Of a stretch of 64,000 bases of DNA, positions 1 to 64,000 are shown in pieces (positions within the stretch are counted from its first letter, which is position 1; the number at the start of each line of letters is the position of its first letter). Source of the stretch: Dyella sp. OK004 (lineage in GTDB: Bacteria; Pseudomonadota; Gammaproteobacteria; Xanthomonadales; Rhodanobacteraceae); assembly GCF_900114495.1 (NCBI RefSeq), contig NZ_FOZI01000002.1, forward strand, positions 310,001 through 374,000, in the 5' to 3' direction. Position numbers and translations under genes: made by a program. Below the pieces are notes generated by a model. The model was not told where the DNA came from, did not search any database, and worked only from the letters and a program-made list of their open reading frames with translations.

Positions 1-1386
1 CGGCCAGTGTGCCCTGCGCCGTCGCCGAAACCGGAAAACATCCGCTATTACGCGACGGCCGCAGCGGCCGAGGCGGCGGGTTTTCGCCCTTGCCTGCGTT
101 GCCGGCCGGAACTGGCGCCGGGCAACGACGCGTGGCAGCGCGGTGACCATGTCATCGCACGTACGCTGAAACTGATGGAGCAAGGGGCGCTCGAGGACAA
201 CTCCCTGGAACAGATTGCGCAACGCGTCGGCATCGGCGCGCGCCAGTTGCGGCGCCTGTTTGTCGAGCGTCTCGGCGCACCGCCGATCAGCGTGCACATC
301 ACGCGCCGGCTGCTGTTCGCCAAGCAGTTGCTGACTGAAACCACCATGCCGGTCACCGACGTGGCGATGGCCTCCGGTTTCCGCAGCCTGCGCCGCTTCA
401 ATGCCGCATTCCAGCAGGCGAACCGCATTCCGCCGCGCGAACTGCGCCGGCATCCGGGCAAGAGCACTGGCGATGCACTCACACTGCGGCTTGGCTATCG
501 CCCACCGTACGACTTCGAGGCGATCCTGAGCTTCCTGCGCACCCGCGCACTGCCCGGCGTGGAGCAAGTGGATGAACACAGTTATGCGCGCGTGTTCGGT
601 GCCGCCGACGCACCAAGCTGGCTGCGTCTCAGTGCGTGGCCTGGCGACGAGCATGCGCTGCAATTGCAACTGCATTGCCCACAGCCAGCGCAGATGCTCG
701 GCGTAGTGGCAAAACTGCGACGCATGTTCGATCTCGACGCCGACCCTCAATCCATTGGCGAGGTCCTGCACGCCAGCAAAGTGCTGAAACCCATGCACCG
801 CCGCCGCCCCGGCTTGCGCCTGCCTGGCGGCTGGGATGGTTTCGAAATCGCTGTGCGCGCCATTCTTGGCCAGCAAATCAGCGTCGCCGCGGCACGCACA
901 TTGGCAACGCGCATCGTGCAGCGCTACGGCGCGACGGTGAGCGCGCCGCTCCCCACAGGCCTGGAGCGGCTGTTCCCCGACCCTGACATTCTGGCCGATG
1001 CCGATCTGCGCGAAGTCGGCCTTACCACGGCGCGTGCCGCCACCGTACGCGGCGTGGCGCAAGCCCTGCTCGACGGCCGCATCGACTTCCGCAGCGAACA
1101 GCCCCTCGACGAATTCGTCGCTCGCTGGGTGGAACTGGCCGGTATCGGCGAATGGACCGCCCACTACATGGCCATGCGCGCCCTCAGCCATCCCGACGCG
1201 TTCCCCGCCGCCGACCTGATCCTGCGCCGCGCGGCCGCAAGCGACGGCATCGAGCTGAGCACCAAAGCCCTCACCTCCCTCGCGGAAACCTGGCGCCCAT
1301 GGCGCGCCTACGCCGTGATGCACCTGTGGCGCAGCGCGAGCGATGCTGCCAGCGCACGCGCCAAGACCAAGGGACCGACACCATGA
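1..1386 (+). CDS. alkA: Ada-AlkA fusion: 3-methyladenine DNA glycosylase II (5' partial)
   Basis: Base-excision repair glycosylase that removes alkylated purines, fused to an Ada-type sensor/regulator region. The frame is open to the left edge, so the start is outside the window. The first visible codons read RPVCPAP, the heart of the Ada zinc site, and CLRC follows 27 residues after the visible Cys, the same spacing as in Ada; the upstream Cys is not visible. An AraC-type helix-turn-helix domain (about residues 50-150), an AlkA N-terminal domain and the HhH-GPD domain follow. The hairpin reads LAGIGEWTAHYM, and the Asp in FPAADLIL aligns with AlkA catalytic Asp238. The TGA overlaps the ogt ATG, so the two are translationally coupled. 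An alkylation-inducible operon is an inference. Confidence 0.93.
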   Translation, partial: RPVCPAPSPKPENIRYYATAAAAEAAGFRPCLRCRPELAPGNDAWQRGDHVIARTLKLMEQGALEDNSLEQIAQRVGIGARQLRRLFVERLGAPPISVHITRRLLFAKQLLTETTMPVTDVAMASGFRSLRRFNAAFQQANRIPPRELRRHPGKSTGDALTLRLGYRPPYDFEAILSFLRTRALPGVEQVDEHSYARVFGAADAPSWLRLSAWPGDEHALQLQLHCPQPAQMLGVVAKLRRMFDLDADPQSIGEVLHASKVLKPMHRRRPGLRLPGGWDGFEIAVRAILGQQISVAAARTLATRIVQRYGATVSAPLPTGLERLFPDPDILADADLREVGLTTARAATVRGVAQALLDGRIDFRSEQPLDEFVARWVELAGIGEWTAHYMAMRALSHPDAFPAADLILRRAAASDGIELSTKALTSLAETWRPWRAYAVMHLWRSASDAASARAKTKGPTP

Positions 1387-1901
1387 AAGCCACCCACCCT
1401 GTCTGGTTCGATGACATGCCCACCCCGATCGGCCGACTCCGCCTCGTCGCCGATACCGAAGGCCTGCGCGAAATCTGGTTCGAAACCGGCCGCCACCAGA
1501 AAGCCGCCGATTCCAGTTGGATCCGCGCCGCCGAACCTGTCGCCGAAGCGCGCCGCCAACTCGAGGAATATTTCGCCGGCGAACGCCAGCACTTCACCCT
1601 GAAACTGCATCCCCTGGGCACGCCCTTCCAATTGCAGGTATGGCACGAACTCGGCCGCATCCCCTACGGCGTCACCATCAGCTACGGCGAACTCGCCCGC
1701 CGCATCGACCAACCCCTGGCCGTGCGCGCCGTCGGCGCCGCCAACGGACGCAACCCCCTACCCATCGTCCTCCCCTGCCATCGCGTCATCGGCAGCAACG
1801 GCAGCCTCACCGGCTTCGGCGGCGGCCTGCCAACCAAGCGATTCCTGCTGTCGATGGAAGATCGTGTGGTGCACGGGGATTTGTTTGCGATGCCGGGCTG
1901 A
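1383..1901 (+). CDS. ogt: Methylated-DNA--protein-cysteine S-methyltransferase
   Basis: Suicide repair enzyme that moves the alkyl group from O6-alkylguanine in DNA onto its own cysteine. The protein is 172 residues, usual for Ogt. The active-site motif PCHRV lies near residue 135 and is followed by the conserved GSNGSLTGFGGGL stretch; the recognition-helix region around YGELARRI is also typical. The frame is open further upstream, but the ATG that overlaps the stop of the glycosylase gene gives the correct family N-terminus. Pairing a dealkylase with an Ada-AlkA fusion suggests one alkylation-response unit in which ogt supplies direct reversal and the upstream protein supplies excision and regulation. 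Confidence 0.95.
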   Translation: MKATHPVWFDDMPTPIGRLRLVADTEGLREIWFETGRHQKAADSSWIRAAEPVAEARRQLEEYFAGERQHFTLKLHPLGTPFQLQVWHELGRIPYGVTISYGELARRIDQPLAVRAVGAANGRNPLPIVLPCHRVIGSNGSLTGFGGGLPTKRFLLSMEDRVVHGDLFAMPG

Positions 1902-1926
1902 AAGCCTCCAATAGCAGCGTCATACC

Positions 1927-1971
1927 GAGCACCCGCCCCTCACCCCAACCCTCTCCCCGGAGGGGAGAGGG
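1927..1971 (+). repeat. Short C-rich intergenic repeat, copy 1
   Basis: A C-rich block ending in the small palindrome CTCCCCGGAGGGGAG. Closely related blocks occur near 13128-13170 and 17014-17057, each time close to a copy of the longer hairpin repeat. Its origin is unknown. Confidence 0.6.
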
Positions 1972-2060
1972 AGCTGCTCTTTCTTTATCTTTGCAGGGCG
2001 ATGCGAAGCGAGCCGTGCACGGACCCGCAGGCGAAGCCAGAGGGCGCGCAAGAGGGGTGC

Positions 2061-2275
2061 CTTTCTCTTTGGTTACTTTCTCTTGGGCAAGCAAGAGAAA
2101 GTGACTCGGACCGCGGCAGCGGTTCGAAAGCCCGCCGCAGGCGGACCCGACTGAGATAGCGCGACAATCGAGCGACAAGACACTGGATGATTCGCTTCGC
2201 TCACCCCTTCGGGGCCGTCCTGCGGACGTTCTTCGCGCTATGCGCTCGTCCAGCCTACGCCGGAATGACGAGTTA
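2061..2275 (+). repeat. Dispersed hairpin repeat, copy A
   Basis: Intergenic element built around a hairpin with arms at 2072-2085 and 2092-2105 (one G-T wobble; core ACTTTCTCTTG / CAAGAGAAAGT). It is followed by a CCGCGGCAGCGGTTCG block, an AATCGAGCGACAAG block and a terminal CTACGCCGGAATGACGAG. Related copies lie at 12903-13113 and 17081-17315 on this strand and inverted at 16750-16866. Together with the short C-rich repeat it occupies most of the 400-bp gap between ogt and the next gene, in which I see no credible gene. Confidence 0.75.
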
Positions 2276-2301
2276 GGAGGGGTATCGCAAGGGCCGAACC
2301 C

Positions 2302-2754
2302 TCACCGCGCAGGCTGCTGCCCCGCTCCCTGCGGCTGCACCTTCTGCTTCGGCGGCGGCACCTGCTGCGGCAACACCACCGGATTCACCGAAGATGCCGC
2401 CCGATACCGATTCAACAAATCCTGCTGCCTGGCGTTGTACTGATCACGCTGCGCCTGATCACTGCTATCCAGCGCTCCCGTCGCCGCCCTGTCATTGGCA
2501 AACGGCCGGCGGATCGCCGCCGCATTGCGCTGGCGCTGCTCCTCCTGCACCCGGTTCTTCTGCACCTGATCCATCAACAGCGCCTGCTGATTGGCCTGCT
2601 GCGCCTGGATCGCCGAAGCGCTCATCGTCGGTGGCTGCGACGTGGGCGGACGCTGTTGCTGCCAGGCCATGACTGCACCGGCGGAAAGCAGCAGGGAAAC
2701 ACCTAGAAATGGCACTGCAATCCGGCGAGCGAGGGAAAGAGATGTATTGGTCAT
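2302..2754 (-). CDS. Secreted Gln/Ala-rich protein of unknown function
   Basis: A 150-residue protein I do not recognise. Residues 1-31 look like a Sec signal peptide (RRIAVPFLGVSLLLSAGAVMAW). The rest is low-complexity and polar, rich in Gln, Ala, Arg and Pro, with QQ pairs throughout and a Pro/Gln-rich tail. No domain or catalytic motif is visible, so it is probably an extended or helical periplasmic protein. It stands alone between a repeat-filled gap and a divergently transcribed phosphodiesterase gene whose start lies 40 bp away. The signal peptide and the change to repeat DNA right after the stop support a real gene. Confidence 0.7.
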   Translation of the reverse strand: MTNTSLSLARRIAVPFLGVSLLLSAGAVMAWQQQRPPTSQPPTMSASAIQAQQANQQALLMDQVQKNRVQEEQRQRNAAAIRRPFANDRAATGALDSSDQAQRDQYNARQQDLLNRYRAASSVNPVVLPQQVPPPKQKVQPQGAGQQPAR

Positions 2755-2794
2755 ATGACTACGCCATCATGTGCGGATTGCCTGAAGAAATAGT

Positions 2795-4078
2795 ATGGAA
2801 TCACGCATGAAATTCCCGTTTCGCCTGTTGTTATGTTCCGTTGTGGCGTTCAGCGCCGGGTGTGCCACACAGCCGCCCGCCGCGCCAGCAACAGCCGCGG
2901 CCAAACCCGCTCCGGCGCCGCTGCTGCTGATCTCCATCGACGGCTATCGCGCCGACTACATCGGCCGCGGCCTTAGCCCCACTTTGTCCGCGCTGGCCAA
3001 AGGCGGTGTAACGGCTGAATCGATGCAGCCCTCGTTTCCGTCGCTGACCTTCCCCAATCACTACACCATCGTCACGGGTCTGCGCCCGGACCATCACGGC
3101 ATGGTCAACAACACCATGTTCGACCCTGAGCTGGGCGAGTTCACCCTGAGCAACCGCAAGGCCGGCGCCGACGGCCGCTGGTGGGCGCAGGGCACGCCGA
3201 TCTGGGAAACCGCGGGCCGCAGCGGCTTGAACACCGCCACCATGTTCTGGCCCGGCTCCGAAGCGCCCATCCACGACTACCGCCCGGATCACTGGCAGCC
3301 CTACGACGGCTCGGTCACACCCGAGCAGCGCGTCGATCAGGTACTGGCCTGGCTGGACCTGCCCGCCGACCAGCGCCCCAGCTTCCTCACCCTTTACTTC
3401 GACGACGTCGACCACGCCGGCCACGAGCACGGCCCGGATTCGCGGCAGGTCAATGCCGCCTTGGGCAAAGTCGACATTGCGCTTGCCCATCTGGTGGATG
3501 GCCTCAAGCAACGCCAGCTGTTCGACCGCATCAACCTGATCGTGGTCTCTGATCACGGCATGGCCAGCGTGCCGGCCAAGAACAGCGTGATGATCGAAAA
3601 GCTGATCCCGCTGGATCACGTGCAGACCGTCAGCATGGGCGTGCTTGCCGGGTTCAATCCCAAGCCCGGCTTCGACTTCGCCAAGATCGAAGCCAAGCTG
3701 GAGAAGCCGCAGAAGCATATGCAGTGCTGGGACAAGACCCGCGTGCCGGAGCGCTTCGTTTACGGCAGCAATCCGCGCGTGCCGCAATTGATTTGCCTGG
3801 CGGACGTTGGCTGGCGCATCACCACCAGCGCTTACCAGGCCAAGAAACACAAGGACGGCAAGCTGAGCCTTGGCGAGCATGGCTATGACAACGCCGACCC
3901 GCGCATGAAAGCCGTGTTCGTCGCCCATGGCCCTGCGTTCCGCGAGGGCGTGCAGATTCCCGCATTCCCCAATGTGGACGTCTATCCGCTGATGACCCAT
4001 CTGCTGAATCTGACGCCGGCGAAGAACGACGGTGACTACAACGCCGTGAAAGACGCGCTGAAGCCCGAACTGCAGTAA
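2795..4078 (+). CDS. Lipoprotein nucleotide pyrophosphatase/phosphodiesterase (alkaline phosphatase superfamily)
   Basis: Ectonucleotide pyrophosphatase/phosphodiesterase-like enzyme, 427 residues. The N-terminus is a lipoprotein signal (VVAFSAGC), so it is probably anchored facing the periplasm or surface. Superfamily metal and nucleophile motifs are present: ISIDGYRADY, then FPSLTFPNHYTIVTG with the Thr nucleophile, DDVDHAGHEHGPDS and VVSDHGM. Such enzymes cleave phosphodiester or pyrophosphate bonds of nucleotides and related substrates; the true substrate cannot be read from sequence. A second ATG at 2807, preceded by GGAA, is an equally good start. A strong hairpin follows the stop. Confidence 0.88.
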   Translation: MESRMKFPFRLLLCSVVAFSAGCATQPPAAPATAAAKPAPAPLLLISIDGYRADYIGRGLSPTLSALAKGGVTAESMQPSFPSLTFPNHYTIVTGLRPDHHGMVNNTMFDPELGEFTLSNRKAGADGRWWAQGTPIWETAGRSGLNTATMFWPGSEAPIHDYRPDHWQPYDGSVTPEQRVDQVLAWLDLPADQRPSFLTLYFDDVDHAGHEHGPDSRQVNAALGKVDIALAHLVDGLKQRQLFDRINLIVVSDHGMASVPAKNSVMIEKLIPLDHVQTVSMGVLAGFNPKPGFDFAKIEAKLEKPQKHMQCWDKTRVPERFVYGSNPRVPQLICLADVGWRITTSAYQAKKHKDGKLSLGEHGYDNADPRMKAVFVAHGPAFREGVQIPAFPNVDVYPLMTHLLNLTPAKNDGDYNAVKDALKPELQ

Positions 4079-4090
4079 TCCGAACCTCTG

Positions 4091-4117
4091 GCCATCGCCC
4101 GCTCAGCGGGCGATGGC
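4091..4117. terminator. Hairpin between convergent genes
   Basis: Perfect 12-bp stem (4091-4102 with 4106-4117) and a 3-nt loop, sitting exactly between the stop of the phosphodiesterase gene and the stop of the VOC gene on the other strand. There is no long T run, so its efficiency is uncertain, but it could serve both directions. Confidence 0.65.
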
Positions 4118-4501
4118 TCATTCGGGATAACGGCTGACCTCGATCAGGTTGCCGTCGGGATCGCGGAAATACACCGATTCGATCGGCCCACGCGCACCCG
4201 TGCGGGCCACCGGCCCTTGCTCCACCGCGACGCCGCATTGCGTCAGCTGCACAAGCACCTCATCCATCGTTGCCCGGGTGATCAGGCACAGATCGGCCGA
4301 ACCCGGCGTGGGCCGATGCGCCTTCGGTTCGAATTCGTGGCCATGCCGGTGCAGATTGATCTTCTGCACGCCGAAGCCCAGCGCCTTACGCCCTGCGCCG
4401 AACTTCACTTCCTGCATGCCGAGTACACGCGTGTAGAACGCGCAACTGGCTTCGATGTCGGTCACGGTGAGTACGAGATGATCGAGCGATTCGATCTTCA
4501 T
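4118..4501 (-). CDS. VOC-family (glyoxalase/bleomycin-resistance fold) protein
   Basis: A 127-residue single-domain vicinal-oxygen-chelate protein. It has paired beta-alpha-beta-beta-beta units: SLDHLVLTVTDIEASCAFY with the first metal His, an HRHGHEF central strand, and YFRDPDGNLIEVSRY with the C-terminal metal Glu. The fold hosts isomerases, dioxygenases and resistance proteins, so substrate and reaction cannot be assigned. Its ATG lies 3 bp after the stop of the MFS transporter gene, so the two are co-transcribed. That raises the possibility that it modifies or binds a compound handled by the transporter. Confidence 0.85.
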   Translation of the reverse strand: MKIESLDHLVLTVTDIEASCAFYTRVLGMQEVKFGAGRKALGFGVQKINLHRHGHEFEPKAHRPTPGSADLCLITRATMDEVLVQLTQCGVAVEQGPVARTGARGPIESVYFRDPDGNLIEVSRYPE

Positions 4502-4504
4502 GGA

Positions 4505-5761
4505 TTACATCTCCGCCAGCGGTGGCTCGGTACCGGGCGACGGCGGCCCCGGCAGCGGCGCCAACTTGTACAGCCGCCACGCAATCAGCAAACCAGCCAA
4601 TACCAGCGCGCCGACGAATATCGCCACGCCTTGCCATCCATGCGAGGCATAGAAAAAGCCGCCGCCCACGCCAGCCAGACTCGAGCCCATGTAGTACGAG
4701 AACAGATACATCGATGAAGCCTGTGCCTTGGCCGCGCCGGCGCGTCGGCCCACCCAGCTGCTGGCGATGGAATGTCCGCCAAAGAAGCCGAAGGTGATCG
4801 CCACGATGCCCAGCACAATCAACATCAGCGGCTGGGTCATGGTCAGCAACACACCACAGAACATCAGCGCGAAGGCGGTCCACAGCACCTTGCGTCGGCC
4901 CAGCTTGCCGGCGAGATGGCCCATCCAGGTTGAGCTGAAGGTGCCGATCAGATACACGCTGAAAATCAGGCCGACGACGGCCTGGCTCAAATGGTAGGGC
5001 GCTGCCAACAGGCGATAGCCGATGTAGTTGTAGACCGTGACGAAGGCGCCGAGCAGCAGGAAGCCTTCGGCAAACAGCCACGGCAGGCCCGCGTCGCGGA
5101 ACGCACCGGTGAAGCGGGCATGCAAGGTGCGCCAGTTCAACGGCTGGACGGTGAAATGCCGCGATGGAGGCAGGCTGCTCCAGAACACCAGCCCCGATAT
5201 CAGGCCGATCACGCCGACCGTCGCCACGCCGGCACGCCAGCCGACGAAATCCGCCAGCACACCAGCGACCAGACGCCCGCCCATGCCGCCGATGGCATTG
5301 CCGCTGATATACAGCCCCATGCCCAGGCCAATGGAATCGGGATGCATCTCTTCGCTGAGATAGGTCATCGCCACCGCCGGCAATCCACTCAGGGTCAGGC
5401 CCAGCAGCGTGCGCAGGATCAGCAGCATGTGCCAGTCCGACACCAGCGCGGTCGCCAGCACCAGCACGGACGAAGAAAGCAGCGACATCGTCATCACCGA
5501 CTTGCGCCCCCACGCATCGGACACCGCACCGGCGAACAGCATGGCGACGGCGAGCACACCGGTGGTCAGCGACAGCGAGAGCGCGCTGGTGGCGGCGCTG
5601 ACCTGGAAGTCCTTACTGAATTCCGGCATCAGCGGCTGGATGCAATAGAGCAGGCCGAAGGTGGCGATGCCGGCGGCGAACAACGCTAGGTTGGTGCGCC
5701 GGAAGATCGGGGTGCCGTGACGGATGTAATCATCCACCACCGGTGCGTTGTTCGCCTGCAT
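4505..5761 (-). CDS. MFS transporter (YnfM-like, 12 membrane segments)
   Basis: Major facilitator superfamily permease, 418 residues from the chosen ATG at 5761, which follows AAGG at good spacing; an in-frame ATG at 5776 lacks a ribosome site. The loop between segments 2 and 3 reads GAVSDAWGRKSVM, a clear MFS signature, and the related GHLAGKLGRRKVL occurs in the second half. Twelve hydrophobic segments can be followed through the protein. The closest family I recognise is the YnfM/arabinose-efflux type of drug or metabolite exporters, but the substrate is unknown. It is the first gene of a pair with the VOC gene. Confidence 0.88.
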   Translation of the reverse strand: MQANNAPVVDDYIRHGTPIFRRTNLALFAAGIATFGLLYCIQPLMPEFSKDFQVSAATSALSLSLTTGVLAVAMLFAGAVSDAWGRKSVMTMSLLSSSVLVLATALVSDWHMLLILRTLLGLTLSGLPAVAMTYLSEEMHPDSIGLGMGLYISGNAIGGMGGRLVAGVLADFVGWRAGVATVGVIGLISGLVFWSSLPPSRHFTVQPLNWRTLHARFTGAFRDAGLPWLFAEGFLLLGAFVTVYNYIGYRLLAAPYHLSQAVVGLIFSVYLIGTFSSTWMGHLAGKLGRRKVLWTAFALMFCGVLLTMTQPLMLIVLGIVAITFGFFGGHSIASSWVGRRAGAAKAQASSMYLFSYYMGSSLAGVGGGFFYASHGWQGVAIFVGALVLAGLLIAWRLYKLAPLPGPPSPGTEPPLAEM

Positions 5762-5812
5762 GCTGAGCCTTGGCATCGCGCCGAATCATCGGCGCATCCC
5801 GCCTAGGATAAA

Positions 5813-5847
5813 ACCTTCCGCCCGGTGCATCGACCTCGGCGGAAGGT
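5813..5847 (-). terminator. Rho-independent-like terminator of the glycoside hydrolase gene
   Basis: A 10-bp stem (5813-5822 with 5838-5847) whose minus-strand 3' side runs into TTTATCC. It lies 19 bp beyond the stop of the minus-strand gene ending at 5866. The loop is long, at 15 nt. Confidence 0.55.
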
Positions 5848-5865
5848 ATCTGTCGCTGCCTGCAC

Positions 5866-8862
5866 TTATTCCAAGCGCAGCAGCCAGCCCTTGCCAGGCT
5901 CGACCGGAATCGCATCGCCGGGCGCGAATGTCGCGGCCGGCTGGAAGCCCTGCACGGCAGTTGCCACCAGTTTCGCCTTGCGCGGATCGAGGCCAAGCGC
6001 CTTCCAGTCGATGCTGAGCTTCATGTCCGTCTTCTCAGGCGCCCAGGAAGCGATAGCGATCAACGTGCCCTGCCCTTTGCGCACATAACTGGTGGCCAGT
6101 ACATCGTCGCGCCCGGTTTTTACCGGCGTGTCATGTACCCACCAGCCGATCATGTCGGCCTTGGTAATACCGAACTCATCCCACAGCTTCCACAGCCCGC
6201 GCGGATCGCTGTCCGGCGACCAGCCAAGGCGATTGGTCATGCCGAACACCATGCCGCGCCACGGGTTGCCGTCGTGCTGCAGCATCTCGCCCATCAGGCC
6301 ATAGGGGATGCCGGAGATCTCGGTGAGCCAGTAATCGGGCGAGGTCTTTTCGTAATCGAATTCCTCGCCGAACCACAGACGGTCGATGTACGGAAACAGC
6401 TCCATGTAGAGCAATGCGCTGTTGATATAGCCATCGCGCGGGTTGTACTGGCTGGCCGAGTGCAGGTCGATCAACGGATTCGGACGATGGGCTTGCAACA
6501 CTTTGCGCACGCGCTTCATGGTGGTGCGGTCGTAGGCGACGTCGTCCAGATACAGGCCATCGATACCCACGTTGCGCGCGAGCCAATCCAGCCCTTCGAT
6601 GTAGTAGTTGTGCCAGCGGCTCTGGCCTGCGTTGATCACCGCCGCGTCGCGGTTCTCCGGCACATGCCAGGCGGCGATGTAGTCGCCGTCCATATGTTCT
6701 TGCAGCCAGGAGAAACCACCGCCCTTGCCGGCGCTGATCACCTCATGGCCCAGCGACTCCAGCATTGGCAGTTCGGGCGCGCGGTCGGAGACTTCGCGCA
6801 CGGTGTCGTAGATCTTCACCTTCATGCCGCGCTGATGCGCCGCGTCGACATACGCGCGCATTGCCTTCGATTCGAGGAAGGGATAGTTGATCCACGGATT
6901 GATCGGTGTGGCGTGGTGGATATTCACCACATTCGCGCCATCGGCCTTGATCGCGTCCAGATCGCCATATTTGTGAAAGAAGCGTTCGCTGAAATGCTGC
7001 GCGGGGTTGATCGTCTTGAACGGCGTTACGCGCATCACCAGGTCGTAGCGCAGCGTTTCGCCAGCCTGCATGCTGCGTGGACCGCTGAAAGCCTTGACCA
7101 GGTAACGCGTATCGTCGCGGTGCAAGGTGACGCCGCCCTGGCCACCGTTATCCCACGACGCCGGCATGCGCAATGGCTGCTGGTGATAGAAATTCGTGTT
7201 GAGCGGGCGCAGGTAGTGCTCGTCGCGCAGGTGGAATTCCACACCTGCATTGACCGCACCGATCCAGGCGCCGTCCTGGTTGTTCTGCACATTCCATTTC
7301 CAGCTGAAGTCGGCCGGTGCGGCCGCGCCGGTGCGGCCGAGACCGAGCTGGAACTGAGCGACGTCGTTACGCAGCGGCATCTCCAGACGAATATCGCTGA
7401 GCGTGGTGGCCTTGGTAGCGGTCAATGCCACGGCATAAGTCAACGTACCGTCGGCCTCCAGCGAAGCCTTGACCTCACCCTGCAAAGGACCCGCGTTGCC
7501 AGCGACCGTCCAATGCACTTTGCCGGGGCCATCCTTCTGCACGCCGGGCGTGCCTTTGGCCTCCCATGCATGCGCACCGCTGGCGTCCTGCACGATCAAC
7601 TGCATTGGTGCCGCGAGCACGGCGCGCGGCTGCGCGGCAAAGCCCGTCATCTTCTCGTCGAAGCGGCTCTCGATCTGCGCTGGCAGGCCGTTGCGCCCCA
7701 GCTTCACTTCGCGTCCAAGAATCCCCAGCGTCGAACCCTTCACCGTGATCGCCGTGAACGGCTTCACCAGTGCGTCGTCCTGCGCCATCGTGGAGTTGAG
7801 CCAACGCAGGCGGGTGAGCTTGAACGGATCGTCATCGCCATGCGCGACGGCGGCATCCTGGCCCACCGTGATCACCAGCGGCACCTTCTGCGCGGGCACG
7901 CCTTCCGCGCTCACGGTAACTTCGCCACGGTAGATGCCAGGCTTGGCGTCGGCAGGAATGTCGAGCCCCATCCATAGCGGCTGCACGCGTCCCTTGGCCA
8001 CCTCCACCGGTGTGGTGAAAGGCTTGCCGGTGAAGTCGGTGCCGCCGAGGTTGAAACAGGTCAGCGCCGTGGCGGGAATCACCGCGCCATCCGGGCCATG
8101 CAAGTCCGCGAAAGCCACCTGCACCTGGCGGATAGCTTGGTTTGGCGCCCACACGCCGACCTGGAAACTCAGATATTCGCCGCGCAGCGCACTATCGCTC
8201 AACTCACCGCCCGGACCGCGCTGGGCCCAGCGTTCGGGAAGCGCATCGAACATACGCGCGGGAAACGCGCGTGTCTCGGGAAACAGTAGCCAGGGCGCAT
8301 CCTTGTGTGCCGCGAGCAGCGACTGCAGCTCCGCGGGCGTGGCGGTGCGCTCCATCTCGGTATAAGCGTCGAAATCATCGACAGCCTCATAGCGCAGCAC
8401 TTTCGCCGACGGCAGTTTCTGCCAGTCCTTGCCGAGCTTGTGCGCCCAGCCGGCATCGGCACCGTCTTTCGGTGTCGCGTAGGCCACCGTCGGGTAGTTG
8501 CTGCGGCCGTTGCTGAGATAAGGCTGGTAATAGATCGCATAGGTACCGGCCTTGGCCGCCTGGAACGCCAGTTCGCCGTGAGCCTGATCGATCGTGCCGC
8601 GCTGCACGTTGGCAACCACATCGCCGTCAGGCCCCGTGACAATTACCGCCGCCTGCTCCGGATGTGCATCACGCCGACGCCATGGAATATCCACACGCAC
8701 CGCCGGCGCCGCCGCGTCTACCTGCACGAGATAGCGATGATTGCCGAACTTCGAGGCATCCCAGCGCAACACTGGCATGGAGGCCGTTGGTGTGGCCATT
8801 ACAGCGGGAGCGGCTCCCAGCAACGCGCCTACCACCATCCACGCACAGCACCGGTTATTCAT
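5866..8862 (-). CDS. Large secreted glycoside-hydrolase-like protein (GH123/DUF6067-like barrel)
   Basis: A 998-residue exported protein with a Sec signal peptide (about 1-23, ending VMATPTAS). The first 330 residues look like beta-sandwich modules, including DIPADAKPGIYRGEVTVS, typical of the Ig-like domain found before such barrels. The middle resembles a galactose-mutarotase-like sandwich. From about residue 640 there is a TIM-barrel-like part with NIHHATPINPW, GIDGLYLDDVAYDR, IDLHSASQ and WFGEEFDY, whose acidic residues are candidate catalytic groups. This arrangement matches glycoside hydrolases related to GH123 and DUF6067. The sugar substrate is unknown. It has no adjacent sugar transporter or regulator, so it is not an obvious utilisation locus. 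Confidence 0.75.
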   Translation of the reverse strand: MNNRCCAWMVVGALLGAAPAVMATPTASMPVLRWDASKFGNHRYLVQVDAAAPAVRVDIPWRRRDAHPEQAAVIVTGPDGDVVANVQRGTIDQAHGELAFQAAKAGTYAIYYQPYLSNGRSNYPTVAYATPKDGADAGWAHKLGKDWQKLPSAKVLRYEAVDDFDAYTEMERTATPAELQSLLAAHKDAPWLLFPETRAFPARMFDALPERWAQRGPGGELSDSALRGEYLSFQVGVWAPNQAIRQVQVAFADLHGPDGAVIPATALTCFNLGGTDFTGKPFTTPVEVAKGRVQPLWMGLDIPADAKPGIYRGEVTVSAEGVPAQKVPLVITVGQDAAVAHGDDDPFKLTRLRWLNSTMAQDDALVKPFTAITVKGSTLGILGREVKLGRNGLPAQIESRFDEKMTGFAAQPRAVLAAPMQLIVQDASGAHAWEAKGTPGVQKDGPGKVHWTVAGNAGPLQGEVKASLEADGTLTYAVALTATKATTLSDIRLEMPLRNDVAQFQLGLGRTGAAAPADFSWKWNVQNNQDGAWIGAVNAGVEFHLRDEHYLRPLNTNFYHQQPLRMPASWDNGGQGGVTLHRDDTRYLVKAFSGPRSMQAGETLRYDLVMRVTPFKTINPAQHFSERFFHKYGDLDAIKADGANVVNIHHATPINPWINYPFLESKAMRAYVDAAHQRGMKVKIYDTVREVSDRAPELPMLESLGHEVISAGKGGGFSWLQEHMDGDYIAAWHVPENRDAAVINAGQSRWHNYYIEGLDWLARNVGIDGLYLDDVAYDRTTMKRVRKVLQAHRPNPLIDLHSASQYNPRDGYINSALLYMELFPYIDRLWFGEEFDYEKTSPDYWLTEISGIPYGLMGEMLQHDGNPWRGMVFGMTNRLGWSPDSDPRGLWKLWDEFGITKADMIGWWVHDTPVKTGRDDVLATSYVRKGQGTLIAIASWAPEKTDMKLSIDWKALGLDPRKAKLVATAVQGFQPAATFAPGDAIPVEPGKGWLLRLE

Positions 8863-8941
8863 TGCGACCTCATCACGACATGACGAAAGTCGATGTGTTT
8901 AACCCGGTTTGGCACTCAGGGGCAAGTTCCAGACGTCTAAA

Positions 8942-9928
8942 TCACGCGCCACGATCTGTGCGAAGTGTGCGCACGTCCTCATCATGGCCCGCGGCGGAGC
9001 GACCGCTGATCCAGCCAAACAGTGCAATGCCGACGATAATCAGCAGTGCGCCGAACGCAGAGAAACCGTGAGGCCACACCTCGCCAAGAAAAACCGCGCC
9101 CAGCACGGTAGCGAACAACAACTCCGCCGCCTGCATGGATTCCACGGCAGCCAGTGCGGTGGGTTCGCTGCGCACCATATCGGTCGCGCGAAAGAACAGC
9201 ACGGTGGCGATCACACCCGACGAAAGCGCCACACCACCGGCCAGCCATACTTCTCGCCAGCCGGGCGGTCCGACAGTGAACCACGCAACCACGGCGAGCA
9301 ACCACCACAACGGCCAGCTGCACAAGGTCATGCCGAACACGCGCTGCACCGCCGTCAGCTGCGTACCTTCGCGCTCCATATGCAACAGCAGCATGCGATT
9401 GCCTAGCGGATACGCGAAGGCCGACACCACCACCGCAGCGATCGCCAGCCAGTCGCTGGCATGCAGTTGTCCCTGCGCATGTCCCCATTGCAGCGCAAAC
9501 ACGCCCAGCACGATCAACAAGCCAATGGCGAGACTGCGCCATGCAAGCTGGCGCCGATGATCGCGATAGATCAGCGGCGCCATCAGCGGTCCCGCCAGCA
9601 CCGTGGTCTGGAAACTGCCTGCGATCAGCCATGACGGCCCACTGCTCGCCGCCCAGGTCAGCGGCACGCCAAACAGTACAAAACCCACACTGCTCCACAG
9701 CAGCCAGGTGCGCGGATGGCGCCGTAGTTCTTGCGGCAGCGTGCCGGTGCCACCCTGCCAGGGCAACACCAGCGCGAGCAGCGGCAAGGTGATCAGATAG
9801 CGCAGGATGCCCGCCCACACCCAATGCCCACCGCCCGCCACCAGGCTGCGGTTAAGTACATAGGTGAGCGTGAAGAACAACGCCGAACACAGCGCGAGCC
9901 CTACGGCGGCGGGTGCATGAGAGCGCAT
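8942..9928 (-). CDS. DMT-superfamily transporter (EamA / multidrug-efflux-like)
   Basis: Ten-segment integral membrane protein of the drug/metabolite transporter superfamily, 328 residues from the ATG at 9928, which follows AGGA; a TTG at 9946 is also in frame. Two repeated halves are visible. The N-terminal half starts with GLALCSALFFTLTYVLNRSL, and the C-terminal half carries SSGVIATVLFFRATDM and ELLFATVLGAVFLGEVWP, the usual EamA ending. Members export amino acids, drugs or other small molecules; the substrate is not predictable. It stands alone upstream of the glycoside hydrolase gene on the same strand, 79 bp away. Confidence 0.85.
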   Translation of the reverse strand: MRSHAPAAVGLALCSALFFTLTYVLNRSLVAGGGHWVWAGILRYLITLPLLALVLPWQGGTGTLPQELRRHPRTWLLWSSVGFVLFGVPLTWAASSGPSWLIAGSFQTTVLAGPLMAPLIYRDHRRQLAWRSLAIGLLIVLGVFALQWGHAQGQLHASDWLAIAAVVVSAFAYPLGNRMLLLHMEREGTQLTAVQRVFGMTLCSWPLWWLLAVVAWFTVGPPGWREVWLAGGVALSSGVIATVLFFRATDMVRSEPTALAAVESMQAAELLFATVLGAVFLGEVWPHGFSAFGALLIIVGIALFGWISGRSAAGHDEDVRTLRTDRGA

Positions 9929-10002
9929 CGGGATCCTGCGAACCAAGAAGACGTGACTAGTATGGCGGCCACAATTCCCGCTGCCTAATCATCCAGACCC
10001 AT

Positions 10003-10057
10003 TGTAGGAGCGCACCCTGTGCGCGAAGGGCCTTCGCGCACAGGGTGCGCTCCTACA
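10003..10057. repeat. REP-like perfect inverted repeat (27-bp arms, 1-nt centre)
   Basis: A 55-bp perfect palindrome (10003-10029 against 10031-10057) that begins TGTAGGAGCG and ends with its complement. A 24-base stretch of its left arm (10004-10027) recurs exactly at 51267-51290 inside a second, imperfect copy. It abuts the 3' end of cpxA and supplies that gene's TAG codon. It could stop transcription or protect the mRNA end, but the main signal is its identity as a mobile or dispersed REP-type element. Confidence 0.85.
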
Positions 10058-11408
10058 GGGCGATCAGCGGCAGACGCAGCCGGACTTCCAATCCGCCGCC
10101 GTCGGCATTGCGCGCATGGATGTCACCGCCATGCACCTGGGTCACACGTCGCACGATGGCAAGTCCCAGCCCGTGTCCCTCCGCGCACGCCGCATTGCTG
10201 CCGCGGAAGAACGGGCGGAACAATTGCTCCAGCTCTTCTTCCGGTGCGCCCGGGCCATGGTCGCGAACGGTCAGCTCCGCCATGCCCTCCACCGTGCGCA
10301 CACCAAGCTCGATGCGCCCGCCCTCGGGACTGAACTTGATCGCGTTGGCCAGCAGGTTGTCCAGCGCACGCTCCAGGAGTTGTGCGTTGCCCGATACGAT
10401 CACGGCACTTTCAATCGCCGGTTGCAGCTGCACCCCGCGTGCGGCGGCCTCCAGCTCGACCTGCGCTATGCCATCGCGCACGACTTCGGCCAGATCCACG
10501 CGTTCGCGCTCCATGCCGGGGAGTCCACCCTCCAGCCGCGACAGCGCCAGCATCTCGCCGGTCATGCGGTCGAGCCGGCCGATCTCCTGTTCGGCTTGGC
10601 GAAAATACGCCGCCGCCTGGGCCGCGTCGCTGCGCTGGGCAAGATCCAGGATCAGATGCAGGCGCGCCAGCGGTGAGCGCAGTTCGTGCGAGAGATCCTG
10701 CAGCACGCCGCGGTCATGCGATACCAGCGCCTCGATGCGTTCGGCCATAGCATCAAAGTCATGCGCAAGCAGGGACAACTCGCCTGGTCCTTTGCGCCCC
10801 TCCGGTCCGACCCGCGTGGACAGCTCACCGGATGCCATGCGCCGGGTCGCATCGCGCAATGCTTCCACCGGCTTTGCGACGCTGCGCGCCACCCACCAGC
10901 TCGCTAGACCGATCAGCAACAAAGACAGGCCAAACTGAAACGCCAGGAAAATCTGATCCCGCGTTTCCCTATTCATGCGCACGTGGGTGCGGCTCAGCGC
11001 CACCAGTTGCCGCACTTTGCCGTCGCCACCAGCAACTTGCTGCACGGCAAGGTACACGCGCGGATACGGCTGCATCACCATGTCGCGCCCTTCGGCCAGC
11101 GCATCGGTCATCGATTGGCGCAACGCGGACGGCGAACGCATCGGCGTCAGCGGTTGGCCGTTCTCGAACAACGTGGCGTCGATGCCTTCCTGACGCTGCG
11201 CCGCAGCCCATGCCTGCAGAGCCGGCACGCCGCCACTGTCGTATGCCTCTCCCGCACTCTGCGCCAGCGCGGACCAGTTGATCTCGACCTCGGTGGTGTA
11301 CTCGATGAAACGACGCGTAAGAAAGCCACCGAGCACCAGCACTAGTAGATTGACTACGAAGAACCACAGCAGCAGGCGTCCATAGAGCGAACTCTTGAAG
11401 GGATTCAC
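10053..11408 (-). CDS. cpxA: CpxA-like envelope-stress sensor histidine kinase
   Basis: Inner-membrane sensor kinase, 451 residues (E. coli CpxA has 457). Membrane segments lie at about residues 10-30 and 142-162 and flank a periplasmic sensor; a HAMP region, the phospho-acceptor box DLSHELRSPLARLHL, an N box near LDNLLANAIKF and G boxes DHGPGAP and GHGLGLAIV follow. The start is GTG and overlaps the TGA of the response-regulator gene, so translation is coupled. The identity as CpxA, and not another OmpR-partner kinase, rests on length, the ELRSPLARL box and the divergent cpxP-like gene with a CpxR box. The stop codon lies inside the REP palindrome. Confidence 0.87.
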   Translation of the reverse strand: MNPFKSSLYGRLLLWFFVVNLLVLVLGGFLTRRFIEYTTEVEINWSALAQSAGEAYDSGGVPALQAWAAAQRQEGIDATLFENGQPLTPMRSPSALRQSMTDALAEGRDMVMQPYPRVYLAVQQVAGGDGKVRQLVALSRTHVRMNRETRDQIFLAFQFGLSLLLIGLASWWVARSVAKPVEALRDATRRMASGELSTRVGPEGRKGPGELSLLAHDFDAMAERIEALVSHDRGVLQDLSHELRSPLARLHLILDLAQRSDAAQAAAYFRQAEQEIGRLDRMTGEMLALSRLEGGLPGMERERVDLAEVVRDGIAQVELEAAARGVQLQPAIESAVIVSGNAQLLERALDNLLANAIKFSPEGGRIELGVRTVEGMAELTVRDHGPGAPEEELEQLFRPFFRGSNAACAEGHGLGLAIVRRVTQVHGGDIHARNADGGGLEVRLRLPLIAL

Positions 11409-12094
11409 GCCACAGCTCCGGTCACCAGTACATAACCCGCGCCGCGCACGGACTCAATGCGTGGCGACTTCTCCGATGCTTCGGCCAGCTTGTGCCGCAA
11501 CCGGCTGATATGCACATCCACGCTGCGGTCGAAACGCTCCAGCTCACGCCCGAGAGCAAGGCGTGTCAGCGAGGCCTTGTCCACCAGTTCGCCCGCACGC
11601 TGCGCCAGTGCGAGCAACAGCATGAACTCGGCGCCTGTCAGGCTCAGCTCGTTGTCTGCGGCATAAGCGCGGCGTTCGCCCGGCAGCAGGCGCAACACAC
11701 CTACCTCCACCGTACCCGTCGCGGCGGGAGCATTGCGACGCAGTTGCGCACGCACGCGCGCCAGCAACTCGCGTGGGAGGCAGGGTTTCGACAGATAGTC
11801 GTCCGCGCCCAGTTCAAGACCGATCACCCGATCCACCGGCTCGCCGCGCGCGGACAGCATGATCACCGGCAGACGATGCTGCAGGCGCAGCTCGCGCAGG
11901 GTTTCCAGCCCATCGCGGCCGGGCATCATCACATCGAGGACCAACAAGTCAGGGCGCTGCGACGGATTGCGCAGCAGCGTCAGGGCGGCATCGCCGTCAT
12001 GCGCGACATCCACGGTAAAGCCCTCGCGCCGCAGGTATTCGGCCAACAGATCGGTCAGGGCGCGGTCGTCGTCAACGAGCAGGATTCTGGACAT
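11405..12094 (-). CDS. cpxR: CpxR-like response regulator
   Basis: OmpR/PhoB-family transcription factor, 229 residues, partner of the CpxA-like kinase. The receiver domain has the acidic pair LLVDDD, the phospho-acceptor Asp in LVLDVMMPGRDG (about residue 53), the conserved Thr/Ser region VIMLSARG and Lys in YLSKPC. The winged-helix DNA-binding domain starts near residue 130 and ends SVRGAGYVLV. It is the first gene of the cpxRA pair and is divergent from the cpxP-like gene. The 138-bp gap contains a GTAAA-N5-GTAAA box, which suggests that the regulator controls its own operon and cpxP. Confidence 0.9.
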   Translation of the reverse strand: MSRILLVDDDRALTDLLAEYLRREGFTVDVAHDGDAALTLLRNPSQRPDLLVLDVMMPGRDGLETLRELRLQHRLPVIMLSARGEPVDRVIGLELGADDYLSKPCLPRELLARVRAQLRRNAPAATGTVEVGVLRLLPGERRAYAADNELSLTGAEFMLLLALAQRAGELVDKASLTRLALGRELERFDRSVDVHISRLRHKLAEASEKSPRIESVRGAGYVLVTGAVA

Positions 12095-12142
12095 GCGCTA
12101 TTAGAACCTGTCAGAACTTGCGATGGCAGCCATGCCCCAGGC

Positions 12143-12157
12143 TTTACGCATCTTTAC
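12143..12157 (-). promoter_or_regulatory. CpxR box (GTAAA-N5-GTAAA)
   Basis: On the minus strand the sequence is GTAAAGATGCGTAAA, an exact match to the established CpxR consensus of two GTAAA half-sites separated by 5 bp. It sits in the divergent region between cpxR and the cpxP-like gene, 76 bp before the start codon of the latter, where autoregulation and cpxP activation would be expected. Confidence 0.8.
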
Positions 12158-12232
12158 CTTTCCGCAAAGAACATACACGCCGGGGTGTCGTCAAATACTC
12201 CGCAAGTCCCCCAACCACGAAAGGCACGACCT

Positions 12233-12742
12233 ATGCGCAAGAATCTCCTCCTTGGCCTGGCTCTGGCTTCGGCCATGACTCTCACCACCGTTGCCGTCGC
12301 TGCCGGCCAGGATGGCGGCTTCCGTGGCGACCACGGTCACGGCCACCGCGGCCACGCCATGCTCGCAGGCATGGACAAGCTCAACCTGACCGACGCCCAG
12401 CGCACCAGCATCAAGCAGCTGGTGAAGAGCAGCTTCGAGCAGAACAAGTCACAGCGTCAGAACCTGCGCCAGCAGCGCGAAGCGTTCGAAGCGATGACGC
12501 CGGACCAGGTCGGCTACCAGTCCGCCGCCGCCACCTTCGCCCAGGCGGAAGCCAGCGCCCTGCAGGCACGCATCCAGCAACGCGCCGCCCTGCGCACGCA
12601 GATCTACGCCCTGCTGACCCCTGCGCAGAAAACCCAGCTCGCCTCGCTGAAGGCCGAGCGCCAGGAACGCAAGCAACAGTGGGAACAGTTCAAGTCCCAG
12701 CACCCCGTGTCGTCGCCGTCGGGTACGACGTCCGCTCAGTAA
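12233..12742 (+). CDS. cpxP: CpxP/Spy-family periplasmic stress protein
   Basis: A 169-residue periplasmic helical protein with a signal peptide (about 1-24, ending VAVAAGQ). It has the two LTxxQ motifs that define the CpxP/Spy family, LTDAQ and LTPAQ, about 80 residues apart, with long charged helices between them and a His/Gly-rich N-terminus (GDHGHGHRGH). Family members act as chaperones and, for CpxP, as a negative regulator of CpxA. The ATG at 12233 follows an AAAGG ribosome site; the frame is open far upstream but the signal peptide fixes this start. Divergence from cpxRA and the CpxR box favour CpxP over Spy. The His-rich segment could bind metal. Confidence 0.85.
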   Translation: MRKNLLLGLALASAMTLTTVAVAAGQDGGFRGDHGHGHRGHAMLAGMDKLNLTDAQRTSIKQLVKSSFEQNKSQRQNLRQQREAFEAMTPDQVGYQSAAATFAQAEASALQARIQQRAALRTQIYALLTPAQKTQLASLKAERQERKQQWEQFKSQHPVSSPSGTTSAQ

Positions 12743-12775
12743 GCTCTCCAACCCGACAAGTAGCACCCCGGTGGG

Positions 12776-12809
12776 ACGGCGCCCGTGGCAACACGGGCGC
12801 CGTTTTTTT
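12776..12809 (+). terminator. Rho-independent terminator of the cpxP-like gene
   Basis: Perfect 12-bp GC-rich stem (12776-12787 with 12792-12803), GCAA tetraloop, then a run of seven T. It starts 33 bp after the stop codon. A textbook terminator. Confidence 0.95.
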
Positions 12810-12902
12810 GTGGGCGAAGCTGCCGCTTTTGATGTTGGCCGCGAACCTCCCCTGTGCAGCGGTGAGGACCGGACGATCAAGCCAAGAAGAAACCTTCCCG
12901 GC

Positions 12903-13113
12903 GCCTGACACTGGAAAGGGCGCGGCCACAGAGCACACCGCCTGCTCTTCAGGCCATTTCTCTTTGGTTACTTTCTCTTTGGGCCAGCAAAGAGAAAGTG
13001 ACCCGAGCCGCGGCAGCGGTTCGGAAGCCCGCGGCAGGCGAGCCAGGGCACGCAGACGCGACAACCGAGCGACAACGCCACTGGATTCCGGCCTACGCCG
13101 GAATGACGAGTAG
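12903..13113 (+). repeat. Dispersed hairpin repeat, copy B
   Basis: Full-length copy. It has a leading block starting GCCTGACACTGGAAAGG, the hairpin with 16-bp arms at 12966-12981 and 12988-13003 (one wobble), the CCGCGGCAGCGGTTCGG block, and a CTGGATTCCGGCCTACGCCG terminus. It fills most of the 439-bp gap between the cpxP-like gene and the GlcG/HbpS-family gene; no gene is visible there. Confidence 0.8.
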
Positions 13114-13127
13114 GAAAGGGTGTCGCA

Positions 13128-13170
13128 AGCACCCACCCTCACCTCAGTCCTCTCCCCGAAGGGGAGAGGA
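13128..13170 (+). repeat. Short C-rich intergenic repeat, copy 2
   Basis: Related to the blocks at 1927-1971 and 17014-17057. It ends in the palindromic CTCCCCGAAGGGGAGAGGA and lies just downstream of hairpin repeat copy B. Confidence 0.55.
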
Positions 13171-13181
13171 GGCTAAAGCGC

Positions 13182-13607
13182 TCACGCACCATTGATCACA
13201 GAAGCCCCTGCCGCAGCCACCTGCGCATCCTGCACAGACTGCATCCCCGACACACCAATAGCGCCGATCACCCGCCCATCGCGATACAGCGGCAACCCAC
13301 CATCAAGCGGCAACAAATTAGACATCCCCAGCAAGCGCAGCCCGAGCCCACCTTCCCTCACCGCATCCTCAAACAGCTTCGACGGGCGCCGGAAATTCAC
13401 TGCAGTCTCCGCCTTGCCCTGCGCCACCATCACACTGCCATGCTGTGCATCGTCCAACGCATGCAACATCACCAGATGCCCACCACTGCCAACAATAGCG
13501 ATCACCATCGGCCAACCGTGACCACGCGCCTCGTCCTCCGCCGCAGCCATCGCCCTGGCGGCTTCATCCAAGGTGATCGGCGAACCATATTTCATCAGAA
13601 CACTCAT
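13182..13607 (-). CDS. GlcG/HbpS-family heme-binding-like protein
   Basis: A 141-residue single-domain protein of the GlcG/HbpS (former DUF336) family. The family pattern is clear: ITLDEAARAMAAAEDEA, the strand IAIVGSGGHLVMLHALD, the AQGKAETA helix, and the C-terminal DGRVIGAIGVSG. Members bind heme or cobalamin or accompany oxidative catabolic operons; the specific role is unknown. Its ATG overlaps the TGA of the alpha/beta hydrolase gene by 4 bp, so it is the last gene of the reductase-hydrolase-HbpS operon opposite the LysR regulator. Confidence 0.85.
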   Translation of the reverse strand: MSVLMKYGSPITLDEAARAMAAAEDEARGHGWPMVIAIVGSGGHLVMLHALDDAQHGSVMVAQGKAETAVNFRRPSKLFEDAVREGGLGLRLLGMSNLLPLDGGLPLYRDGRVIGAIGVSGMQSVQDAQVAAAGASVINGA

Positions 13608-14467
13608 ACAACACCGCGCGCGACGGGCCGAGCAAAGACGTCGCGCAGCAGCGGCATCACCACATCAGGCGCCTCCATATTGGTCTGATGCCCCGCATCC
13701 GGAATCAATGCCAGCCGCGCATTCGGCAGCCCTTCGACCAATTGTTGCGAGAGCTCGATCACCTCGGCCTGATCCTCTTCGCCGACAATCACCAGCACCG
13801 GCATCGACAGCTCGCCAAGGCGCTCCAGCGCCGACGGCTGCGGATCGCGCTGCCACTGCGCATGGCGCCAGTAGCCGTCTTCGCGACCGAAGTTCCACGC
13901 GCTCATCGCACGAATGCGTTCGCGCGCCACGGCATTGCTTTGTTCGGGCGAACGACGCGGACCGTCGACGAAGGCACGCAGGGATGGCTCCAGCATCGCT
14001 TCCGCATCACCACTCTGTATGGCAGCTACAAACGCCCGCGCCTCAGGCGTGCGATTGGCGAACCGCCCCCAATAACCCGGGCCGACAAGGACCAGCGAAG
14101 TGACCCGCTGCGGATGTTCCAGCGCGAAATCGAGCGCCGTCGCCGCGCCACCCGAGCAGGCGAGAAGCGCAGTGCGTTCGATGCCGCTGGCATCGAGCAC
14201 GGCAGCGAGATCCTGATGATGCGAGAACGGCGCCTCCGGCATGGAGGAGCGACCGAACCCACGCAAGTCATACCGAAGTACGCGATGCGTCTGCGCAAAA
14301 TCCGCGAATTCGCCGTCCCATTGCCCGCTGTCGACCAGGAAGCCATGCAGCATGGTGATGGCCTCGCCCTGCCCGGCCAGCTCGGTATGCAAATGCGCAC
14401 CGTTGACCTCGACCCAGCGCGCATGCGGCGCGGTGAGTTCCTTGCGACGCGTTGATGTGCGTGACAT
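13604..14467 (-). CDS. Alpha/beta hydrolase
   Basis: A 287-residue serine hydrolase of the alpha/beta fold. The oxyanion segment is TMLHGFLVDSGQW, the nucleophile elbow is LLACSGGAATA (Ser in a C-S-G-G context), the acid follows in LVIVGEEDQAE, and the catalytic His is in PDAGHQTNME near the C-terminus. The overall look is that of 3-oxoadipate enol-lactonase-like or general esterase members. The gene starts 17 bp after the aldo/keto reductase stop and overlaps the next gene, so it is the middle of a three-gene operon. Substrate unknown. Confidence 0.88.
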   Translation of the reverse strand: MSRTSTRRKELTAPHARWVEVNGAHLHTELAGQGEAITMLHGFLVDSGQWDGEFADFAQTHRVLRYDLRGFGRSSMPEAPFSHHQDLAAVLDASGIERTALLACSGGAATALDFALEHPQRVTSLVLVGPGYWGRFANRTPEARAFVAAIQSGDAEAMLEPSLRAFVDGPRRSPEQSNAVARERIRAMSAWNFGREDGYWRHAQWQRDPQPSALERLGELSMPVLVIVGEEDQAEVIELSQQLVEGLPNARLALIPDAGHQTNMEAPDVVMPLLRDVFARPVARGVV

Positions 14468-14484
14468 GAAAGTAGCTCCTCGAC

Positions 14485-15603
14485 TCAGCGGCTGGCGCGC
14501 ACATCGCGCGCTTCGACAGCGTCCACGAATACCGGTGGCGCGTAGCTGGCCGGTTTGTCGCCTACCGCAACGCCGCCGTGAATGCGCGTCTGCTGACGGT
14601 CGGTAAACATGTAGTACGGGAACGGTGCGTACGGTGCGCTGGCCTGATCCAGTCGTACGCGCAGTTCATCCGGCAGAGTGAAATCGAGCGCAGCCAGGTT
14701 GTCGTCGAGCTGCGCCAGCTTGGTGGCGCCCACGATCAGCGACGCGATGCCGGGCTGGTTGGCGGCCCAGTTCAACGCGACCTGCGCCATGCTGTGCCCG
14801 CTCTCGCGTGCCACCTGCTCCAGCGCCGCCACGATCTGCCAGTTGCGCTCGGTGAAGCGCTCGAAGCCCGGCGCCGCAGTGACTTTGGCCAGACGGCCCT
14901 CGCCTGCGCCGCCCTCCTGGCTGGGCCGGTATTTGCCGGAGAGCATGCCCATGCCGAGCGGACTCCATGCGGTGATGCCCATGCCCAGCTGCGTCGCCAG
15001 CGACACGTATTCGTGCTCGATGTGGCGCTCGATCAGCGAGTACTCCAGTTGCAGATTCACCAGCGGCGTCAGTGCATGCGCCTCGGCGAAGGTCTGTGCG
15101 CGGGCGGCGTACCACGCTGGCACGTCGGACAGACCGGCGTAACGGATCTTGCCGGCGCGCACCAGATCGTCCAGCGTGCGCACCACTTCCTCAGCCGGTG
15201 TGATGCGGTCCCAGGTGTGCAGCAGATAGAGATCGATGTAGTCGGTGCGCAGACGGCGCAGTGAACCTTCTATCGCACGCATGATGTTCTTGCGGCCATT
15301 GCCACCAGCATTGGGATTACCGGGCTGCGCGTTGTAGGTGAACTTGGTGGAGATCACCACGCGGTCGCGCGCACCCGCCTGCTCCACGAACTTGCCCAGC
15401 ATCGTTTCGCTGGTGCCTTCGGTGTACATGTCAGCGGTGTCGATGAAGTTGCCGCCGGCGGCGAGATAGCGGTCGAACATGGCGCGGGCGGTGTCTTCCG
15501 CCGCGCCCCAGCCCCAGTCGTCACCGAAAGTCATGGTGCCCAGGGTGAGGCGGCTGACGCGAAGGCCGGAACGGCCGAGGGTGTAGTACTGGTCGAGCGA
15601 CAT
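14485..15603 (-). CDS. Aldo/keto reductase
   Basis: NAD(P)H-dependent oxidoreductase of the aldo/keto reductase superfamily, 372 residues. Motifs in order: TLGTMTFGDDWGWG; NFIDTADMYTEGTSE with the catalytic Asp and Tyr; VVISTKFTYN with Lys; DYIDLYLLHTWD with His; and a C-terminal IVGATKLAQLDDNLAA nucleotide-binding stretch. The ATG at 15603 follows GGAGG at ideal spacing; upstream codons in frame are not needed. It is the first gene of the operon and is divergent from the LysR gene, 96 bp away, so regulation by that protein is likely. Substrates would be aldehydes or ketones, not identifiable here. Confidence 0.9.
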   Translation of the reverse strand: MSLDQYYTLGRSGLRVSRLTLGTMTFGDDWGWGAAEDTARAMFDRYLAAGGNFIDTADMYTEGTSETMLGKFVEQAGARDRVVISTKFTYNAQPGNPNAGGNGRKNIMRAIEGSLRRLRTDYIDLYLLHTWDRITPAEEVVRTLDDLVRAGKIRYAGLSDVPAWYAARAQTFAEAHALTPLVNLQLEYSLIERHIEHEYVSLATQLGMGITAWSPLGMGMLSGKYRPSQEGGAGEGRLAKVTAAPGFERFTERNWQIVAALEQVARESGHSMAQVALNWAANQPGIASLIVGATKLAQLDDNLAALDFTLPDELRVRLDQASAPYAPFPYYMFTDRQQTRIHGGVAVGDKPASYAPPVFVDAVEARDVRASR

Positions 15604-15676
15604 GGCGGTGTCCTCCGGTTGGGATGGGCACAGTTTGCCGCTTGCGATTAGCAAGAAAAATAGGGATTCTCTTGAT

Positions 15677-15693
15677 GCGTTATTAAGGAACGC
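15677..15693. promoter_or_regulatory. Putative LysR operator (GCGTT-N7-AACGC)
   Basis: Inverted repeat GCGTT-ATTAAGG-AACGC in the 96-bp AT-rich divergent gap between the aldo/keto reductase and LysR genes, ending 7 bp before the LysR start codon. Size and place fit a LysR-type autoregulatory site, but no footprint-type evidence exists. Confidence 0.4.
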
Positions 15694-15699
15694 TAATTA

Positions 15700-16620
15700 A
15701 TGAGAGACGACCACACCCCCGCCTTGCGCGCCTTCCACCTGATCGCCCGGCACGGCAGCTTCACCCGCGCCGCCGCGGAGCTGGAGGTGACCGCATCCGC
15801 GCTCAGCCAGACCATGCGCCAGCTGGAACAGCGCATCGGCGTGCGCCTGTTGCAGCGGACCACGCGCAAGGTCGGCCTGACCGAAGCGGGCCGGCAGTTT
15901 CTCGAACGCATCACGCCGGCACTCGCGGTGATCGACAGCGCCTTGGACGAACTGCGTCAACACGGCGACCGCCCCGCCGGCACCTTGCGCATCACCGTGC
16001 CGCAGATCGTGCTGGACTGGCTGATCGCGCCGATGCAGGCCGACTTTCTGCGCGCGTGGCCGGAAATCACCTTGGATATCGACGTGAACGGCGGGCTCGT
16101 CGATCTGGTCGCCGGTGGTTACGACGCCGGCATCCGGCTCGGCGAACGACTGGCGCGCGACATGGTGGCGGTGCCGGTAGGTGGCCCTGTGCGCTCGGTG
16201 GTGGTGGGTTCGCCCGGCTATCTCAAACAGCATGGACGCCCGCAGCATCCGCGCGATCTGCAAGAGCATGTGTGCATCCGCAATCGCTACATCAGCAGCG
16301 GCGCCATCTATCGTTGGGAATTCGCGCAGCGCAGCCGCTGGTTCGAGATCGACGTGGATGGGCCGCTGATCGTCAACGACCCCGCGCTCGCCATTCGTGC
16401 CGCGCTGGACGGCCTGGGCCTGTCACATACGGTGGAACCGGCCGTGCGCGAACCTATCGCCGCCGGCCGGCTCGAAACCGTACTGGATACCTGGCTGCCG
16501 CCGTACGAAGGCTTCTATCTCTACTATCCCAGCCGCTTCCAGGTGCCGCCGAAGCTGCGCGCGCTGATGGATTTTCTGCGCGAGCGAATGCAACCCGCGC
16601 AGGGTGCGACCCGAAAATAG
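15700..16620 (+). CDS. LysR-family regulator
   Basis: A 306-residue LysR-type transcription factor. The N-terminal winged helix reads LRAFHLIARHGSFTRAAAEL and SALSQTMRQLEQRIGVRLLQR, followed by the linker helix and a periplasmic-binding-protein-like effector domain (about 90-295). It belongs to the subgroup whose effector domain starts PAGTLRITVPQIV, common for regulators of oxidoreductase genes. It is divergent from the reductase/hydrolase/HbpS operon, and the classic geometry suggests that it activates that operon in response to a related metabolite. An imperfect hairpin at 16642-16683 follows the stop and may terminate it. Confidence 0.9.
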   Translation: MRDDHTPALRAFHLIARHGSFTRAAAELEVTASALSQTMRQLEQRIGVRLLQRTTRKVGLTEAGRQFLERITPALAVIDSALDELRQHGDRPAGTLRITVPQIVLDWLIAPMQADFLRAWPEITLDIDVNGGLVDLVAGGYDAGIRLGERLARDMVAVPVGGPVRSVVVGSPGYLKQHGRPQHPRDLQEHVCIRNRYISSGAIYRWEFAQRSRWFEIDVDGPLIVNDPALAIRAALDGLGLSHTVEPAVREPIAAGRLETVLDTWLPPYEGFYLYYPSRFQVPPKLRALMDFLRERMQPAQGATRK

Positions 16621-16641
16621 CTGGCACTTCGGGGCTGTTCT

Positions 16642-16683
16642 AAACCTCTGAGCCGGAAGATATGGAGCGGTGCCGAGAGGTTT
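16642..16683 (+). terminator. Possible terminator of the LysR gene
   Basis: AAACCTCT (16642-16649) pairs with AGAGGTTT (16676-16683), with further imperfect pairing inside, and is followed by GCTTTGTG. The loop is long and the T run poor. Confidence 0.35.
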
Positions 16684-16749
16684 GCTTTGTGTTCGCGACA
16701 ATCGTTGGGTTATCGCGACCTGGCCGCTTATGCAGCGGGCATTTCGGAC

Positions 16750-16866
16750 GCCTGCCGGCGCCCGAGTCACTTTCTCTTTGCTGACCCAAAGAGAAAGTAA
16801 CCAAAGAGAAATGGTCGGGAAGAGCGCGGCGTGCTTTGTAGCTGCGCATCTTCCAGTGTCAGGCGT
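16750..16866 (-). repeat. Dispersed hairpin repeat, copy D (inverted, short)
   Basis: Read on the minus strand it starts CCTGACACTGGAAGATGCG and contains the same CTCTTTGGTTACTTTCTC hairpin as copies A-C, then breaks off soon after. It lies in the 783-bp gap between the LysR gene and the small lipoprotein gene, about 215 bp from copy C and in the opposite orientation. The stretch between them (about 16867-17013) is G/C-rich with related blocks and no gene. Confidence 0.75.
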
Positions 16867-17013
16867 CGGGTTTGCTCTTTCTCCCTCCCCTGCTTGCGAC
16901 GCGAAGCTAGTCCCGTGGGACAGGGGAGGGCTGGGGAGGGGTAAACCCTTGGTTCGCGGCTCCCTACTTTGGGTGTCGGCTTATCGCGACGTGGCTACTA
17001 GCAACGCCGTCGC

Positions 17014-17057
17014 GAGCACCCGCCCCTCACCCCAACCCGCTCCCCAGAGGGAGAGGA
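17014..17057 (+). repeat. Short C-rich intergenic repeat, copy 3
   Basis: Same block as 1927-1971 (GAGCACCCGCCCCTCACCCC and following), lying just upstream of hairpin repeat copy C. Confidence 0.55.
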
Positions 17058-17080
17058 GCAAAAAGAAAAACCCTCCAAAC

Positions 17081-17315
17081 GTCTGACACTGGAAAAGGCG
17101 CAGCTACAGAGCGCACCGCCTGCTCTTCAGGCCATTTCTCTTTGGTTACTTTCTCTTTGGGCCAGCAAAGAGAAAGTGACCCGGACCGCGGCAGCGGTTC
17201 GGAAGCCCGCGGCAGGCGAGCCAGGGCACGCAGACGCTAAAACCGAGCGATAAGGCACTGGATGACCAGCTTCGCTGTTGTGAAGCGCCTCCGGCCTGCG
17301 CCGGAATGACGAAGT
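17081..17315 (+). repeat. Dispersed hairpin repeat, copy C
   Basis: Full-length copy, very similar to copy B: leading TCTGACACTGGAAAAGGCGC, the GGTTACTTTCTCTTTG / CAAAGAGAAAGTGACC hairpin, the CCGCGGCAGCGGTTCGG block and a CTGCGCCGGAATGACGA end. Similarity between B and C over most of their length argues for recent copying or conversion. Confidence 0.8.
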
Positions 17316-17403
17316 AGAGGCGATGCCCCCCTTGCGATCGAAGGGAGTCCCCAAGCAGGGGGAGGGGCATATCGATACAGAATCAGTGCTTTTGAGCAGG
17401 CGA

Positions 17404-17568
17404 TCAGCGATAGCGCCAATGCCCCTCCACCCACACATGCGGCGGCCCCCAATAACCGGGCACCCAGACACCGCCGTGGCGCGGCGCCACCACGACACAA
17501 CCGCTCAGCGACAGGCAGGCAACGACAGATGCGGCGGCTAACAGGAAAACGGTTCTGAGGCGTGACAT
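17404..17568 (-). CDS. Small lipoprotein with WxxGxW repeats (54 aa)
   Basis: A 54-residue protein that is easily missed. The first 24 residues form a lipoprotein signal: MSRLRTVFLL, then Ala/Ser/Val, then LSGC as lipobox. The mature part is only about 31 residues and carries two WxxGxW-type repeats, WVPGYW and WVEGHW, ending RYR. This repeat (YXWXXGHW / WXXGXW family) occurs in small exported proteins of proteobacteria; its function is unknown. The ATG has a GGAG ribosome site 8 bp upstream. Overlapping longer open frames in this stretch lack such features. Confidence 0.8.
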   Translation of the reverse strand: MSRLRTVFLLAAASVVACLSLSGCVVVAPRHGGVWVPGYWGPPHVWVEGHWRYR

Positions 17569-17675
17569 GGGGACGCTCCAAAGTGGGGAGGTGTCCCGAA
17601 AAACGCCGCATCACGCAGCGCGCTGACGTCGCAAATAAGTACGGATGCTTGGCGTTCAGCCGCTGATTCCAGCGG

Positions 17676-19037
17676 TCAACCCCGTGCCAACCGCTCGACC
17701 ACCGCGCGATAGCGCGCGGCGATACCAGCTTCGTCGTGATGATGGAAATCACGCACCACCCAGCGCCCGCCGCACATCACGTGACGCACCAGCGGCGTAT
17801 TGCCGGCAAACAGAAAACTATCGATCAGCGAGCGAGCGTCGCGCGCGGCCAGCAGCGGCGACTCGTCGTCCAGCACCAGCAGATCTGCGCGCGCGGCCGT
17901 GCGCAGCTCGCCCACCGGCAGCGCAGCCGCCTGCGCACCGCCACGCAGGGCGGCGCGCCATAGCGTTTCGCCGACGCTGTCGCCTTCGCGGCGCGCGGCG
18001 ATGTTGCGATGACGCGTGGACAAACGCTGGCCGTACTCCAGCCAGCGCAACTCTTCCACCGGCGAAATCGAGATATGCGAATCGGAACCGATGCCCAGCG
18101 TGCCGTGCGCATCGAGATAGTCGGCCAGCGGGAACAGACCATCGCCGAGATTCGCTTCGGTGGTTGGACACAAACCGGCGATAGCGTCACTGCGCGCCAG
18201 CCGCGAGGTTTCGTGGCCGGTCAGATGTGTGGCATGCACCAAGGTCCAGCGCCCGTTCACCTCGGCATGATCCAGCAGCCATTCGACCGGGCGCGCGCCG
18301 CGCGTGGCGAGGCAGTCCTGCACTTCGCCAATCTGTTCCGCGATATGGATATGGATGGGTACATCCTTCGCCGCGGTGGTCGCCAGCAGGCTACGCATCG
18401 CTTCTTCCGGCACGGCGCGCAGTGAATGCAGGGCGATGCCGACGCGAAGGTCGTCGCGCTCATGACTGCGCAGGATTTCCAGCAGGCGCACATAGGCCGA
18501 GAGGTCGTGACCGAAGCGGCGCTGGCGCGCCGTGAGCGGGCGTCCATCAAAACCGCCGGTCATATACAGCACCGGCAGCAGGGTCAGCGCGATGCCGGCT
18601 TCGCGCGCGGCCTCGATCAACGCCAGCGACATCGCCTCCGGCTGCGCGTATGGGGTGCCGTCGGGTTGGTGATGCAGATAGTGGAATTCGCAGACCTGGG
18701 TATAACCAGCCTTGAGCATCTCGACATACAGTTGCGCGGCGATCGCCTTCAATTCGTCGGGCCCGACCTTGGCGGCGAACGCATACATGGTTTCGCGCCA
18801 GGTCCAGAAGCTGTCGTCGCTCTTGCCCTTGCGCTCGGCGAGGCCGGCCATGGCGCGCTGGAAGGCGTGTGAATGCAGGTTGGGCATACCCGGTAGCACC
18901 CAGGCGCCCAGCCGCTCCGCACTGCCTATCGATGGCGCCACATGCCCGCTCGCATCGACGGCAAAAGCGCCGTCGGCGCTCCATCCCTCGCCCAGCCAAA
19001 GCTGGTCGGCGCTGTAGGTGCGGGTGGTGTCGCTCAT
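17676..19037 (-). CDS. hutF: Formimidoylglutamate deiminase
   Basis: Amidohydrolase-superfamily enzyme of histidine degradation that converts N-formimino-L-glutamate to N-formyl-L-glutamate and ammonia; 453 residues, normal for HutF. Metal ligands are visible as NLHSHAFQRAM, HIHIAEQ (about residue 235) and GIGSDSHIS; the FHYLHHQPDGTPY segment is also characteristic. The ATG at 19037 has a GGGAG site; the frame stays open upstream without a better start. It is divergent from the operon that carries hutI. Its presence shows that the organism uses the five-step HutF/HutG route. hutH, hutU and hutG are not in this window. Confidence 0.92.
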   Translation of the reverse strand: MSDTTRTYSADQLWLGEGWSADGAFAVDASGHVAPSIGSAERLGAWVLPGMPNLHSHAFQRAMAGLAERKGKSDDSFWTWRETMYAFAAKVGPDELKAIAAQLYVEMLKAGYTQVCEFHYLHHQPDGTPYAQPEAMSLALIEAAREAGIALTLLPVLYMTGGFDGRPLTARQRRFGHDLSAYVRLLEILRSHERDDLRVGIALHSLRAVPEEAMRSLLATTAAKDVPIHIHIAEQIGEVQDCLATRGARPVEWLLDHAEVNGRWTLVHATHLTGHETSRLARSDAIAGLCPTTEANLGDGLFPLADYLDAHGTLGIGSDSHISISPVEELRWLEYGQRLSTRHRNIAARREGDSVGETLWRAALRGGAQAAALPVGELRTAARADLLVLDDESPLLAARDARSLIDSFLFAGNTPLVRHVMCGGRWVVRDFHHHDEAGIAARYRAVVERLARG

Positions 19038-19117
19038 CGTGTGGCTCCCATGCGAATGGCGGGAGTGTAGCCGGGGTGGATGACCGCGAGGTTCATCGGG
19101 CATCGACTTCGCTACGG

Positions 19118-19123
19118 CATAAT
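19118..19123 (+). promoter_or_regulatory. Possible -10 element of a leaderless transcript
   Basis: CATAAT lies 6 bp before the ATG of the GNAT-nitrilase gene, so transcription could start at the ATG itself. No ribosome site precedes that ATG. No convincing -35 is seen. Confidence 0.35.
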
Positions 19124-19129
19124 GCCGGG

Positions 19130-20704
19130 ATGGCCAAGAAGACCAACGAGCACACCCCCAAGCTGCTGGTGCGCCAGGCGACACCTGCCGACGTACCGGC
19201 CCTGGTCGACCTCACCGCCCGTGTGTACACGCCCGAGTGGGGCCATGGGGCGGAAATGCTGCGCTCCCAGCAGACACACTTCCCCGAAGGCCAGTTCGTG
19301 GTCGAGTACGAGGGCCGGATCGTCGGCTACTGCGCCACTTTCCGCATCGACGAAGCCACTGCGCTGGCGCCGCACACCTGGATGCAGATCACCGGCGGCG
19401 GCATGGCCTCGCGCCACAAGCCGGATGGCAATTGGCTGTACGGCATGGAAGTGGTGGTGCACCCGGACTATCGCGGCATGCGCATCGGTCAGCGCCTGTA
19501 TCACGCGCGCAAGCGGCTATGCAGCGACCTGAAGCTGCGCGGCATCGTGTTCGGCGGACGCATCCCGGGCCTGGCCAAGAACATGCAGCGCTACGGCAGC
19601 GCCGAGGCCTACGTGCAGGCCGTGGTGGAAGGCAAGCGGCGCGACCTCACGTTGAGCTTCCAGCTGAGTAACGATTTCGAGGTGATCGGCGTGCTCCGCG
19701 GCTACGTGCCGTCGGACTACGAGTCGCTCGGCTATGCGGCGCACCTGGTGTGGCGCAACCCGCGGCTGCTCAACCAGCCGGACATTCCTTCCATCCCGAC
19801 ACCGCAGCGCCTGCCCGATTCGGTGCGCGTGGCATCCGTGCAATACCTGCAGCGCCGGATCAAATCGTTCGACGAGTTCGCCACGCAGGTGGAGTACTTC
19901 ACCGATATCGCGGCGGATTACAGCGCGGACTTCGTGACCTTTCCGGAACTGATCACGCTGCAATTGCTCTCGATAGAAAACGCAGAGCTGTCGCCGGTGG
20001 AATCCATCCGCAAGCTCAGCCAGTACACGCCGCAGGTGAAGGAACTCTTCAGCCGGCTGGCGGTGCATTACAACATCAACATCATTGCGGGCTCGCACCC
20101 CACCGAGCAGATCAACGGCGATATCCATAACGTCTGCTATGTGTGCCTGCGCGATGGCTCGATCCACGAGCGCGAAAAACTCCACCCCACGCCGAGCGAG
20201 CGCACGGTGTGGAACATTATCGGCGGCGACAGTGCGGCGACCGTGCAGACTGACTGCGGACCGATCGGCGTGATGATCTGCTACGACTCCGAGTTCCCCG
20301 AAGTCGCGCGTCACCTCACCGACCAGGGTGCGCTGATTCTGTTCGTGCCGTTCTGCACCGATGTGCGCGAAGGTTATCTGCGCGTGCGCTATTGCTCGCA
20401 GGCGCGCGCCATCGAAAACCAGTGCTATGTGGTGTTGTCCGGCAATGTCGGCAATCTGCCGGGCGTGAACAACTTCGACATCCAGTACGGCCAGAGCTGC
20501 ATTCTCACCCCGAGCGATTTCCCGTTCGCGCGCGACGGCATCGCGGCAGATTCGCAGCCGAACATTGAGACCGTGCTGTTTGCCGACCTGCGCCTGGAGA
20601 GCCTCGCCCGCGCGCGTAACGCGGGCGCGGTGCAGAACCTGAAAGATCGCCGTTTCGACCTGTACGAAACCCGTTGGACGTCCAAGCGTGACGGCCAGTC
20701 ATGA
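19130..20704 (+). CDS. GNAT acetyltransferase - carbon-nitrogen hydrolase (nitrilase) fusion
   Basis: A 524-residue two-domain enzyme. The first 200 residues are a GNAT N-acetyltransferase (MEVVVHPDYRGMRIGQRLY is the acetyl-CoA loop). From about residue 235 there is a nitrilase-superfamily domain with the full Glu-Lys-Cys triad: FVTFPELI, HEREKLHPTPSE and GVMICYDSEFPE (Cys about 384). Such fusions are widespread but poorly characterised, and the substrate is unknown. It heads an operon with overlapping ATGA junctions to a chloride antiporter gene and then hutI, and is divergent from hutF, so a role linked to histidine or amide catabolism is possible but unproven. A -10-like CATAAT directly before the ATG hints at a leaderless mRNA. 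Confidence 0.9.
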   Translation: MAKKTNEHTPKLLVRQATPADVPALVDLTARVYTPEWGHGAEMLRSQQTHFPEGQFVVEYEGRIVGYCATFRIDEATALAPHTWMQITGGGMASRHKPDGNWLYGMEVVVHPDYRGMRIGQRLYHARKRLCSDLKLRGIVFGGRIPGLAKNMQRYGSAEAYVQAVVEGKRRDLTLSFQLSNDFEVIGVLRGYVPSDYESLGYAAHLVWRNPRLLNQPDIPSIPTPQRLPDSVRVASVQYLQRRIKSFDEFATQVEYFTDIAADYSADFVTFPELITLQLLSIENAELSPVESIRKLSQYTPQVKELFSRLAVHYNINIIAGSHPTEQINGDIHNVCYVCLRDGSIHEREKLHPTPSERTVWNIIGGDSAATVQTDCGPIGVMICYDSEFPEVARHLTDQGALILFVPFCTDVREGYLRVRYCSQARAIENQCYVVLSGNVGNLPGVNNFDIQYGQSCILTPSDFPFARDGIAADSQPNIETVLFADLRLESLARARNAGAVQNLKDRRFDLYETRWTSKRDGQS

Positions 20705-22152
20705 GCGAGCCGGACGACGCTCGCGATACCTCGCCCGAACCGCGCGGACGCTTTCAACGACTGGCCGATTCCGAACTGTTCTCGCCGGTGCAATGGCGCC
20801 GCCGTGTGCTGTTCTGGAGCGGCGCAGTCCTGGTCGGCCTAGCCGCGGTCGGCTTCGCGCAGGCCGCCGACTTTGTGTTCGGACTGTTTCATGCAGTGGT
20901 AACGCATAGCCGCTGGTGGGCGTTTGTGATCACGCCGCTGATGTTCGCCCTGCTCGCCTGGTTGACCCAGGGTGCGCTCAAGCCCACGCGTGGCTCGGGT
21001 ATTCCGCAGGCGATCGCTGCGCTGAAAGTGGAAGACGAAGGTTTTCGTCAGAGCCTTCTGTCGTTGCGTGTTGCGATTGGCAAGATGACGCTGACACTGG
21101 CCGCGTTGCTTGGCGGTGCATCGGTAGGACGCGAAGGCCCCACGGTGCATGTGGGTGCTGGCCTGCTGTATTCGCTTGGCCGTCGTTTCGGTTTCGCCGA
21201 TTCGGCGGCAGCGGGTCGCTTCATTCTCGCCGGCTCCGCCGCCGGCCTTGCAGCCGCGTTCAATACGCCGCTGGCTGGGGTAGTGTTCGCCATCGAGGAA
21301 ATGAGCGGCGCCTTCGAGCATCGCATGAGCGGCATCCTGCTGACGGCGGTGATCATCGCTGGTGTGGTGTCGCTCGGCATTCTCGGCAACTACGCCTATT
21401 TCGGACGCATGGACATCGGCCTGCCGCTGGGAAAGGCATGGTGGGCGGTGCTCGCCACCGGCCTGATCTGCGGCCTGGCGGGCGGACTGTTTGCGCGCCT
21501 GATCCTGCCGCATGACCACGGCGTGCGCGGCTTTATCGGCCGCCTGCGCGGACGCCAGCCGGTGATCTTCGCCGCCTGTTGTGGCCTGGCATTGGTACTG
21601 CTGAGCCAGCTCACGCATACCGGTCTGTATGGCACGGGCTACGCGCAGGCCAGGGCGATTCTCGAAGGACACACCGACACCACGGTTGGTTTCGGCGTGC
21701 TCAAGTTCTTCGGCAATATCGCCTCGTTCTGGGCCGGCATTCCGGGCGGTATCTTCTCGCCCGCGCTGGCGGTCGGCGCCGGGCTCGGCAACAACATCAG
21801 CGCACTGGTGCCTGGCGCCGATGCTTCCGCGGTCGTGCTGCTGGCGATGGCGGCGTATCTCTCCGGCGTCACGCAGGCACCGCTCACCGCCACGGTGATC
21901 TCGATGGAACTCACCGCCAACCAGCAGATGGCGATACCGATCATGGCCACGTGCCTGTTAGCGCGCGCGGCCTCCTCCTTGCTGTGCCGCAAACCGGTAT
22001 ATCGCGCCCTGGCGGACCGGCTGATCGAGAGCTACGAGCAGGAAGTCGCGCAGCGCAAGGCGCAAGAAGACAACGAGAGCGAGGCCGACGCGGAGACCAT
22101 CGTGGAAGATCCGGCTACGCCCATCCCACCCGAATCACGCGAGCCGACATGA
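20701..22152 (+). CDS. CLC-family chloride/proton antiporter
   Basis: A 483-residue inner-membrane CLC protein. The signature anion-pathway motifs are present: GSGIP (about residue 99), [10 protein letters not shown] (about 142, with the external gating Glu) and [12 protein letters not shown]. The internal proton Glu of transporter-type CLCs is also present in FAIEEMSG, which favours Cl-/H+ exchange over a channel. There is no C-terminal CBS pair; the tail is short and acidic. The gene overlaps both neighbours by 4 bp (ATGA), so it is tightly co-translated with the nitrilase fusion and hutI, an unusual partnership. It might balance charge or pH during ammonia-releasing catabolism, but that is only a guess. 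Confidence 0.92.
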
Positions 22153-23381
22153 GCACCACTTCCTGGGACCGTCTGTTGATCGACGCCACGCTGGCGACCT
22201 TTACCGGCGACGAGCCTTACGGCCTGATAGCGAATGGCGCCATCGCATTGCACGAAGGCCGCATTGCCTGGGTCGGGCGCCGCAGCGATCTGCCGGCCAA
22301 CGCGGAACGCGACGCTGGCATCGTCGAGCGTGTCGGCGGCGCGCTGATCACACCTGGCCTGATCGACTGCCACACCCATCTGGTCTTCGGCGGCGACCGC
22401 GCTCATGAATTCGATCTGCGCCTCAATGGCGCCAGCTACGAAGCGATCGCGCGGGCAGGCGGTGGCATTGTCTCGACCGTCAAAGCCACGCGTGCCGCAA
22501 GCGAAGACGAGCTGCTGGCGCAATCGCTTCCGCGCGCGCGTGCTCTGCTCGCCGATGGGGTGACGACGGTCGAAATCAAATCCGGTTATGGCCTGAACCT
22601 CGAAAGCGAACGCCGCATGCTGCGCGTGGCACGACGTATCGGCGAAACGCTGGGCGTCACCGTACGCACCACATTTCTTGGCCTGCATGCCTTGCCACCG
22701 GAATACAAGGAACGCCGCGACGATTACGTCGCCCTGATCTGCGACGAGGTGCTGCCCGCTCTCGCTGCCGAGGACCTCGTCGATGCCGTAGATGCCTTCT
22801 GCGAAAACATCGGTTTTGCGCCGGCGGAAACACGACGTGTGTTTGAGTGCGCGCGATCGCTCGGCCTGCCGGTGAAACTTCATGCGGAGCAGCTTTCCGA
22901 TCTGGAGGGTGCCGCCCTGGTCGCCGAATACGGCGGTTTGTCGGCCGACCACCTGGAGTACCTGAGCGAATCCAGCATCCGCGCCATGGCCGCGGCAGGC
23001 ACAACGGCCGTGCTATTGCCCGGTGCGTTCTACGCACTGCGCGAAACGAAACTGCCGCCCATCGCCAGCCTGCGCGAGCACGGCGTCGCCATGGCCATCG
23101 CCACCGATTGCAATCCGGGCACATCGCCCTTGCTGTCGCTGCGCCTCGCCGCTGGCATGGCTTGCACCTTGTTCCGACTTACGCCGGAAGAAGCCTTGCG
23201 TGGTGTTACTCACCATGCGGCAGGAGCATTGGGCCTGAGTGATCGGGGCACGCTGGCCGCGGGGCAGCGCGCGGATCTCGTCGTATGGAATGTGGATCAG
23301 CCAGCAGAGCTTTGCTATTGGATCGGTGGTGATCTCGTCCACACCATTTATGTCGCGGGCCATCCCATCGACCGCCGCTAA
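22149..23381 (+). CDS. hutI: Imidazolonepropionase
   Basis: Third enzyme of histidine degradation, opening the ring of 4-imidazolone-5-propionate to give N-formimino-L-glutamate, the substrate of the divergent hutF product. The protein has 410 residues, the usual HutI length. The amidohydrolase HxH metal site is in [19 protein letters not shown]; further ligands are in [14 protein letters not shown] and [12 protein letters not shown]. The ATG overlaps the CLC gene stop (ATGA); the frame is open upstream but this start gives the family N-terminus. It is the last gene of the operon; no terminator is clear after it. Confidence 0.95.
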
Positions 23382-23424
23382 GCCATCTATGGGCGTCATC
23401 TAAGCCCTTGGTTTACTAGATAGT

Positions 23425-23440
23425 TTCGGAACATTCCGAA
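23425..23440. promoter_or_regulatory. Palindrome TTCGGAACATTCCGAA, putative operator
   Basis: Perfect 7+7 inverted repeat around CA, in the 253-bp gap upstream of the 765-residue protein gene, about 195 bp before its start. The rest of the gap holds a small hairpin near 23592-23616 and no gene that I can see. Regulator unknown. Confidence 0.4.
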
Positions 23441-23634
23441 GGACAATGCAAATACCATGCTCCGACTGGGCTCGCCGCGGAGCATCGCAGGCATCCTTTC
23501 AAGCATCGCACGCCAACACAGCGACTTCGGCCATGGCTGCCATCGGTCGCGCGGCGTGCTAACGCTTCCCGCACAACACGCCCATTCGAATCACCCTGCC
23601 CCTTTGCGGGGTGGTGCGTCTTTGAGGAGCGATA

Positions 23635-25932
23635 GTGAGGTTTCAAACATTCCAGCATGGACAAAGCTCGGCACTCTGTCCGCAAGGACGGGAGTCCAGG
23701 CATGGTCGCGACTCGAGCATTCTGGTGCGCGGCCTCCTATCGAGCGTGAACTGGCGCGCTCTCCGCTCGGCGATTTTCTTTAGCCTGTTTCTTGCCGCTT
23801 GCGCGTATCGGCCTGATGGCGCCGACAAAACCGACCAAACACCGGTGCGACAGATTGCACGCTCGACGGAGCGAGCCAGCGAGTCGGTGGAGCCATCATC
23901 ATCGAACGATGTCTCACCTCCCCCCCCGTATGCGACGCAGGCAAAACGACATGCGGCATCGAAGCATGATGCGCCAGGCAAACAATCAGCAGAGCATACC
24001 GTCGGTTTTCTGTCCGGCAGCGATCCTGCCGATGATCTTTCTAAGTCGGACTCATCGGCCGAAGGCGCCGCCGAATCTGGAAACGAAACAGCGAACGTTT
24101 TGCCACCACCATCCATGGATTTCACGACGGCGGCGGGAACACTAGACAGAGCGGGAGAAATACCCCTCTCTCCCGCACAGCCGACGAGTTTCGCCGTCAA
24201 GCTTTGGCATGACGCCATCGTATGGGGCAAATCATTTGTCCTTTGGCTGATCCCGCTTTTGCTGACTTTGCTCGTCATACTCCTGCTGCGATGGATGACA
24301 CGCCGTCGCAACCGACAACACACCGTCGTTTCGCACCACCGTATGCCGAAGATCACACTCGCGACTGCGGTGAATGAAGAGACACCGGCACCTATCGCTG
24401 CATCCATACCCGTGGCCGCCGTCGTGCCAGTCGCTGCGCCTAAGAGCGAATCTCAACCCTTATTGGCCTGGTCGAATGAAAAGCAGAATTTTGATCAGTG
24501 GCACGGCTGGTACTTCATCACCGCGGGTGATGTCTCGCCTTCGCTGATTCCGTTCGTTTTGAAATATGGCGAGACTAAAACCATCCGCACGGTTTGGGAG
24601 GAGCGGCCTGGCGTGCTATCCCAGAGCATGGCGGTTGCGCATAAGTCGTTTGACCCATCCCCGCCCGCGATCATGCATCCCGAAGAGCCCGCACCGCCTG
24701 CATCCACCTTGCCAACACCGATCGCCATTGCGATTGAAGAAACAAGGGTGGACACGCTCCTCGACAGGCTTGAGTCCCTGGCTTTGGCTGGCTACGAATC
24801 GCAGCCAGCCTTCTTTATCGAGGGCACCGAATCCTTGCCTGGCATCGCCTGTCCGGCCGCGCTGCCCCAGCCACTACTGGATGAACTGGAAGTCATACTT
24901 CTCGATGCAATGCGGCAGCGCGAACCCCGTGCCGAGTGGTTACTCGTCCAAATACTGATGATGCGCATGGCGTTAGTCAGCAAGGCAGAAGCCGATTCGA
25001 TCTACGCGATGGCTGTTGAGCTGACCCGGCACAGCATGGACCGCACGGAGGGCGACGAAAAGACGCGCTGGCAAGCGCGCTTGATCGATCTCGAACTCGC
25101 CGGCCTTGCCCGCCAGAAAGGCGCCACCCGCCTGCTTGGCCTGCGCAATCTGCAGGCGCGTTATGCCATGGTGATCCAGCACGGCGATGGCGCGGTGCTG
25201 CAAGCCTGGATCGGCGCGCTGCTGTACTGGGCGCAGTGTCAGATCGGCGATGGCGCACTGAGCAAGTACACCGAAACCGAAGCGATATGCCGGCAGCTCG
25301 AAGCGGCACCCGGTTACGCCGATGAGGCGCAACGGCTCCACGTCAAAGTGCTAGTCCAGCGCGCGGCGGTGGAACAAGGCGGCGTTCGTGCCCAAAGTCT
25401 CGACGCCGCACAAGCGCTTATCGACGAGTTGTTCGCGCGCCTGCCCACCGCGGAGATCGCCATCGCCGTAGCGACTACATCACTGGCCAGAGCCATGACG
25501 CTGTCGACCGAGCAGGCCAAGCAAGCGTATTCGCACGCGCTCATGCACGCCTTTCTTGCCGACAGTCATCCGCGCTGGCGGGCAGAGAGCCTGCAATGCC
25601 GGCTCGCCATCCAGCTCGCCTATGAAGCGCTGCCGGACATGCCTGTCCAGGGCCGGGTCGCCCTCGACCTCACCAGCCGTCTCGAAGTTATCTCCGTTGC
25701 CCGGCCGGAGACGCTTCACCGCATGGCGCAGACCTATCTGCGCCATGCGGATTTCGCCCGCGCCTGCCAGCTCTGCGAGGAAGCGTGGCGCAGCGGAACG
25801 CCTGCATCCGCATTGATGGACACCTGGCAGGAAGCTAGCAGGCAGTGGGCGGCGGCATTGCCGCAATCCACCCAGGACAAAGCCTGGCAAGCCAGCGAGC
25901 GACTGCGACGCAACGCCGCCCATAGCCACTGA
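23635..25932 (+). CDS. Unrecognised membrane protein with C-terminal helical repeats (765 aa)
   Basis: I do not recognise this family. The start is a GTG with GAGGAG 6 bp upstream. A hydrophobic stretch at about 42-55 ends in LAAC and could be a lipoprotein signal if an internal GTG is used. Residues 60-180 are Ser/Pro/Asp-rich and probably disordered. One strong membrane helix lies at about 203-222 (VLWLIPLLLTLLVILLLRWM), followed by RRRNR, an Ala/Pro/Val linker, a small domain with WHGWYFITAGDVSPS, and from about 360 a purely helical, TPR-like region to the end. The N-terminal half is less GC-rich than its neighbours. The layout (signal, linker, one helix, helical repeats) recalls FimV in outline only. 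An FkbM methyltransferase gene follows after 34 bp. Confidence 0.75.
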   Translation: MRFQTFQHGQSSALCPQGRESRHGRDSSILVRGLLSSVNWRALRSAIFFSLFLAACAYRPDGADKTDQTPVRQIARSTERASESVEPSSSNDVSPPPPYATQAKRHAASKHDAPGKQSAEHTVGFLSGSDPADDLSKSDSSAEGAAESGNETANVLPPPSMDFTTAAGTLDRAGEIPLSPAQPTSFAVKLWHDAIVWGKSFVLWLIPLLLTLLVILLLRWMTRRRNRQHTVVSHHRMPKITLATAVNEETPAPIAASIPVAAVVPVAAPKSESQPLLAWSNEKQNFDQWHGWYFITAGDVSPSLIPFVLKYGETKTIRTVWEERPGVLSQSMAVAHKSFDPSPPAIMHPEEPAPPASTLPTPIAIAIEETRVDTLLDRLESLALAGYESQPAFFIEGTESLPGIACPAALPQPLLDELEVILLDAMRQREPRAEWLLVQILMMRMALVSKAEADSIYAMAVELTRHSMDRTEGDEKTRWQARLIDLELAGLARQKGATRLLGLRNLQARYAMVIQHGDGAVLQAWIGALLYWAQCQIGDGALSKYTETEAICRQLEAAPGYADEAQRLHVKVLVQRAAVEQGGVRAQSLDAAQALIDELFARLPTAEIAIAVATTSLARAMTLSTEQAKQAYSHALMHAFLADSHPRWRAESLQCRLAIQLAYEALPDMPVQGRVALDLTSRLEVISVARPETLHRMAQTYLRHADFARACQLCEEAWRSGTPASALMDTWQEASRQWAAALPQSTQDKAWQASERLRRNAAHSH

Positions 25933-25966
25933 ACATTTCCAACTTTAGACGACAAGGTTTTTCGCC

Positions 25967-26728
25967 ATGAACAACAAGACGATCAGTACCGATCAGAATC
26001 CGCGACTCTGGAATACCCGCTACGGCCTCACCGCTGTCGTGCCGCTCGACTGTCCCGCCTCGCGCTCGCTGCAGCTCTACGGCGAATGGGCCGAGCAGGA
26101 AATCGACCTGCTGAGCGGCCTGATCCAGGATGGCCAGAGCGTGCTCGAATTCGGCGGCGACTACGGCGCGCACGCGCTGTGGCTGGCGCAGGCCGTCGGT
26201 GAGCGCGGCCAGGTGCATGTGGCCGAGCCGCGGCGCCTGCTGTTCCAGCAGACTTGTGCGAACGTTGCCATCAACGGGCTCACCAATGTGTACACGCATG
26301 CGCGCTGGCTGGGTCGCAGCAAGGGTCAGTCAGCGCTGTCATCCCTGCCCGGCAATCCGACAAAAAAATCCGGCGACGATGAGATCGTCAATACGCTCAC
26401 CATCGACGACCTGGGACTCGATGCGCTGCACCTGATCAAAGTGAACCTGCCAGGCACGCTGATCGACCTGCTCTCCGGCGCGGCCGAGACGATCCGCAAG
26501 TATCGCCCGATGATCTATGCGCGCATGGCGGGCCTGGAGCTGGCCGAAGCCGAGATCCAGGTACTCAAGGACCTGGGCTATCGCTGCTGGTCGCATGTGC
26601 CCTATCTGTACAACCCGGACAATTACGCCGAGCACCCCGGCAATATCTTCCCGGGCTGCGTATCGCAGAACGTGATCGCCTCGCCGGTGGAGGGCCGTTT
26701 CGAGCTGGAAGCGCGCCACGAGCTGTAA
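25967..26728 (+). CDS. FkbM-family methyltransferase
   Basis: A 253-residue S-adenosylmethionine-dependent methyltransferase of the FkbM type. The SAM site is SVLEFGGDYGAHALWLAQ (about 57-74); the FkbM hallmarks are the acidic VHVAEPRRLLFQQTCANVAINGL region and TIDDLGLDALHLIKVNLPGTLIDLLSGA, where the family usually has a lysine-containing VKIDVEG-like motif (here IKVNLPG, so the Asp/Glu are replaced). Family members O-methylate sugars and other small molecules. The gene follows the unrecognised 765-residue protein gene by 34 bp with an AAGG site, suggesting one transcript. The altered motif may mean changed or lost activity. Confidence 0.85.
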   Translation: MNNKTISTDQNPRLWNTRYGLTAVVPLDCPASRSLQLYGEWAEQEIDLLSGLIQDGQSVLEFGGDYGAHALWLAQAVGERGQVHVAEPRRLLFQQTCANVAINGLTNVYTHARWLGRSKGQSALSSLPGNPTKKSGDDEIVNTLTIDDLGLDALHLIKVNLPGTLIDLLSGAAETIRKYRPMIYARMAGLELAEAEIQVLKDLGYRCWSHVPYLYNPDNYAEHPGNIFPGCVSQNVIASPVEGRFELEARHEL

Positions 26729-26741
26729 TCCAGGCAGCCAT

Positions 26742-26768
26742 AAAAAAAGCCCCCGCATAAGCGGGGGC
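26742..26768 (-). terminator. Rho-independent terminator of the bTHX gene
   Basis: Perfect 8-bp GC stem (26749-26756 with 26761-26768), 4-nt loop, and a run of seven T on the minus strand. It lies 24 bp beyond the minus-strand stop and could also serve the FkbM gene from the other side. Confidence 0.9.
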
Positions 26769-26792
26769 CTGGATCCAGCGGAAAAAAGCGGC

Positions 26793-26954
26793 TTAGGCCG
26801 ATTTCTTCTTCGGCGCTGCCTTCTTGGCGGCGGCCGGCTTGGTCACGGTCTCCTTGGCGCCGACCACGGCCGGCTGCGCGCCGTGCACACGGGTGTTGCC
26901 ATAGCTGCCGCGATAAGTCTTGCCACGACGGGTCTTGCGATCGCCCTTGCCCAT
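26793..26954 (-). CDS. Small ribosomal subunit protein bTHX
   Basis: A 53-residue, strongly basic protein that is easily missed by length cut-offs. The first 22 residues, starting MGKGDRKTRRGKTYRGSYGN, match the bTHX/Thx family, whose 26-residue Thermus member sits in a cavity at the top of the 30S head. After TRVHGAQ the sequence continues with an Ala/Lys-rich tail ending PKKKSA, much longer than in Thermus and of unknown role. AAGGAG-like bases (revcomp of CTCCTTG) precede the ATG, and a strong terminator follows. It is a single-gene unit. Confidence 0.9.
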   Translation of the reverse strand: MGKGDRKTRRGKTYRGSYGNTRVHGAQPAVVGAKETVTKPAAAKKAAPKKKSA

Positions 26955-27030
26955 GGGAAACTCCTTGATTCGACGTAAGTTGGACGGCCGATCATCGTAT
27001 CAGCGGCCGCCCAAAGCGCAATAGGCCGGG

Positions 27031-28002
27031 TCAGTGCGAGCGGGCACCGCCGGCACAACCATGCGCAGGGTCGGGGCAATGCCCGGGGTCGATCTGCACC
27101 GTGACGTGGCGAATGCCGAAACGCTCGGCGAGCACGCGGTTGATGGCGAGGATGGCGATCGCACTGTCGCCTTCCTCGTGCAGTTCCGCATGAACCGTCG
27201 CCATGCGCGAGCCTGAAGCGAGCTGCCACACATGCAGATGATGCACATCACTGATGGAGGCATCGGCCGTGCGCAGCGCCGACTCCACTTCGCCGGTATC
27301 CAGACCTTCGGGCACGCCTTCCAGCAGAATGTGCGCGGAACGGCGCAGCAGTTGCCACGCGCTGTTGAGGATCAGCAGCGAGACCAGCAGCGACAATACC
27401 GGGTCGGCCCACAGCCAACCCATCCAGCGCACCGCGAGCGCGGCCAGCACCGCCGCGACCGAGCCGAGCAGATCGCCCAGCACATGCAGCGCGGCACCGG
27501 CCACATTGACGTCGTCATGGTCGTGACCATGCAGCGTACGCAGCACCACCAGATTCACTACCAGACCGATCGACGCGACGATCAACATCACGCCGGAAAG
27601 AATCGGGCTCGGTGTGAACAGACGCTCGATGGCTTCGTAAGCGATAAAACCCACCAGCGCGAACTGGGTCAGCGCATTGAGAAAACCCGCCAGCACTTCA
27701 ACGCGCCCATAACCGTAGCTACGCCGCGCATCCGCCGGTCGCCGTGCCATCCACGCGCCAATCACTGCAAGTAGCAGCGCCAGCGAATCGACCATCATGT
27801 GGCCGGCATCGGCAAGCAGTGCGAGCGAACCGGACCATAGGCCACCGAAGACTTCGGCAACCATCATCACCGTGGTCAGCGCAAACGCGAATGCCAGCTT
27901 GCGCTCGCGGCCCGACATGCCGGCGACGTTTTCGCGCGCATGATCGTGACCATGCGCGTGGTCGTGATGATGATCGTGGGAATGGGTGTGCGTGCTGCTC
28001 AT
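27031..28002 (-). CDS. Cation diffusion facilitator, zinc/cobalt exporter (ZitB/CzcD-like)
   Basis: A 323-residue inner-membrane metal/proton antiporter. The N-terminus is very His-rich (HTHSHDHHHDHAHGHDH). The metal-site motifs on helices 2 and 5 are present as LLADAGHMMVDS and LHVLGDLLGS (each HxxxD). The cytoplasmic C-terminal domain carries DVHHLHVWQLASG and ends with an HVTVQIDPGHCPDPAHGC stretch with more possible ligands. It exports Zn2+ (or Co2+/Cd2+) from the cytoplasm. It is on the same strand as, and 61 bp downstream of, the MerC gene, and lies in the zinc cluster with ZnuD and Zur. Confidence 0.93.
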   Translation of the reverse strand: MSSTHTHSHDHHHDHAHGHDHARENVAGMSGRERKLAFAFALTTVMMVAEVFGGLWSGSLALLADAGHMMVDSLALLLAVIGAWMARRPADARRSYGYGRVEVLAGFLNALTQFALVGFIAYEAIERLFTPSPILSGVMLIVASIGLVVNLVVLRTLHGHDHDDVNVAGAALHVLGDLLGSVAAVLAALAVRWMGWLWADPVLSLLVSLLILNSAWQLLRRSAHILLEGVPEGLDTGEVESALRTADASISDVHHLHVWQLASGSRMATVHAELHEEGDSAIAILAINRVLAERFGIRHVTVQIDPGHCPDPAHGCAGGARSH

Positions 28003-28063
28003 GTGCGCATGCTAGGAAGCGCGTACGCCGTTACACAATCACGAGGCTGCGTTAGCTCGCGGA

Positions 28064-28492
28064 TCAATGCGCGCAATCCACGCTATGCACATGGCCCTGT
28101 TGGCGATCCGCACGCAGGTTCACGAAATGCGCCGACGCCACCAGCAAGCCACCGCAGGTGACCAGCGCGCTGTGTAGGCCGATTGAATAGCGCTCGGCGA
28201 ACGTCACACCAATCAGCAACAACGCAAGCCCCGGCATCGCCAGACGCAGCGGCAGGCTGCGGTGATGACGGCGATAACCATTGAGCAGACTGATCAAGGC
28301 CAGCACGCAGGCAAAGATCACAAAGCCACGCTCGAAACGATGGTCGGCGAGAAAACCCAGACCGAGCAGCGGCAGCAAAGCGAGCACGAACGGCAACGCC
28401 GCGCAGTGGATCGCACACAGGAAGGAAGCTGTGGCGCCGACGCGATCGGCGACCTGCCACCAGCGGGATTTGCTCACTTGCCCTGAATCCAT
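28064..28492 (-). CDS. MerC-domain membrane protein
   Basis: A 142-residue integral membrane protein of the MerC family with about four hydrophobic helices. The MerC signature FLCAIHCAALPFVLALLPLLG with its Cys-x3-Cys (here CAIHC) is near residue 22. The C-terminus has HVHSVDCAH, another possible metal site. MerC proteins in mercury operons take up Hg2+, but many chromosomal homologues lie beside zinc genes, as here. The ATG at 28492 is preferred to a TTG at 28540. The shared, divergent Zur box suggests induction during zinc shortage, which points to zinc import or handling; that is an inference. Confidence 0.85.
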   Translation of the reverse strand: MDSGQVSKSRWWQVADRVGATASFLCAIHCAALPFVLALLPLLGLGFLADHRFERGFVIFACVLALISLLNGYRRHHRSLPLRLAMPGLALLLIGVTFAERYSIGLHSALVTCGGLLVASAHFVNLRADRQQGHVHSVDCAH

Positions 28493-28545
28493 CGGTCTGT
28501 CCGGAACACGAAGCGTGACTTCTTGCCTTAGCACTGGCAAGCAAT

Positions 28546-28563
28546 GTTACTTTATAACGTAAC
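28546..28563. promoter_or_regulatory. Zur box between MerC and ZnuD genes
   Basis: GTTACTTTATAACGTAAC, matching its own complement at 16 of 18 positions, extended by one flanking T/A pair. Spacing and core (GTTAY-N-TTATAA-N-RTAAC) agree with proteobacterial Zur sites. It lies 29 bp before the ZnuD start and 53 bp before the MerC start, so one bound Zur dimer could repress both. Confidence 0.75.
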
Positions 28564-28592
28564 AAGAATCCACCCCAAGGAGTTGTCCCCTG

Positions 28593-30620
28593 ATGCGTAA
28601 GTCCGTGATCGCCCTCGCCCTGGCCGCCAGTCTCAGCGCCACCGCCCTGCCGCTGCAGGCCGCCGATGCCGAAGCCCTGGCCGATGCCTCCACTGATAAG
28701 GAAAGCCACAAGGCCAAGAATCTGGACGCGATCACCGTGAACGCCGTGCCGCTCAACCAACAGGCGGACCAGATCGTGGCCCCGGTCGCGGTGCTGGCAG
28801 GTTCCGCACTGGACGAGGCCAAAGCCGGCACCCTGGGTGAAACCGTGTCAGGCATCCCTGGCGTGCAGACCACCGGTCTCGGCAAGGCCGTGGGCCGCCC
28901 GGTCATCCGCGGCATGGATGGCCCGCGTGTGGCCGTGCTGGAAAACGGCATGGGTGCGCAGGACGTCTCCAACATCAGCCAGGACCACGCCACCTCCGTC
29001 GAGCCGTTCCTGGCCGACCAGATCGAAGTGCTGAAAGGCCCCTCCACCTTGCTCTATGGTTCCGGTGCCATCGGCGGCGTAGTGAATGTGGTCGATGGCC
29101 GCATTCCGATGAGCGCACCACAGAACGGTTTCAGCGGTCGCGCCGAAGGCCGCTACGACTCGGGCACGCAGGGTAAGACCGGCCTGTTCCGCGCCGACGC
29201 CGGCAACCAGCAGTTCGCCTTGCATGTGGATGGCATGCGCCGCGATGACGGCAGCTATGACATCCCCGGCGGTACCCAGGCCAACAGCCAGGTGAAGACG
29301 ACCTCCGGCGCGGTCGGCGCCTCGCTGCTGGGCGATTGGGGTTACCTCGGCATGTCAGTGTCGCGCTACATGGACAAGTACGGCAGCCCTGCCGAACCGG
29401 GCGAGGAAGATCATGGCGACCATGATCACGGTCACGACCACGGCTCCGAACCCGCGACCATCAAGCTGGCGCAGACGCGCTACGACCTCAAAGGCGGTTT
29501 CAACCAGCCGCTGCCCGGCATCGCCAAGGCCGAAGTGAGCTTCGGCCACAACGACTACCAGCATGTCGAATACGAAGGTGAGCATCCCGCCACCACCTTC
29601 ACCACCAAGGCCAACGAAGGACGTCTGCTGTTCACCCACGAGCCACTCGCCGGCTGGGAAGGTGCGTTCGGCGTGCAATACATCCATCGCGATTTCGCTG
29701 CGATCGGCGAAGAGACCTTCGTGCCGGCCACCACCACCAAGGCCTGGGGTGCATTCCTCACGGAGCAACGCCACTTCGGCCCGATCAAACTCGAACTGGG
29801 CGCGCGTACGGATAGGCAAACCGTGACGCCGAACGATCAGGCACGCCGCCGCTTCTCTCCGTCCAGCTTCTCCGCCGGCGCCTCCTGGCGTTTCGCCGAA
29901 CAGTGGCACCTGAGCCTGAACCTGGATCGTGCGCAGCGCGCACCCGCCGAAGAAGAACTCTTCTCGCATGGCCCGCACGCCGCTTCCAACAGCTTCGAGA
30001 TCGGCAACCCCAATCTCAAAAAGGAAACCGCCAACCAGGCCGAACTCGCCCTGCACCACCACGGCGATTTTGTCGAAGGCAAAGCCGCCGTTTACGCAAA
30101 CCGATACAACGACTTCATCTATCTCGCCGACACCGGCGACGTCGAAGACGGCATGCCGCTGCGCCGGTGGTCGCAGCGCAATGCGAAGTTCCGCGGCGCC
30201 GAAGCCGAGGCCACTTTTCATCTGGCAAAGAACACCAGCGGCGCATGGGATCTGCGCGTCTATGGCGACACCGTGCGCGCCTCACTCTCCGACGACGGCG
30301 GCAACCTGCCGCGCATTCCCGCCGGCCGCCTTGGCAGCCAATTGAGCTGGAGCCGCAACGATCTACGCGCCAGCATCGGTGCGGTGAAGTACCTCGCGCA
30401 GAACAAAACCGCCGAATTCGAAACACGCACCGCCGGCTACACCTTGGTTAATGCGCATGCGGCATGGACTTTCCACAACGGCGAGCGCAGCCAGTGGGAA
30501 GCCTTCCTCGACGGCAGCAACCTGACCAACCGCAAGGCCCGCCTCGCCACCTCGCTGTTCAAGGACAGCGTGCTGATGCCGGGCCGCAGCGTGTCGGTGG
30601 GCGTGCGCGCGTTCTTCTGA
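28593..30620 (+). CDS. znuD: TonB-dependent zinc receptor (ZnuD-like)
   Basis: A 675-residue outer-membrane receptor. A signal peptide (1-24, ALPLQAADA) is followed by the plug domain with GIPGVQTTG, RPVIRGMDGPRVAVLENG and EVLKGPSTLLYGSGAIGGVVNV. The barrel extends to the C-terminal VSVGVRAFF with terminal Phe. An extracellular-loop-like His/Asp cluster, EEDHGDHDHGHDHGSE (about 270-285), is the hallmark of ZnuD-type receptors that capture zinc. It has an upstream Zur box and AAGGAG site, is divergent from MerC, and converges on zur across a 13-bp hairpin. Function: TonB-driven zinc uptake across the outer membrane when zinc is scarce. Confidence 0.93.
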   Translation: MRKSVIALALAASLSATALPLQAADAEALADASTDKESHKAKNLDAITVNAVPLNQQADQIVAPVAVLAGSALDEAKAGTLGETVSGIPGVQTTGLGKAVGRPVIRGMDGPRVAVLENGMGAQDVSNISQDHATSVEPFLADQIEVLKGPSTLLYGSGAIGGVVNVVDGRIPMSAPQNGFSGRAEGRYDSGTQGKTGLFRADAGNQQFALHVDGMRRDDGSYDIPGGTQANSQVKTTSGAVGASLLGDWGYLGMSVSRYMDKYGSPAEPGEEDHGDHDHGHDHGSEPATIKLAQTRYDLKGGFNQPLPGIAKAEVSFGHNDYQHVEYEGEHPATTFTTKANEGRLLFTHEPLAGWEGAFGVQYIHRDFAAIGEETFVPATTTKAWGAFLTEQRHFGPIKLELGARTDRQTVTPNDQARRRFSPSSFSAGASWRFAEQWHLSLNLDRAQRAPAEEELFSHGPHAASNSFEIGNPNLKKETANQAELALHHHGDFVEGKAAVYANRYNDFIYLADTGDVEDGMPLRRWSQRNAKFRGAEAEATFHLAKNTSGAWDLRVYGDTVRASLSDDGGNLPRIPAGRLGSQLSWSRNDLRASIGAVKYLAQNKTAEFETRTAGYTLVNAHAAWTFHNGERSQWEAFLDGSNLTNRKARLATSLFKDSVLMPGRSVSVGVRAFF

Positions 30621-30679
30621 TCGTTCCAGCGTTCTCGGCCCCGAGACTTACTCCCTCCCCCCGATCGGGGCCGAAACAA

Positions 30680-30710
30680 GCGGGGCGCGATGCATGACAT
30701 CGCGCCCCGC
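30680..30710. terminator. Hairpin terminator between znuD and zur
   Basis: Perfect 13-bp GC-rich stem (30680-30692 with 30698-30710), 5-nt loop, followed by GTCTTTATCC on the plus strand. It lies between two convergent genes and probably stops both. Confidence 0.75.
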
Positions 30711-30735
30711 GTCTTTATCCCGTGCAACGAAACCT

Positions 30736-31218
30736 TCACCCCTTGCGGCAGTTCTTGCAGATCCCGTGCACTTCCAGCGTCTGCGCCTGCGGGCGGAAGC
30801 CGAAAGCCTTGGCCTGCGCCTCGATCAGCTCGGCCACGCGCTCGTCGCATACTTCCTGCGCGCTGGAACAGACGTCGCAGATCAGGAACGGCACCTGATG
30901 CGCCTCGGCCGGGTGATGGCAGGACACAAAGGCGTTGATCGATTCCAGCTTGTGGATGAAGCCGTGTTCGAGCAGGAAATCCAGCGCGCGGTACACCGTG
31001 GGCGGCGCCGCGTTGCCATGGCGCTCGCGCAGATGGTCGAGCAGGTCGTACGCCTTCACCGGCTTGCCGGCGGCAGCCACCAGCTCAAGCACTTCCTTGC
31101 GCAGCGGCGTCAGGCGCAGGCCGCGCTCTTCGCTGGCATGCTCCACCGCACGCACGAAGCCCTTGGCGTCGTCGTGATGATGATGCTCATGCGTTTTGTC
31201 GGTAGCGGTCTGGCTCAC
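30736..31218 (-). CDS. zur: Zinc uptake regulator Zur (Fur family)
   Basis: Fur-family zinc-responsive repressor, about 160 residues. The N-terminus carries a His tail (THEHHHHDD). The winged helix follows with GLRLTPLRKEVLELV and APPTVYRALDFLLEHGFIHK, then FVSCHHPAEAHQVPFLICDVCSSAQEV with CxxC, and the C-terminal HGICKNCRKG with the second CxxC of the structural zinc site. I chose the GTG preceded by GAGG; the frame is open further up to 31293, but an ATTAT-type -10 on the minus strand near 31240 makes longer forms unlikely. It sits beside ZnuD, MerC and the CDF exporter, so it probably controls them through the Zur box. Confidence 0.9.
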   Translation of the reverse strand: MSQTATDKTHEHHHHDDAKGFVRAVEHASEERGLRLTPLRKEVLELVAAAGKPVKAYDLLDHLRERHGNAAPPTVYRALDFLLEHGFIHKLESINAFVSCHHPAEAHQVPFLICDVCSSAQEVCDERVAELIEAQAKAFGFRPQAQTLEVHGICKNCRKG

Positions 31219-31255
31219 GGGGGTCACCTCGATGCCGATAATACACCCCCGGCGG

Positions 31256-31543
31256 CTAACGCCCTCTGGGTGGCAGTGGTGGCGGTTGTGCACGCGATAC
31301 CGGCCGAGGACGCGTGAGGATCACTATCCAGCCGATCGGCCCCAGCACGGCGGCCCATACCACCCCTTCCCACAGGCGCCCGCGCCACCACCCCAGCACC
31401 GCGCCGACCACCAGGAACAACAGGCTCCACCACAACATCGCCGCCCACGGCACCAGCGCCATCAGGTTCCAGAAGATGTGCCAGAACGCATCCGGTGCGT
31501 CGAGGTCAACGCCCTGGGTAGCCTTGCTCAGTAACTCGTCCAA
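31256..31543 (-). CDS. Small two-helix membrane protein, unknown
   Basis: A 95-residue protein I do not recognise. Two hydrophobic helices are clear (around HIFWNLMALVPWAAMLWWSL and LFLVVGAVLGWW, then VVWAAVLGPIGWIVIL), separated by a WWRGRLWEG loop, with an Arg/Pro-rich tail (RPRPVSRAQPPPLPP). The start is probably TTG at 31543 behind GAGG; a TTG at 31561 is the alternative. It ends 37 bp upstream of zur on the same strand. A link to zinc is only suggested by position. Confidence 0.6.
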   Translation of the reverse strand: MDELLSKATQGVDLDAPDAFWHIFWNLMALVPWAAMLWWSLLFLVVGAVLGWWRGRLWEGVVWAAVLGPIGWIVILTRPRPVSRAQPPPLPPRGR

Positions 31544-31655
31544 GCGCGCCTCGCTAGACAATCAGGATACGGCGCATGATGTGTACGTCGCTGCCCTGCA
31601 TGATGCAAGCTTCCCGACCACCACACCATGCTTTCACCCAGTCGAGCCGCCGCCC

Positions 31656-32333
31656 ATGCGTTGTCTGTTGATCGAGGATGACCTCACCACCTCGGAACTG
31701 ATCTGCCACGGGCTGGAGCGCAGCGGCTACGAGGTGGAAACCTGCCGCGACGGCGCCAGCGGCCTGCAACAGGCTACTGCCGGCCCGTGGGAAGTGATCG
31801 TGCTCGACCGCCTGCTGCCCGGCGATATCGACGGGCTCGACATCCTCTCAGCGGTGCGCAGCCATGGCATCGATACGCCAGTGATCGTGCTCAGCGCCTT
31901 GTCGAGTCTCGATGAGCGCGTGCGCGGGTTGCGCGCCGGCGGCGACGACTATCTGAGCAAGCCATTCGCGTTCGACGAACTGCTGGCGCGGATCGAAGCG
32001 CTGACCCGTCGCGCCGCCCGCCACGGCGACCTGGATCAACTCATCGTGGGCGACCTGCGCCTCGATACGCGCAGTCGCCGTGTCTTTCGCGGGCAGCAGC
32101 CGATCGCGCTGCAGCCGCGCGAATACCAGCTGCTGGAATACCTGGCTCGGCACCAGGGCAAGGTGGTGACGCGCAAGATGCTGCTCGCCGCGGTGTGGGG
32201 CTATCACTTCGACCCGGAGACCAATGTCATCGACGTGCAGATGAGTCGCCTGCGCAACAAGGTCGACAAAGATTTCCCCACTGCGCTGATCCAGACCGTG
32301 CGCGGCGTGGGCTACACCCTGCAGGCGCCATGA
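31656..32333 (+). CDS. OmpR-family response regulator (CusR/CopR-like)
   Basis: A 225-residue two-component response regulator. The receiver has LLIEDD, phospho-acceptor Asp in VIVLDRLLPGDIDGLD, PVIVLSAL and Lys in YLSKPFAFDEL; the winged-helix effector domain ends TVRGVGYTLQ. The frame is open upstream, but the ATG at 31656 gives the standard N-terminus. It overlaps the kinase gene (ATGA). The heavy-metal RND pump genes that follow suggest a CusR/CopR-type regulator of metal efflux. The 95-bp upstream gap holds the 11-bp palindrome TGCATGATGCA (31597-31607), a possible but unproven site. Confidence 0.88.
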   Translation: MRCLLIEDDLTTSELICHGLERSGYEVETCRDGASGLQQATAGPWEVIVLDRLLPGDIDGLDILSAVRSHGIDTPVIVLSALSSLDERVRGLRAGGDDYLSKPFAFDELLARIEALTRRAARHGDLDQLIVGDLRLDTRSRRVFRGQQPIALQPREYQLLEYLARHQGKVVTRKMLLAAVWGYHFDPETNVIDVQMSRLRNKVDKDFPTALIQTVRGVGYTLQAP

Positions 32334-33697
32334 GTATGCTGGCCGGCTTCCGCCATTCCGTCGTGTTCCGCATGGCGGCGGGCTACGGACTGCTGTTGCT
32401 GCTTTCGGTCGGCGTGGTGTCTGCCATTTTCTATGTCGGCACTGCCGGACTGCTGGCGCGCAATATCGACAAGCAACTGTCGCTCACCTCGCGGCGCCTG
32501 ATCCAACTGCACGACCACCAGGGCATCGCCGCGCTGCAGCAGGAAGTGCATACCCTGCTCACCGACGATCAGGATGTGAACACCGAGATCTACCAGCTCA
32601 CCGCCGCGGACGGCCGACAGCTGGTCGGCAACCTCACGGCCTGGACCTGGCCCGTGGGCGAAAGCGATGCGCGCGTGGAACGCCATGTCCGGCGCCTCGG
32701 ACGCGACACGCTCGCCCGCCTGCTGATCCACCGTTTTCCCGACGGTGCCGTGCTGGTGGTCGGCCGCGACCTGCAGGATCAACGCGACCTGGAACGCATG
32801 ATCCTTACCGCGCTCGCCGCCGGCGGCCTGATCGCATTGGTGCTGGCCGCCGGCGGCGCGCTGCTGTTTCGCGCGCAACTGCAACGCCAGCTCCAGGCGA
32901 TCCATCGCACCACCAGCGAAGTCGCCGCCGGCCAGCTCGATCGCCGCATTGCCGTGGGCCGCTCGCGCGATGAGTTCGCCGTAGTGGCCAACGACGTCAA
33001 CCGAATGCTCGACGAGATCGAGCGCCTGATGGATACCGCCCGCAACGTCTCCAACGCCATCGCGCACGACCTGCGCACACCGCTGGGGCGTATCCGTGCT
33101 GCACTGGAAGATGCCCTGCGCTCGCAACATCCGCTGGATCGCCTGCAGGGCAGCGCGCAATACGCCATCGACGAAATCGATACGCTGATCACGCTGTTCG
33201 ACAAACTGCTGCAGATCGCCGAGGCCGAATCCGGCCTGCGCCGCCAGCGCTTCGATGTGCTGCCGCTGCGCGAAGTCGTCGGCGATATCGTGGAGCTGTA
33301 TCAGCCAGCCGCCGAGAACGAAGGCATGAACTTGTCGCTGAGCATCGATGGCGAACCCACCGTCTCTGCCGACCGCGATCTGCTCGCCAGCATCATGGCC
33401 AACCTGCTCGACAACGCACTCAAGTACGCCGGCCACGGCGCCAGCGTGCAGGTTGCTGTTCGCGGCAACCAGGATCACGTCCATATCGAAGTGACCGACA
33501 ACGGCCCTGGCATTCCGCCCCATGCCATCGAGCGCGCCACCGAACGCTTCTTCCGCCTCGACGCCAGCCGCCATCTGCGTGGCAACGGCCTGGGGCTTTC
33601 CATCGTGGCCGCCGTGGTCGCCCTGCACCATGGCACGCTCGCTCTGGAAGACGCCCGCCCAGGGCTGCGGGTGGTCATTGCGCTGCCGCGCAGCTGA
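32330..33697 (+). CDS. Sensor histidine kinase (CusS/heavy-metal-type context)
   Basis: A 455-residue inner-membrane kinase, partner of the preceding regulator. It has two membrane segments (about 14-35 and 155-180) enclosing a periplasmic sensor of about 120 residues, HAMP, then the H box NAIAHDLRTPLGRIRAAL, N box NLLDNALKYA and G boxes TDNGPGIP and GNGLGLSIV. The ATG overlaps the regulator stop codon. The H-box form and the neighbouring pump fit metal-sensing kinases, but the periplasmic domain shows no run of His or Met, so the signal is not certain. Confidence 0.87.
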   Translation: MSMLAGFRHSVVFRMAAGYGLLLLLSVGVVSAIFYVGTAGLLARNIDKQLSLTSRRLIQLHDHQGIAALQQEVHTLLTDDQDVNTEIYQLTAADGRQLVGNLTAWTWPVGESDARVERHVRRLGRDTLARLLIHRFPDGAVLVVGRDLQDQRDLERMILTALAAGGLIALVLAAGGALLFRAQLQRQLQAIHRTTSEVAAGQLDRRIAVGRSRDEFAVVANDVNRMLDEIERLMDTARNVSNAIAHDLRTPLGRIRAALEDALRSQHPLDRLQGSAQYAIDEIDTLITLFDKLLQIAEAESGLRRQRFDVLPLREVVGDIVELYQPAAENEGMNLSLSIDGEPTVSADRDLLASIMANLLDNALKYAGHGASVQVAVRGNQDHVHIEVTDNGPGIPPHAIERATERFFRLDASRHLRGNGLGLSIVAAVVALHHGTLALEDARPGLRVVIALPRS

Positions 33698-33811
33698 ATT
33701 GCGCAACCTTTCCAAACCGTAACTGTTGCCTGCCAGAACCGGCCACTAAGGTGGCGGCCGGGCATCGGGCCGCGCTGCATGCCCGTGCCGATTCCCGACC
33801 ATGGAGTGCGC

Positions 33812-34996
33812 ATGCAGAAGATTTACGGTTCGCCGTCGCGACGCGCCGCCATGCGGCGTGCCCTGGGTCTGTGCCTCGGCGCAGCCATGCTGGCCGGCTG
33901 CAGTAAGGATCCCGCCGACCATGCCGCGCAAACCACGCCGGCCGCGAACGACAGCGTCACCATCAACGACCAGCAGGCGCAGCACGTCACGGTGGAGCCG
34001 GCGCAATGGCGCAACTTCGAACAGCGCCGCGACGCCGTCGGCTATATCGACTTCAACCTGGACCAGCTGGCCCAGGTCTTCCCGGCATACCAGGGACGCG
34101 TGCGCCAGGTGCAGGCAAAGCTTGGCGATAGCGTGGCCAAGGGCCAGCTGCTGTTTACCATCGACAGTCCCGATCTGGCGCAGGCAGAGTCCGGCCTGAT
34201 CGCCGCCGCCGGACAACGCGAACTCACCACGCGCACGCTCGCTCGCGCGCGCCAGATGCTCGACGTGCAAGCCAGCGCGCAGAAAGACGTCGAGCAGGCC
34301 ATCTCCGATCAACAGGCGGCCGAAGGCAGCTATCGCTCGGCGCGTAACGTGCTGCGCATGCAGGGTGTAACGGATGCCGAAATCGATCGCATCGTGGCCG
34401 CACGCAAAGTGGATGGCGTACTGCGCGTACTCAGCCCCATGGCCGGGCGCGTCACCGCACGCACCGTGGCCCCCGGCGACTTCGTGCAGCCCGGCAGCTC
34501 CGCGGCGCCGTTCACCGTGGCCGACATCGACAAGCTCTGGATGATCGCCAACGTCGCGGAAGACGATGCCATGGTGCTGCACCCCGGCCAGACGGTGAAC
34601 GTCAGCGTCAACGCGCTGCCGGGGCACTTAGTGCATGGCGTGATCGACGTGGTCGGCAGCAGCGTGGACCCGGCTACCCATCGCGTGCAGGTGCGCTCGG
34701 CCATCGCCGATCCGCGCCACGAACTGCGCCCGCAGATGCTGGCGACCTTTGTGATCCTGACCGGCGAACCACAGCATTCGGTGGCCGTGCCCGCCAACGC
34801 CGTCGTGCGCGAAGGCGACGGCACGCTGACCGTCTACACCACCGGGGATGGACGACGCTTCACGCGGCGGCCAGTGAAGCTCGGGCTGCAGCAAGACGGT
34901 TTCGACCAGATCACCGAAGGCCTCGCAGCCGGCGAACGCGTCGCCGGCGATGGCGCGCTGTTCCTCAGCAATGCCCTGGCGTTGCAGTCGCAGTAA
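33812..34996 (+). CDS. RND efflux periplasmic adaptor (membrane fusion protein)
   Basis: A 394-residue HlyD/CzcB-type adaptor, a lipoprotein by its LGAAMLAGCSKD signal. A barrel-sandwich (biotinyl-lipoyl-like) half-motif appears as GRVRQVQAKLGDSVAKGQLLFTID and its partner as LSPMAGRVTARTVAPGDFVQPG, with a coiled-coil hairpin between (about 120-185) and a beta-barrel domain with WMIANVAEDDAMVLHPGQ. It links the inner-membrane pump to the outer-membrane channel encoded next. The ATG at 33812 is preceded by GGAG. No His-rich metal-binding extension, as in CzcB, is visible. It lies 114 bp after the kinase gene. Confidence 0.9.
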   Translation: MQKIYGSPSRRAAMRRALGLCLGAAMLAGCSKDPADHAAQTTPAANDSVTINDQQAQHVTVEPAQWRNFEQRRDAVGYIDFNLDQLAQVFPAYQGRVRQVQAKLGDSVAKGQLLFTIDSPDLAQAESGLIAAAGQRELTTRTLARARQMLDVQASAQKDVEQAISDQQAAEGSYRSARNVLRMQGVTDAEIDRIVAARKVDGVLRVLSPMAGRVTARTVAPGDFVQPGSSAAPFTVADIDKLWMIANVAEDDAMVLHPGQTVNVSVNALPGHLVHGVIDVVGSSVDPATHRVQVRSAIADPRHELRPQMLATFVILTGEPQHSVAVPANAVVREGDGTLTVYTTGDGRRFTRRPVKLGLQQDGFDQITEGLAAGERVAGDGALFLSNALALQSQ

Positions 34997-35034
34997 CGCC
35001 GCCAGTCAACGGATAGAAACCAAAAGGCCAGATC

Positions 35035-38000
35035 GTGCTCAGAGGCATCGTCGCGTTCGCGCTCACCCGCTGGTCCATCGTGATCATGGCCCTGGCATCC
35101 TTTGTCGTTGCCGGACTGGTGGCGTATGCCAAGCTCAATATCGAGGCCTATCCAAACCCGGCGCCGGTGATCCTCGAAATCACCGCGCAATCGCCCGGCC
35201 TGTCCGCGGAGGAAATGGAGCGCTCGTACACACGCCCGATGGAAGTCGGCCTGGCCACCACGCCGGGCGTCGACAACATTCGCTCCACCTCGTTCTACGG
35301 CCTGTCTTTCGTGCGCGTCACCTTCAAATACGGTGTCGACTACTACCAGGCCTATACACAGGCGGCGTTGAACCTGCAGCAGAACGTGAGTTTGCCCGGC
35401 GGTGTGCAGCCACAAATCCAGGCTTCCAGCCTGGTGGGCGAAATCCTGCGTTATCAGCTGGTGGGGCCGCCGCACTACGGCCTGACCAACCTGCGCACCT
35501 TGCAGGACTGGGTGGTGACCCGCCGATTGCTGTCAGTACCCGGCGTCGCCCAGGTGGTGACCTGGGGCGGCACCACCAAGGAATACGACGTCAACGCTGA
35601 CCTGAGCAAACTGGAAGGCTACGGTGTAACCCTGCCTCAGTTGATCGCCGCCATCGGCAACGCCAACACCAACGTGGGCGGTCGCACCATCAATATCGGC
35701 CAGCAATCAGTGAACATTCGCGGTGTGGGTCTGATCAAGGACATCGGCGACGTCGGCAACATCGTGCTGTCGCAAAACAATGGCACGCCAGTACTGGTGA
35801 AGGACGTCGCAAAGATCTCCATCGGCAACGTGCCGCGCCTGGGGAAGGCCGGACGCGACGATCAGAACGACGTGGTGACTGGCATCGTGGTGATGAACCG
35901 CACGCTGCAGACCAATGAGGTGCTCGCGCGCGTCAAGGCCGAAGTAGCGAAACTCAACAGCGACGGCACCCTTCCCGCCGGTGTGAAGCTGGCCCCCATC
36001 TACGATCGCTCCACCCTGGTGAATGTCACCACGCATACGGTGCTGCACAACCTGCTCTTCGGGTGTTTACTGGTGTTCTTCATCCAGTGGATATTCCTGG
36101 GTGATCTGCGCAGCGCGATCATCGTGAGCGCCAACATTCCGGTGGCGCTTTTCTTCAGCATCATCATCCTGGTATTGCTGGGCGACTCAGCCAATCTGCT
36201 ATCGGTGGGCGCCGTGGATTTCGGCATCATCGTCGACTCGGCGGTGATCCTGATTGAGAACATTTTCCGAAACTTCCAGAAGAACAAGGAAGAACGGCAA
36301 GAGTTGTTGCATGAGCAGGCGCAAAGTGAGTTCGCGATGTACGCCAAAGGGCGCGCAGCCCATGGCTGGACCGAGCGCATGCGCTTGTTGTTCATCAGCA
36401 CCACACAGGTAGATCGTGCGGTGCTGTTCTCCTCTGCGATCACGGTTGCCGCCTTCATCCCGCTGTTCACCATGCAGGGCGTCGAAGGCCAGATCTTCAA
36501 TCCGATGGCGCGCACTTACGCTTATGCGCTCACCGGTGCGCTGATTGCCACCTTCACGGTGACGCCCGTGCTGGCCTCGTTGCTTCTTCCCAAGCACATC
36601 AAGGAAACCGAAACGCTGTTCGTGCGATCGATCCGCCGGGTCTACTCGCCAGTGCTGCATTGGGCGTTGCAGCGGCGCAAGCTCACGGTGCTGATCGGCG
36701 TGGGCTTCCTGTTACTGGCCGGCCTGCTGCTACCTCGCATCGGCACCGAGTTCCTGCCCGCGCTGGAGGAAGGCAACCTGTGGATCCGTGCCACCTTGCC
36801 AGCCACCATTTCACTGGAAGCCGGCATGGGCAAGGTCAACCGCATGCGCCAGATCATCAAGACGCATGCGGAAGTGATCACCGTCGTGTCGCAGCATGGC
36901 CGTCCCGACGACGGCAGCGATGCCTCGGGTTTCTATAACGCGGAGCTGTTCGTTCCGCTAAAACCGATCAGCGAGTGGCCGCGCGGCGAAACCAAGGACA
37001 AGCTGGTGAAGAAGTTGCAGCAGGAGTTCAGCAACGAATTCCCCGGCATCGAATTCAATTTCTCGCAGTACATCCAGGACAACATCGAGGAAGGTCTGTC
37101 CGGCGTCAAAGGCGCCAACTCGGTGAAGATCGTCGGCCCCGAACTGCCGATATTGGAAAAACTGGCCGATCAGGTGTTGCATGAGATGCGTCAGGTCAAG
37201 GGCGTGGAAGACCTCGATGCATTCCATGTGCTGGGCCAGCCCAACCTCAACATCACCATCGATCGCGCCAGAGCCGCGCGCTATGGCCTCAACACGGGCG
37301 ATATCAACAGCGCGGTACAGGCGGCAGCCGGCGGCACGCAGGCCACCACCGTACTCGAGGGCGATCGCCAGTTCTCGCTAGTGGTACGGCTGGCACCCGC
37401 CTATCGCTCCGACCTGCAGGCGATCGGCAATATCAAGGTCGGCTACGCCACACCGGGCGGCGCGACGGCATACGTCCCGCTGCGCGAACTGGCAAGCATC
37501 ACCCTCGACACCGGTGCCTCCTATATCTACCACGAGCGCAATGAGCGCTTTATCCCAGTGAAATTCAGCGTGCGCGGCCGCGACCTGGGCGGCACGGTGG
37601 CCGAAGCACAGCAGCGCATCGCCCAGCACGTCACGCTGCCAAATGGCTATCACCTGGTCTGGGCCGGCGAGTTCGAGGATATGCAGCAGGCCAAGGATCG
37701 CCTCGCCATCGTGCTGCCGATCGCCATCGGCCTGATCCTGGCGCTGCTGTTCACGCTGTTCAATTCGTTCCGCGACAGTCTGCTGACTCTGGCGGCGATT
37801 CCGTTCTCGATTGCCGGCGGCATCATCGCCTTGTATCTGTCGGGCCTGAACCTGAGCGTCTCGGCCGCGATTGGTTTCGTCTCGCTGTTCGGCGTGTCGG
37901 TGATGAACGGCATCCTCGTGATCACCTACTTCAATCATCTGGTCTTCGAGGGTAAATCGCCCTTGGAAGCGATGTACCTTGCCGCCGAACAACGCATGCG

Positions 38001-38235
38001 CCCCATGCTGATGACTGCGTTGTCTGCATGCATCGGCCTGTTGCCTGCGGCGCTGTCCACTGGTATCGGCAGCCAGGTACAGCGTCCCCTGGCGACCGTC
38101 GTGGTAGGCGGCATGTTGCTTGGGCCAATCATGTTGTTGATCGTCGCACCGGCATTGCAGGTGCTAGTGGTGGAATGGTCGCAAGGGCGTAAGCATCGTC
38201 GCGCTCATCGCCCCACCGAGGCGGGAGGCCTGTGA
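35035..38235 (+). CDS. Heavy-metal-type RND efflux pump (CzcA/CusA-like)
   Basis: A 1066-residue proton-driven trimeric pump with 12 membrane helices and two large periplasmic loops. Helix 4 carries VDFGIIVDSAVILIENIF, which retains the Asp-Asp-Glu pattern of heavy-metal-efflux members (CzcA DFGIIVDGAV). A second set of helices begins at LAIVLPIAIGLILALLFTLF. The start codon is GTG. It forms a tripartite system with the adaptor upstream and the outer-membrane factor that overlaps its stop. Metal (Co/Zn/Cd or Cu/Ag) cannot be told from sequence, and some HME-clade pumps export organic substrates. Confidence 0.9.
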   Translation: MLRGIVAFALTRWSIVIMALASFVVAGLVAYAKLNIEAYPNPAPVILEITAQSPGLSAEEMERSYTRPMEVGLATTPGVDNIRSTSFYGLSFVRVTFKYGVDYYQAYTQAALNLQQNVSLPGGVQPQIQASSLVGEILRYQLVGPPHYGLTNLRTLQDWVVTRRLLSVPGVAQVVTWGGTTKEYDVNADLSKLEGYGVTLPQLIAAIGNANTNVGGRTINIGQQSVNIRGVGLIKDIGDVGNIVLSQNNGTPVLVKDVAKISIGNVPRLGKAGRDDQNDVVTGIVVMNRTLQTNEVLARVKAEVAKLNSDGTLPAGVKLAPIYDRSTLVNVTTHTVLHNLLFGCLLVFFIQWIFLGDLRSAIIVSANIPVALFFSIIILVLLGDSANLLSVGAVDFGIIVDSAVILIENIFRNFQKNKEERQELLHEQAQSEFAMYAKGRAAHGWTERMRLLFISTTQVDRAVLFSSAITVAAFIPLFTMQGVEGQIFNPMARTYAYALTGALIATFTVTPVLASLLLPKHIKETETLFVRSIRRVYSPVLHWALQRRKLTVLIGVGFLLLAGLLLPRIGTEFLPALEEGNLWIRATLPATISLEAGMGKVNRMRQIIKTHAEVITVVSQHGRPDDGSDASGFYNAELFVPLKPISEWPRGETKDKLVKKLQQEFSNEFPGIEFNFSQYIQDNIEEGLSGVKGANSVKIVGPELPILEKLADQVLHEMRQVKGVEDLDAFHVLGQPNLNITIDRARAARYGLNTGDINSAVQAAAGGTQATTVLEGDRQFSLVVRLAPAYRSDLQAIGNIKVGYATPGGATAYVPLRELASITLDTGASYIYHERNERFIPVKFSVRGRDLGGTVAEAQQRIAQHVTLPNGYHLVWAGEFEDMQQAKDRLAIVLPIAIGLILALLFTLFNSFRDSLLTLAAIPFSIAGGIIALYLSGLNLSVSAAIGFVSLFGVSVMNGILVITYFNHLVFEGKSPLEAMYLAAEQRMRPMLMTALSACIGLLPAALSTGIGSQVQRPLATVVVGGMLLGPIMLLIVAPALQVLVVEWSQGRKHRRAHRPTEAGGL

Positions 38236-39710
38236 TGGCTTGGTCCAAGACATCCCGCACAAAGCACCTCCAGCTGTCGCTGATGGCCTCCGCCCTGATC
38301 TGCACAGGCTGCGCGGTAGGACCCGATTACCATCGCCCCCCTCTGCCATCGACGGACAGCTATACCCGTCAACCGCTGCCGCAAACAGTCGGCACAGCGG
38401 GCGCCAGCCACGACGAACAGCAGCTTCAGCCCAGCGAGAAAATCGCGCGCGAATGGTGGAGCGCATTCGGCTCGCCCCAGCTCGACGCGCTGGTGCATGA
38501 AGCGTTTGCGCACAACCCGTCCATCGAAAGCGCGCAAGCCGCATTGCGGCAGGCGCAGGAAAACGTGGCGGCGCAGCGCGGCGCGTATTTGCCTACCGTC
38601 CAGCTCGACTATTCAGCCACCCGCCAGAAGAATGCCGTCGGCACGATCTCGCCGACGCTCACTTCTGGCCAGGCGCTCTACACGCTGCATACGGCCCAGC
38701 TCAACATTTCGTATGTGCCGGACGTCTTCGGGCTCAATCGCCGCACCGTCGAATCACTGTCTGCACAGGCAGAGAGCCAACAGTTCCAGCTCGAAGCGGC
38801 GTACCAGACTCTGGCTTCGAACGTCATCGCAGCCGCCATCCAGGAAGGCGCGTTGCGCGCGCAGATCGACGCGACGACGGACATCATCGACGCCGACACG
38901 CGTTCGCTGGCGATCCTGCGCAAGCAGGCTGCCCTGGGCTATGCCTCGGGTCTTGATGTAGCCGCGCAGGAAACGGCATTGGCGCAGGCCAGGCAGGCGC
39001 TGCCCCCGTTGCAGAAACAGCTCGAACAGACGCGCAATCTGATCGCCGTACTTACCGGCAAGCTGCCTTCGCAGGGCAACGAAGCGCCTTTCGATCTGGC
39101 CCGCTTTCAGCTGCCCCGGATCATTCCGGTGACGTTGCCGTCCCAACTGGTCGAACAGCGCCCGGATGTGCGTGCCGCCGAAGCCCAGGTTCAGGCCGCA
39201 AGCGCACAGGTAGGTGTGGCGCTGGCCAATCGCCTGCCACAGTTCTCCATCTCTGCGTTGTACGGCGGCAGCTCCACGCACTTCAGCGACATGTTCGCGA
39301 GCGGCAACAAGTTCTGGGGCTTGACCGGCAACGTGGCCGAGACGGTCTTCGACTTCGGCACACTCAAACACCGGCAACGCGCTGCCGAGGCGGCACTGCA
39401 ACAGTCGATGGCGCAATATCGGGACGCGGTGCTCGTTGCGTTCCAGAACGTCGCCGATGCGCTCTATGCACTGGATGCCGATGCCCGCGCGCTCGATGCC
39501 GCCATGCAAGCCGAAACGTCCGCACGCAAGACCTTGGATCTGACCCGCAAACAACTCGAGCTAGGCCAGGTCAACGGCCTCGCCCTGCTCAACGCACAAA
39601 CGGCCTACCAGCAGACCGCCATCGCGCGCGTGCAGGCGCAGGCGGCGCGGTATAGCGATACCGCGGCGCTGATGCTGGCTCTCGGTGGCGGCTGGCAGCC
39701 ACCGCAATAA
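38235..39710 (+). CDS. Outer-membrane efflux channel (NodT/OprM family)
   Basis: A 491-residue TolC-like outer-membrane factor, a lipoprotein with ALICTGC signal and the typical mature start AVGPDYHRPP. The two repeated alpha-barrel halves show the WWSAFGSPQLDALVHEAFAHNPSI and YGGSSTHFSDMF regions characteristic of the family. The ATG overlaps the pump stop (TGATG) with GGGAGG at good spacing, so it is co-translated. It completes the adaptor-pump-channel set. It converges on gltX with only 11 bp between. Confidence 0.92.
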   Translation: MAWSKTSRTKHLQLSLMASALICTGCAVGPDYHRPPLPSTDSYTRQPLPQTVGTAGASHDEQQLQPSEKIAREWWSAFGSPQLDALVHEAFAHNPSIESAQAALRQAQENVAAQRGAYLPTVQLDYSATRQKNAVGTISPTLTSGQALYTLHTAQLNISYVPDVFGLNRRTVESLSAQAESQQFQLEAAYQTLASNVIAAAIQEGALRAQIDATTDIIDADTRSLAILRKQAALGYASGLDVAAQETALAQARQALPPLQKQLEQTRNLIAVLTGKLPSQGNEAPFDLARFQLPRIIPVTLPSQLVEQRPDVRAAEAQVQAASAQVGVALANRLPQFSISALYGGSSTHFSDMFASGNKFWGLTGNVAETVFDFGTLKHRQRAAEAALQQSMAQYRDAVLVAFQNVADALYALDADARALDAAMQAETSARKTLDLTRKQLELGQVNGLALLNAQTAYQQTAIARVQAQAARYSDTAALMLALGGGWQPPQ

Positions 39711-39721
39711 CGGTAGGAGCG

Positions 39722-41122
39722 TCAGCCCTTTGCTTTGGTGATCGCGGCGTCGATGCGCTTGATCGCCTCATCGCGCCCCGCCAGATAGATGGTGTGATCG
39801 ATCGACGGCGAGACCTGCGTGCCAGTCATCGCCACGCGTAGCGGCTGGGCAATCTTGCCCATACCCAGCTCCAGCTTGGTGGCCACCTGCTCGATCACCT
39901 GATGGATCGGCTCCGGCTGCCATGCGCAGTCGACCAGCAGCACCTTGGCCGCTTCGAGCACAGCCACCGCGCTGTCGTTCTGCAGGTGCTTGGCCACGGC
40001 CTTGTCGTCCCACTCGACGATCGGGCCGTACCAGATCTTTGCGCGCTCGGTCATTTCCTTCAGCGTCTGCACGCGATCGCGCAGTGCCACGATCACGTCG
40101 GCCGGCGCCGGCCCCTTGCTGTAGTCGATACCTGCCTGTTGCAGATGCCACTCGAACTCCGGCGCCAGTGACTGCGGGTCTTCGCTCTTCAGGTAATGCT
40201 GGTTGAGCCAGGACAGCTTGGTGACGTCGAAGCGCGACGCTGCCTTGTTGACGTCGGCGATGTCGAACAGCTGGATCATTTCCTGCGGCGAGAAAATCTC
40301 CTGGTCGCCATGCGACCAGCCGAGGCGCACCAGGTAATTGAGCAGCGCGTGCGGCAGGAAGCCGTCATCGCGGTACTGCATCACGCTGACCGCGCCGTGG
40401 CGCTTGCTGAGCTTCTGCCCATCCGGACCGAGGATCATCGGCAGGTGCGCGAACTCCGGCACCGGCGCGCCCAGCGCGTGATAGATGTTGATCTGGCGCG
40501 GGGTGTTGTTGACGTGGTCATCGCCGCGGATCACTTCGGTGATGCCCATGTCGATGTCGTCGACCACCACGGCGAAGTTGTAGGTCGGCCAGCCGTCGGA
40601 GCGGAAGATCACCAGATCGTCCAGCTCGGCATTGGCCCACTCCACGCGGCCCTTCACCTTATCGTCGAACACCACCGAGCCTTCGGTAGGATTCTTGAAG
40701 CGGATCACGCGGTTCGGATCGTCGCGATACGCCTCGTTGCGGTCGCGGTAGTAGCCGTTGTAGCGGGGCTTCTCGCCCTTGGCCATGGCGGCCTCGCGCA
40801 TTGCCTCGATCGCTTCCTTGCTCTCGTAGGCGTAGTAGGCCTTGCCGGCCTTCAGCAGCTCGTCGGCCACCTGCTTGTAGCGCTCCAGGCGGTGGGTCTG
40901 GTAAATCGGACCCTCGTCATGCACCAGACCCAGCCACTGCATGCCGTCGAGAATGGCTTGCACGGCGACGTCCGTTGAACGCTCGCGGTCGGTATCCTCA
41001 ATGCGCAGCACGAACTGGCCGCCGCGGCGGCGCGCTTCCAGCCAGCAATACAGCGCGGTGCGGGCGCCGCCGATATGCAGGAAGCCGGTGGGACTGGGGG
41101 CGAAGCGAGTGCGGACGGTCAT
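39722..41122 (-). CDS. gltX: Glutamyl-tRNA synthetase
   Basis: Class I aminoacyl-tRNA synthetase that charges tRNA-Glu, 466 residues. The HIGH motif is in [15 protein letters not shown] and the KMSKS motif is KLSKRHG (about 241-247); RIEDTDRER and the anticodon-binding C-terminal half are standard. The stop lies 11 bp from the convergent channel gene, and the upstream side is divergent from the outer-membrane protein gene. It is a single gene. Confidence 0.97.
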
Positions 41123-41154
41123 CGAGGTTTTCTTAAGGGATGCGGAGCGAAGCG

Positions 41155-41937
41155 ATGGATTTTAGCCGATCTGGCCGGTGGCTCCGCGCCTTTGCAGCCG
41201 TTCTGCTACTCATCGGCACCGCTCCGGCATGGGCGGACGACACTCCGGGCTTCGACCGCCCTGGCCTCGGCTTCGCCACGAATGCGCTGCATGCCGGCCA
41301 GTTCGCCTACGAGCAAGGCCTGCCCGACTGGAGCCGTCATCGCGACAGCGGCGTCACTACCGATCTGGCGACTTACGACACTCTGCTCCGGTTTGGCTTG
41401 GGAGATGAGCTGGAGCTGCAGCTAGGCGGCTCGCCCTACAACCGCTTGCGCCAGACCGCGGACGGCGCGTCGCAGATCAGCCATGGTCATGGCGATACCA
41501 TCCTTGGCCTGAAATGGGCGCCCTCGCCGTCGAGCGATATCTGGAACTGGGGGGTACTGGGCAACGTGGAGTTCACCGACGGCGCCCGCGATTTCCGCAG
41601 CGACCGCCGCGTCTACACCGTAGGTGTGGTGGCGGACCAGAAGATCGGCGAACAGGTGGACATCAGCTACTTCGCGCAATGGCAGCGCAGCGGCGGGCGG
41701 GACAACTATCTGCTGGCGCCCGACTACAACTACCAGCTCAACGATCACTGGGGCTTCTATCTCGAAACCGCCCTGCTGCGCGATGCGGATCACCGCAACG
41801 GCACGCAGGCCGGCGGCGGCCTGGTCTGGCAGCCGCTGACGAATCTGCAGTTCGATACCTGGTTCCGGCACCGCCTCGGCGGACAGGCCGCGGAGTGGGA
41901 AGCCGGCGTAGGCGTGGCGATGTTCTTCGGCCGCTGA
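41155..41937 (+). CDS. Putative outer-membrane transporter (phenol-degradation MetA-like barrel)
   Basis: A 260-residue exported protein with a signal peptide (about 1-25, PAWADD), then alternating beta-strand pattern to an FFGR end, typical of an outer-membrane beta-barrel. It resembles the transporter family related to meta-pathway phenol degradation proteins, seen in [21 protein letters not shown] and LGLKWAPSP. Substrate unknown. Of two in-frame ATGs, 41155 is preceded by GGAG and is preferred over 41140. It lies divergent from gltX and convergent with the DUF4399 gene across a hairpin. Confidence 0.8.
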
Positions 41938-41951
41938 ACATGCGGCGCATC

Positions 41952-41983
41952 CGAAGCGACCCCGCCAACGCGGGACCGCTTCG
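41952..41983. terminator. Hairpin between convergent genes
   Basis: Outer 7-bp stem CGAAGCG / CGCTTCG (41952-41958, 41977-41983) and inner CCCGC/GCGGG stem, lying between the barrel gene and the DUF4399 gene. No T run. Confidence 0.5.
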
Positions 41984-41991
41984 CGAGGGAC

Positions 41992-42426
41992 TTACTTCAC
42001 GTGCACGGTGATCTTCTTCGACGCCAGCGCCGGGTCGAACGGAATGTGGTTCTCGTCGGCCAGTTCCAGCTGCAAGGTATGCGTACCGGGCTTCAACTTG
42101 ACAGTGGTTTCGGTCTGGCCGTTGCCGAAGTGGACATGCGTGTCGTCCTTCGGAATCGGCTGGCCGGCTACCGGCAGATCCGTCACGTCGATCAACAGAT
42201 GATGGTGGCCGGTGCCTTCCTTCTTCACGCCGGCCGGGGCCACGCCCATGCCTTTCAGGCCGAAGCTCACGGTGACTTCCTGCCCCACCGTGGCGCCGTC
42301 CTTGGGCGAGATGATGTAGACCTCGGCCCCGGCGGGCGACTTGGTCACCGGCAGCGTGGGAGTGTCGGCAGCGAACACCGCCCCGGTCACGGTAGCCAGG
42401 GCCAGAGCGAGCAGGATGCGCTTCAT
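41992..42426 (-). CDS. DUF4399-domain periplasmic protein
   Basis: A 144-residue exported protein: signal peptide 1-19 (ending AVFAADT), then one beta-rich DUF4399 domain with VYIISPKDGATVGQEVTVSFGL, GTGHHHLLIDV and DDTHVHFGNGQTETTVKL, finishing LELADENHIPFDP. The paired His motifs (HHH and HVHFG) could bind metal, but no function is established for the family. The GGAG ribosome site precedes the ATG by 8 bp. A single gene. Confidence 0.88.
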   Translation of the reverse strand: MKRILLALALATVTGAVFAADTPTLPVTKSPAGAEVYIISPKDGATVGQEVTVSFGLKGMGVAPAGVKKEGTGHHHLLIDVTDLPVAGQPIPKDDTHVHFGNGQTETTVKLKPGTHTLQLELADENHIPFDPALASKKITVHVK

Positions 42427-42616
42427 CGTCGGTTCTCCATGGGGACAAGAAAGGCCAGTGTAAGCGCACGGTCATTCAGAAAGCGCCAATAAATCCGCCG
42501 ATTTGGACTTGGCTGCCCTGACTTGTTCCACGCAGGCGTCACGCAGGCGTCATGAACGCGCCACGCCCCCGCAACGCCGCCAGCGGAACCTACGCCGGGC
42601 CAGCACAGGTATTCCC

Positions 42617-43777
42617 ATGCGCATCGGCATTGTCACCGAGACATACCCGCCAGAAATCAACGGCGTTGCACTCACCGTGCATAGCCTTGCCGCCGGACTC
42701 GCGTCGCGCGGACACACCGTCGACCTGATCCGCCCGCGCCAGGCACAGCCGTTTGCCGACGAACCCGGCATTGTGGCGATGGAGATGCGCGGTGCCTCGC
42801 TGCCGCGCTATCCCGGCCTGCGCTTCGGACTCCCCGCCGGACGCACGCTGCGTGAACGCTGGACTCGTCTACGGCCGGACGCCATCTATGTGGCCACGGA
42901 AGGCCCCCTGGGCTGGTCGGCGGTACGCGCCGCCAACAAGCTGGGCATCCCTGCGGCGACCGGATTCCACACACGCTTTGACGCCTATGCCAATCATTAC
43001 GGCGTGGGCTTTCTCACGCCGGTAGTGCGCCGCTACCTGCGCCGCTTCCATAACCGCGCTGCCGCGACGCTGGTGCCTACCGACGCCCTGGCGAGCGAAC
43101 TCAGCGCATTGGGCGTGGATACTGCGCGCCTGCTGCGCCGGGCGGTGGATACGCAATTGTTCCATCCGCGCTACCGCGACTTGGCTTTGCGCGCCAGCTG
43201 GAACGTGGACGGCAACACGCCGGTAGTGCTCTATGTCGGCCGCATCGCGCCGGAGAAAAACCTCGACCTCGCGGTACGCACCTTCCGCGCGATTCAACAG
43301 AAAGTACCCAAGGCGCGCTATGTGTGGGTCGGCGACGGCCCGGCCCGCGCCGCATTGCAGGCGGCCCACCCCGATTTCATCTTCGCCGGCATGCAGCGCG
43401 GCGAAGCGCTGGCGCGGCACTACGCCAGCGCCGACCTGTTCCCCTTCCCCAGCCTCAGCGAAACCTTTGGCAATGTGATCCTGGAAGCGCTGGCCGCCGG
43501 CCTGCCGGTGATCGCGTATGAGGAAGGTGCCGCGCGCGAACACCTCGCCACCGGCATCAACGGCTATCGCATCGATGCCGGCAACGAAGCTGCCTTTATC
43601 GAATCGGCAACGACACTGGCCAGCAACGCGAGCCTGATCCGCCATATGGGTCGCGCCGCGCAGGCCAGCATCGCCACCCTCTCACCGGACGCGGTCATCC
43701 GCGAATTCGAAAACCTGTTGAGCGAACTGGCTAAGGAGCACAGCGATGAACACTCTGCCGCCGCTGCACACGCCTGA
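42617..43777 (+). CDS. Glycosyltransferase family 4 protein
   Basis: A 386-residue GT-B-fold retaining glycosyltransferase. The N-terminal acceptor domain begins IGIVTETYPPEINGVALTVH and the C-terminal sugar-nucleotide domain carries VLYVGRIAPEKNLDLAVRTF and the EX7E motif in SLSETFGNVILEALAAG. This type (MgtA/PimB-like) often mannosylates or glucosylates lipids such as phosphatidic acid or diacylglycerol, which suits the lipid-phosphatase gene overlapping its end by 32 bp. The donor and acceptor are not known. The frame is open to 42503, but 42617 gives the family start. Confidence 0.88.
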   Translation: MRIGIVTETYPPEINGVALTVHSLAAGLASRGHTVDLIRPRQAQPFADEPGIVAMEMRGASLPRYPGLRFGLPAGRTLRERWTRLRPDAIYVATEGPLGWSAVRAANKLGIPAATGFHTRFDAYANHYGVGFLTPVVRRYLRRFHNRAAATLVPTDALASELSALGVDTARLLRRAVDTQLFHPRYRDLALRASWNVDGNTPVVLYVGRIAPEKNLDLAVRTFRAIQQKVPKARYVWVGDGPARAALQAAHPDFIFAGMQRGEALARHYASADLFPFPSLSETFGNVILEALAAGLPVIAYEEGAAREHLATGINGYRIDAGNEAAFIESATTLASNASLIRHMGRAAQASIATLSPDAVIREFENLLSELAKEHSDEHSAAAAHA

Positions 43778-44318
43778 CCTTTCCGCAGGTCCCCGCTTCG
43801 CTTTCGACCGACGGCTCTGCGTCGCCGCGAATCACTGGGGCGCGCGCCGCGCCGTCGGCTTGTTCTTCAGCATCGTCAGCCGGCTCGGCGATGGCGTGTT
43901 CTGGTACTCGCTGATGCTGGCGCTGGCGCTGCTCGATGGCCGGCGCGGCCTGCTCGCCGCCGCGCAGATGGCGATCACCGGCCTTACCGCCCTGCTTCTT
44001 TATCGCCTGCTCAAGCGCTGGACGCGCCGGCCACGTCCGTTCCGCGCCTGTCCTGGTGTGATCGCACACGTGCCGCCGCTGGACGAATTCAGTTTTCCCT
44101 CCGGCCACACACTGCAGGCGGTGAGCTTCACCGTCGTGGCACTCGCCTGGTATCCGCTGCTGGCGCCGCTGCTGCTGACCTTCACCACGCTGATCGGTGC
44201 GTCGCGCGTCATTCTTGGCCTGCACTATCCGAGCGATGTACTCGCGGCCACGGTGATCGGCAGTGCGCTCGGCGCGCTCTCGTTGTGGCTGATGCCGATG
44301 ACGCATTGGATGCATTGA
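43746..44318 (+). CDS. PAP2-family membrane phosphatase
   Basis: A 190-residue, multi-helix inner-membrane phosphatase. All three motifs of the PAP2/acid phosphatase superfamily are present: KRWTRRPRPF (KX6RP), PSGH in FSFPSGHTLQA, and SRVILGLHYPSDVLA (SRX5HX3D). Substrates are usually phosphatidic acid, phosphatidylglycerophosphate or undecaprenyl pyrophosphate. Its ATG lies 32 bp inside the glycosyltransferase gene, in another frame, behind GGAG, so it is coupled to it. The pair may act in one glycolipid pathway. It is followed by the DnaA-box repeat array. Confidence 0.9.
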   Translation: MNTLPPLHTPDLSAGPRFAFDRRLCVAANHWGARRAVGLFFSIVSRLGDGVFWYSLMLALALLDGRRGLLAAAQMAITGLTALLLYRLLKRWTRRPRPFRACPGVIAHVPPLDEFSFPSGHTLQAVSFTVVALAWYPLLAPLLLTFTTLIGASRVILGLHYPSDVLAATVIGSALGALSLWLMPMTHWMH

Positions 44319-44384
44319 GCATCACGCTGCGCATTTCATAAGCAGTGCGTACTTCCTGTCTTTGCGATCAGACAGATAGAGCAC

Positions 44385-44798
44385 CTATCCACAGGTTTCA
44401 CCGCATGCATTCCACAATCGCTGTGGAAAACCATGCTTTTCCCGCGCGCTTGTTGAGCAAAACATCGACAGCGCGTAGCAAGTCACTGTTGGCAAAGGCA
44501 CTGATGCGTGTTGTCCACAGGCTTACCCCGGTGACATCCACAGTGGCTGTGGAAAACCCTGTTCGACACGCTGGCGAAAACTTCGTCATGGCGTAGCAAG
44601 TGCTTGTTGGCAAAGCATCGCAATGCGCTTGTCCACAGACTTGCTCATACGACATCCACAGGCGCTGTGGAAAACACGATGCGGTTTACCGCGCGATGAC
44701 GAAAATGTTCGCAGCGTGTGCGAAGCATCGACAGCACAAGCACTTGCAGTGCTTTTCCACAGGCTTAGCCGAACAGTGTCCACAGTGGCTGTGGACAA
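44385..44798 (+). repeat. Array of about four 118-126-bp repeats with DnaA-box-like nonamers
   Basis: Unit starts: 44385, 44511, 44629 and 44753 (last unit truncated). Each begins with a nonamer close to TTATCCACA: CTATCCACA, TTGTCCACA twice, TTTTCCACA. About 26-37 bp later there is a palindrome TCCACAN(3-7)TGTGGA that includes an inverted TGTGGAAAA (three units) or TGTGGACAA (last). A shared GTAGCAAG...GTTGGCAAAG segment follows in units 1 and 2. The 551-bp gap (44319-44869) shows no gene and is less GC-rich than its flanks. Each box is at most one or two mismatches from the DnaA consensus, which suggests a DnaA-binding or titration locus; dnaA itself is not in this window. Confidence 0.8.
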
Positions 44799-44820
44799 CC
44801 TTGCCGCGGAGTCCGGAAAC

Positions 44821-44848
44821 GATGATGCCGCCTTGCGGCGGCATCATC
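44821..44848 (-). terminator. Hairpin downstream of accD
   Basis: Perfect 12-bp stem (44821-44832 with 44837-44848) with 4-nt TTGC loop, 21 bp beyond the accD stop. On the minus strand the stem is followed by GTTTCC, not a T run, so efficiency is uncertain. Confidence 0.6.
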
Positions 44849-44869
44849 ATGATCGCTTGATCGAAGCGT

Positions 44870-45739
<870 letters not shown>

Positions 45740-45783
45740 CGCAACACCTCAAACGTTCCTGACCGAAGCGGCCAGAAGCTGCT

Positions 45784-46584
45784 TCAGTGTGCGTCGAGCG
45801 CGGCCCGTATCGGTTGCAGGAACTCCCGCGCACGTTCGGCGATCTCGCCGGCCTGCGCCGCCCCCGCCAGCCGTTCGACCAGCGCACTGCCGATGACTAC
45901 CGCATCGGCAAACCCGGCGATGGCTTTCGCACTGTGCGCATCGCGCACGCCGAAACCCACTGCCACCGGCGCCTTGGCGCGGGCCCGGATGTCGGCCACG
46001 CGGGCCGCGATATCCGAGGTGCTCAAACGCCCCGCACCGGTGATGCCGGCAAACGACACATAGTACAGGAAACCCTCCGCCATCCCGCACAACTGCGCCA
46101 TACGCGCGGGTGCGGTGGTGGGTGCGGCCAGCAGGATCTGCTGCAGGCCCGCGGCCTTCAGCGGCGCCAGCACGGCGGACTCCTCCAGCGGGCAATCGAC
46201 CAGCAGCACGCCGTCCACGCCCGCTTTTACCGCTTCTTGCGCGAAGCGCTTGTAACCGTGGATTTCCACCGGGTTGAGGTAACCCATCAACACCACCGGC
46301 GTTGCCGCATCGCGCTGGCGGAACTCGGCCACCCAGCGCAACACGTCGTCGAGGCCGACGCCTTTGGCGATGGCGCGCTCGCTGGCGTGCTGGATCACTG
46401 GACCATCCGCCATCGGATCGGAGAACGGCACGCCCAGCTCGATCAGGTCGGCGCCAGCGTCCACCAGCGCGTGCATCAGCGCCACAGTGTGCTCGGGCAC
46501 GGGATCGCCGGCGGTGACGAAGGGAATCAGGCCGGTGCGGCCGGCGTTCTTCAGCGCGGCGAAGCGTTGATCGATGCGGCTCAT
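45784..46584 (-). CDS. trpA: Tryptophan synthase alpha subunit
   Basis: Cleaves indole-3-glycerol phosphate to indole and glyceraldehyde-3-phosphate, passing indole to TrpB; 266 residues. Catalytic Glu and Asp are in [19 protein letters not shown]; the barrel continues with [11 protein letters not shown], the flexible loop GITGAG and [10 protein letters not shown]. The ATG overlaps the trpB stop (ATGA), giving translational coupling; longer forms of this frame lie inside trpB. Confidence 0.97.
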
Positions 46585-47792
46585 ACCTGCACTCCTTCGC
46601 GCGCGGCAATGGTGTGTACGTCCTTGTCGCCGCGACCAGACAGGTTGCACAGCACCAGCTGATCCTTCGGCATCTCACGCGCCAGCTTCATCGCCTGCGC
46701 TACGGCATGGCTGGATTCCAGCGCGGCAAGGATGCCCTCGGTGCGTGCCAGTAGATGGAAGGCCTCCAGCGCCTCGTCGTCGGTGACACCGACGTACTCG
46801 GCGCGGCCGGCATCTTTGAGGAAGGCGTGCTCGGGGCCGACACCCGGATAGTCGAGGCCGGCCGACACCGAATGCGTCTCGGTGATCTGGCCGTTGTCGT
46901 CGCACAGCACATACGTGCGGTTGCCGTGCAGCACGCCGGGACGGCCCGCCGCGAGCGACGCGGCGTGATGCCCGGTGGCAATGCCCTCGCCCGCTGCCTC
47001 CGCGCCGACCATGCGCACGTTGGCGTCGTTGAGGAAGGCGTGGAACAGGCCGATCGCATTCGAACCGCCGCCGACACAAGCGGTGAGCACATCCGGCAAA
47101 CGACCGTACTGCGCCAACATCTGCTCGCGTGCTTCGCGGCCGACAATGGCATTGAAGTCGCGCACCATCATCGGATACGGATGGGGGCCGGCGACCGTGC
47201 CGATGATGTAGAAGGTGTCGGCGACGTTGGTGACCCAGTCGCGCATCGCCTCGTTGAGCGCATCCTTCAGCGTCTTCGAGCCGGAGGTCACCGGCACCAC
47301 GTCGGCGCCAAGCAGCTTCATGCGGTAGACGTTGATCTTCTGCCGCTCGATATCCACCGCGCCCATGTAGACCACACACTTCAGGCCGAAGCGCGCCGCC
47401 ACCGTCGCACTGGCCACGCCGTGCTGGCCGGCGCCGGTCTCGGCGATCACACGCGGCTTGCCCATGCGCTTGGCGACCAGCGCCTGGCCGATGGTGTTGT
47501 TGATCTTGTGCGCGCCGGTGTGGTTCAGGTCCTCGCGCTTGAGCAGGATCTGCGCACCGCCGACATGCTTCGACAGCCGCTCGGCGTGGTAGATCGGGCT
47601 GGGGCGGCCGACGTAGTACTTCAGGTCGCGGTCCAGCTCGGCGAGAAACTCGGGATCTTCGCGCAGGCGCAGGTAGGCCTCGGTCAGCTCGGCCAGCGGC
47701 GCCATCAGGGTCTCGGCGACAAATTGGCCGCCGAAAGCGCCAAAGCGGCCGCGCTCATCGGGCCATTGATGGAAATCCTGGATCGCGGTCAT
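46581..47792 (-). CDS. trpB: Tryptophan synthase beta subunit
   Basis: PLP enzyme joining indole with serine to form tryptophan; 403 residues. The Schiff-base Lys is in [11 protein letters not shown] and the glycine-rich phosphate loop in [21 protein letters not shown] is the typical N-terminus. Transcribed with trpA and divergent from the LysR gene; the 102-bp intergenic gap should hold the TrpI sites. Confidence 0.98.
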
Positions 47793-47894
47793 AAGCCTGT
47801 CTCACTTGCGGAAAACGCACATGGCGGCAGCCGCCACGGGAGCGCCACCCTAGCGCAGCACGGGCATCGGCGAAAGCGATAAGATCGCCGCCAT

Positions 47895-48812
47895 ATGTCA
47901 GAAAAACTCACCTATCCGACATCCCGCCCGATGCCCTCGCTGAATGCCCTGCGCGCCTTCGAGGCCACCGCACGTCTGGGCGGTGTCAGCCGCGCCGCAC
48001 AGGAACTGCATGTGACCCACGGCGCGGTGAGCCGCCAGATCCGCGCGCTGGAAGACGACCTGGGCACGCCACTGTTCCAGCGCCAGGGCCGCGGCCTCAG
48101 CCTGACCGCGGCCGGCCAGCGCCTGCGCGACGCCAGCGCGGCGGCCTTCACCCAACTACGCGAAGCCTGCGATCAATTGCGTGGCCATACCGCGCAGACG
48201 CCACTGGTGCTGGGCTGCCCGGTCAGCCTGCTGGCGCGCTGGATGATTCCGCGGCTGGAACGGCTGATGGCCGAGCTGCCCGGACTCACTTTGCATCTGC
48301 GTCCGCAAGAGCTGCCGTTCGATGAGGCGCTGACCGGACTGGACGCCGCCCTGCTCGCCGGCGAAGCGCCCTGGCCAGCGGGATGGCAGGTGCATGAGCT
48401 GGCACGTGAGCGCGTCGGGCCAGTGGTCAGCCCGCATTTCGCCGAGCAACACGGGCTGTTGAGCAGCGCGCCATCCACCTTGCTCGAGCAGCCACTACTG
48501 CACACCACCTCGCGCCCGCAGGCGTGGCAGGCATGGGCCCAAGGCCAGAGCCTGCCGGCAACGCAGCTGCCGTCCGGCCAGAGCTTCCCGCACCTCTATC
48601 ACCTGCTCGAAGCGGCCGTGGCGGGACGCGGTGTGGCGATCGCACCGGAACAACTGGTCGCCGACGACCTAGCCAGTGGACGCCTGTTGGCACCGTGGGG
48701 GTTTCAGGACACGGCGGCACAATGGGTGCTGGTAGCGCCATCGCGCGCACCGGCAGCGCGACTGATGGGGCTGGCGGACTGGCTAAGGCAGGCGTTTGCC
48801 GTTCAGAGGTAA
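47895..48812 (+). CDS. trpI: LysR-family regulator of trpBA (TrpI-like)
   Basis: A 305-residue GcvA/TrpI-subgroup LysR activator. The winged helix reads MPSLNALRAFEATARLGG and AVSRQIRALEDDLGTPLFQR; an effector-binding domain follows (about 95-300). In pseudomonads TrpI, encoded divergently from trpBA, senses indoleglycerol phosphate and activates trpBA. The identical divergent arrangement here supports the name; the binding sites were not identified. Its last 10 bp overlap the 3' end of the convergent JmjC-like gene. Confidence 0.85.
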   Translation: MSEKLTYPTSRPMPSLNALRAFEATARLGGVSRAAQELHVTHGAVSRQIRALEDDLGTPLFQRQGRGLSLTAAGQRLRDASAAAFTQLREACDQLRGHTAQTPLVLGCPVSLLARWMIPRLERLMAELPGLTLHLRPQELPFDEALTGLDAALLAGEAPWPAGWQVHELARERVGPVVSPHFAEQHGLLSSAPSTLLEQPLLHTTSRPQAWQAWAQGQSLPATQLPSGQSFPHLYHLLEAAVAGRGVAIAPEQLVADDLASGRLLAPWGFQDTAAQWVLVAPSRAPAARLMGLADWLRQAFAVQR

Positions 48813-49807
48813 CGCAACACCGTTTCGCGCAGCTTGGCGACTTGTTGCGCATCCAGCGGCCCCAGCACACCGCGGCGCGACGGCGGAATATGCGCGGCTG
48901 GATCTTCATCGCTGAACACGTAGTGGTCGAGCAGTTCGCGCCACGCCTTGCGCTCGGCCGGCGGCAGCGATTTGAAGCCGAGCACGCAATGCAGCAGGCA
49001 ACCCAGCAGGGTTTGCGGCACCAGGCCACTGCCCAGCCCCGGCTTCCACCAGTAATTCACCAGCGCGTTGATGCTGCCCAGTGAAGCGACGTGATGCCAC
49101 CACATCGGCGGCATGTAGATGGCGTCGCCCGGTTGCAGCTCCGCCACTAACGCGTTTTCCAATGCCAGCTTGAGGCGCGGATAACGCGGATCGTCAGGTT
49201 GATCGAGCCGCGCGACACTGATGGCCGCGCCGGTGGGCGCGAAATCCAGCGGACCGATATAGAGATTGCGCACCTGCTCAGGCGGAAACAGCGTGAAGCG
49301 ACGCGAGCCGCTGACCACGCAGGCGATGTTGTGGAACTCGTCGAAATGCGCCGGCGTAGTCACCTTGTTGCCGATCCAGATGCGCGGCTGGATGGTCTGA
49401 TCCAGGAACGGCACCGCGTGCTCCGCCAAAAAGCCCGGCAGGCACGCAGCGATCGGCGCGCTCTGCATCGCCAGCGCCGGCGGCGACTCCTGCAGGTTGA
49501 ACTGCTGCATATGCTGCAGCCCTTGCGAGACGGAAACGCGCTGGTGCCGGAAATTGAAGTTCTGCAGGTCGGCGCTATAGCCCACCACGCCGTCTTCGCC
49601 GGGCGGCATCAGCAGCGCGTCGACGGGCGTGCCGTTATCGAACCCCGACAACCGCGCCACAAAAGCCAATTCGGATTCGCGGGCCGCCGCCACGATGGGC
49701 CAGTGCTTCACCAGACCGCGCATGACCAGAGGACGTTCGCTGCCGACGATGGCATCGAGCACATCGTCGCGGCCATCGACGACGAACTCCTCCATGGGGA
49801 CTGGCAT
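48803..49807 (-). CDS. JmjC/cupin-like 2-oxoglutarate oxygenase
   Basis: A 334-residue cupin_8/JmjC-type protein. The Fe(II) motif appears as TPAHFDEFHNIACVVSG (HxD) with the distal His in MPPMWWHHVASLG, and a PLVMRGLVKHWPIV start is typical of the family. Such enzymes hydroxylate protein side chains (or tRNA) using 2-oxoglutarate; the target is unknown. It interrupts the usual trpF-trpB contact together with trpI. Its stop overlaps the trpI stop by 10 bp. Confidence 0.85.
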   Translation of the reverse strand: MPVPMEEFVVDGRDDVLDAIVGSERPLVMRGLVKHWPIVAAARESELAFVARLSGFDNGTPVDALLMPPGEDGVVGYSADLQNFNFRHQRVSVSQGLQHMQQFNLQESPPALAMQSAPIAACLPGFLAEHAVPFLDQTIQPRIWIGNKVTTPAHFDEFHNIACVVSGSRRFTLFPPEQVRNLYIGPLDFAPTGAAISVARLDQPDDPRYPRLKLALENALVAELQPGDAIYMPPMWWHHVASLGSINALVNYWWKPGLGSGLVPQTLLGCLLHCVLGFKSLPPAERKAWRELLDHYVFSDEDPAAHIPPSRRGVLGPLDAQQVAKLRETVLRYL

Positions 49808-49844
49808 GGCGTTTATCCGGAGCGATCAGTGGTGATGGCGCATG

Positions 49845-50462
49845 CTAGCTCGCCGCGCGCACGGCCTGCACGAAAGCCGCCATCTTGGCGGGGTCCTTGA
49901 TCCCCGGCGCCGATTCGATGCCGCTGGAGACATCCACCGCCCACGGCCGCGCAATACGCACAGCGGCGGCGACGTTATCGGCGGTAAGTCCGCCAGCGAG
50001 GATCAAGGGCTGCTTGAGGTCCGCCGGCATCAACGACCAATCGAACGCCTTGCCGCTGCCGCCCGCTTCGCCCAATCCGTGCCCATCCAACAGCAATGCG
50101 GCAGCGCCCGGATAGTCATGCAGGCGTGGCAATGCGGCGGCGCCATCGCCCATCGCTATCGCCTTGAGATAGCGATGCCCGAACTGCGCGCACCAGGCAT
50201 CGCTTTCGTTGCCGTGGAACTGCAGTAAGTCCGGCTGCACGGCATCGATCACTTCGCGCACCAGCGCGGCTTCGTCGTCCATGAACAACACCACGGTGCT
50301 GACGAAGGGCGGGAGCGCGGCGCGGATCGCCCGTGCCTGAGCAATATCCACGCGCCGCTTGCTGCGCGCGGTGAAGATCACGCCGATGGCATCGGCGCCA
50401 AGTTGCGCCGCGAGCATGGCGTCCTCGATACGGGTCATGCCGCAGCATTTGATACGCGTCAC
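49845..50462 (-). CDS. trpF: Phosphoribosylanthranilate isomerase
   Basis: Third step of tryptophan biosynthesis; a 205-residue TIM barrel. The N-terminal catalytic Cys is in RIKCCGMT and the general acid Asp in FMDDEAALV; the phosphate region is [14 protein letters not shown] and DVSSGIES. The start is the GTG that overlaps the truA stop (GTGA), preceded by GGAGG; the frame is open to 50489 without need. It forms a coupled pair with truA. Confidence 0.95.
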
Positions 50463-51226
50463 TGGCTCACCTCCGCTGGCAGACCCCAATGCGCTTCGTA
50501 ACGTGGACCGATAAAGGTCAGGCCGGAAGACGGCGCCGTCGGGCCGGCCACTTCACGGTCGCGGCCAGCCAGCAATTCGCCCACCCAGGCCACCGGCTGT
50601 TCGCCACGCCCCACCGGCAGCAGCGAGCCGACGATGTTGCGCACCATGTGATGCAGGAAGGCGTTCGCTTCGATCTCCAGGATCACCTGCTCGTCTTCGC
50701 GCCGCACGCTCACCGCCAACACTGCGCGACGCGCGTGCGCGGCCTGGCAGGACACGGCGCGGAAGGCGCTGAAATCATGCTCGCCGATCAGCACCTGCGC
50801 GGCCTCGTGCATGCGCGCGGCGTCGAGCGGATGACGCTCCCAGGTCACGTAGCGAGCATCCAGCGCGGCGCGTACCGGGCGATTGAGGATGCGGTAGCGA
50901 TAGCGCCGGCTGCGCGCGGAGAAGCGCGCATGGAAATCATCCGGCACCACCTGCGCCCACAACACCGCCACGCCGACCGGCAAGTTGGAACAGGCGCCGA
51001 GAATCCAGCCGCGCAAATCGCGCTGAACCTCCGTATCGAAATGCACCACCTGGCAGCGCCCATGCACGCCAGCGTCGGTACGACCGGCGCAAGTGACGTC
51101 CACCGGATGCGCCGCCACGAACGACAGTGCCCGCTCCAGCGCACCCTGCACGGTGGCGCCATGGGTCAGCCGCTGCCAGCCGAGGAAATCGGTGCCGTCG
51201 TATTCGATACCCAGGGCGATGCGCAT
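50459..51226 (-). CDS. truA: tRNA pseudouridine(38-40) synthase
   Basis: Converts uridines 38-40 in tRNA anticodon stems to pseudouridine; 255 residues. The catalytic Asp is in [17 protein letters not shown]; the start [16 protein letters not shown] is diagnostic, and [17 protein letters not shown] is the C-terminal signature. ATG at 51226 is preferred; a TTG at 51238 is also in frame. A REP-type hairpin and the fimV terminator lie just upstream. Confidence 0.95.
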
Positions 51227-51266
51227 GAAGAAAGGCAAGTTCCGCTAAGCGAAGCACACAGATTAG

Positions 51267-51338
51267 TAGGAGCGCACCCTGTGCGCGAACTGGGCCGTCG
51301 ATCCGAGCACCGGCCGCCCACAAGGTGGGCTCCTACAC
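51267..51338. repeat. REP-like inverted repeat, second (imperfect) copy
   Basis: Left arm 51267-51290 is identical to 10004-10027 of the perfect palindrome. The right arm (51317-51338, ending GGGCTCCTACA) pairs only partly with it, and the central loop is longer. It lies between truA and the fimV terminator. Confidence 0.75.
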
Positions 51339-51345
51339 AAACGAA

Positions 51346-51370
51346 AAGGGCCGGCTAGGCCGGCCCTTTC
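51346..51370 (-). terminator. fimV terminator
   Basis: Perfect 11-bp stem (51346-51356 with 51360-51370), 3-nt loop, with TCGTTTG after the minus-strand T run. It lies 26 bp downstream of the fimV stop. Confidence 0.85.
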
Positions 51371-51395
51371 GATACGACACGCAACAGAAGGCGGT

Positions 51396-53744
51396 TTAGC
51401 GAATGCTCTCCAACAGCTTCTTCGCCACTTCCTTCTGCATCTGGCTGCCTTCGTGCAGGACTTCTTCCAGCATGGCGCGCGCGCCATCCGGATCGCCCAT
51501 ATCGAGGTAGGCGCGGGCCAGGTCGAGCTTGGTGTCAGCCGGGTCGTCACTGAACTCGCCAGTGTCGTGCAGATGCTCGCCAACGTGATCGTGTGCGGGC
51601 TCGGCTGGCCGCTCGTCTTCCAGATCGGCGAACTGCCAGCTGGTGGCGGACTCGTGATGTTCCGGCTCGGCGACCGATGCCGACGCATTTGCGTTGCCGT
51701 TGAGCGGGCGCGGCGTAAGGTCGAAGTCGAAGTGGTACTCGCTGACCTTCTGGCTCTTGGACGGCACCGGGGCCGCCGGAATCGGCGGGATGTCCGAACC
51801 ATCACCGGCGTAGTGGCCCAGATCGAAATGGTCGAGCGCTTCGTGCTCGTCCTCGTTCTGCGGCGGCAGCGGCGACAAGCCCTCACGCGCAAACAGCGGA
51901 TGGCCCGGCACCAGGTCTTCGCCCATGTGCACCACATCCTGCCATTCCGGCTGGTCCGGACCGCTGATATGGGCGTGCATGGCTTCGGCCGCGGCCTCGA
52001 AATGGTCCACGTCGCGGCGGCTGTAGTAGAGGCTCACCAGTTCCAGATGCAGGCCGACGTCATCCGGATGCTCGGCGAGCTGGTCGAGTAACTCGTCCTG
52101 GTCCGGATCGATATTGCCCATCGCCGGCGTCGCGCCAAAACGGTCGGCCAGCGAAGACGACGAGGCAGCCGCGGCGACCGCCGGGGCGGCCTTACGACGG
52201 CGACCCAGCAGAGCGCCCAGGAGCAGCAGCACGGCGGCACCACCGCCAGCGGCGAGAGCCCAGGTCTGCGTGTACCACGGCTCTTCCGGTGCCGGTGCAG
52301 GTGCCGGCTTCGCCACAGGGGGCTTCACCGCAGGCTTGGCGGGTTCGGCCACCGGTGTGCTGGCCAGCGGGGCAGTAACCACGGTACCGGCATGGGCCGG
52401 CGCGTTGCCTGCCGCCGCGGTGCTGGCACCTGCCGGCGTTACCGCGAGGGTCGGCTCAGCGCTCGGTGCCGCCTTGGCGGCACTGGCCGCTGCGGCCGGC
52501 TTGATCTCGGCCGTTTCGGACGCTGCAGACTTCGCCGCGGCGACCGGCTCAGCTGGCTTGCCGGCGGACTTGCGGGCCTCGGACAGCTTGCCCTGCAACT
52601 CGGCGATTTCGTTGTCCTTGAGCGAGAGCAGCTTGGCGTTCTTGGTATTGATGTCTTCCAGGTCTTTGAGGCGCGACTTCAACTCGTCGCCCTGCTGCTC
52701 CAACGAAGCCAGGGCCTCCTGGCTACGCAGCAGATCCTGGTGCAGGCCGGCCATGCCTTTGCCGCCCTTGTCGCCCTTGCCGGCGCCAGCTTCGCTGCCC
52801 TGCCCGTCCTTCGACGGCACTAGGGCCAGGCGGTCGCCGTTGTCGCTCTTCGCCGAGCTCGGTGCGGTGGAGGCGGAAGCGCGCGTGCCTGCATCGGCCA
52901 CACTGGTAGGCGTGCGCGCGGCGCCGGAGCGCCAGTCGCTGTTCTGGCGGCGCACTTCGGCCACCGCAGCAGCAGCGGCCATGGCCTGCGCGTCTTCACG
53001 CGAGGGCACGCGCAGCACTGCACCGCTCTTCAGCGCGTTGATGTTGTCGCGATAGAAGGCGTCGGGGTTGGCCTGCTTCAGCGCCACCAGCATCTGGTTG
53101 ATATCGACGCCGGCCGGCGCGGTCTGCTTGGCAATACCGGACAAGGTCTGGCCGCGCTCGACCGGACCGAACTGGCCCGGACCCGCCTGCGTTGCGGCCG
53201 GTGCGGCCTGCCTGACGGGCTTGGGAGCGGGTTTGGGCGCAGCGGCCTGCTCATCGGCGGCCGGAACCGGCGCGGCGGCACGGCGCGAAGGTTTGGACGA
53301 GGTGGCCGGCGCCTGGGTCGGCGCGCGGGTCACCGGCGCGGCGGCCGGTGCGTTCGGCGGGTCGAGCAGGATGGTGAACTCGCGTACGCTCTTGCCGCTG
53401 GCGCTATCCACTTCAACCAGCAGATCTAGGTAGGGATCGTTCACCGGCGCGCTGCTGGTGATCCGAATGAACTTGCGGCCATTGCCGCCATCAACCACGC
53501 TGAACTGCAGCGGGAGATTGGGTGCCCCGCCACTGATGCCGGCGCGAGCGAATTCATCGCTGGAAGCCAGCTTGGCGGAAAGATTCTGCAGTTCCGACGG
53601 GTGCTCAGGGTTCAGCGGTATCTCGGCCAGCAAGGGCTGACCCAGTGCCGACTTGACCTGGATCTGGCCCAGCTCAAGCGCGGCTGCCTGGCCACTGCCC
53701 ACGGCAAGCGCCAGCAGTACCGACAGTTTCAACGAACGATTCAT
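51396..53744 (-). CDS. fimV: FimV-like pilus/polarity scaffold protein
   Basis: A 782-residue inner-membrane protein needed in pseudomonads for type IV pilus assembly and polar cAMP signalling. Signal peptide 1-24 (ending AAALELGQ), N-terminal LGQPLLAEI domain, a LysM domain at about 190-245 (GQTLSGIAKQ), a coiled coil at about 330-395, an Ala/Pro linker, one membrane helix at about 494-510 (WALAAGGGAAVLLLLGALL), and an acidic cytoplasmic part ending in a TPR-type LDLARAYLDMGDPDGARAML. Between asd and truA as in Pseudomonas and Xanthomonas. Confidence 0.95.
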   Translation of the reverse strand: MNRSLKLSVLLALAVGSGQAAALELGQIQVKSALGQPLLAEIPLNPEHPSELQNLSAKLASSDEFARAGISGGAPNLPLQFSVVDGGNGRKFIRITSSAPVNDPYLDLLVEVDSASGKSVREFTILLDPPNAPAAAPVTRAPTQAPATSSKPSRRAAAPVPAADEQAAAPKPAPKPVRQAAPAATQAGPGQFGPVERGQTLSGIAKQTAPAGVDINQMLVALKQANPDAFYRDNINALKSGAVLRVPSREDAQAMAAAAAVAEVRRQNSDWRSGAARTPTSVADAGTRASASTAPSSAKSDNGDRLALVPSKDGQGSEAGAGKGDKGGKGMAGLHQDLLRSQEALASLEQQGDELKSRLKDLEDINTKNAKLLSLKDNEIAELQGKLSEARKSAGKPAEPVAAAKSAASETAEIKPAAAASAAKAAPSAEPTLAVTPAGASTAAAGNAPAHAGTVVTAPLASTPVAEPAKPAVKPPVAKPAPAPAPEEPWYTQTWALAAGGGAAVLLLLGALLGRRRKAAPAVAAAASSSSLADRFGATPAMGNIDPDQDELLDQLAEHPDDVGLHLELVSLYYSRRDVDHFEAAAEAMHAHISGPDQPEWQDVVHMGEDLVPGHPLFAREGLSPLPPQNEDEHEALDHFDLGHYAGDGSDIPPIPAAPVPSKSQKVSEYHFDFDLTPRPLNGNANASASVAEPEHHESATSWQFADLEDERPAEPAHDHVGEHLHDTGEFSDDPADTKLDLARAYLDMGDPDGARAMLEEVLHEGSQMQKEVAKKLLESIR

Positions 53745-53912
53745 CGCGTGTTCCCCCGAACGACCCCGTGACGTTTCTTATTGGGTCGCCGCATCACAGC
53801 GGCGACTGCCCATTAACGAGGCGCCACTTTAAGTTAGACAAAGGCCAGACAACAATAGCTGCGGCCGATATTTACAACGCATTGCTGCGGTCTGTTCTTG
53901 ATTTTGCCCGAT

Positions 53913-54202
53913 TCAGTGCTGGGTTGCTGAACCCGTCGGCGCCGCTTTCACTTCCTTCAATTGCCGCTGCAGGTCGGCAATGGTCTTGTCCTGCTCCTGC
54001 ATCTTCTGGTCGGCCTGTTTGCTCTTGGCTTCTTGCGCCGCCACGTCGTGCTGCAGACCTTCGAGCTCGGCCCGCTGCTTGGAAATGCGCTGCTCAATGC
54101 CAGCAGCGGGGACGGCTTTCGCCCCGTTGCCCGCATCCGCCGCCCAGCCCGGGACCATCACCACCAGGGCGCACAGGCCCAGACCGAACCACATTTGACG
54201 CA

Positions 54203-54203
<1 letters not shown>
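53913..54203 (-). CDS. Periplasmic coiled-coil protein, unknown (96 aa)
   Basis: A signal peptide (1-22, GWAADAG) is followed by one long coiled coil (about 35-85, rich in Gln, Glu, Lys, Ala: RISKQRAELEGLQHDVAAQ) and a short Thr/Ala tail. No family recognised; probable structural role. Its ATG overlaps the asd stop (TAATG), so it belongs to the asd operon, upstream of fimV by 168 bp. Confidence 0.75.
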
Positions 54204-55231
<1,028 letters not shown>

Positions 55232-55364
55232 GTTCCGGTATCAGTTGAGGAAATCGGAGAACCGTCCGTACGGGGCCGATATCCGCACTTGCGGAAATCT
55301 AGCCGGGGTCGCCTGCAAAACAATACGCGATCTGCCTGGACGTGAATGGCATCACGCTTTGGCG

Positions 55365-56375
55365 CTAACGCCTGGACCAGCGCGTCATCACTTCGGGATT
55401 CAGGGGTGTCGCCGGCCGGCCGGCATGCGGCCCGTAACCCAGCGCAGCCAGCACATTATCAGCTGCGAGGCTGGCCATGGCGCGGCGCGTATCTTCGCTG
55501 GCGCTGGCGATGTGTGGACTGAGCAAGGCGTTGTCGAGCGCCAGCAAGTCCGGATGCACCGCCGGCTCGCCCTCGAACACGTCCAGCCCCGCCGCCGCCA
55601 GTCGCCCTTCGCGCAAGGCCGCGGCCAACGCCACGTCATCCACGATGCCGCCGCGAGCCACGTTCACCAGCACCGCCGTGCGCTTCATCAAAGCCAGCTC
55701 GGGCGCGCCGATCGCATGGTGACTGGCCTTGCTATAGGGCAGTACCAGGATCAAGTGATCGGCTTGCTTCAGCAGCTCGTCCTTGCCCACCAGGGTGGCG
55801 CGGCACTCGCGCTCGATCGGCTCCGGCAGGCGCGAGCGGTTGTGATAAAGCACCCGCATATCGAAGCCGGCGGCGCGACGCGCAATAGCCTGGCCGATGC
55901 GCCCCATGCCCAGAATGCCCAGGGTCTTGCCGTGCACATCCACGCCGAGCCAGTCGTCAAAGCGCTGCTGACTGCCCCACTGCCCCGCGCGCAACCAGCG
56001 TTCGGCGGCACCGATGCGGCGGGAGGCGGCAAGCATCAGTGCCCAGGCGTAATCAGCCACGGTTTCGTTGAGCACATCGGGCGTATTACACGCGAGTATG
56101 CCGGCGCGGGTTATCGCCGGCAGGTCGAAGTTGTTGTAGCCCACGGCCAGGTTGGCGATCACACGCAGGCGCTCGTTGCCCTCCAGCACGGCGGCATCCA
56201 CCCGGTCACTGAGACCGACCAGGGCACCATCCACCTGACGCAAGCGCTCGCGCAGCTGTTCCGAAGTGTGCTTGCGCTCGATCGCCTCGGCCTGCACGTC
56301 AAAGTGTTCGGACAGTTTCGCCAGCACTTCGGGGAACAGCGGACGCGAAACCCAGACTTTCTGTTTGGCAGTCAT
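55365..56375 (-). CDS. D-2-hydroxyacid dehydrogenase (glyoxylate/hydroxypyruvate reductase-like)
   Basis: A 336-residue NAD(P)-dependent dehydrogenase. The Rossmann motif is TLGILGMGRIGQAIARRA; catalytic Arg, Glu and His are in VNVARGGIVDD, DVFEGEPAVH and LSPHIASASEDTR. It most resembles the GhrB type, acting on glyoxylate, hydroxypyruvate or 2-keto acids. It lies between asd and aroC on the same strand, as in other Xanthomonadales. Confidence 0.88.
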   Translation of the reverse strand: MTAKQKVWVSRPLFPEVLAKLSEHFDVQAEAIERKHTSEQLRERLRQVDGALVGLSDRVDAAVLEGNERLRVIANLAVGYNNFDLPAITRAGILACNTPDVLNETVADYAWALMLAASRRIGAAERWLRAGQWGSQQRFDDWLGVDVHGKTLGILGMGRIGQAIARRAAGFDMRVLYHNRSRLPEPIERECRATLVGKDELLKQADHLILVLPYSKASHHAIGAPELALMKRTAVLVNVARGGIVDDVALAAALREGRLAAAGLDVFEGEPAVHPDLLALDNALLSPHIASASEDTRRAMASLAADNVLAALGYGPHAGRPATPLNPEVMTRWSRR

Positions 56376-56448
56376 CCCGCACTTCTCAAAGGTGCCATCA
56401 ACGCACTGCTTAGGGAACGAAGGCGCGTCGACAACCGCGCCGCCACGG

Positions 56449-57537
56449 TCAGGGCAACCGTGGTTTCACCTCGCCCACATCTCCGCACTGAGCGCGATGG
56501 CGCAGGGCATGATCTATCAGCACCAGCGCCATCATTGCCTCGGCGATGGGCGTGGCGCGGATACCCACGCAGGGATCGTGGCGACCCTTGGTCACGACCT
56601 CGACCGGCTCGCCGGCCAGGTTCACGCTGTGGCCGGGAATCAGAATGCTCGAGGTCGGCTTGAGTGCCATGGAGGCAATCACCGCCTGCCCGGTGCTGAT
56701 GCCGCCGAGAATGCCGCCCGCGTGATTGGACGCAAAGCCGTCGGCGCTCATCTCGTCGCGATGCTGGCTGCCGTGCTGGGCGACGGCGGCGAAACCATCA
56801 CCGATCTCCACACCCTTCACCGCGTTGATCGACATCAGCGCCGAAGCGAGATCGCCATCGAGCTTGCCGTAGATCGGTTCGCCCCAGCCTGGCGGTACGC
56901 CATCGGCCACCACGTTGACGCGTGCACCTACCGAGTCGCCGGATTTGCGCAGCGCGTCCATCGCCTTTTCAAGCTGCGGCACCTGCGCGGCGTGCGGCCA
57001 GAAGAACGGGTTCTGCTCCACCGCTTCCCAATCGAAACCTTCCGGCGCTATCTCGCCAAGCTGCGCGAGATAGCCGCGCACACGCACGCCGTAGCGTTCG
57101 GCCAGCCACTTCTTGGCGATCACCGCCGCCGCCACGCGCATAGTGGTCTCACGTGCGGACGAACGACCGCCGCCACGCGGATCGCGGATGCCGTACTTCT
57201 GCCAATAGGTGTAATCGGCATGACCGGGACGGAAGGTGCTGGCGATGTCGCCGTAGTCCTTGCTGCGCTGATCGGTATTGCGGATCAGCAGCGCGATCGG
57301 CGTACCGGTGGTCTTGCCTTCGTACACACCGGAGAGAATCTCGACGTCATCGGCTTCGCGACGCTGCGAGGTATGCCGGCTCTTGCCGGTGGCGCGGCGG
57401 TCGAGATCAGTACGGAATTCGCTTTCGTCGATCGCCAGCCCCGGCGGGCAGCCATCGATCACGCAGCCGATGGCGGGACCATGGCTTTCGCCGAACGTCG
57501 TGACAGTGAAGAGCTTGCCGAAGGAATTGCTGGACAC
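56449..57537 (-). CDS. aroC: Chorismate synthase
   Basis: Last step of the shikimate pathway, converting EPSP to chorismate with reduced FMN; 362 residues. Motifs: [34 protein letters not shown] and [18 protein letters not shown] start. It feeds the trp genes of this window. Downstream of prmB and the acetyltransferase gene. Confidence 0.97.
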
Positions 57538-57600
57538 GGGGAATGGACGTCCGGATGAGAACTTCCACAGCTTAGCGCGTGAATACCCCGGGGTCTCGCT

Positions 57601-58137
57601 TCAAGGCGCAGCGGATGGCCATTCCGTGGCCAGCAGGGCAAACACCACGTCGTCCACCCATTCACCGCGCACCTGCAGGCTTTGCCGGAAATGCGCCTCC
57701 TGGCGCAGCCCCAGCGAGCGCAGCAAGGCCATGCTCGCCTGGTTGCGCGGATCGACCGAAGCGCACACGCGGCGCTGCTTCATCTCGCTGAAAAGCCAGC
57801 CCAGCAGGGCTCGTACGGCTTCACGGGCATAGCCCCACCCTTGATGGAGCGGCGCGATGCTGATGCCGAATTCGGCAGCCTCGTCGGCCACAGGCAGGCG
57901 CACGCCCATATCGCCGATCAGCCGATCATCACCCGCCAGGCGAATGGCGCGCTGGTACCAGTGCCCTGGCGCTGGCATGGTCGCCTGGCCACCGATCCAT
58001 TCCTCCGTCTCCGCCAACGACGCCGGCCACCATCCCTGATAGCGGGCCACCACGGGATCGCCGCGATAAGCGAACAGCGCCGCGGCATCCTTGTCACGCA
58101 AGGCACCGATGTGCAGCCGTTGCGTGTCGAGGTGCAT
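57601..58137 (-). CDS. GNAT acetyltransferase (RimJ/RimL-like)
   Basis: A 178-residue N-acetyltransferase. The acetyl-CoA loop is APLHQGWGYAREAVRALL; the N-terminal MHLDTQRLHIGALRDKDAAAL and the ASMALLRSLGLRQEAHF ending are typical of RimJ/RimL-type enzymes that acetylate ribosomal proteins or small amines. It starts 3 bp after the prmB stop, so it is co-transcribed with it; with prmB (which modifies ribosomal protein L3) this invites a ribosome-modification reading, unproven. Confidence 0.88.
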   Translation of the reverse strand: MHLDTQRLHIGALRDKDAAALFAYRGDPVVARYQGWWPASLAETEEWIGGQATMPAPGHWYQRAIRLAGDDRLIGDMGVRLPVADEAAEFGISIAPLHQGWGYAREAVRALLGWLFSEMKQRRVCASVDPRNQASMALLRSLGLRQEAHFRQSLQVRGEWVDDVVFALLATEWPSAAP

Positions 58138-58140
58138 GCC

Positions 58141-59064
58141 TTACGGCCGGCGCGCTTTCGCCGCAGCGCGAATCGTGCCGGCGTGTTCGATCAGATCGCG
58201 GCGCTCCAGCGCGAACACACCCATTGCGCCCACCTTGAACTCGATCCACACGAACGGGACTTCCGGCAGCAGCTCGGCCAATGCGTGCTCGCTCTCGCCC
58301 ACTTCGACGATCAGCAAGCCGTCATCGGCGAGGTAGTCGGCCGCTTCGTCGAGCATGCGCACGCAGATGTCGAGGCCGTCTTCGCCCGAGGTCAGGCCCA
58401 GCTTCGGCTCGTGACTGTATTCACCCGGCAGTGCGGCGTACTCGTCTTCGGTGACGTACGGCGGGTTGGACACGATCAGGTCGTAGCGACGGCCTTTCAA
58501 GCCGCTGAACAAATCGGATTTGATCGCCTCGACGCGGCCCTCGACGTGCTGGAACACGATGTTCTCGCGCGCCAGCGACAACGCCTCGTCGCTGATGTCG
58601 ACGATGTCCACCTGCCAGGAAGGGTGGTACTCGGCCATGGCGATGCCGATGCAGCCGGAGCCGGTGCACAGATCCAGCGCGCGCTCCACATGGCGGTGAT
58701 CCAGCCACGGCGTGAAGCCGGATTCGATCAGCTCGGCGATCGGCGAGCGCGGCACCAGCGCGCGGTGATCGCTCTTGAACTTGAGGCCGGCGAACCAGGT
58801 TTCGCCCACCAGGTAAGCCACCGGTAGGCGCTCGCTGACGCGACGCTCGATCAGCGCCAGCACGCGCTCGCGCTCTTCGCGGGTGAGCTTGCCGGCGCCA
58901 TAAGCCGGCGGGATATCCGGCGGCAGGTGCAGGCTGGCCAGCACCAGATGCGTGGCCTCGTCGATCGGATTGTCGTGGCTATGGCCGAAGGTCAGCCCGG
59001 CGGCCGAGAAGCGGCTGGCGCCATAGCGGATGAAGTCGATGATGGAGGCGAGTTCAGCAGTCAC
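58141..59064 (-). CDS. prmB: 50S ribosomal protein L3 N5-glutamine methyltransferase
   Basis: SAM-dependent methyltransferase for the Gln side chain of L3; 307 residues. SAM site ALDLCTGSGCIGIAMA, catalytic motif NPPY in LIVSNPPYVTEDEYAALPGEY. GTG start. Neighbouring aroC and the N-terminal length favour PrmB over PrmC. Confidence 0.93.
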   Translation of the reverse strand: MTAELASIIDFIRYGASRFSAAGLTFGHSHDNPIDEATHLVLASLHLPPDIPPAYGAGKLTREERERVLALIERRVSERLPVAYLVGETWFAGLKFKSDHRALVPRSPIAELIESGFTPWLDHRHVERALDLCTGSGCIGIAMAEYHPSWQVDIVDISDEALSLARENIVFQHVEGRVEAIKSDLFSGLKGRRYDLIVSNPPYVTEDEYAALPGEYSHEPKLGLTSGEDGLDICVRMLDEAADYLADDGLLIVEVGESEHALAELLPEVPFVWIEFKVGAMGVFALERRDLIEHAGTIRAAAKARRP

Positions 59065-59109
59065 GGCGGCCAGGGATCGTAAAGAGGGTTGCGAAGTATA
59101 CCCGGTGGG

Positions 59110-59436
59110 TCAGCCGGCCTCCCCGCCGTCCGGGCCGTAGAAGAACACCCAGGTGCAGAAGTCCTCGCTGAAATCCTCAAAGCGGTGCTCCGCGCCTGCC
59201 GGCACGAACAGCACCTCACCCGGCTCGAAGGGGCGGCGCTCGCCGCCGCAGAAGAATTGCCCGCGGCCCGCGACCACCGCATACAGCTCATCGCGACGAT
59301 GCGGTGTCTGCCGGTCCACACCTATTGGCCGGTAGATCTCCACTTCCAGCGAACCGTGCTGGAATACCTTGACGAACGGGGTATCCACTTTCTCGAGCGC
59401 GGCCAATGCGGCGGCCGGGGTCAGCCTGTCGTGCAT
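59110..59436 (-). CDS. Cupin-domain protein
   Basis: A 108-residue single cupin. Motif 1 is RRDELYAVVAGRG with a partial metal triad; motif 2 is PGEVLFVPAGAEHRFE. The start at 59436 (GGAG 7 bp upstream) is preferred to a longer frame. Function unknown. Divergent from psd, 53 bp apart. Confidence 0.8.
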   Translation of the reverse strand: MHDRLTPAAALAALEKVDTPFVKVFQHGSLEVEIYRPIGVDRQTPHRRDELYAVVAGRGQFFCGGERRPFEPGEVLFVPAGAEHRFEDFSEDFCTWVFFYGPDGGEAG

Positions 59437-59477
59437 GGAACACTCCTTCGCAGGAACGGAAAGCGCAACCTCCACCG

Positions 59478-59483
59478 TATACT
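59478..59483 (+). promoter_or_regulatory. -10 element TATACT, possible leaderless psd promoter
   Basis: TATACT lies 6 bp before the psd ATG, so transcription would begin at or next to the A of the ATG. No ribosome site precedes the ATG, and no clear -35 is seen. Confidence 0.45.
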
Positions 59484-59489
59484 GGCTGG

Positions 59490-60335
59490 ATGACCTTCAA
59501 CGTACTCCTGCAATACATCCTGCCCCACCGCGCCCTGTCGCGGGTGGTCTATTGGGCCACGCGCTGGACGTTTGCGCCCTGGAAAAATTTCCTGATCAGC
59601 CAGATCGTGCAGCGCTATCAGGTGAACATGGCCGAGGCGGCACAGCCAGACGCTCTGGCGTACCAGCACTTCAATGCCTTCTTCACCCGCAAGCTGCGCC
59701 CGGATGCGCGCCGCGCGGATGGCGACCCGACTGCGTTGATCAGCCCGGCCGACGGCAAGATCAGCCAGTCCGGCCCGATCGTGGATGGGCGCATCTTCCA
59801 GGCCAAGGGCCAGGAGTACACCGCCGCCGAGCTGCTGGGCGACGAGGCTGCCGCCGCGCCCTACCGCAACGGCCGCTTCGTCACCGTCTATCTGTCGCCG
59901 CGCGACTATCACCGCGTGCATATGCCGCTGGCCGGCACGCTGAAGGAAACCGTGCACGTGCCGGGACGCATCTTCAGCGTGGCCCCGTTCGCGGTGGAAG
60001 CGATTCCGCGCCTGTTCGCGCGTAACGAACGCCTGGTCTGCCACTTCGAGGGCGAGCACGGTCCGTTCGTGGTGGTGATGGTCGGCGCGATCCTGGTTTC
60101 GTCGGTCGCCACGGTATGGGATGGCCTGGTGATCCCGCCTTACGCCTCGTCGATCCGCCGCAAGTCCTTCGCCGGCCAGAACATTACGCTGGAGCGCTTT
60201 GCCGAAATGGCGCGCTTCAATATGGGCTCGACAGTGATCCTGCTGTTGCCCGAGGGCATGACCGAACTGGATGCACTTCAGCCACAGCAGGCCGTGAAGG
60301 TGGGCCAGCGACTGGGACTGCAAACGAGGCGCTGA
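59490..60335 (+). CDS. psd: Phosphatidylserine decarboxylase proenzyme
   Basis: Makes phosphatidylethanolamine from phosphatidylserine in the inner membrane; 281 residues. Self-cleaves at the Ser of the GST motif in RFNMGSTVILLLP to give the pyruvoyl group (here MGST, not LGST). FNAFFTRKLRPDAR, PADGKI and YLSPRDYHRVHMP are family signatures. The start at 59490 gives the usual N-terminus. Confidence 0.96.
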   Translation: MTFNVLLQYILPHRALSRVVYWATRWTFAPWKNFLISQIVQRYQVNMAEAAQPDALAYQHFNAFFTRKLRPDARRADGDPTALISPADGKISQSGPIVDGRIFQAKGQEYTAAELLGDEAAAAPYRNGRFVTVYLSPRDYHRVHMPLAGTLKETVHVPGRIFSVAPFAVEAIPRLFARNERLVCHFEGEHGPFVVVMVGAILVSSVATVWDGLVIPPYASSIRRKSFAGQNITLERFAEMARFNMGSTVILLLPEGMTELDALQPQQAVKVGQRLGLQTRR

Positions 60336-60348
60336 GTACCTTCCCGCC

Positions 60349-60894
60349 ATGAATACGCACTCGCCCGCAGCACCCGTCATCGTTATCGATCTTCAGATAG
60401 GCATGTTTGATGGCGTGCTGGAACCGCCGATCCATGACGCCGGCACGCTGGTCGAGCGCGCGCGGGCGGTGCTGGCCTGGGCAAGACGTTCCGGGCGCCA
60501 TATCGCCTTCATCCGTCACGACGGACCGGCAGGCGACCCACTGACGCCGGGCGCTCCCGGCTGGCCGGTGTGGCCTGCGCTGGGCCAGGCCAACGACGAA
60601 CCGACCTTCGCCAAGAACGTCGGCAATGCCTTCAGCAACCCCGCACTCGCGGCATGGGTCACAGACCAGGGCGCCGATGAGGTGATCCTGCTCGGCGCCC
60701 AGACCGAGTGTTGCGTCGCGGCCACGGTGCAAGGCGCCATCGACACCGGCTTCAAAGTGACGGTGGTGTCCGATGCTCATGGCACCTGGGACAGCGGCAA
60801 CGAGAGCGCCGACGAGATCATCGCCCGGCACAACAGCGCCTTCGCCGCCGCCGGCGCAAAGCTGGTGACAGCACAGTCGTTGGCGAATATTTGA
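60349..60894 (+). CDS. Isochorismatase-family cysteine hydrolase
   Basis: A 181-residue hydrolase with the Asp-Lys-Cys triad: VIVIDLQIGMFDG, FAKNVGNAF and LLGAQTECCVAAT. Such enzymes hydrolyse amides (nicotinamide-like) or isochorismate; the substrate here is not known. It starts 13 bp after psd and is probably co-transcribed. Confidence 0.9.
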   Translation: MNTHSPAAPVIVIDLQIGMFDGVLEPPIHDAGTLVERARAVLAWARRSGRHIAFIRHDGPAGDPLTPGAPGWPVWPALGQANDEPTFAKNVGNAFSNPALAAWVTDQGADEVILLGAQTECCVAATVQGAIDTGFKVTVVSDAHGTWDSGNESADEIIARHNSAFAAAGAKLVTAQSLANI

Positions 60895-61041
60895 CCAGAA
60901 CCTCGCGCGCCTCACGCCACAAGCTGACGCCCGTTGTCGTTTTGTGACCTTTTTGGCGCAAGACGACCACGCACATGACTATGCTTCCCGGAATTCATGG
61001 TGCGTCTTCGCACCGCCCCTTTGTGTTCCGAGGAGACCGCC

Positions 61042-61488
61042 ATGCGCATCGTCAGCCAGATCATCGCGATCAGCCGGGCCCGTCAGTTGAGCCGGCAGTT
61101 CCGCGAGGTCGAGCGCCATATCCAGAACCTGCCCCGCCGCGGCCGCGCCCAGCTGGGCATGCTGACCTTGCGTGAGATCGGCCAGGCATCGCGCAGCGAG
61201 TTTCCGCACCTGTATGGCACCTCGCCCGAACAGCGCTACCTGCCTTGGGGCGAAGGTACCGATATCGGTTACTCGCGGGCGCGCTCGGATAATCCGGAGA
61301 TCTCGATGCGCGGCATAGCACTGTGGCTCGCTGTCGCCTATCACGAGACCAAGGATTCGCCGCATCTGAAACTGCAGCTTCAGCATCGCCACTTGATGCG
61401 CGTGCTGCGCGAGCTAAAGGAAGTTCACCGCAGCGCGGAGCAGCCCCGCCCCGGCAACAGCCTGATGGGAACCGCCGCCGCCGCATGA
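61042..61488 (+). CDS. Conserved-looking hypothetical protein (148 aa)
   Basis: A 148-residue protein I do not recognise. It has no signal peptide or membrane helix; the first half is basic and helical (SRARQLSRQFREVERHIQNL, LPRRGR), then FPHLYGTSPEQRYLPWGEG and a helix WLAVAYHETKDSPHLKLQLQ. The ATG at 61042 follows GAGGAG 8 bp upstream, so the longer frame from 60997 is not used. It stands alone between psd-hydrolase and the transglycosylase gene, with a GGGGCGT / ACGCCCC hairpin at about 61494-61511 after it. Confidence 0.7.
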   Translation: MRIVSQIIAISRARQLSRQFREVERHIQNLPRRGRAQLGMLTLREIGQASRSEFPHLYGTSPEQRYLPWGEGTDIGYSRARSDNPEISMRGIALWLAVAYHETKDSPHLKLQLQHRHLMRVLRELKEVHRSAEQPRPGNSLMGTAAAA

Positions 61489-61527
61489 CCTCAGGGGCGT
61501 AACAACGCCCCCACTCGATCTTTTGCC

Positions 61528-63021
61528 TCAGCGGCAAGCGGGCAGCTTGATCGTCTGCCCCGGGCGAATGTGTTCGTGCTTGATGCCGTTCAACTGCGCC
61601 ACTTCCTGCACATCCGTGCAGCCCACCTTGCGCACGATGCCAACCAGCGTATCGCCCCGCTTCACCACATAGCTGCGCGCCTTCGCCGGCGCTGATGGAC
61701 GCGGCGCGGGCGCGGCCGGCGACGGAGATGGAGCCACGGGCACCACGGCCGTATGCAGGTCAGTGGCGAGAATCGGCCACGGGCCATCAGTACAGCGCGC
61801 GGTGTAGGGCTTCTCGAGCAGCTTGGGCACATTCAGACGCGTGCCGCTGGGCAGCGTCACCTGCGGGTCGAGTCGCGGATTGAGATTGCGCAGCGTACGG
61901 AACCAGCCGTCGCTCATGCCACCGGCGGAGCCGAGGCACACCGTCAGTTCGGTCAGCGAGGCACCGCGTGTCAGCGTAATGTTGCCGGGCGCACCATCCA
62001 CTTTTGGGAAGCGCAGGTTGTAGCTGTCGGGATGCAGGAACAGCCACGCCGCCGCCAGCACCGCCGGCACGTAATCGCGGGTTTCCTGTGAAAGCTGGTT
62101 GTAGATGCGCGGGTCGTAGAAGCTGGTGGAGGTCTCATCGCCGACCAGGCGGCGCATGCGGCCTTCGCCGCCGTTGTACGCAGCCAGCGTCAGTTCGAGA
62201 TTGTTGTTGAAGATCTTCAACTGTTCGTCGAGGTACTCGGCATTCGCGCGGGCGGACTGCGCGGGATCGAAGCGCTCATCGAAGCCGCCGTCGCTACTCA
62301 AGCCGAAGCGCAAGCCAGTGGCATACATAAACTGCAACGGGCCTGACGCACCCGAACGCGACACCGCATGCACCTTGCCACCCGACTCCTTGGCCAGGAT
62401 GCCGAACAGCACCGCCTCCGGCAGATCGCGGTTCTGGTATTGCGGCCACATCTGGAAACGCAGGTACTGATAGTTGATGTAGGCATCCATCAGGTTCGGA
62501 CGCCACTGCGTCAGCCACATCTCCAGCGCGGCCTTCACCGGGCCGTTCATCGCGATCAACTCGGACAGCTGCTGGCCGTGCAGCAAGGTCACGCTGCGCT
62601 GCGCCTGCGGCAGGCTGGCCGCACCGGTCCTGCCGGCGTTGCCGCCCTCCGGCACCTGCTCACCGCTCACTTCCACATCGTCGCCGAGCGAGAAACTGCC
62701 ATCCTTCAGACGCAGCAGGCGGTCATACACCGAGAAGAACCGCTGCGGATCGCAGCCCGGGCTGTTGCCACATTGCGCGGAAGCGCGCTTCAACTGCTCC
62801 AGCGCTGACGACAGCGTTTGCTGCGAACCCTGGCTGTCGCCCTCGCGCGCCTGCTGCAAGGCCTTTTCATAACTCTTGCTGGCCTGATCGAGCTGGCCGT
62901 AGAGCGCATTCACCTGCGGCGTGGGCGCTGCGCCGCCGGTGCTGGCACAGGCACCAAGCGCCGCCAGCGCCGTATACAAAGGAACCAGGCGCAGGGAGCG
63001 GGCGGAGAGAGATACCGACAT
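61528..63021 (-). CDS. MltD-like membrane-bound lytic murein transglycosylase with LysM
   Basis: A 497-residue lipoprotein (AALGACAST signal) that cleaves peptidoglycan to 1,6-anhydro ends. The SLT domain lies at about 200-330 with catalytic Glu in ILAKESGGKVHAVSRSGASGPLQFMYATG and AYNGGEGRMRRLVGD. A middle region with VPKLLEKPY follows, and a C-terminal LysM repeat (RSYVVKRGDTLVGIVRK ... IRPGQTIKLPACR) that binds peptidoglycan. N-terminal 100 residues are a family-unlike helical extension. The frame is open upstream to 63486 but the lipoprotein signal at 63021 fixes the start. A hairpin lies just past the stop. Confidence 0.88.
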   Translation of the reverse strand: MSVSLSARSLRLVPLYTALAALGACASTGGAAPTPQVNALYGQLDQASKSYEKALQQAREGDSQGSQQTLSSALEQLKRASAQCGNSPGCDPQRFFSVYDRLLRLKDGSFSLGDDVEVSGEQVPEGGNAGRTGAASLPQAQRSVTLLHGQQLSELIAMNGPVKAALEMWLTQWRPNLMDAYINYQYLRFQMWPQYQNRDLPEAVLFGILAKESGGKVHAVSRSGASGPLQFMYATGLRFGLSSDGGFDERFDPAQSARANAEYLDEQLKIFNNNLELTLAAYNGGEGRMRRLVGDETSTSFYDPRIYNQLSQETRDYVPAVLAAAWLFLHPDSYNLRFPKVDGAPGNITLTRGASLTELTVCLGSAGGMSDGWFRTLRNLNPRLDPQVTLPSGTRLNVPKLLEKPYTARCTDGPWPILATDLHTAVVPVAPSPSPAAPAPRPSAPAKARSYVVKRGDTLVGIVRKVGCTDVQEVAQLNGIKHEHIRPGQTIKLPACR

Positions 63022-63168
63022 GACAGGCTTCACAATTCGAAAGCACGGACAATAGCCTCCGCAAGGCCCTGACTCAACAGGAAACTGCCTAAGTGCCATG
63101 CCGCGATAAGGCCGCGATGACGCAGGCGTCTTGGCTACAATCGCTGAGCCACTCTCGGACGGAACCTC

Positions 63169-64000
63169 ATGACTGACATTCTGATCGGCCGCAACGACAG
63201 CGCCAGCGTCAACCTGGACCCGCACTACGGCAATCGCCACGGCATGATCGCCGGCGCCACCGGCACCGGTAAATCGGTGTCGCTGATGGTGCTGGCCGAA
63301 GGGTTCTCCAAACTCGGCGTGCCGTGCTTCCTGGCCGACGCCAAAGGCGATCTTGCCGGCCTCTCGATGGCCGCCAGCGAACCGGGCGACAAGCTGAAAG
63401 CGCGCCTGGCCAAGCTCGGCCTCAACGACTGGAAGCCGCAGGCTAATCCGGTGATCTTCTGGGACATCTACGGCAAGCTCGGCCACCCCGTGCGCGCCAC
63501 CATCAGCGAGATGGGTCCCACCCTGCTCGGCCGCATCCTGGAATTGAATGACACCCAGGAAGGCGTGCTCGAAGTAATCTTCAAAGTCGCCGACGACAAC
63601 GGCTGGCTGCTGCTCGATCTGCCCGATCTGCGCGCCATGCTCACGTTTGCGTCTGAGAACGCCAAGGACATCTCCAGCAAGTACGGCCTGATCAGCACGC
63701 AGAGCGTCGCGGCGATCCAGCGCTCGGTGCTGAAGCTGGAACAGGATGGCGCCGATCAGTTCTTCGGCGAGCCGGCGCTGGAACTCGCCGACCTGATGCG
63801 CCAGGACATGAGCGGCCGTGGCGTGATCAACATCCTCGCCGCCGACCAGCTGATCCTGAAGCCGCGTCTGTATTCGACCTTCCTACTGTGGCTGCTGTCC
63901 GAATTGTTCGAGCAGTTACCGGAAGTGGGCGATCTGGACCAGCCGAAGATGGTGTTCTTCTTCGACGAAGCCCATCTGCTGTTCGACGATGCGCCGTCTG
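63169..64000 (+). CDS. HerA-like/DUF853 ATPase (3' partial)
   Basis: Start of a P-loop ATPase cut by the right edge; at least 277 residues visible. The Walker A motif is GATGTGKSVSLM (about 29-40) and the Walker B motif MVFFFDEAHLLF (about 264-275). ADAKGDLAGLSMAA and TQSVAAIQRSVLKLEQDGA match the DUF853/YjgR group of HerA-like helicase-fold proteins, usually about 500 residues. Role unknown. A TACAAT -10 sequence lies about 30 bp upstream. Confidence 0.88.
   Translation, partial: MTDILIGRNDSASVNLDPHYGNRHGMIAGATGTGKSVSLMVLAEGFSKLGVPCFLADAKGDLAGLSMAASEPGDKLKARLAKLGLNDWKPQANPVIFWDIYGKLGHPVRATISEMGPTLLGRILELNDTQEGVLEVIFKVADDNGWLLLDLPDLRAMLTFASENAKDISSKYGLISTQSVAAIQRSVLKLEQDGADQFFGEPALELADLMRQDMSGRGVINILAADQLILKPRLYSTFLLWLLSELFEQLPEVGDLDQPKMVFFFDEAHLLFDDAPS

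Follow-up and report, generated by a model that had tools for sequence, protein, structure and literature searches.

A Tandem Array of DnaA-Box Modules between a PAP2 Gene and accD in Dyella: a Candidate DnaA-Control Locus of the DARS Type

The 551-bp non-coding gap between a PAP2-superfamily gene and accD in Dyella sp. OK004 houses four imperfect repeats (window positions 44385-44798), each carrying DnaA-box-like sites of which the first two are arranged as in the DARS cores of E. coli. We interpret this array as a cis-acting DnaA-control locus of the DARS type, likely a variant that would recharge DnaA, assemble it, or do both, and we put the probability of this reading at roughly 0.5. The sequence, geometry and conservation of the array, and its position in relatives, are direct observations; DnaA very probably binds the array and a role in replication control is probable, and that the array reactivates DnaA, rather than titrating it or promoting hydrolysis, is about an even call.

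Four modules between convergent genes

The window, by which we mean the whole stretch of 64,000 nucleotides that was analyzed, spans positions 310001-374000 of contig C6 in the 4.96-Mb source genome (G000; eight contigs). Within it, the array forms a single direct-repeat family of four 47-nt copies that share 72-81% identity with the reference copy and follow one another at distances of 126, 118, and 124 bp (Table 1). An earlier note on this DNA had placed the starts of the four units at 44385, 44511, 44629, and 44753, which proved exact, and had counted at least eight boxes. The cluster is real, but the count is higher: the 414-bp array holds 12 TCCACA/TGTGGA hexamers, three per unit and all at fixed spacing. 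The window outside the array holds 23 such hexamers in 63.6 kb (0.36 per kb). A thirteenth, weaker box-like site (7/9) lies at 44717-44725. The placement of the array between the PAP2 gene and accD likewise held, but the units, which had been given a forward reading, are best read on the minus strand, where each module runs box I (forward), 5 bp, box II (inverted), 17 bp, box III (inverted). The PAP2 gene and accD are convergent, with the array downstream of both. The lower GC content that had been claimed for the array relative to its flanks was confirmed (53.7%, compared to 66.7% for the PAP2 gene, 65.6% for accD, and 64.4% for the window).

Table 1. Features of the PAP2-accD gap and its flanking genes (window coordinates).
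Feature	Position	Strand	Basis or remark
PAP2-superfamily gene	43746..44318	+	Pfam PF01569; runs toward the array
Array of four DnaA-box modules (in order of increasing coordinate: D, C, B, A)	44385..44798	-	Repeat and hexamer analysis
Module D, PAP2-proximal	44385..44430	-	Box coordinates and DnaA-box scores
Module D, box I	44422-44430		TTTTCCACA
Module D, box II	44408-44416
Module D, box IIb	44397-44405		5/8 fixed positions
Module D, box III	44385-44393
Module C	44511..44556	-	Box coordinates and scores
Module C, box I	44548-44556		TTTTCCACA
Module C, box II	44534-44542
Module C, box IIb	44523-44531		4/8 fixed positions
Module C, box III	44511-44519
IHF-like candidate between modules B and C	44594..44609		Weak; 8/9 fixed positions on +, 7/9 on -
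Module B	44629..44674	-	Box coordinates and scores
Module B, box I	44666-44674		TTTTCCACA
Module B, box II	44652-44660
Module B, box IIb	44641-44649		5/8 fixed positions
Module B, box III	44629-44637
Module A	44753..44798	-	Box coordinates and DnaA-box scores
Module A, box I	44790-44798		TTGTCCACA; G at the consensus A/T position; box scoring
Module A, box II	44776-44784
Module A, box IIb	44765-44773		Degenerate; 5/8 fixed positions
Module A, box III	44753-44761		Plus-strand reading TTTTCCACA
Hairpin 3' of accD	44821..44848	-	Perfect stem of 12 bp with a 4-nt loop; resembles a terminator but has no long T run
accD (acetyl-CoA carboxylase carboxyltransferase beta)	44870..45739	-	Pfam PF01039, PF17848; runs toward the array

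The convergent genes together with the hairpin might limit transcription through the array, and the hairpin might protect the array against read-through from accD. Transcription across DARS and datA is reported to harm these E. coli loci (PMC5010248), and the convergent-gene location of the array may exclude transcription from it. A comparable hairpin-like sequence 3' of accD was seen by eye in loci L008, L009, L011, and L014.

A strict search for TTWTNCACA returned four matches in the window, all of them inside the array, versus 1.18 expected; four matches were also reached in 2 of 100 shuffles, and this pattern by itself is an unconvincing test. In pattern searches of the genome, as opposed to a scan of the whole sequence for box density, TNTCCACAG had 75 sites, nine of which sit within 412 bp of array, and among the listed sites no other 500-bp stretch carries more than two. 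Because a reversed-pattern control gave 70 matches, the genome total is not enriched, and it is the clustering that stands out. The pattern accepts a box only when a G follows it, which leaves oriC undercounted. With up to one mismatch allowed, TCCACA-N4-CTGTGGANAAC matched the four units at zero mismatches and two other places at one, and the three-box module with a free spacer (3-30) occurs five times in the genome, four times in the array and once on contig C8.

The unit is therefore not scattered through this genome, the alternative against which the earlier note had set its proposal. It is very unlikely that the array is unrelated to replication, either as an ordinary intergenic repeat or as a structured RNA: tandem copies have expanded in some relatives (for example G048) and the palindromes could form hairpins, but this genome has a single array, box-flanking positions are retained while much of the unit varies, and Rfam has no match at the array, its one below-cut-off hit (16 vs 45 bits) covering accD and the hairpin. 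The structured-RNA form of this explanation was set aside on the Rfam result.

Box anatomy and comparison with E. coli loci

Scored against TTWTNCACA with N counted as a match, box I reaches 9/9 in three window modules and 8 in one, box III reaches 8/9 in three and 9 in one, and box II reaches 7/9 in all four. We then compared 137 distinct modules taken from all loci retrieved at that stage; in this set the invariant hexamers are a product of the search pattern, and the flanking columns carry the information. At the W position, box I has T in 93 modules, A in 26, and another base in 18, such that the A/T of the DnaA-box consensus is retained in 119/137, and the columns preceding it are G (110), T (125), and T (132). 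The box III hexamer is followed on its 3' side by T/C, then A (135/137 modules), A/G, and G. The retained W, along with a box I/II geometry equal to that of the E. coli DARS cores, upholds the original description of the array as DnaA-box-like. Across 18 genomes, the pair TCCACA-N(1-12)-TGTGGA gave 82 forward matches versus 33 in the reversed control over all gaps, and the gap was 5 in 56 of 75 listed forward rows (a hand count from which seven of the eight rows of G319 are absent).

The 17-bp spacer between boxes II and III keeps G at module position 25 (136/155) and A at positions 29 (130/155) and 30 (152/155). Within it, one clear register accommodates a fourth, degenerate box (IIb) that points in the direction of boxes II and III. 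In N17 spacers, the best register lies 2 bp from box II and 3 bp from box III, with a mean of 4.67/8 (n = 153; letter-shuffle control: mean 2.09, maximum 2.37), and in N18 spacers it lies 3 bp from both, with a mean of 4.94/8 (n = 17; shuffles: mean 2.09, maximum 3.0). Because the modules are related, these shuffles overstate independence, and the match between the N17 and N18 classes is the stronger point; in the window modules, IIb matches 4-5 of 8 fixed positions. E. coli DnaA is reported to favor paired boxes 2 or 3 bp apart, and the addition of one base to a 3-bp gap strongly lowered its binding (PMC11317965). Based on this preference and on the IIb register, we read the module as four predicted boxes in the order I (5) II (2-3) IIb (3) III, with gaps in bp.

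The DnaA protein of the source genome is identical to E. coli DnaA at 263 of 448 aligned residues and at 62 of 94 in domain IV. Thirteen of 15 E. coli residues compared are kept, including R281, R285, L290, R334, R399, R407, H434, and T435, and V211 and R245 differ. This conservation leads us to expect an E. coli-like box preference. L290 has been named as important for ADP dissociation (PMC4245941).

A protein other than DnaA, acting in nucleoid structuring, segregation, or the terminus domain and reading a half-site that happens to include TCCACA, is an improbable explanation for these sites. The conserved spacer positions (G at 25, A at 29 and 30) could suit such a dedicated protein, and the terminus-side location of the accD-linked arrays and the dispersal of modules in the other large family of the order (both described below) are compatible with it. 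However, the W degeneracy of box I and the 5-bp gap of DARS fit DnaA, as do the 2-3-bp register of IIb in two spacer classes and the box I/II format that the array shares with a canonical core linked to priA.

DARS is known experimentally from E. coli, where it stimulates ADP release from ADP-DnaA; it was reportedly introduced in a 2009 paper, and a 2019 paper is said to have dealt with the head-to-head DnaA contact. The DARS2 core is flanked by IHF (IBS1-2) and Fis (FBS2-3) sites. Calling boxes at a score of at least 7 of 9 in NC_000913, we located those of DARS1 at 208+, 222-, and 234- (stretch L120) and those of DARS2 at 636+, 650-, and 662- (stretch L119). In both cores, as in 4/4 modules of the array, boxes I and II stand head to head across a 5-bp gap, box III is oriented like box II, and the locus is intergenic. 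In contrast, box III starts at +12 from box II in E. coli and at +23 in 4/4 modules (24 elsewhere), and the array inserts a degenerate box at +11, between II and III, that E. coli DARS does not have. E. coli DARS is also a single core, whereas the array consists of several tandem modules; the gene neighbors differ (DARS1 occupies the bioD-uvrB gap); and where DARS2 has IHF sites the array shows a weak IHF-like signal and no firm site. Owing to the spacing of box III, we do not file the array as a member of DARS, although it may nonetheless function like one. The DARS cores are described as three uniquely arranged boxes in which I and II oppose each other for head-to-head DnaA contact, with release of ADP (PMC8682772).

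Between the two roles that had been proposed for the array, those of datA and DARS, the geometry points to DARS. datA, which promotes ATP hydrolysis on DnaA, is built as box 2, an IHF site, and box 3 with set spacing. Like the array, it is a group of DnaA boxes distant from oriC, but among its boxes scoring 8 or 9 we found no head-to-head 5-bp pair, leaving datA unsupported as a model for the array on this comparison. datA is further reported to need a placed IHF site (PMC4585315), and it sits 0.10 of the chromosome from oriC. Of 89 distinct 80-nt stretches after accD-linked modules, 11 score 8/9 for IHF on the module strand and none scores 9, against a shuffle mean of 1.2 and maximum of 5 (200 rounds; the 89 stretches are related). 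Nine of these 11 carry the site at one place, 22 nt after the module, and seven stretches reach 8/9 on the opposite strand, a count without shuffle control. These counts hint that an IHF site could belong to the definition of the module, but the signal is weak.

The array shares with oriC the presence of DnaA boxes and tandem steps of 2-3 bp (the latter reported for oriC in PMC11317965), but oriC has an A+T-rich stretch and the array gap has none (lowest 60-bp GC 45%). In this genome, the dnaA-dnaN gap (L001, 1774-2029) contains TTATCCACA-like boxes as well as 60 bp with a GC content of 23% and is probably oriC; dnaA lies on contig C8, apart from the array contig, and the dnaN ORF after the gap was assigned by eye. 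In line with the earlier note, we rejected the array as oriC on account of the missing A+T-rich stretch, the location of dnaA on another contig, and the separate dnaA-dnaN oriC. A secondary or former replication origin, or the remnant of a mobile-element origin, is scarcely credible: its DnaA boxes are clustered, but the lowest GC of the gap (45%) is far from the 23% of the dnaA-dnaN gap, the PAP2 gene and accD are not initiators, and the array recurs next to accD in seven genera.

Distribution and chromosomal position in relatives

With the spacer fixed at N17, the module was found in 144 of 233 family genomes and in 18 of 26 genera, with zero in the rows of the reversed control, and the exact N17 form is absent from 89/233. 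Where present, it frequently comes as tandem copies and next to accD. When one mismatch was allowed in 29 chosen genomes, 28 carried the module, at 2 to 15 copies per genome, and the control matched once (G080). With a free spacer (3-30), 336 of 398 genomes of the order match, versus one genome in the control; among the matches listed, spacers of 12, 13, 20, 23, and 29 occur once each. In 30 loci from 18 genomes in which the spacer was left unfixed, the II-III distances were 6 (7 modules), 16 (2), 17 (18), 18 (16), and 0 (1, from a wider script). The tally over all loci, many of which were retrieved with the spacer fixed, was 0 (1), 6 (37), 7 (1), 9 (1), 16 (2), 17 (138), 18 (16), 20 (1), and 29 (1). 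Spacers 6 and 16-18 would offer a natural geometry series for testing DnaA contacts on DNA.

Comparison of the gap across relatives, which the earlier note had proposed, identified accD by tblastn in 29 of 55 retrieved array loci (some of which overlap), spanning seven genera; nine array loci of g16 gave no accD in the same search. The nearest named relative of the window accD is that of Dyella marensis (92%). Of 80 named accD loci, five have N17 modules, namely Dyella marensis and four Rhodanobacter, in each case 3' of accD, and none has N18 or N6 modules. One of the loci, L008, also carries a module on the opposite strand, and five hexamers lie about 1.9 kb 5' of accD in locus L080. No modules were found 3' of accD in the Luteibacter locus or in the one Lysobacteraceae locus inspected. 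In L158 and L159, the array adjoins accD and a homologue of the window gene at 41992-42426, with no match to PAP2. The other large family of the order (f2, 11 genomes) has N17 or N18 modules, some paired and some single at several places.

Three g6 genomes (G048, G056, and G063) have a pair of module arrays separated by about 4 kb. One array occupies the PAP2-accD gap; the other lies on the far side of accD and, judging from the gene order of the window, probably on that of the trp genes too. The two arrays of G048 occupy C1 3654186-3654986 and 3659092-3659751, and the second repeats every 206-208 bp. In L155 and its relatives, the PAP2-proximal module differs from the other units in being followed by a recurring sequence of its own (TAGGTG...CTATC...GCAAAG; by eye); this module looks like the same unit across several genera.

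Arrays at the accD/PAP2 place are separated from dnaA by 0.340-0.412 of the chromosome (median 0.377, n = 13, from 12 single-contig genomes and one largest contig, the source genome being a draft outside this set). Within the 3-kb locus, twelve of the 13 have accD and one has only PAP2. Nine g16 genomes have arrays at other places, roughly 0.16 to 0.39 from dnaA (worked by hand). By the same measure in E. coli, datA lies at 0.10, DARS2 at 0.21, and DARS1 at 0.33. Relative distance from oriC is thus conserved for the accD/PAP2-linked arrays and varies for arrays elsewhere. The DARS and datA loci of E. coli are reported to occupy conserved relative distances from oriC (PMC5010248).

These positions bear on a rather unlikely explanation in which the array serves as a DnaA sink or inactivator, its 12-16 boxes titrating DnaA, or a datA-like complex hydrolyzing ATP, with copies added for capacity. 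ATP-DnaA oligomers would be accommodated by the number of boxes packed into 414 bp and by the II-IIb-III tandem, relatives vary in copy number, as a sink would predict, and the weak IHF-like element reappears at 22 nt past the module, an IHF site being something that datA is reported to need (PMC4585315). However, the absence of a head-to-head 5-bp pair among the datA boxes scoring 8 or 9 argues against this explanation, as does the distance of the accD-linked arrays from dnaA (median 0.377), where a sink doubles late; datA lies at 0.10, and box enrichment in E. coli is reported near oriC (PMC12371093).

A canonical core beside priA and a possible mechanism

In addition to the array, the pattern TCCACA-N5-TGTGGATAA-N3-TGTGNA, a canonical DARS-type core, occurs exactly once in each of 31/31 chosen family genomes (in one of them only with one mismatch) and zero times in the control. 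priA adjoins this core in all 31. The source genome has its core at C8:765021-765049, and its priA copy carries Pfam PriA_3primeBD. Between dnaA and the canonical pair or core lies 0.034-0.240 of the chromosome (median 0.106; 31 genomes, 30 of them single contigs; for G088 the largest contig was used, and a pair match supplied the priA-type site). At zero mismatches, the core was also found in 8 of 11 f2 genomes, but not in G244, G253, or G459. The priA core and the array have the I/II pair in common, whereas the core is single copy, has TGTGGATAA as box II, and keeps the E. coli spacing of box III (+12).

Because this canonical core is already present, the array may serve another purpose. The DARS-type interpretation of the array must also be weighed against a box II that scores 7/9, a displaced box III, a degenerate IIb, weak IHF-like sites, the few deviating spacers, the spread in copy number from 2 to 15, and the 89 of 233 family genomes without the exact N17 form. 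If the interpretation is correct, ADP-DnaA bound to boxes I and II would meet head to head via the AAA+ domains, as proposed for E. coli DARS, and the pair would drop its ADP and depart as apo-DnaA, to be recharged with ATP. The same-direction series II-IIb-III could hold further DnaA molecules head to tail, adding an ATP-DnaA-dependent assembly, and these extra molecules would either stabilize the complex or turn it off when ATP-DnaA is abundant. Four copies of the module would multiply capacity. A terminus-side locus would be copied late, and this would fit a reactivator better than a sink.

More broadly, and at somewhat less than even odds, the Xanthomonadales/Lysobacterales may carry a new class of DnaA-control locus. 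This class would be defined by a four-box module that joins the DARS pair to an oriC-like strong/weak tandem; it would form terminus-side arrays in many Dyella/Rhodanobacter-type genomes and be scattered more widely in the second large family, it would coexist with a single canonical core next to priA in the family tested, and it could act as a DnaA switch set by the ratio of ATP-DnaA to ADP-DnaA. Our searches of the open-licence literature, where absence is not proof, found no description of arrays of this type for this bacterial order. A priA-linked core and a second, expanded class of module would suggest that DNA sites recharge DnaA in a wider range of bacteria than the E. coli relatives for which the DARS2 core is described, and would open replication timing to study in an order for which we found no such work in that literature.

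A related DARS-type core pattern is present in 176 of 369 gammaproteobacterial genomes, with zero in the rows of the control, although some of these matches may be oriC. On the pattern matches, and with the same proviso for oriC, the spread of the DARS type would appear to exceed the E. coli relatives named in DARS papers; the DARS2 core is described as conserved in E. coli-related species (PMC4245941). In the source genome, a degenerate N17 module was seen at C8:758178-758217 (L006), about 7 kb from the priA-linked core. Comparable degenerate copies are found at 5-10 kb from this core in G048, G056, G070, and G080; the first two of these genomes also have intact tandem modules next to the core.
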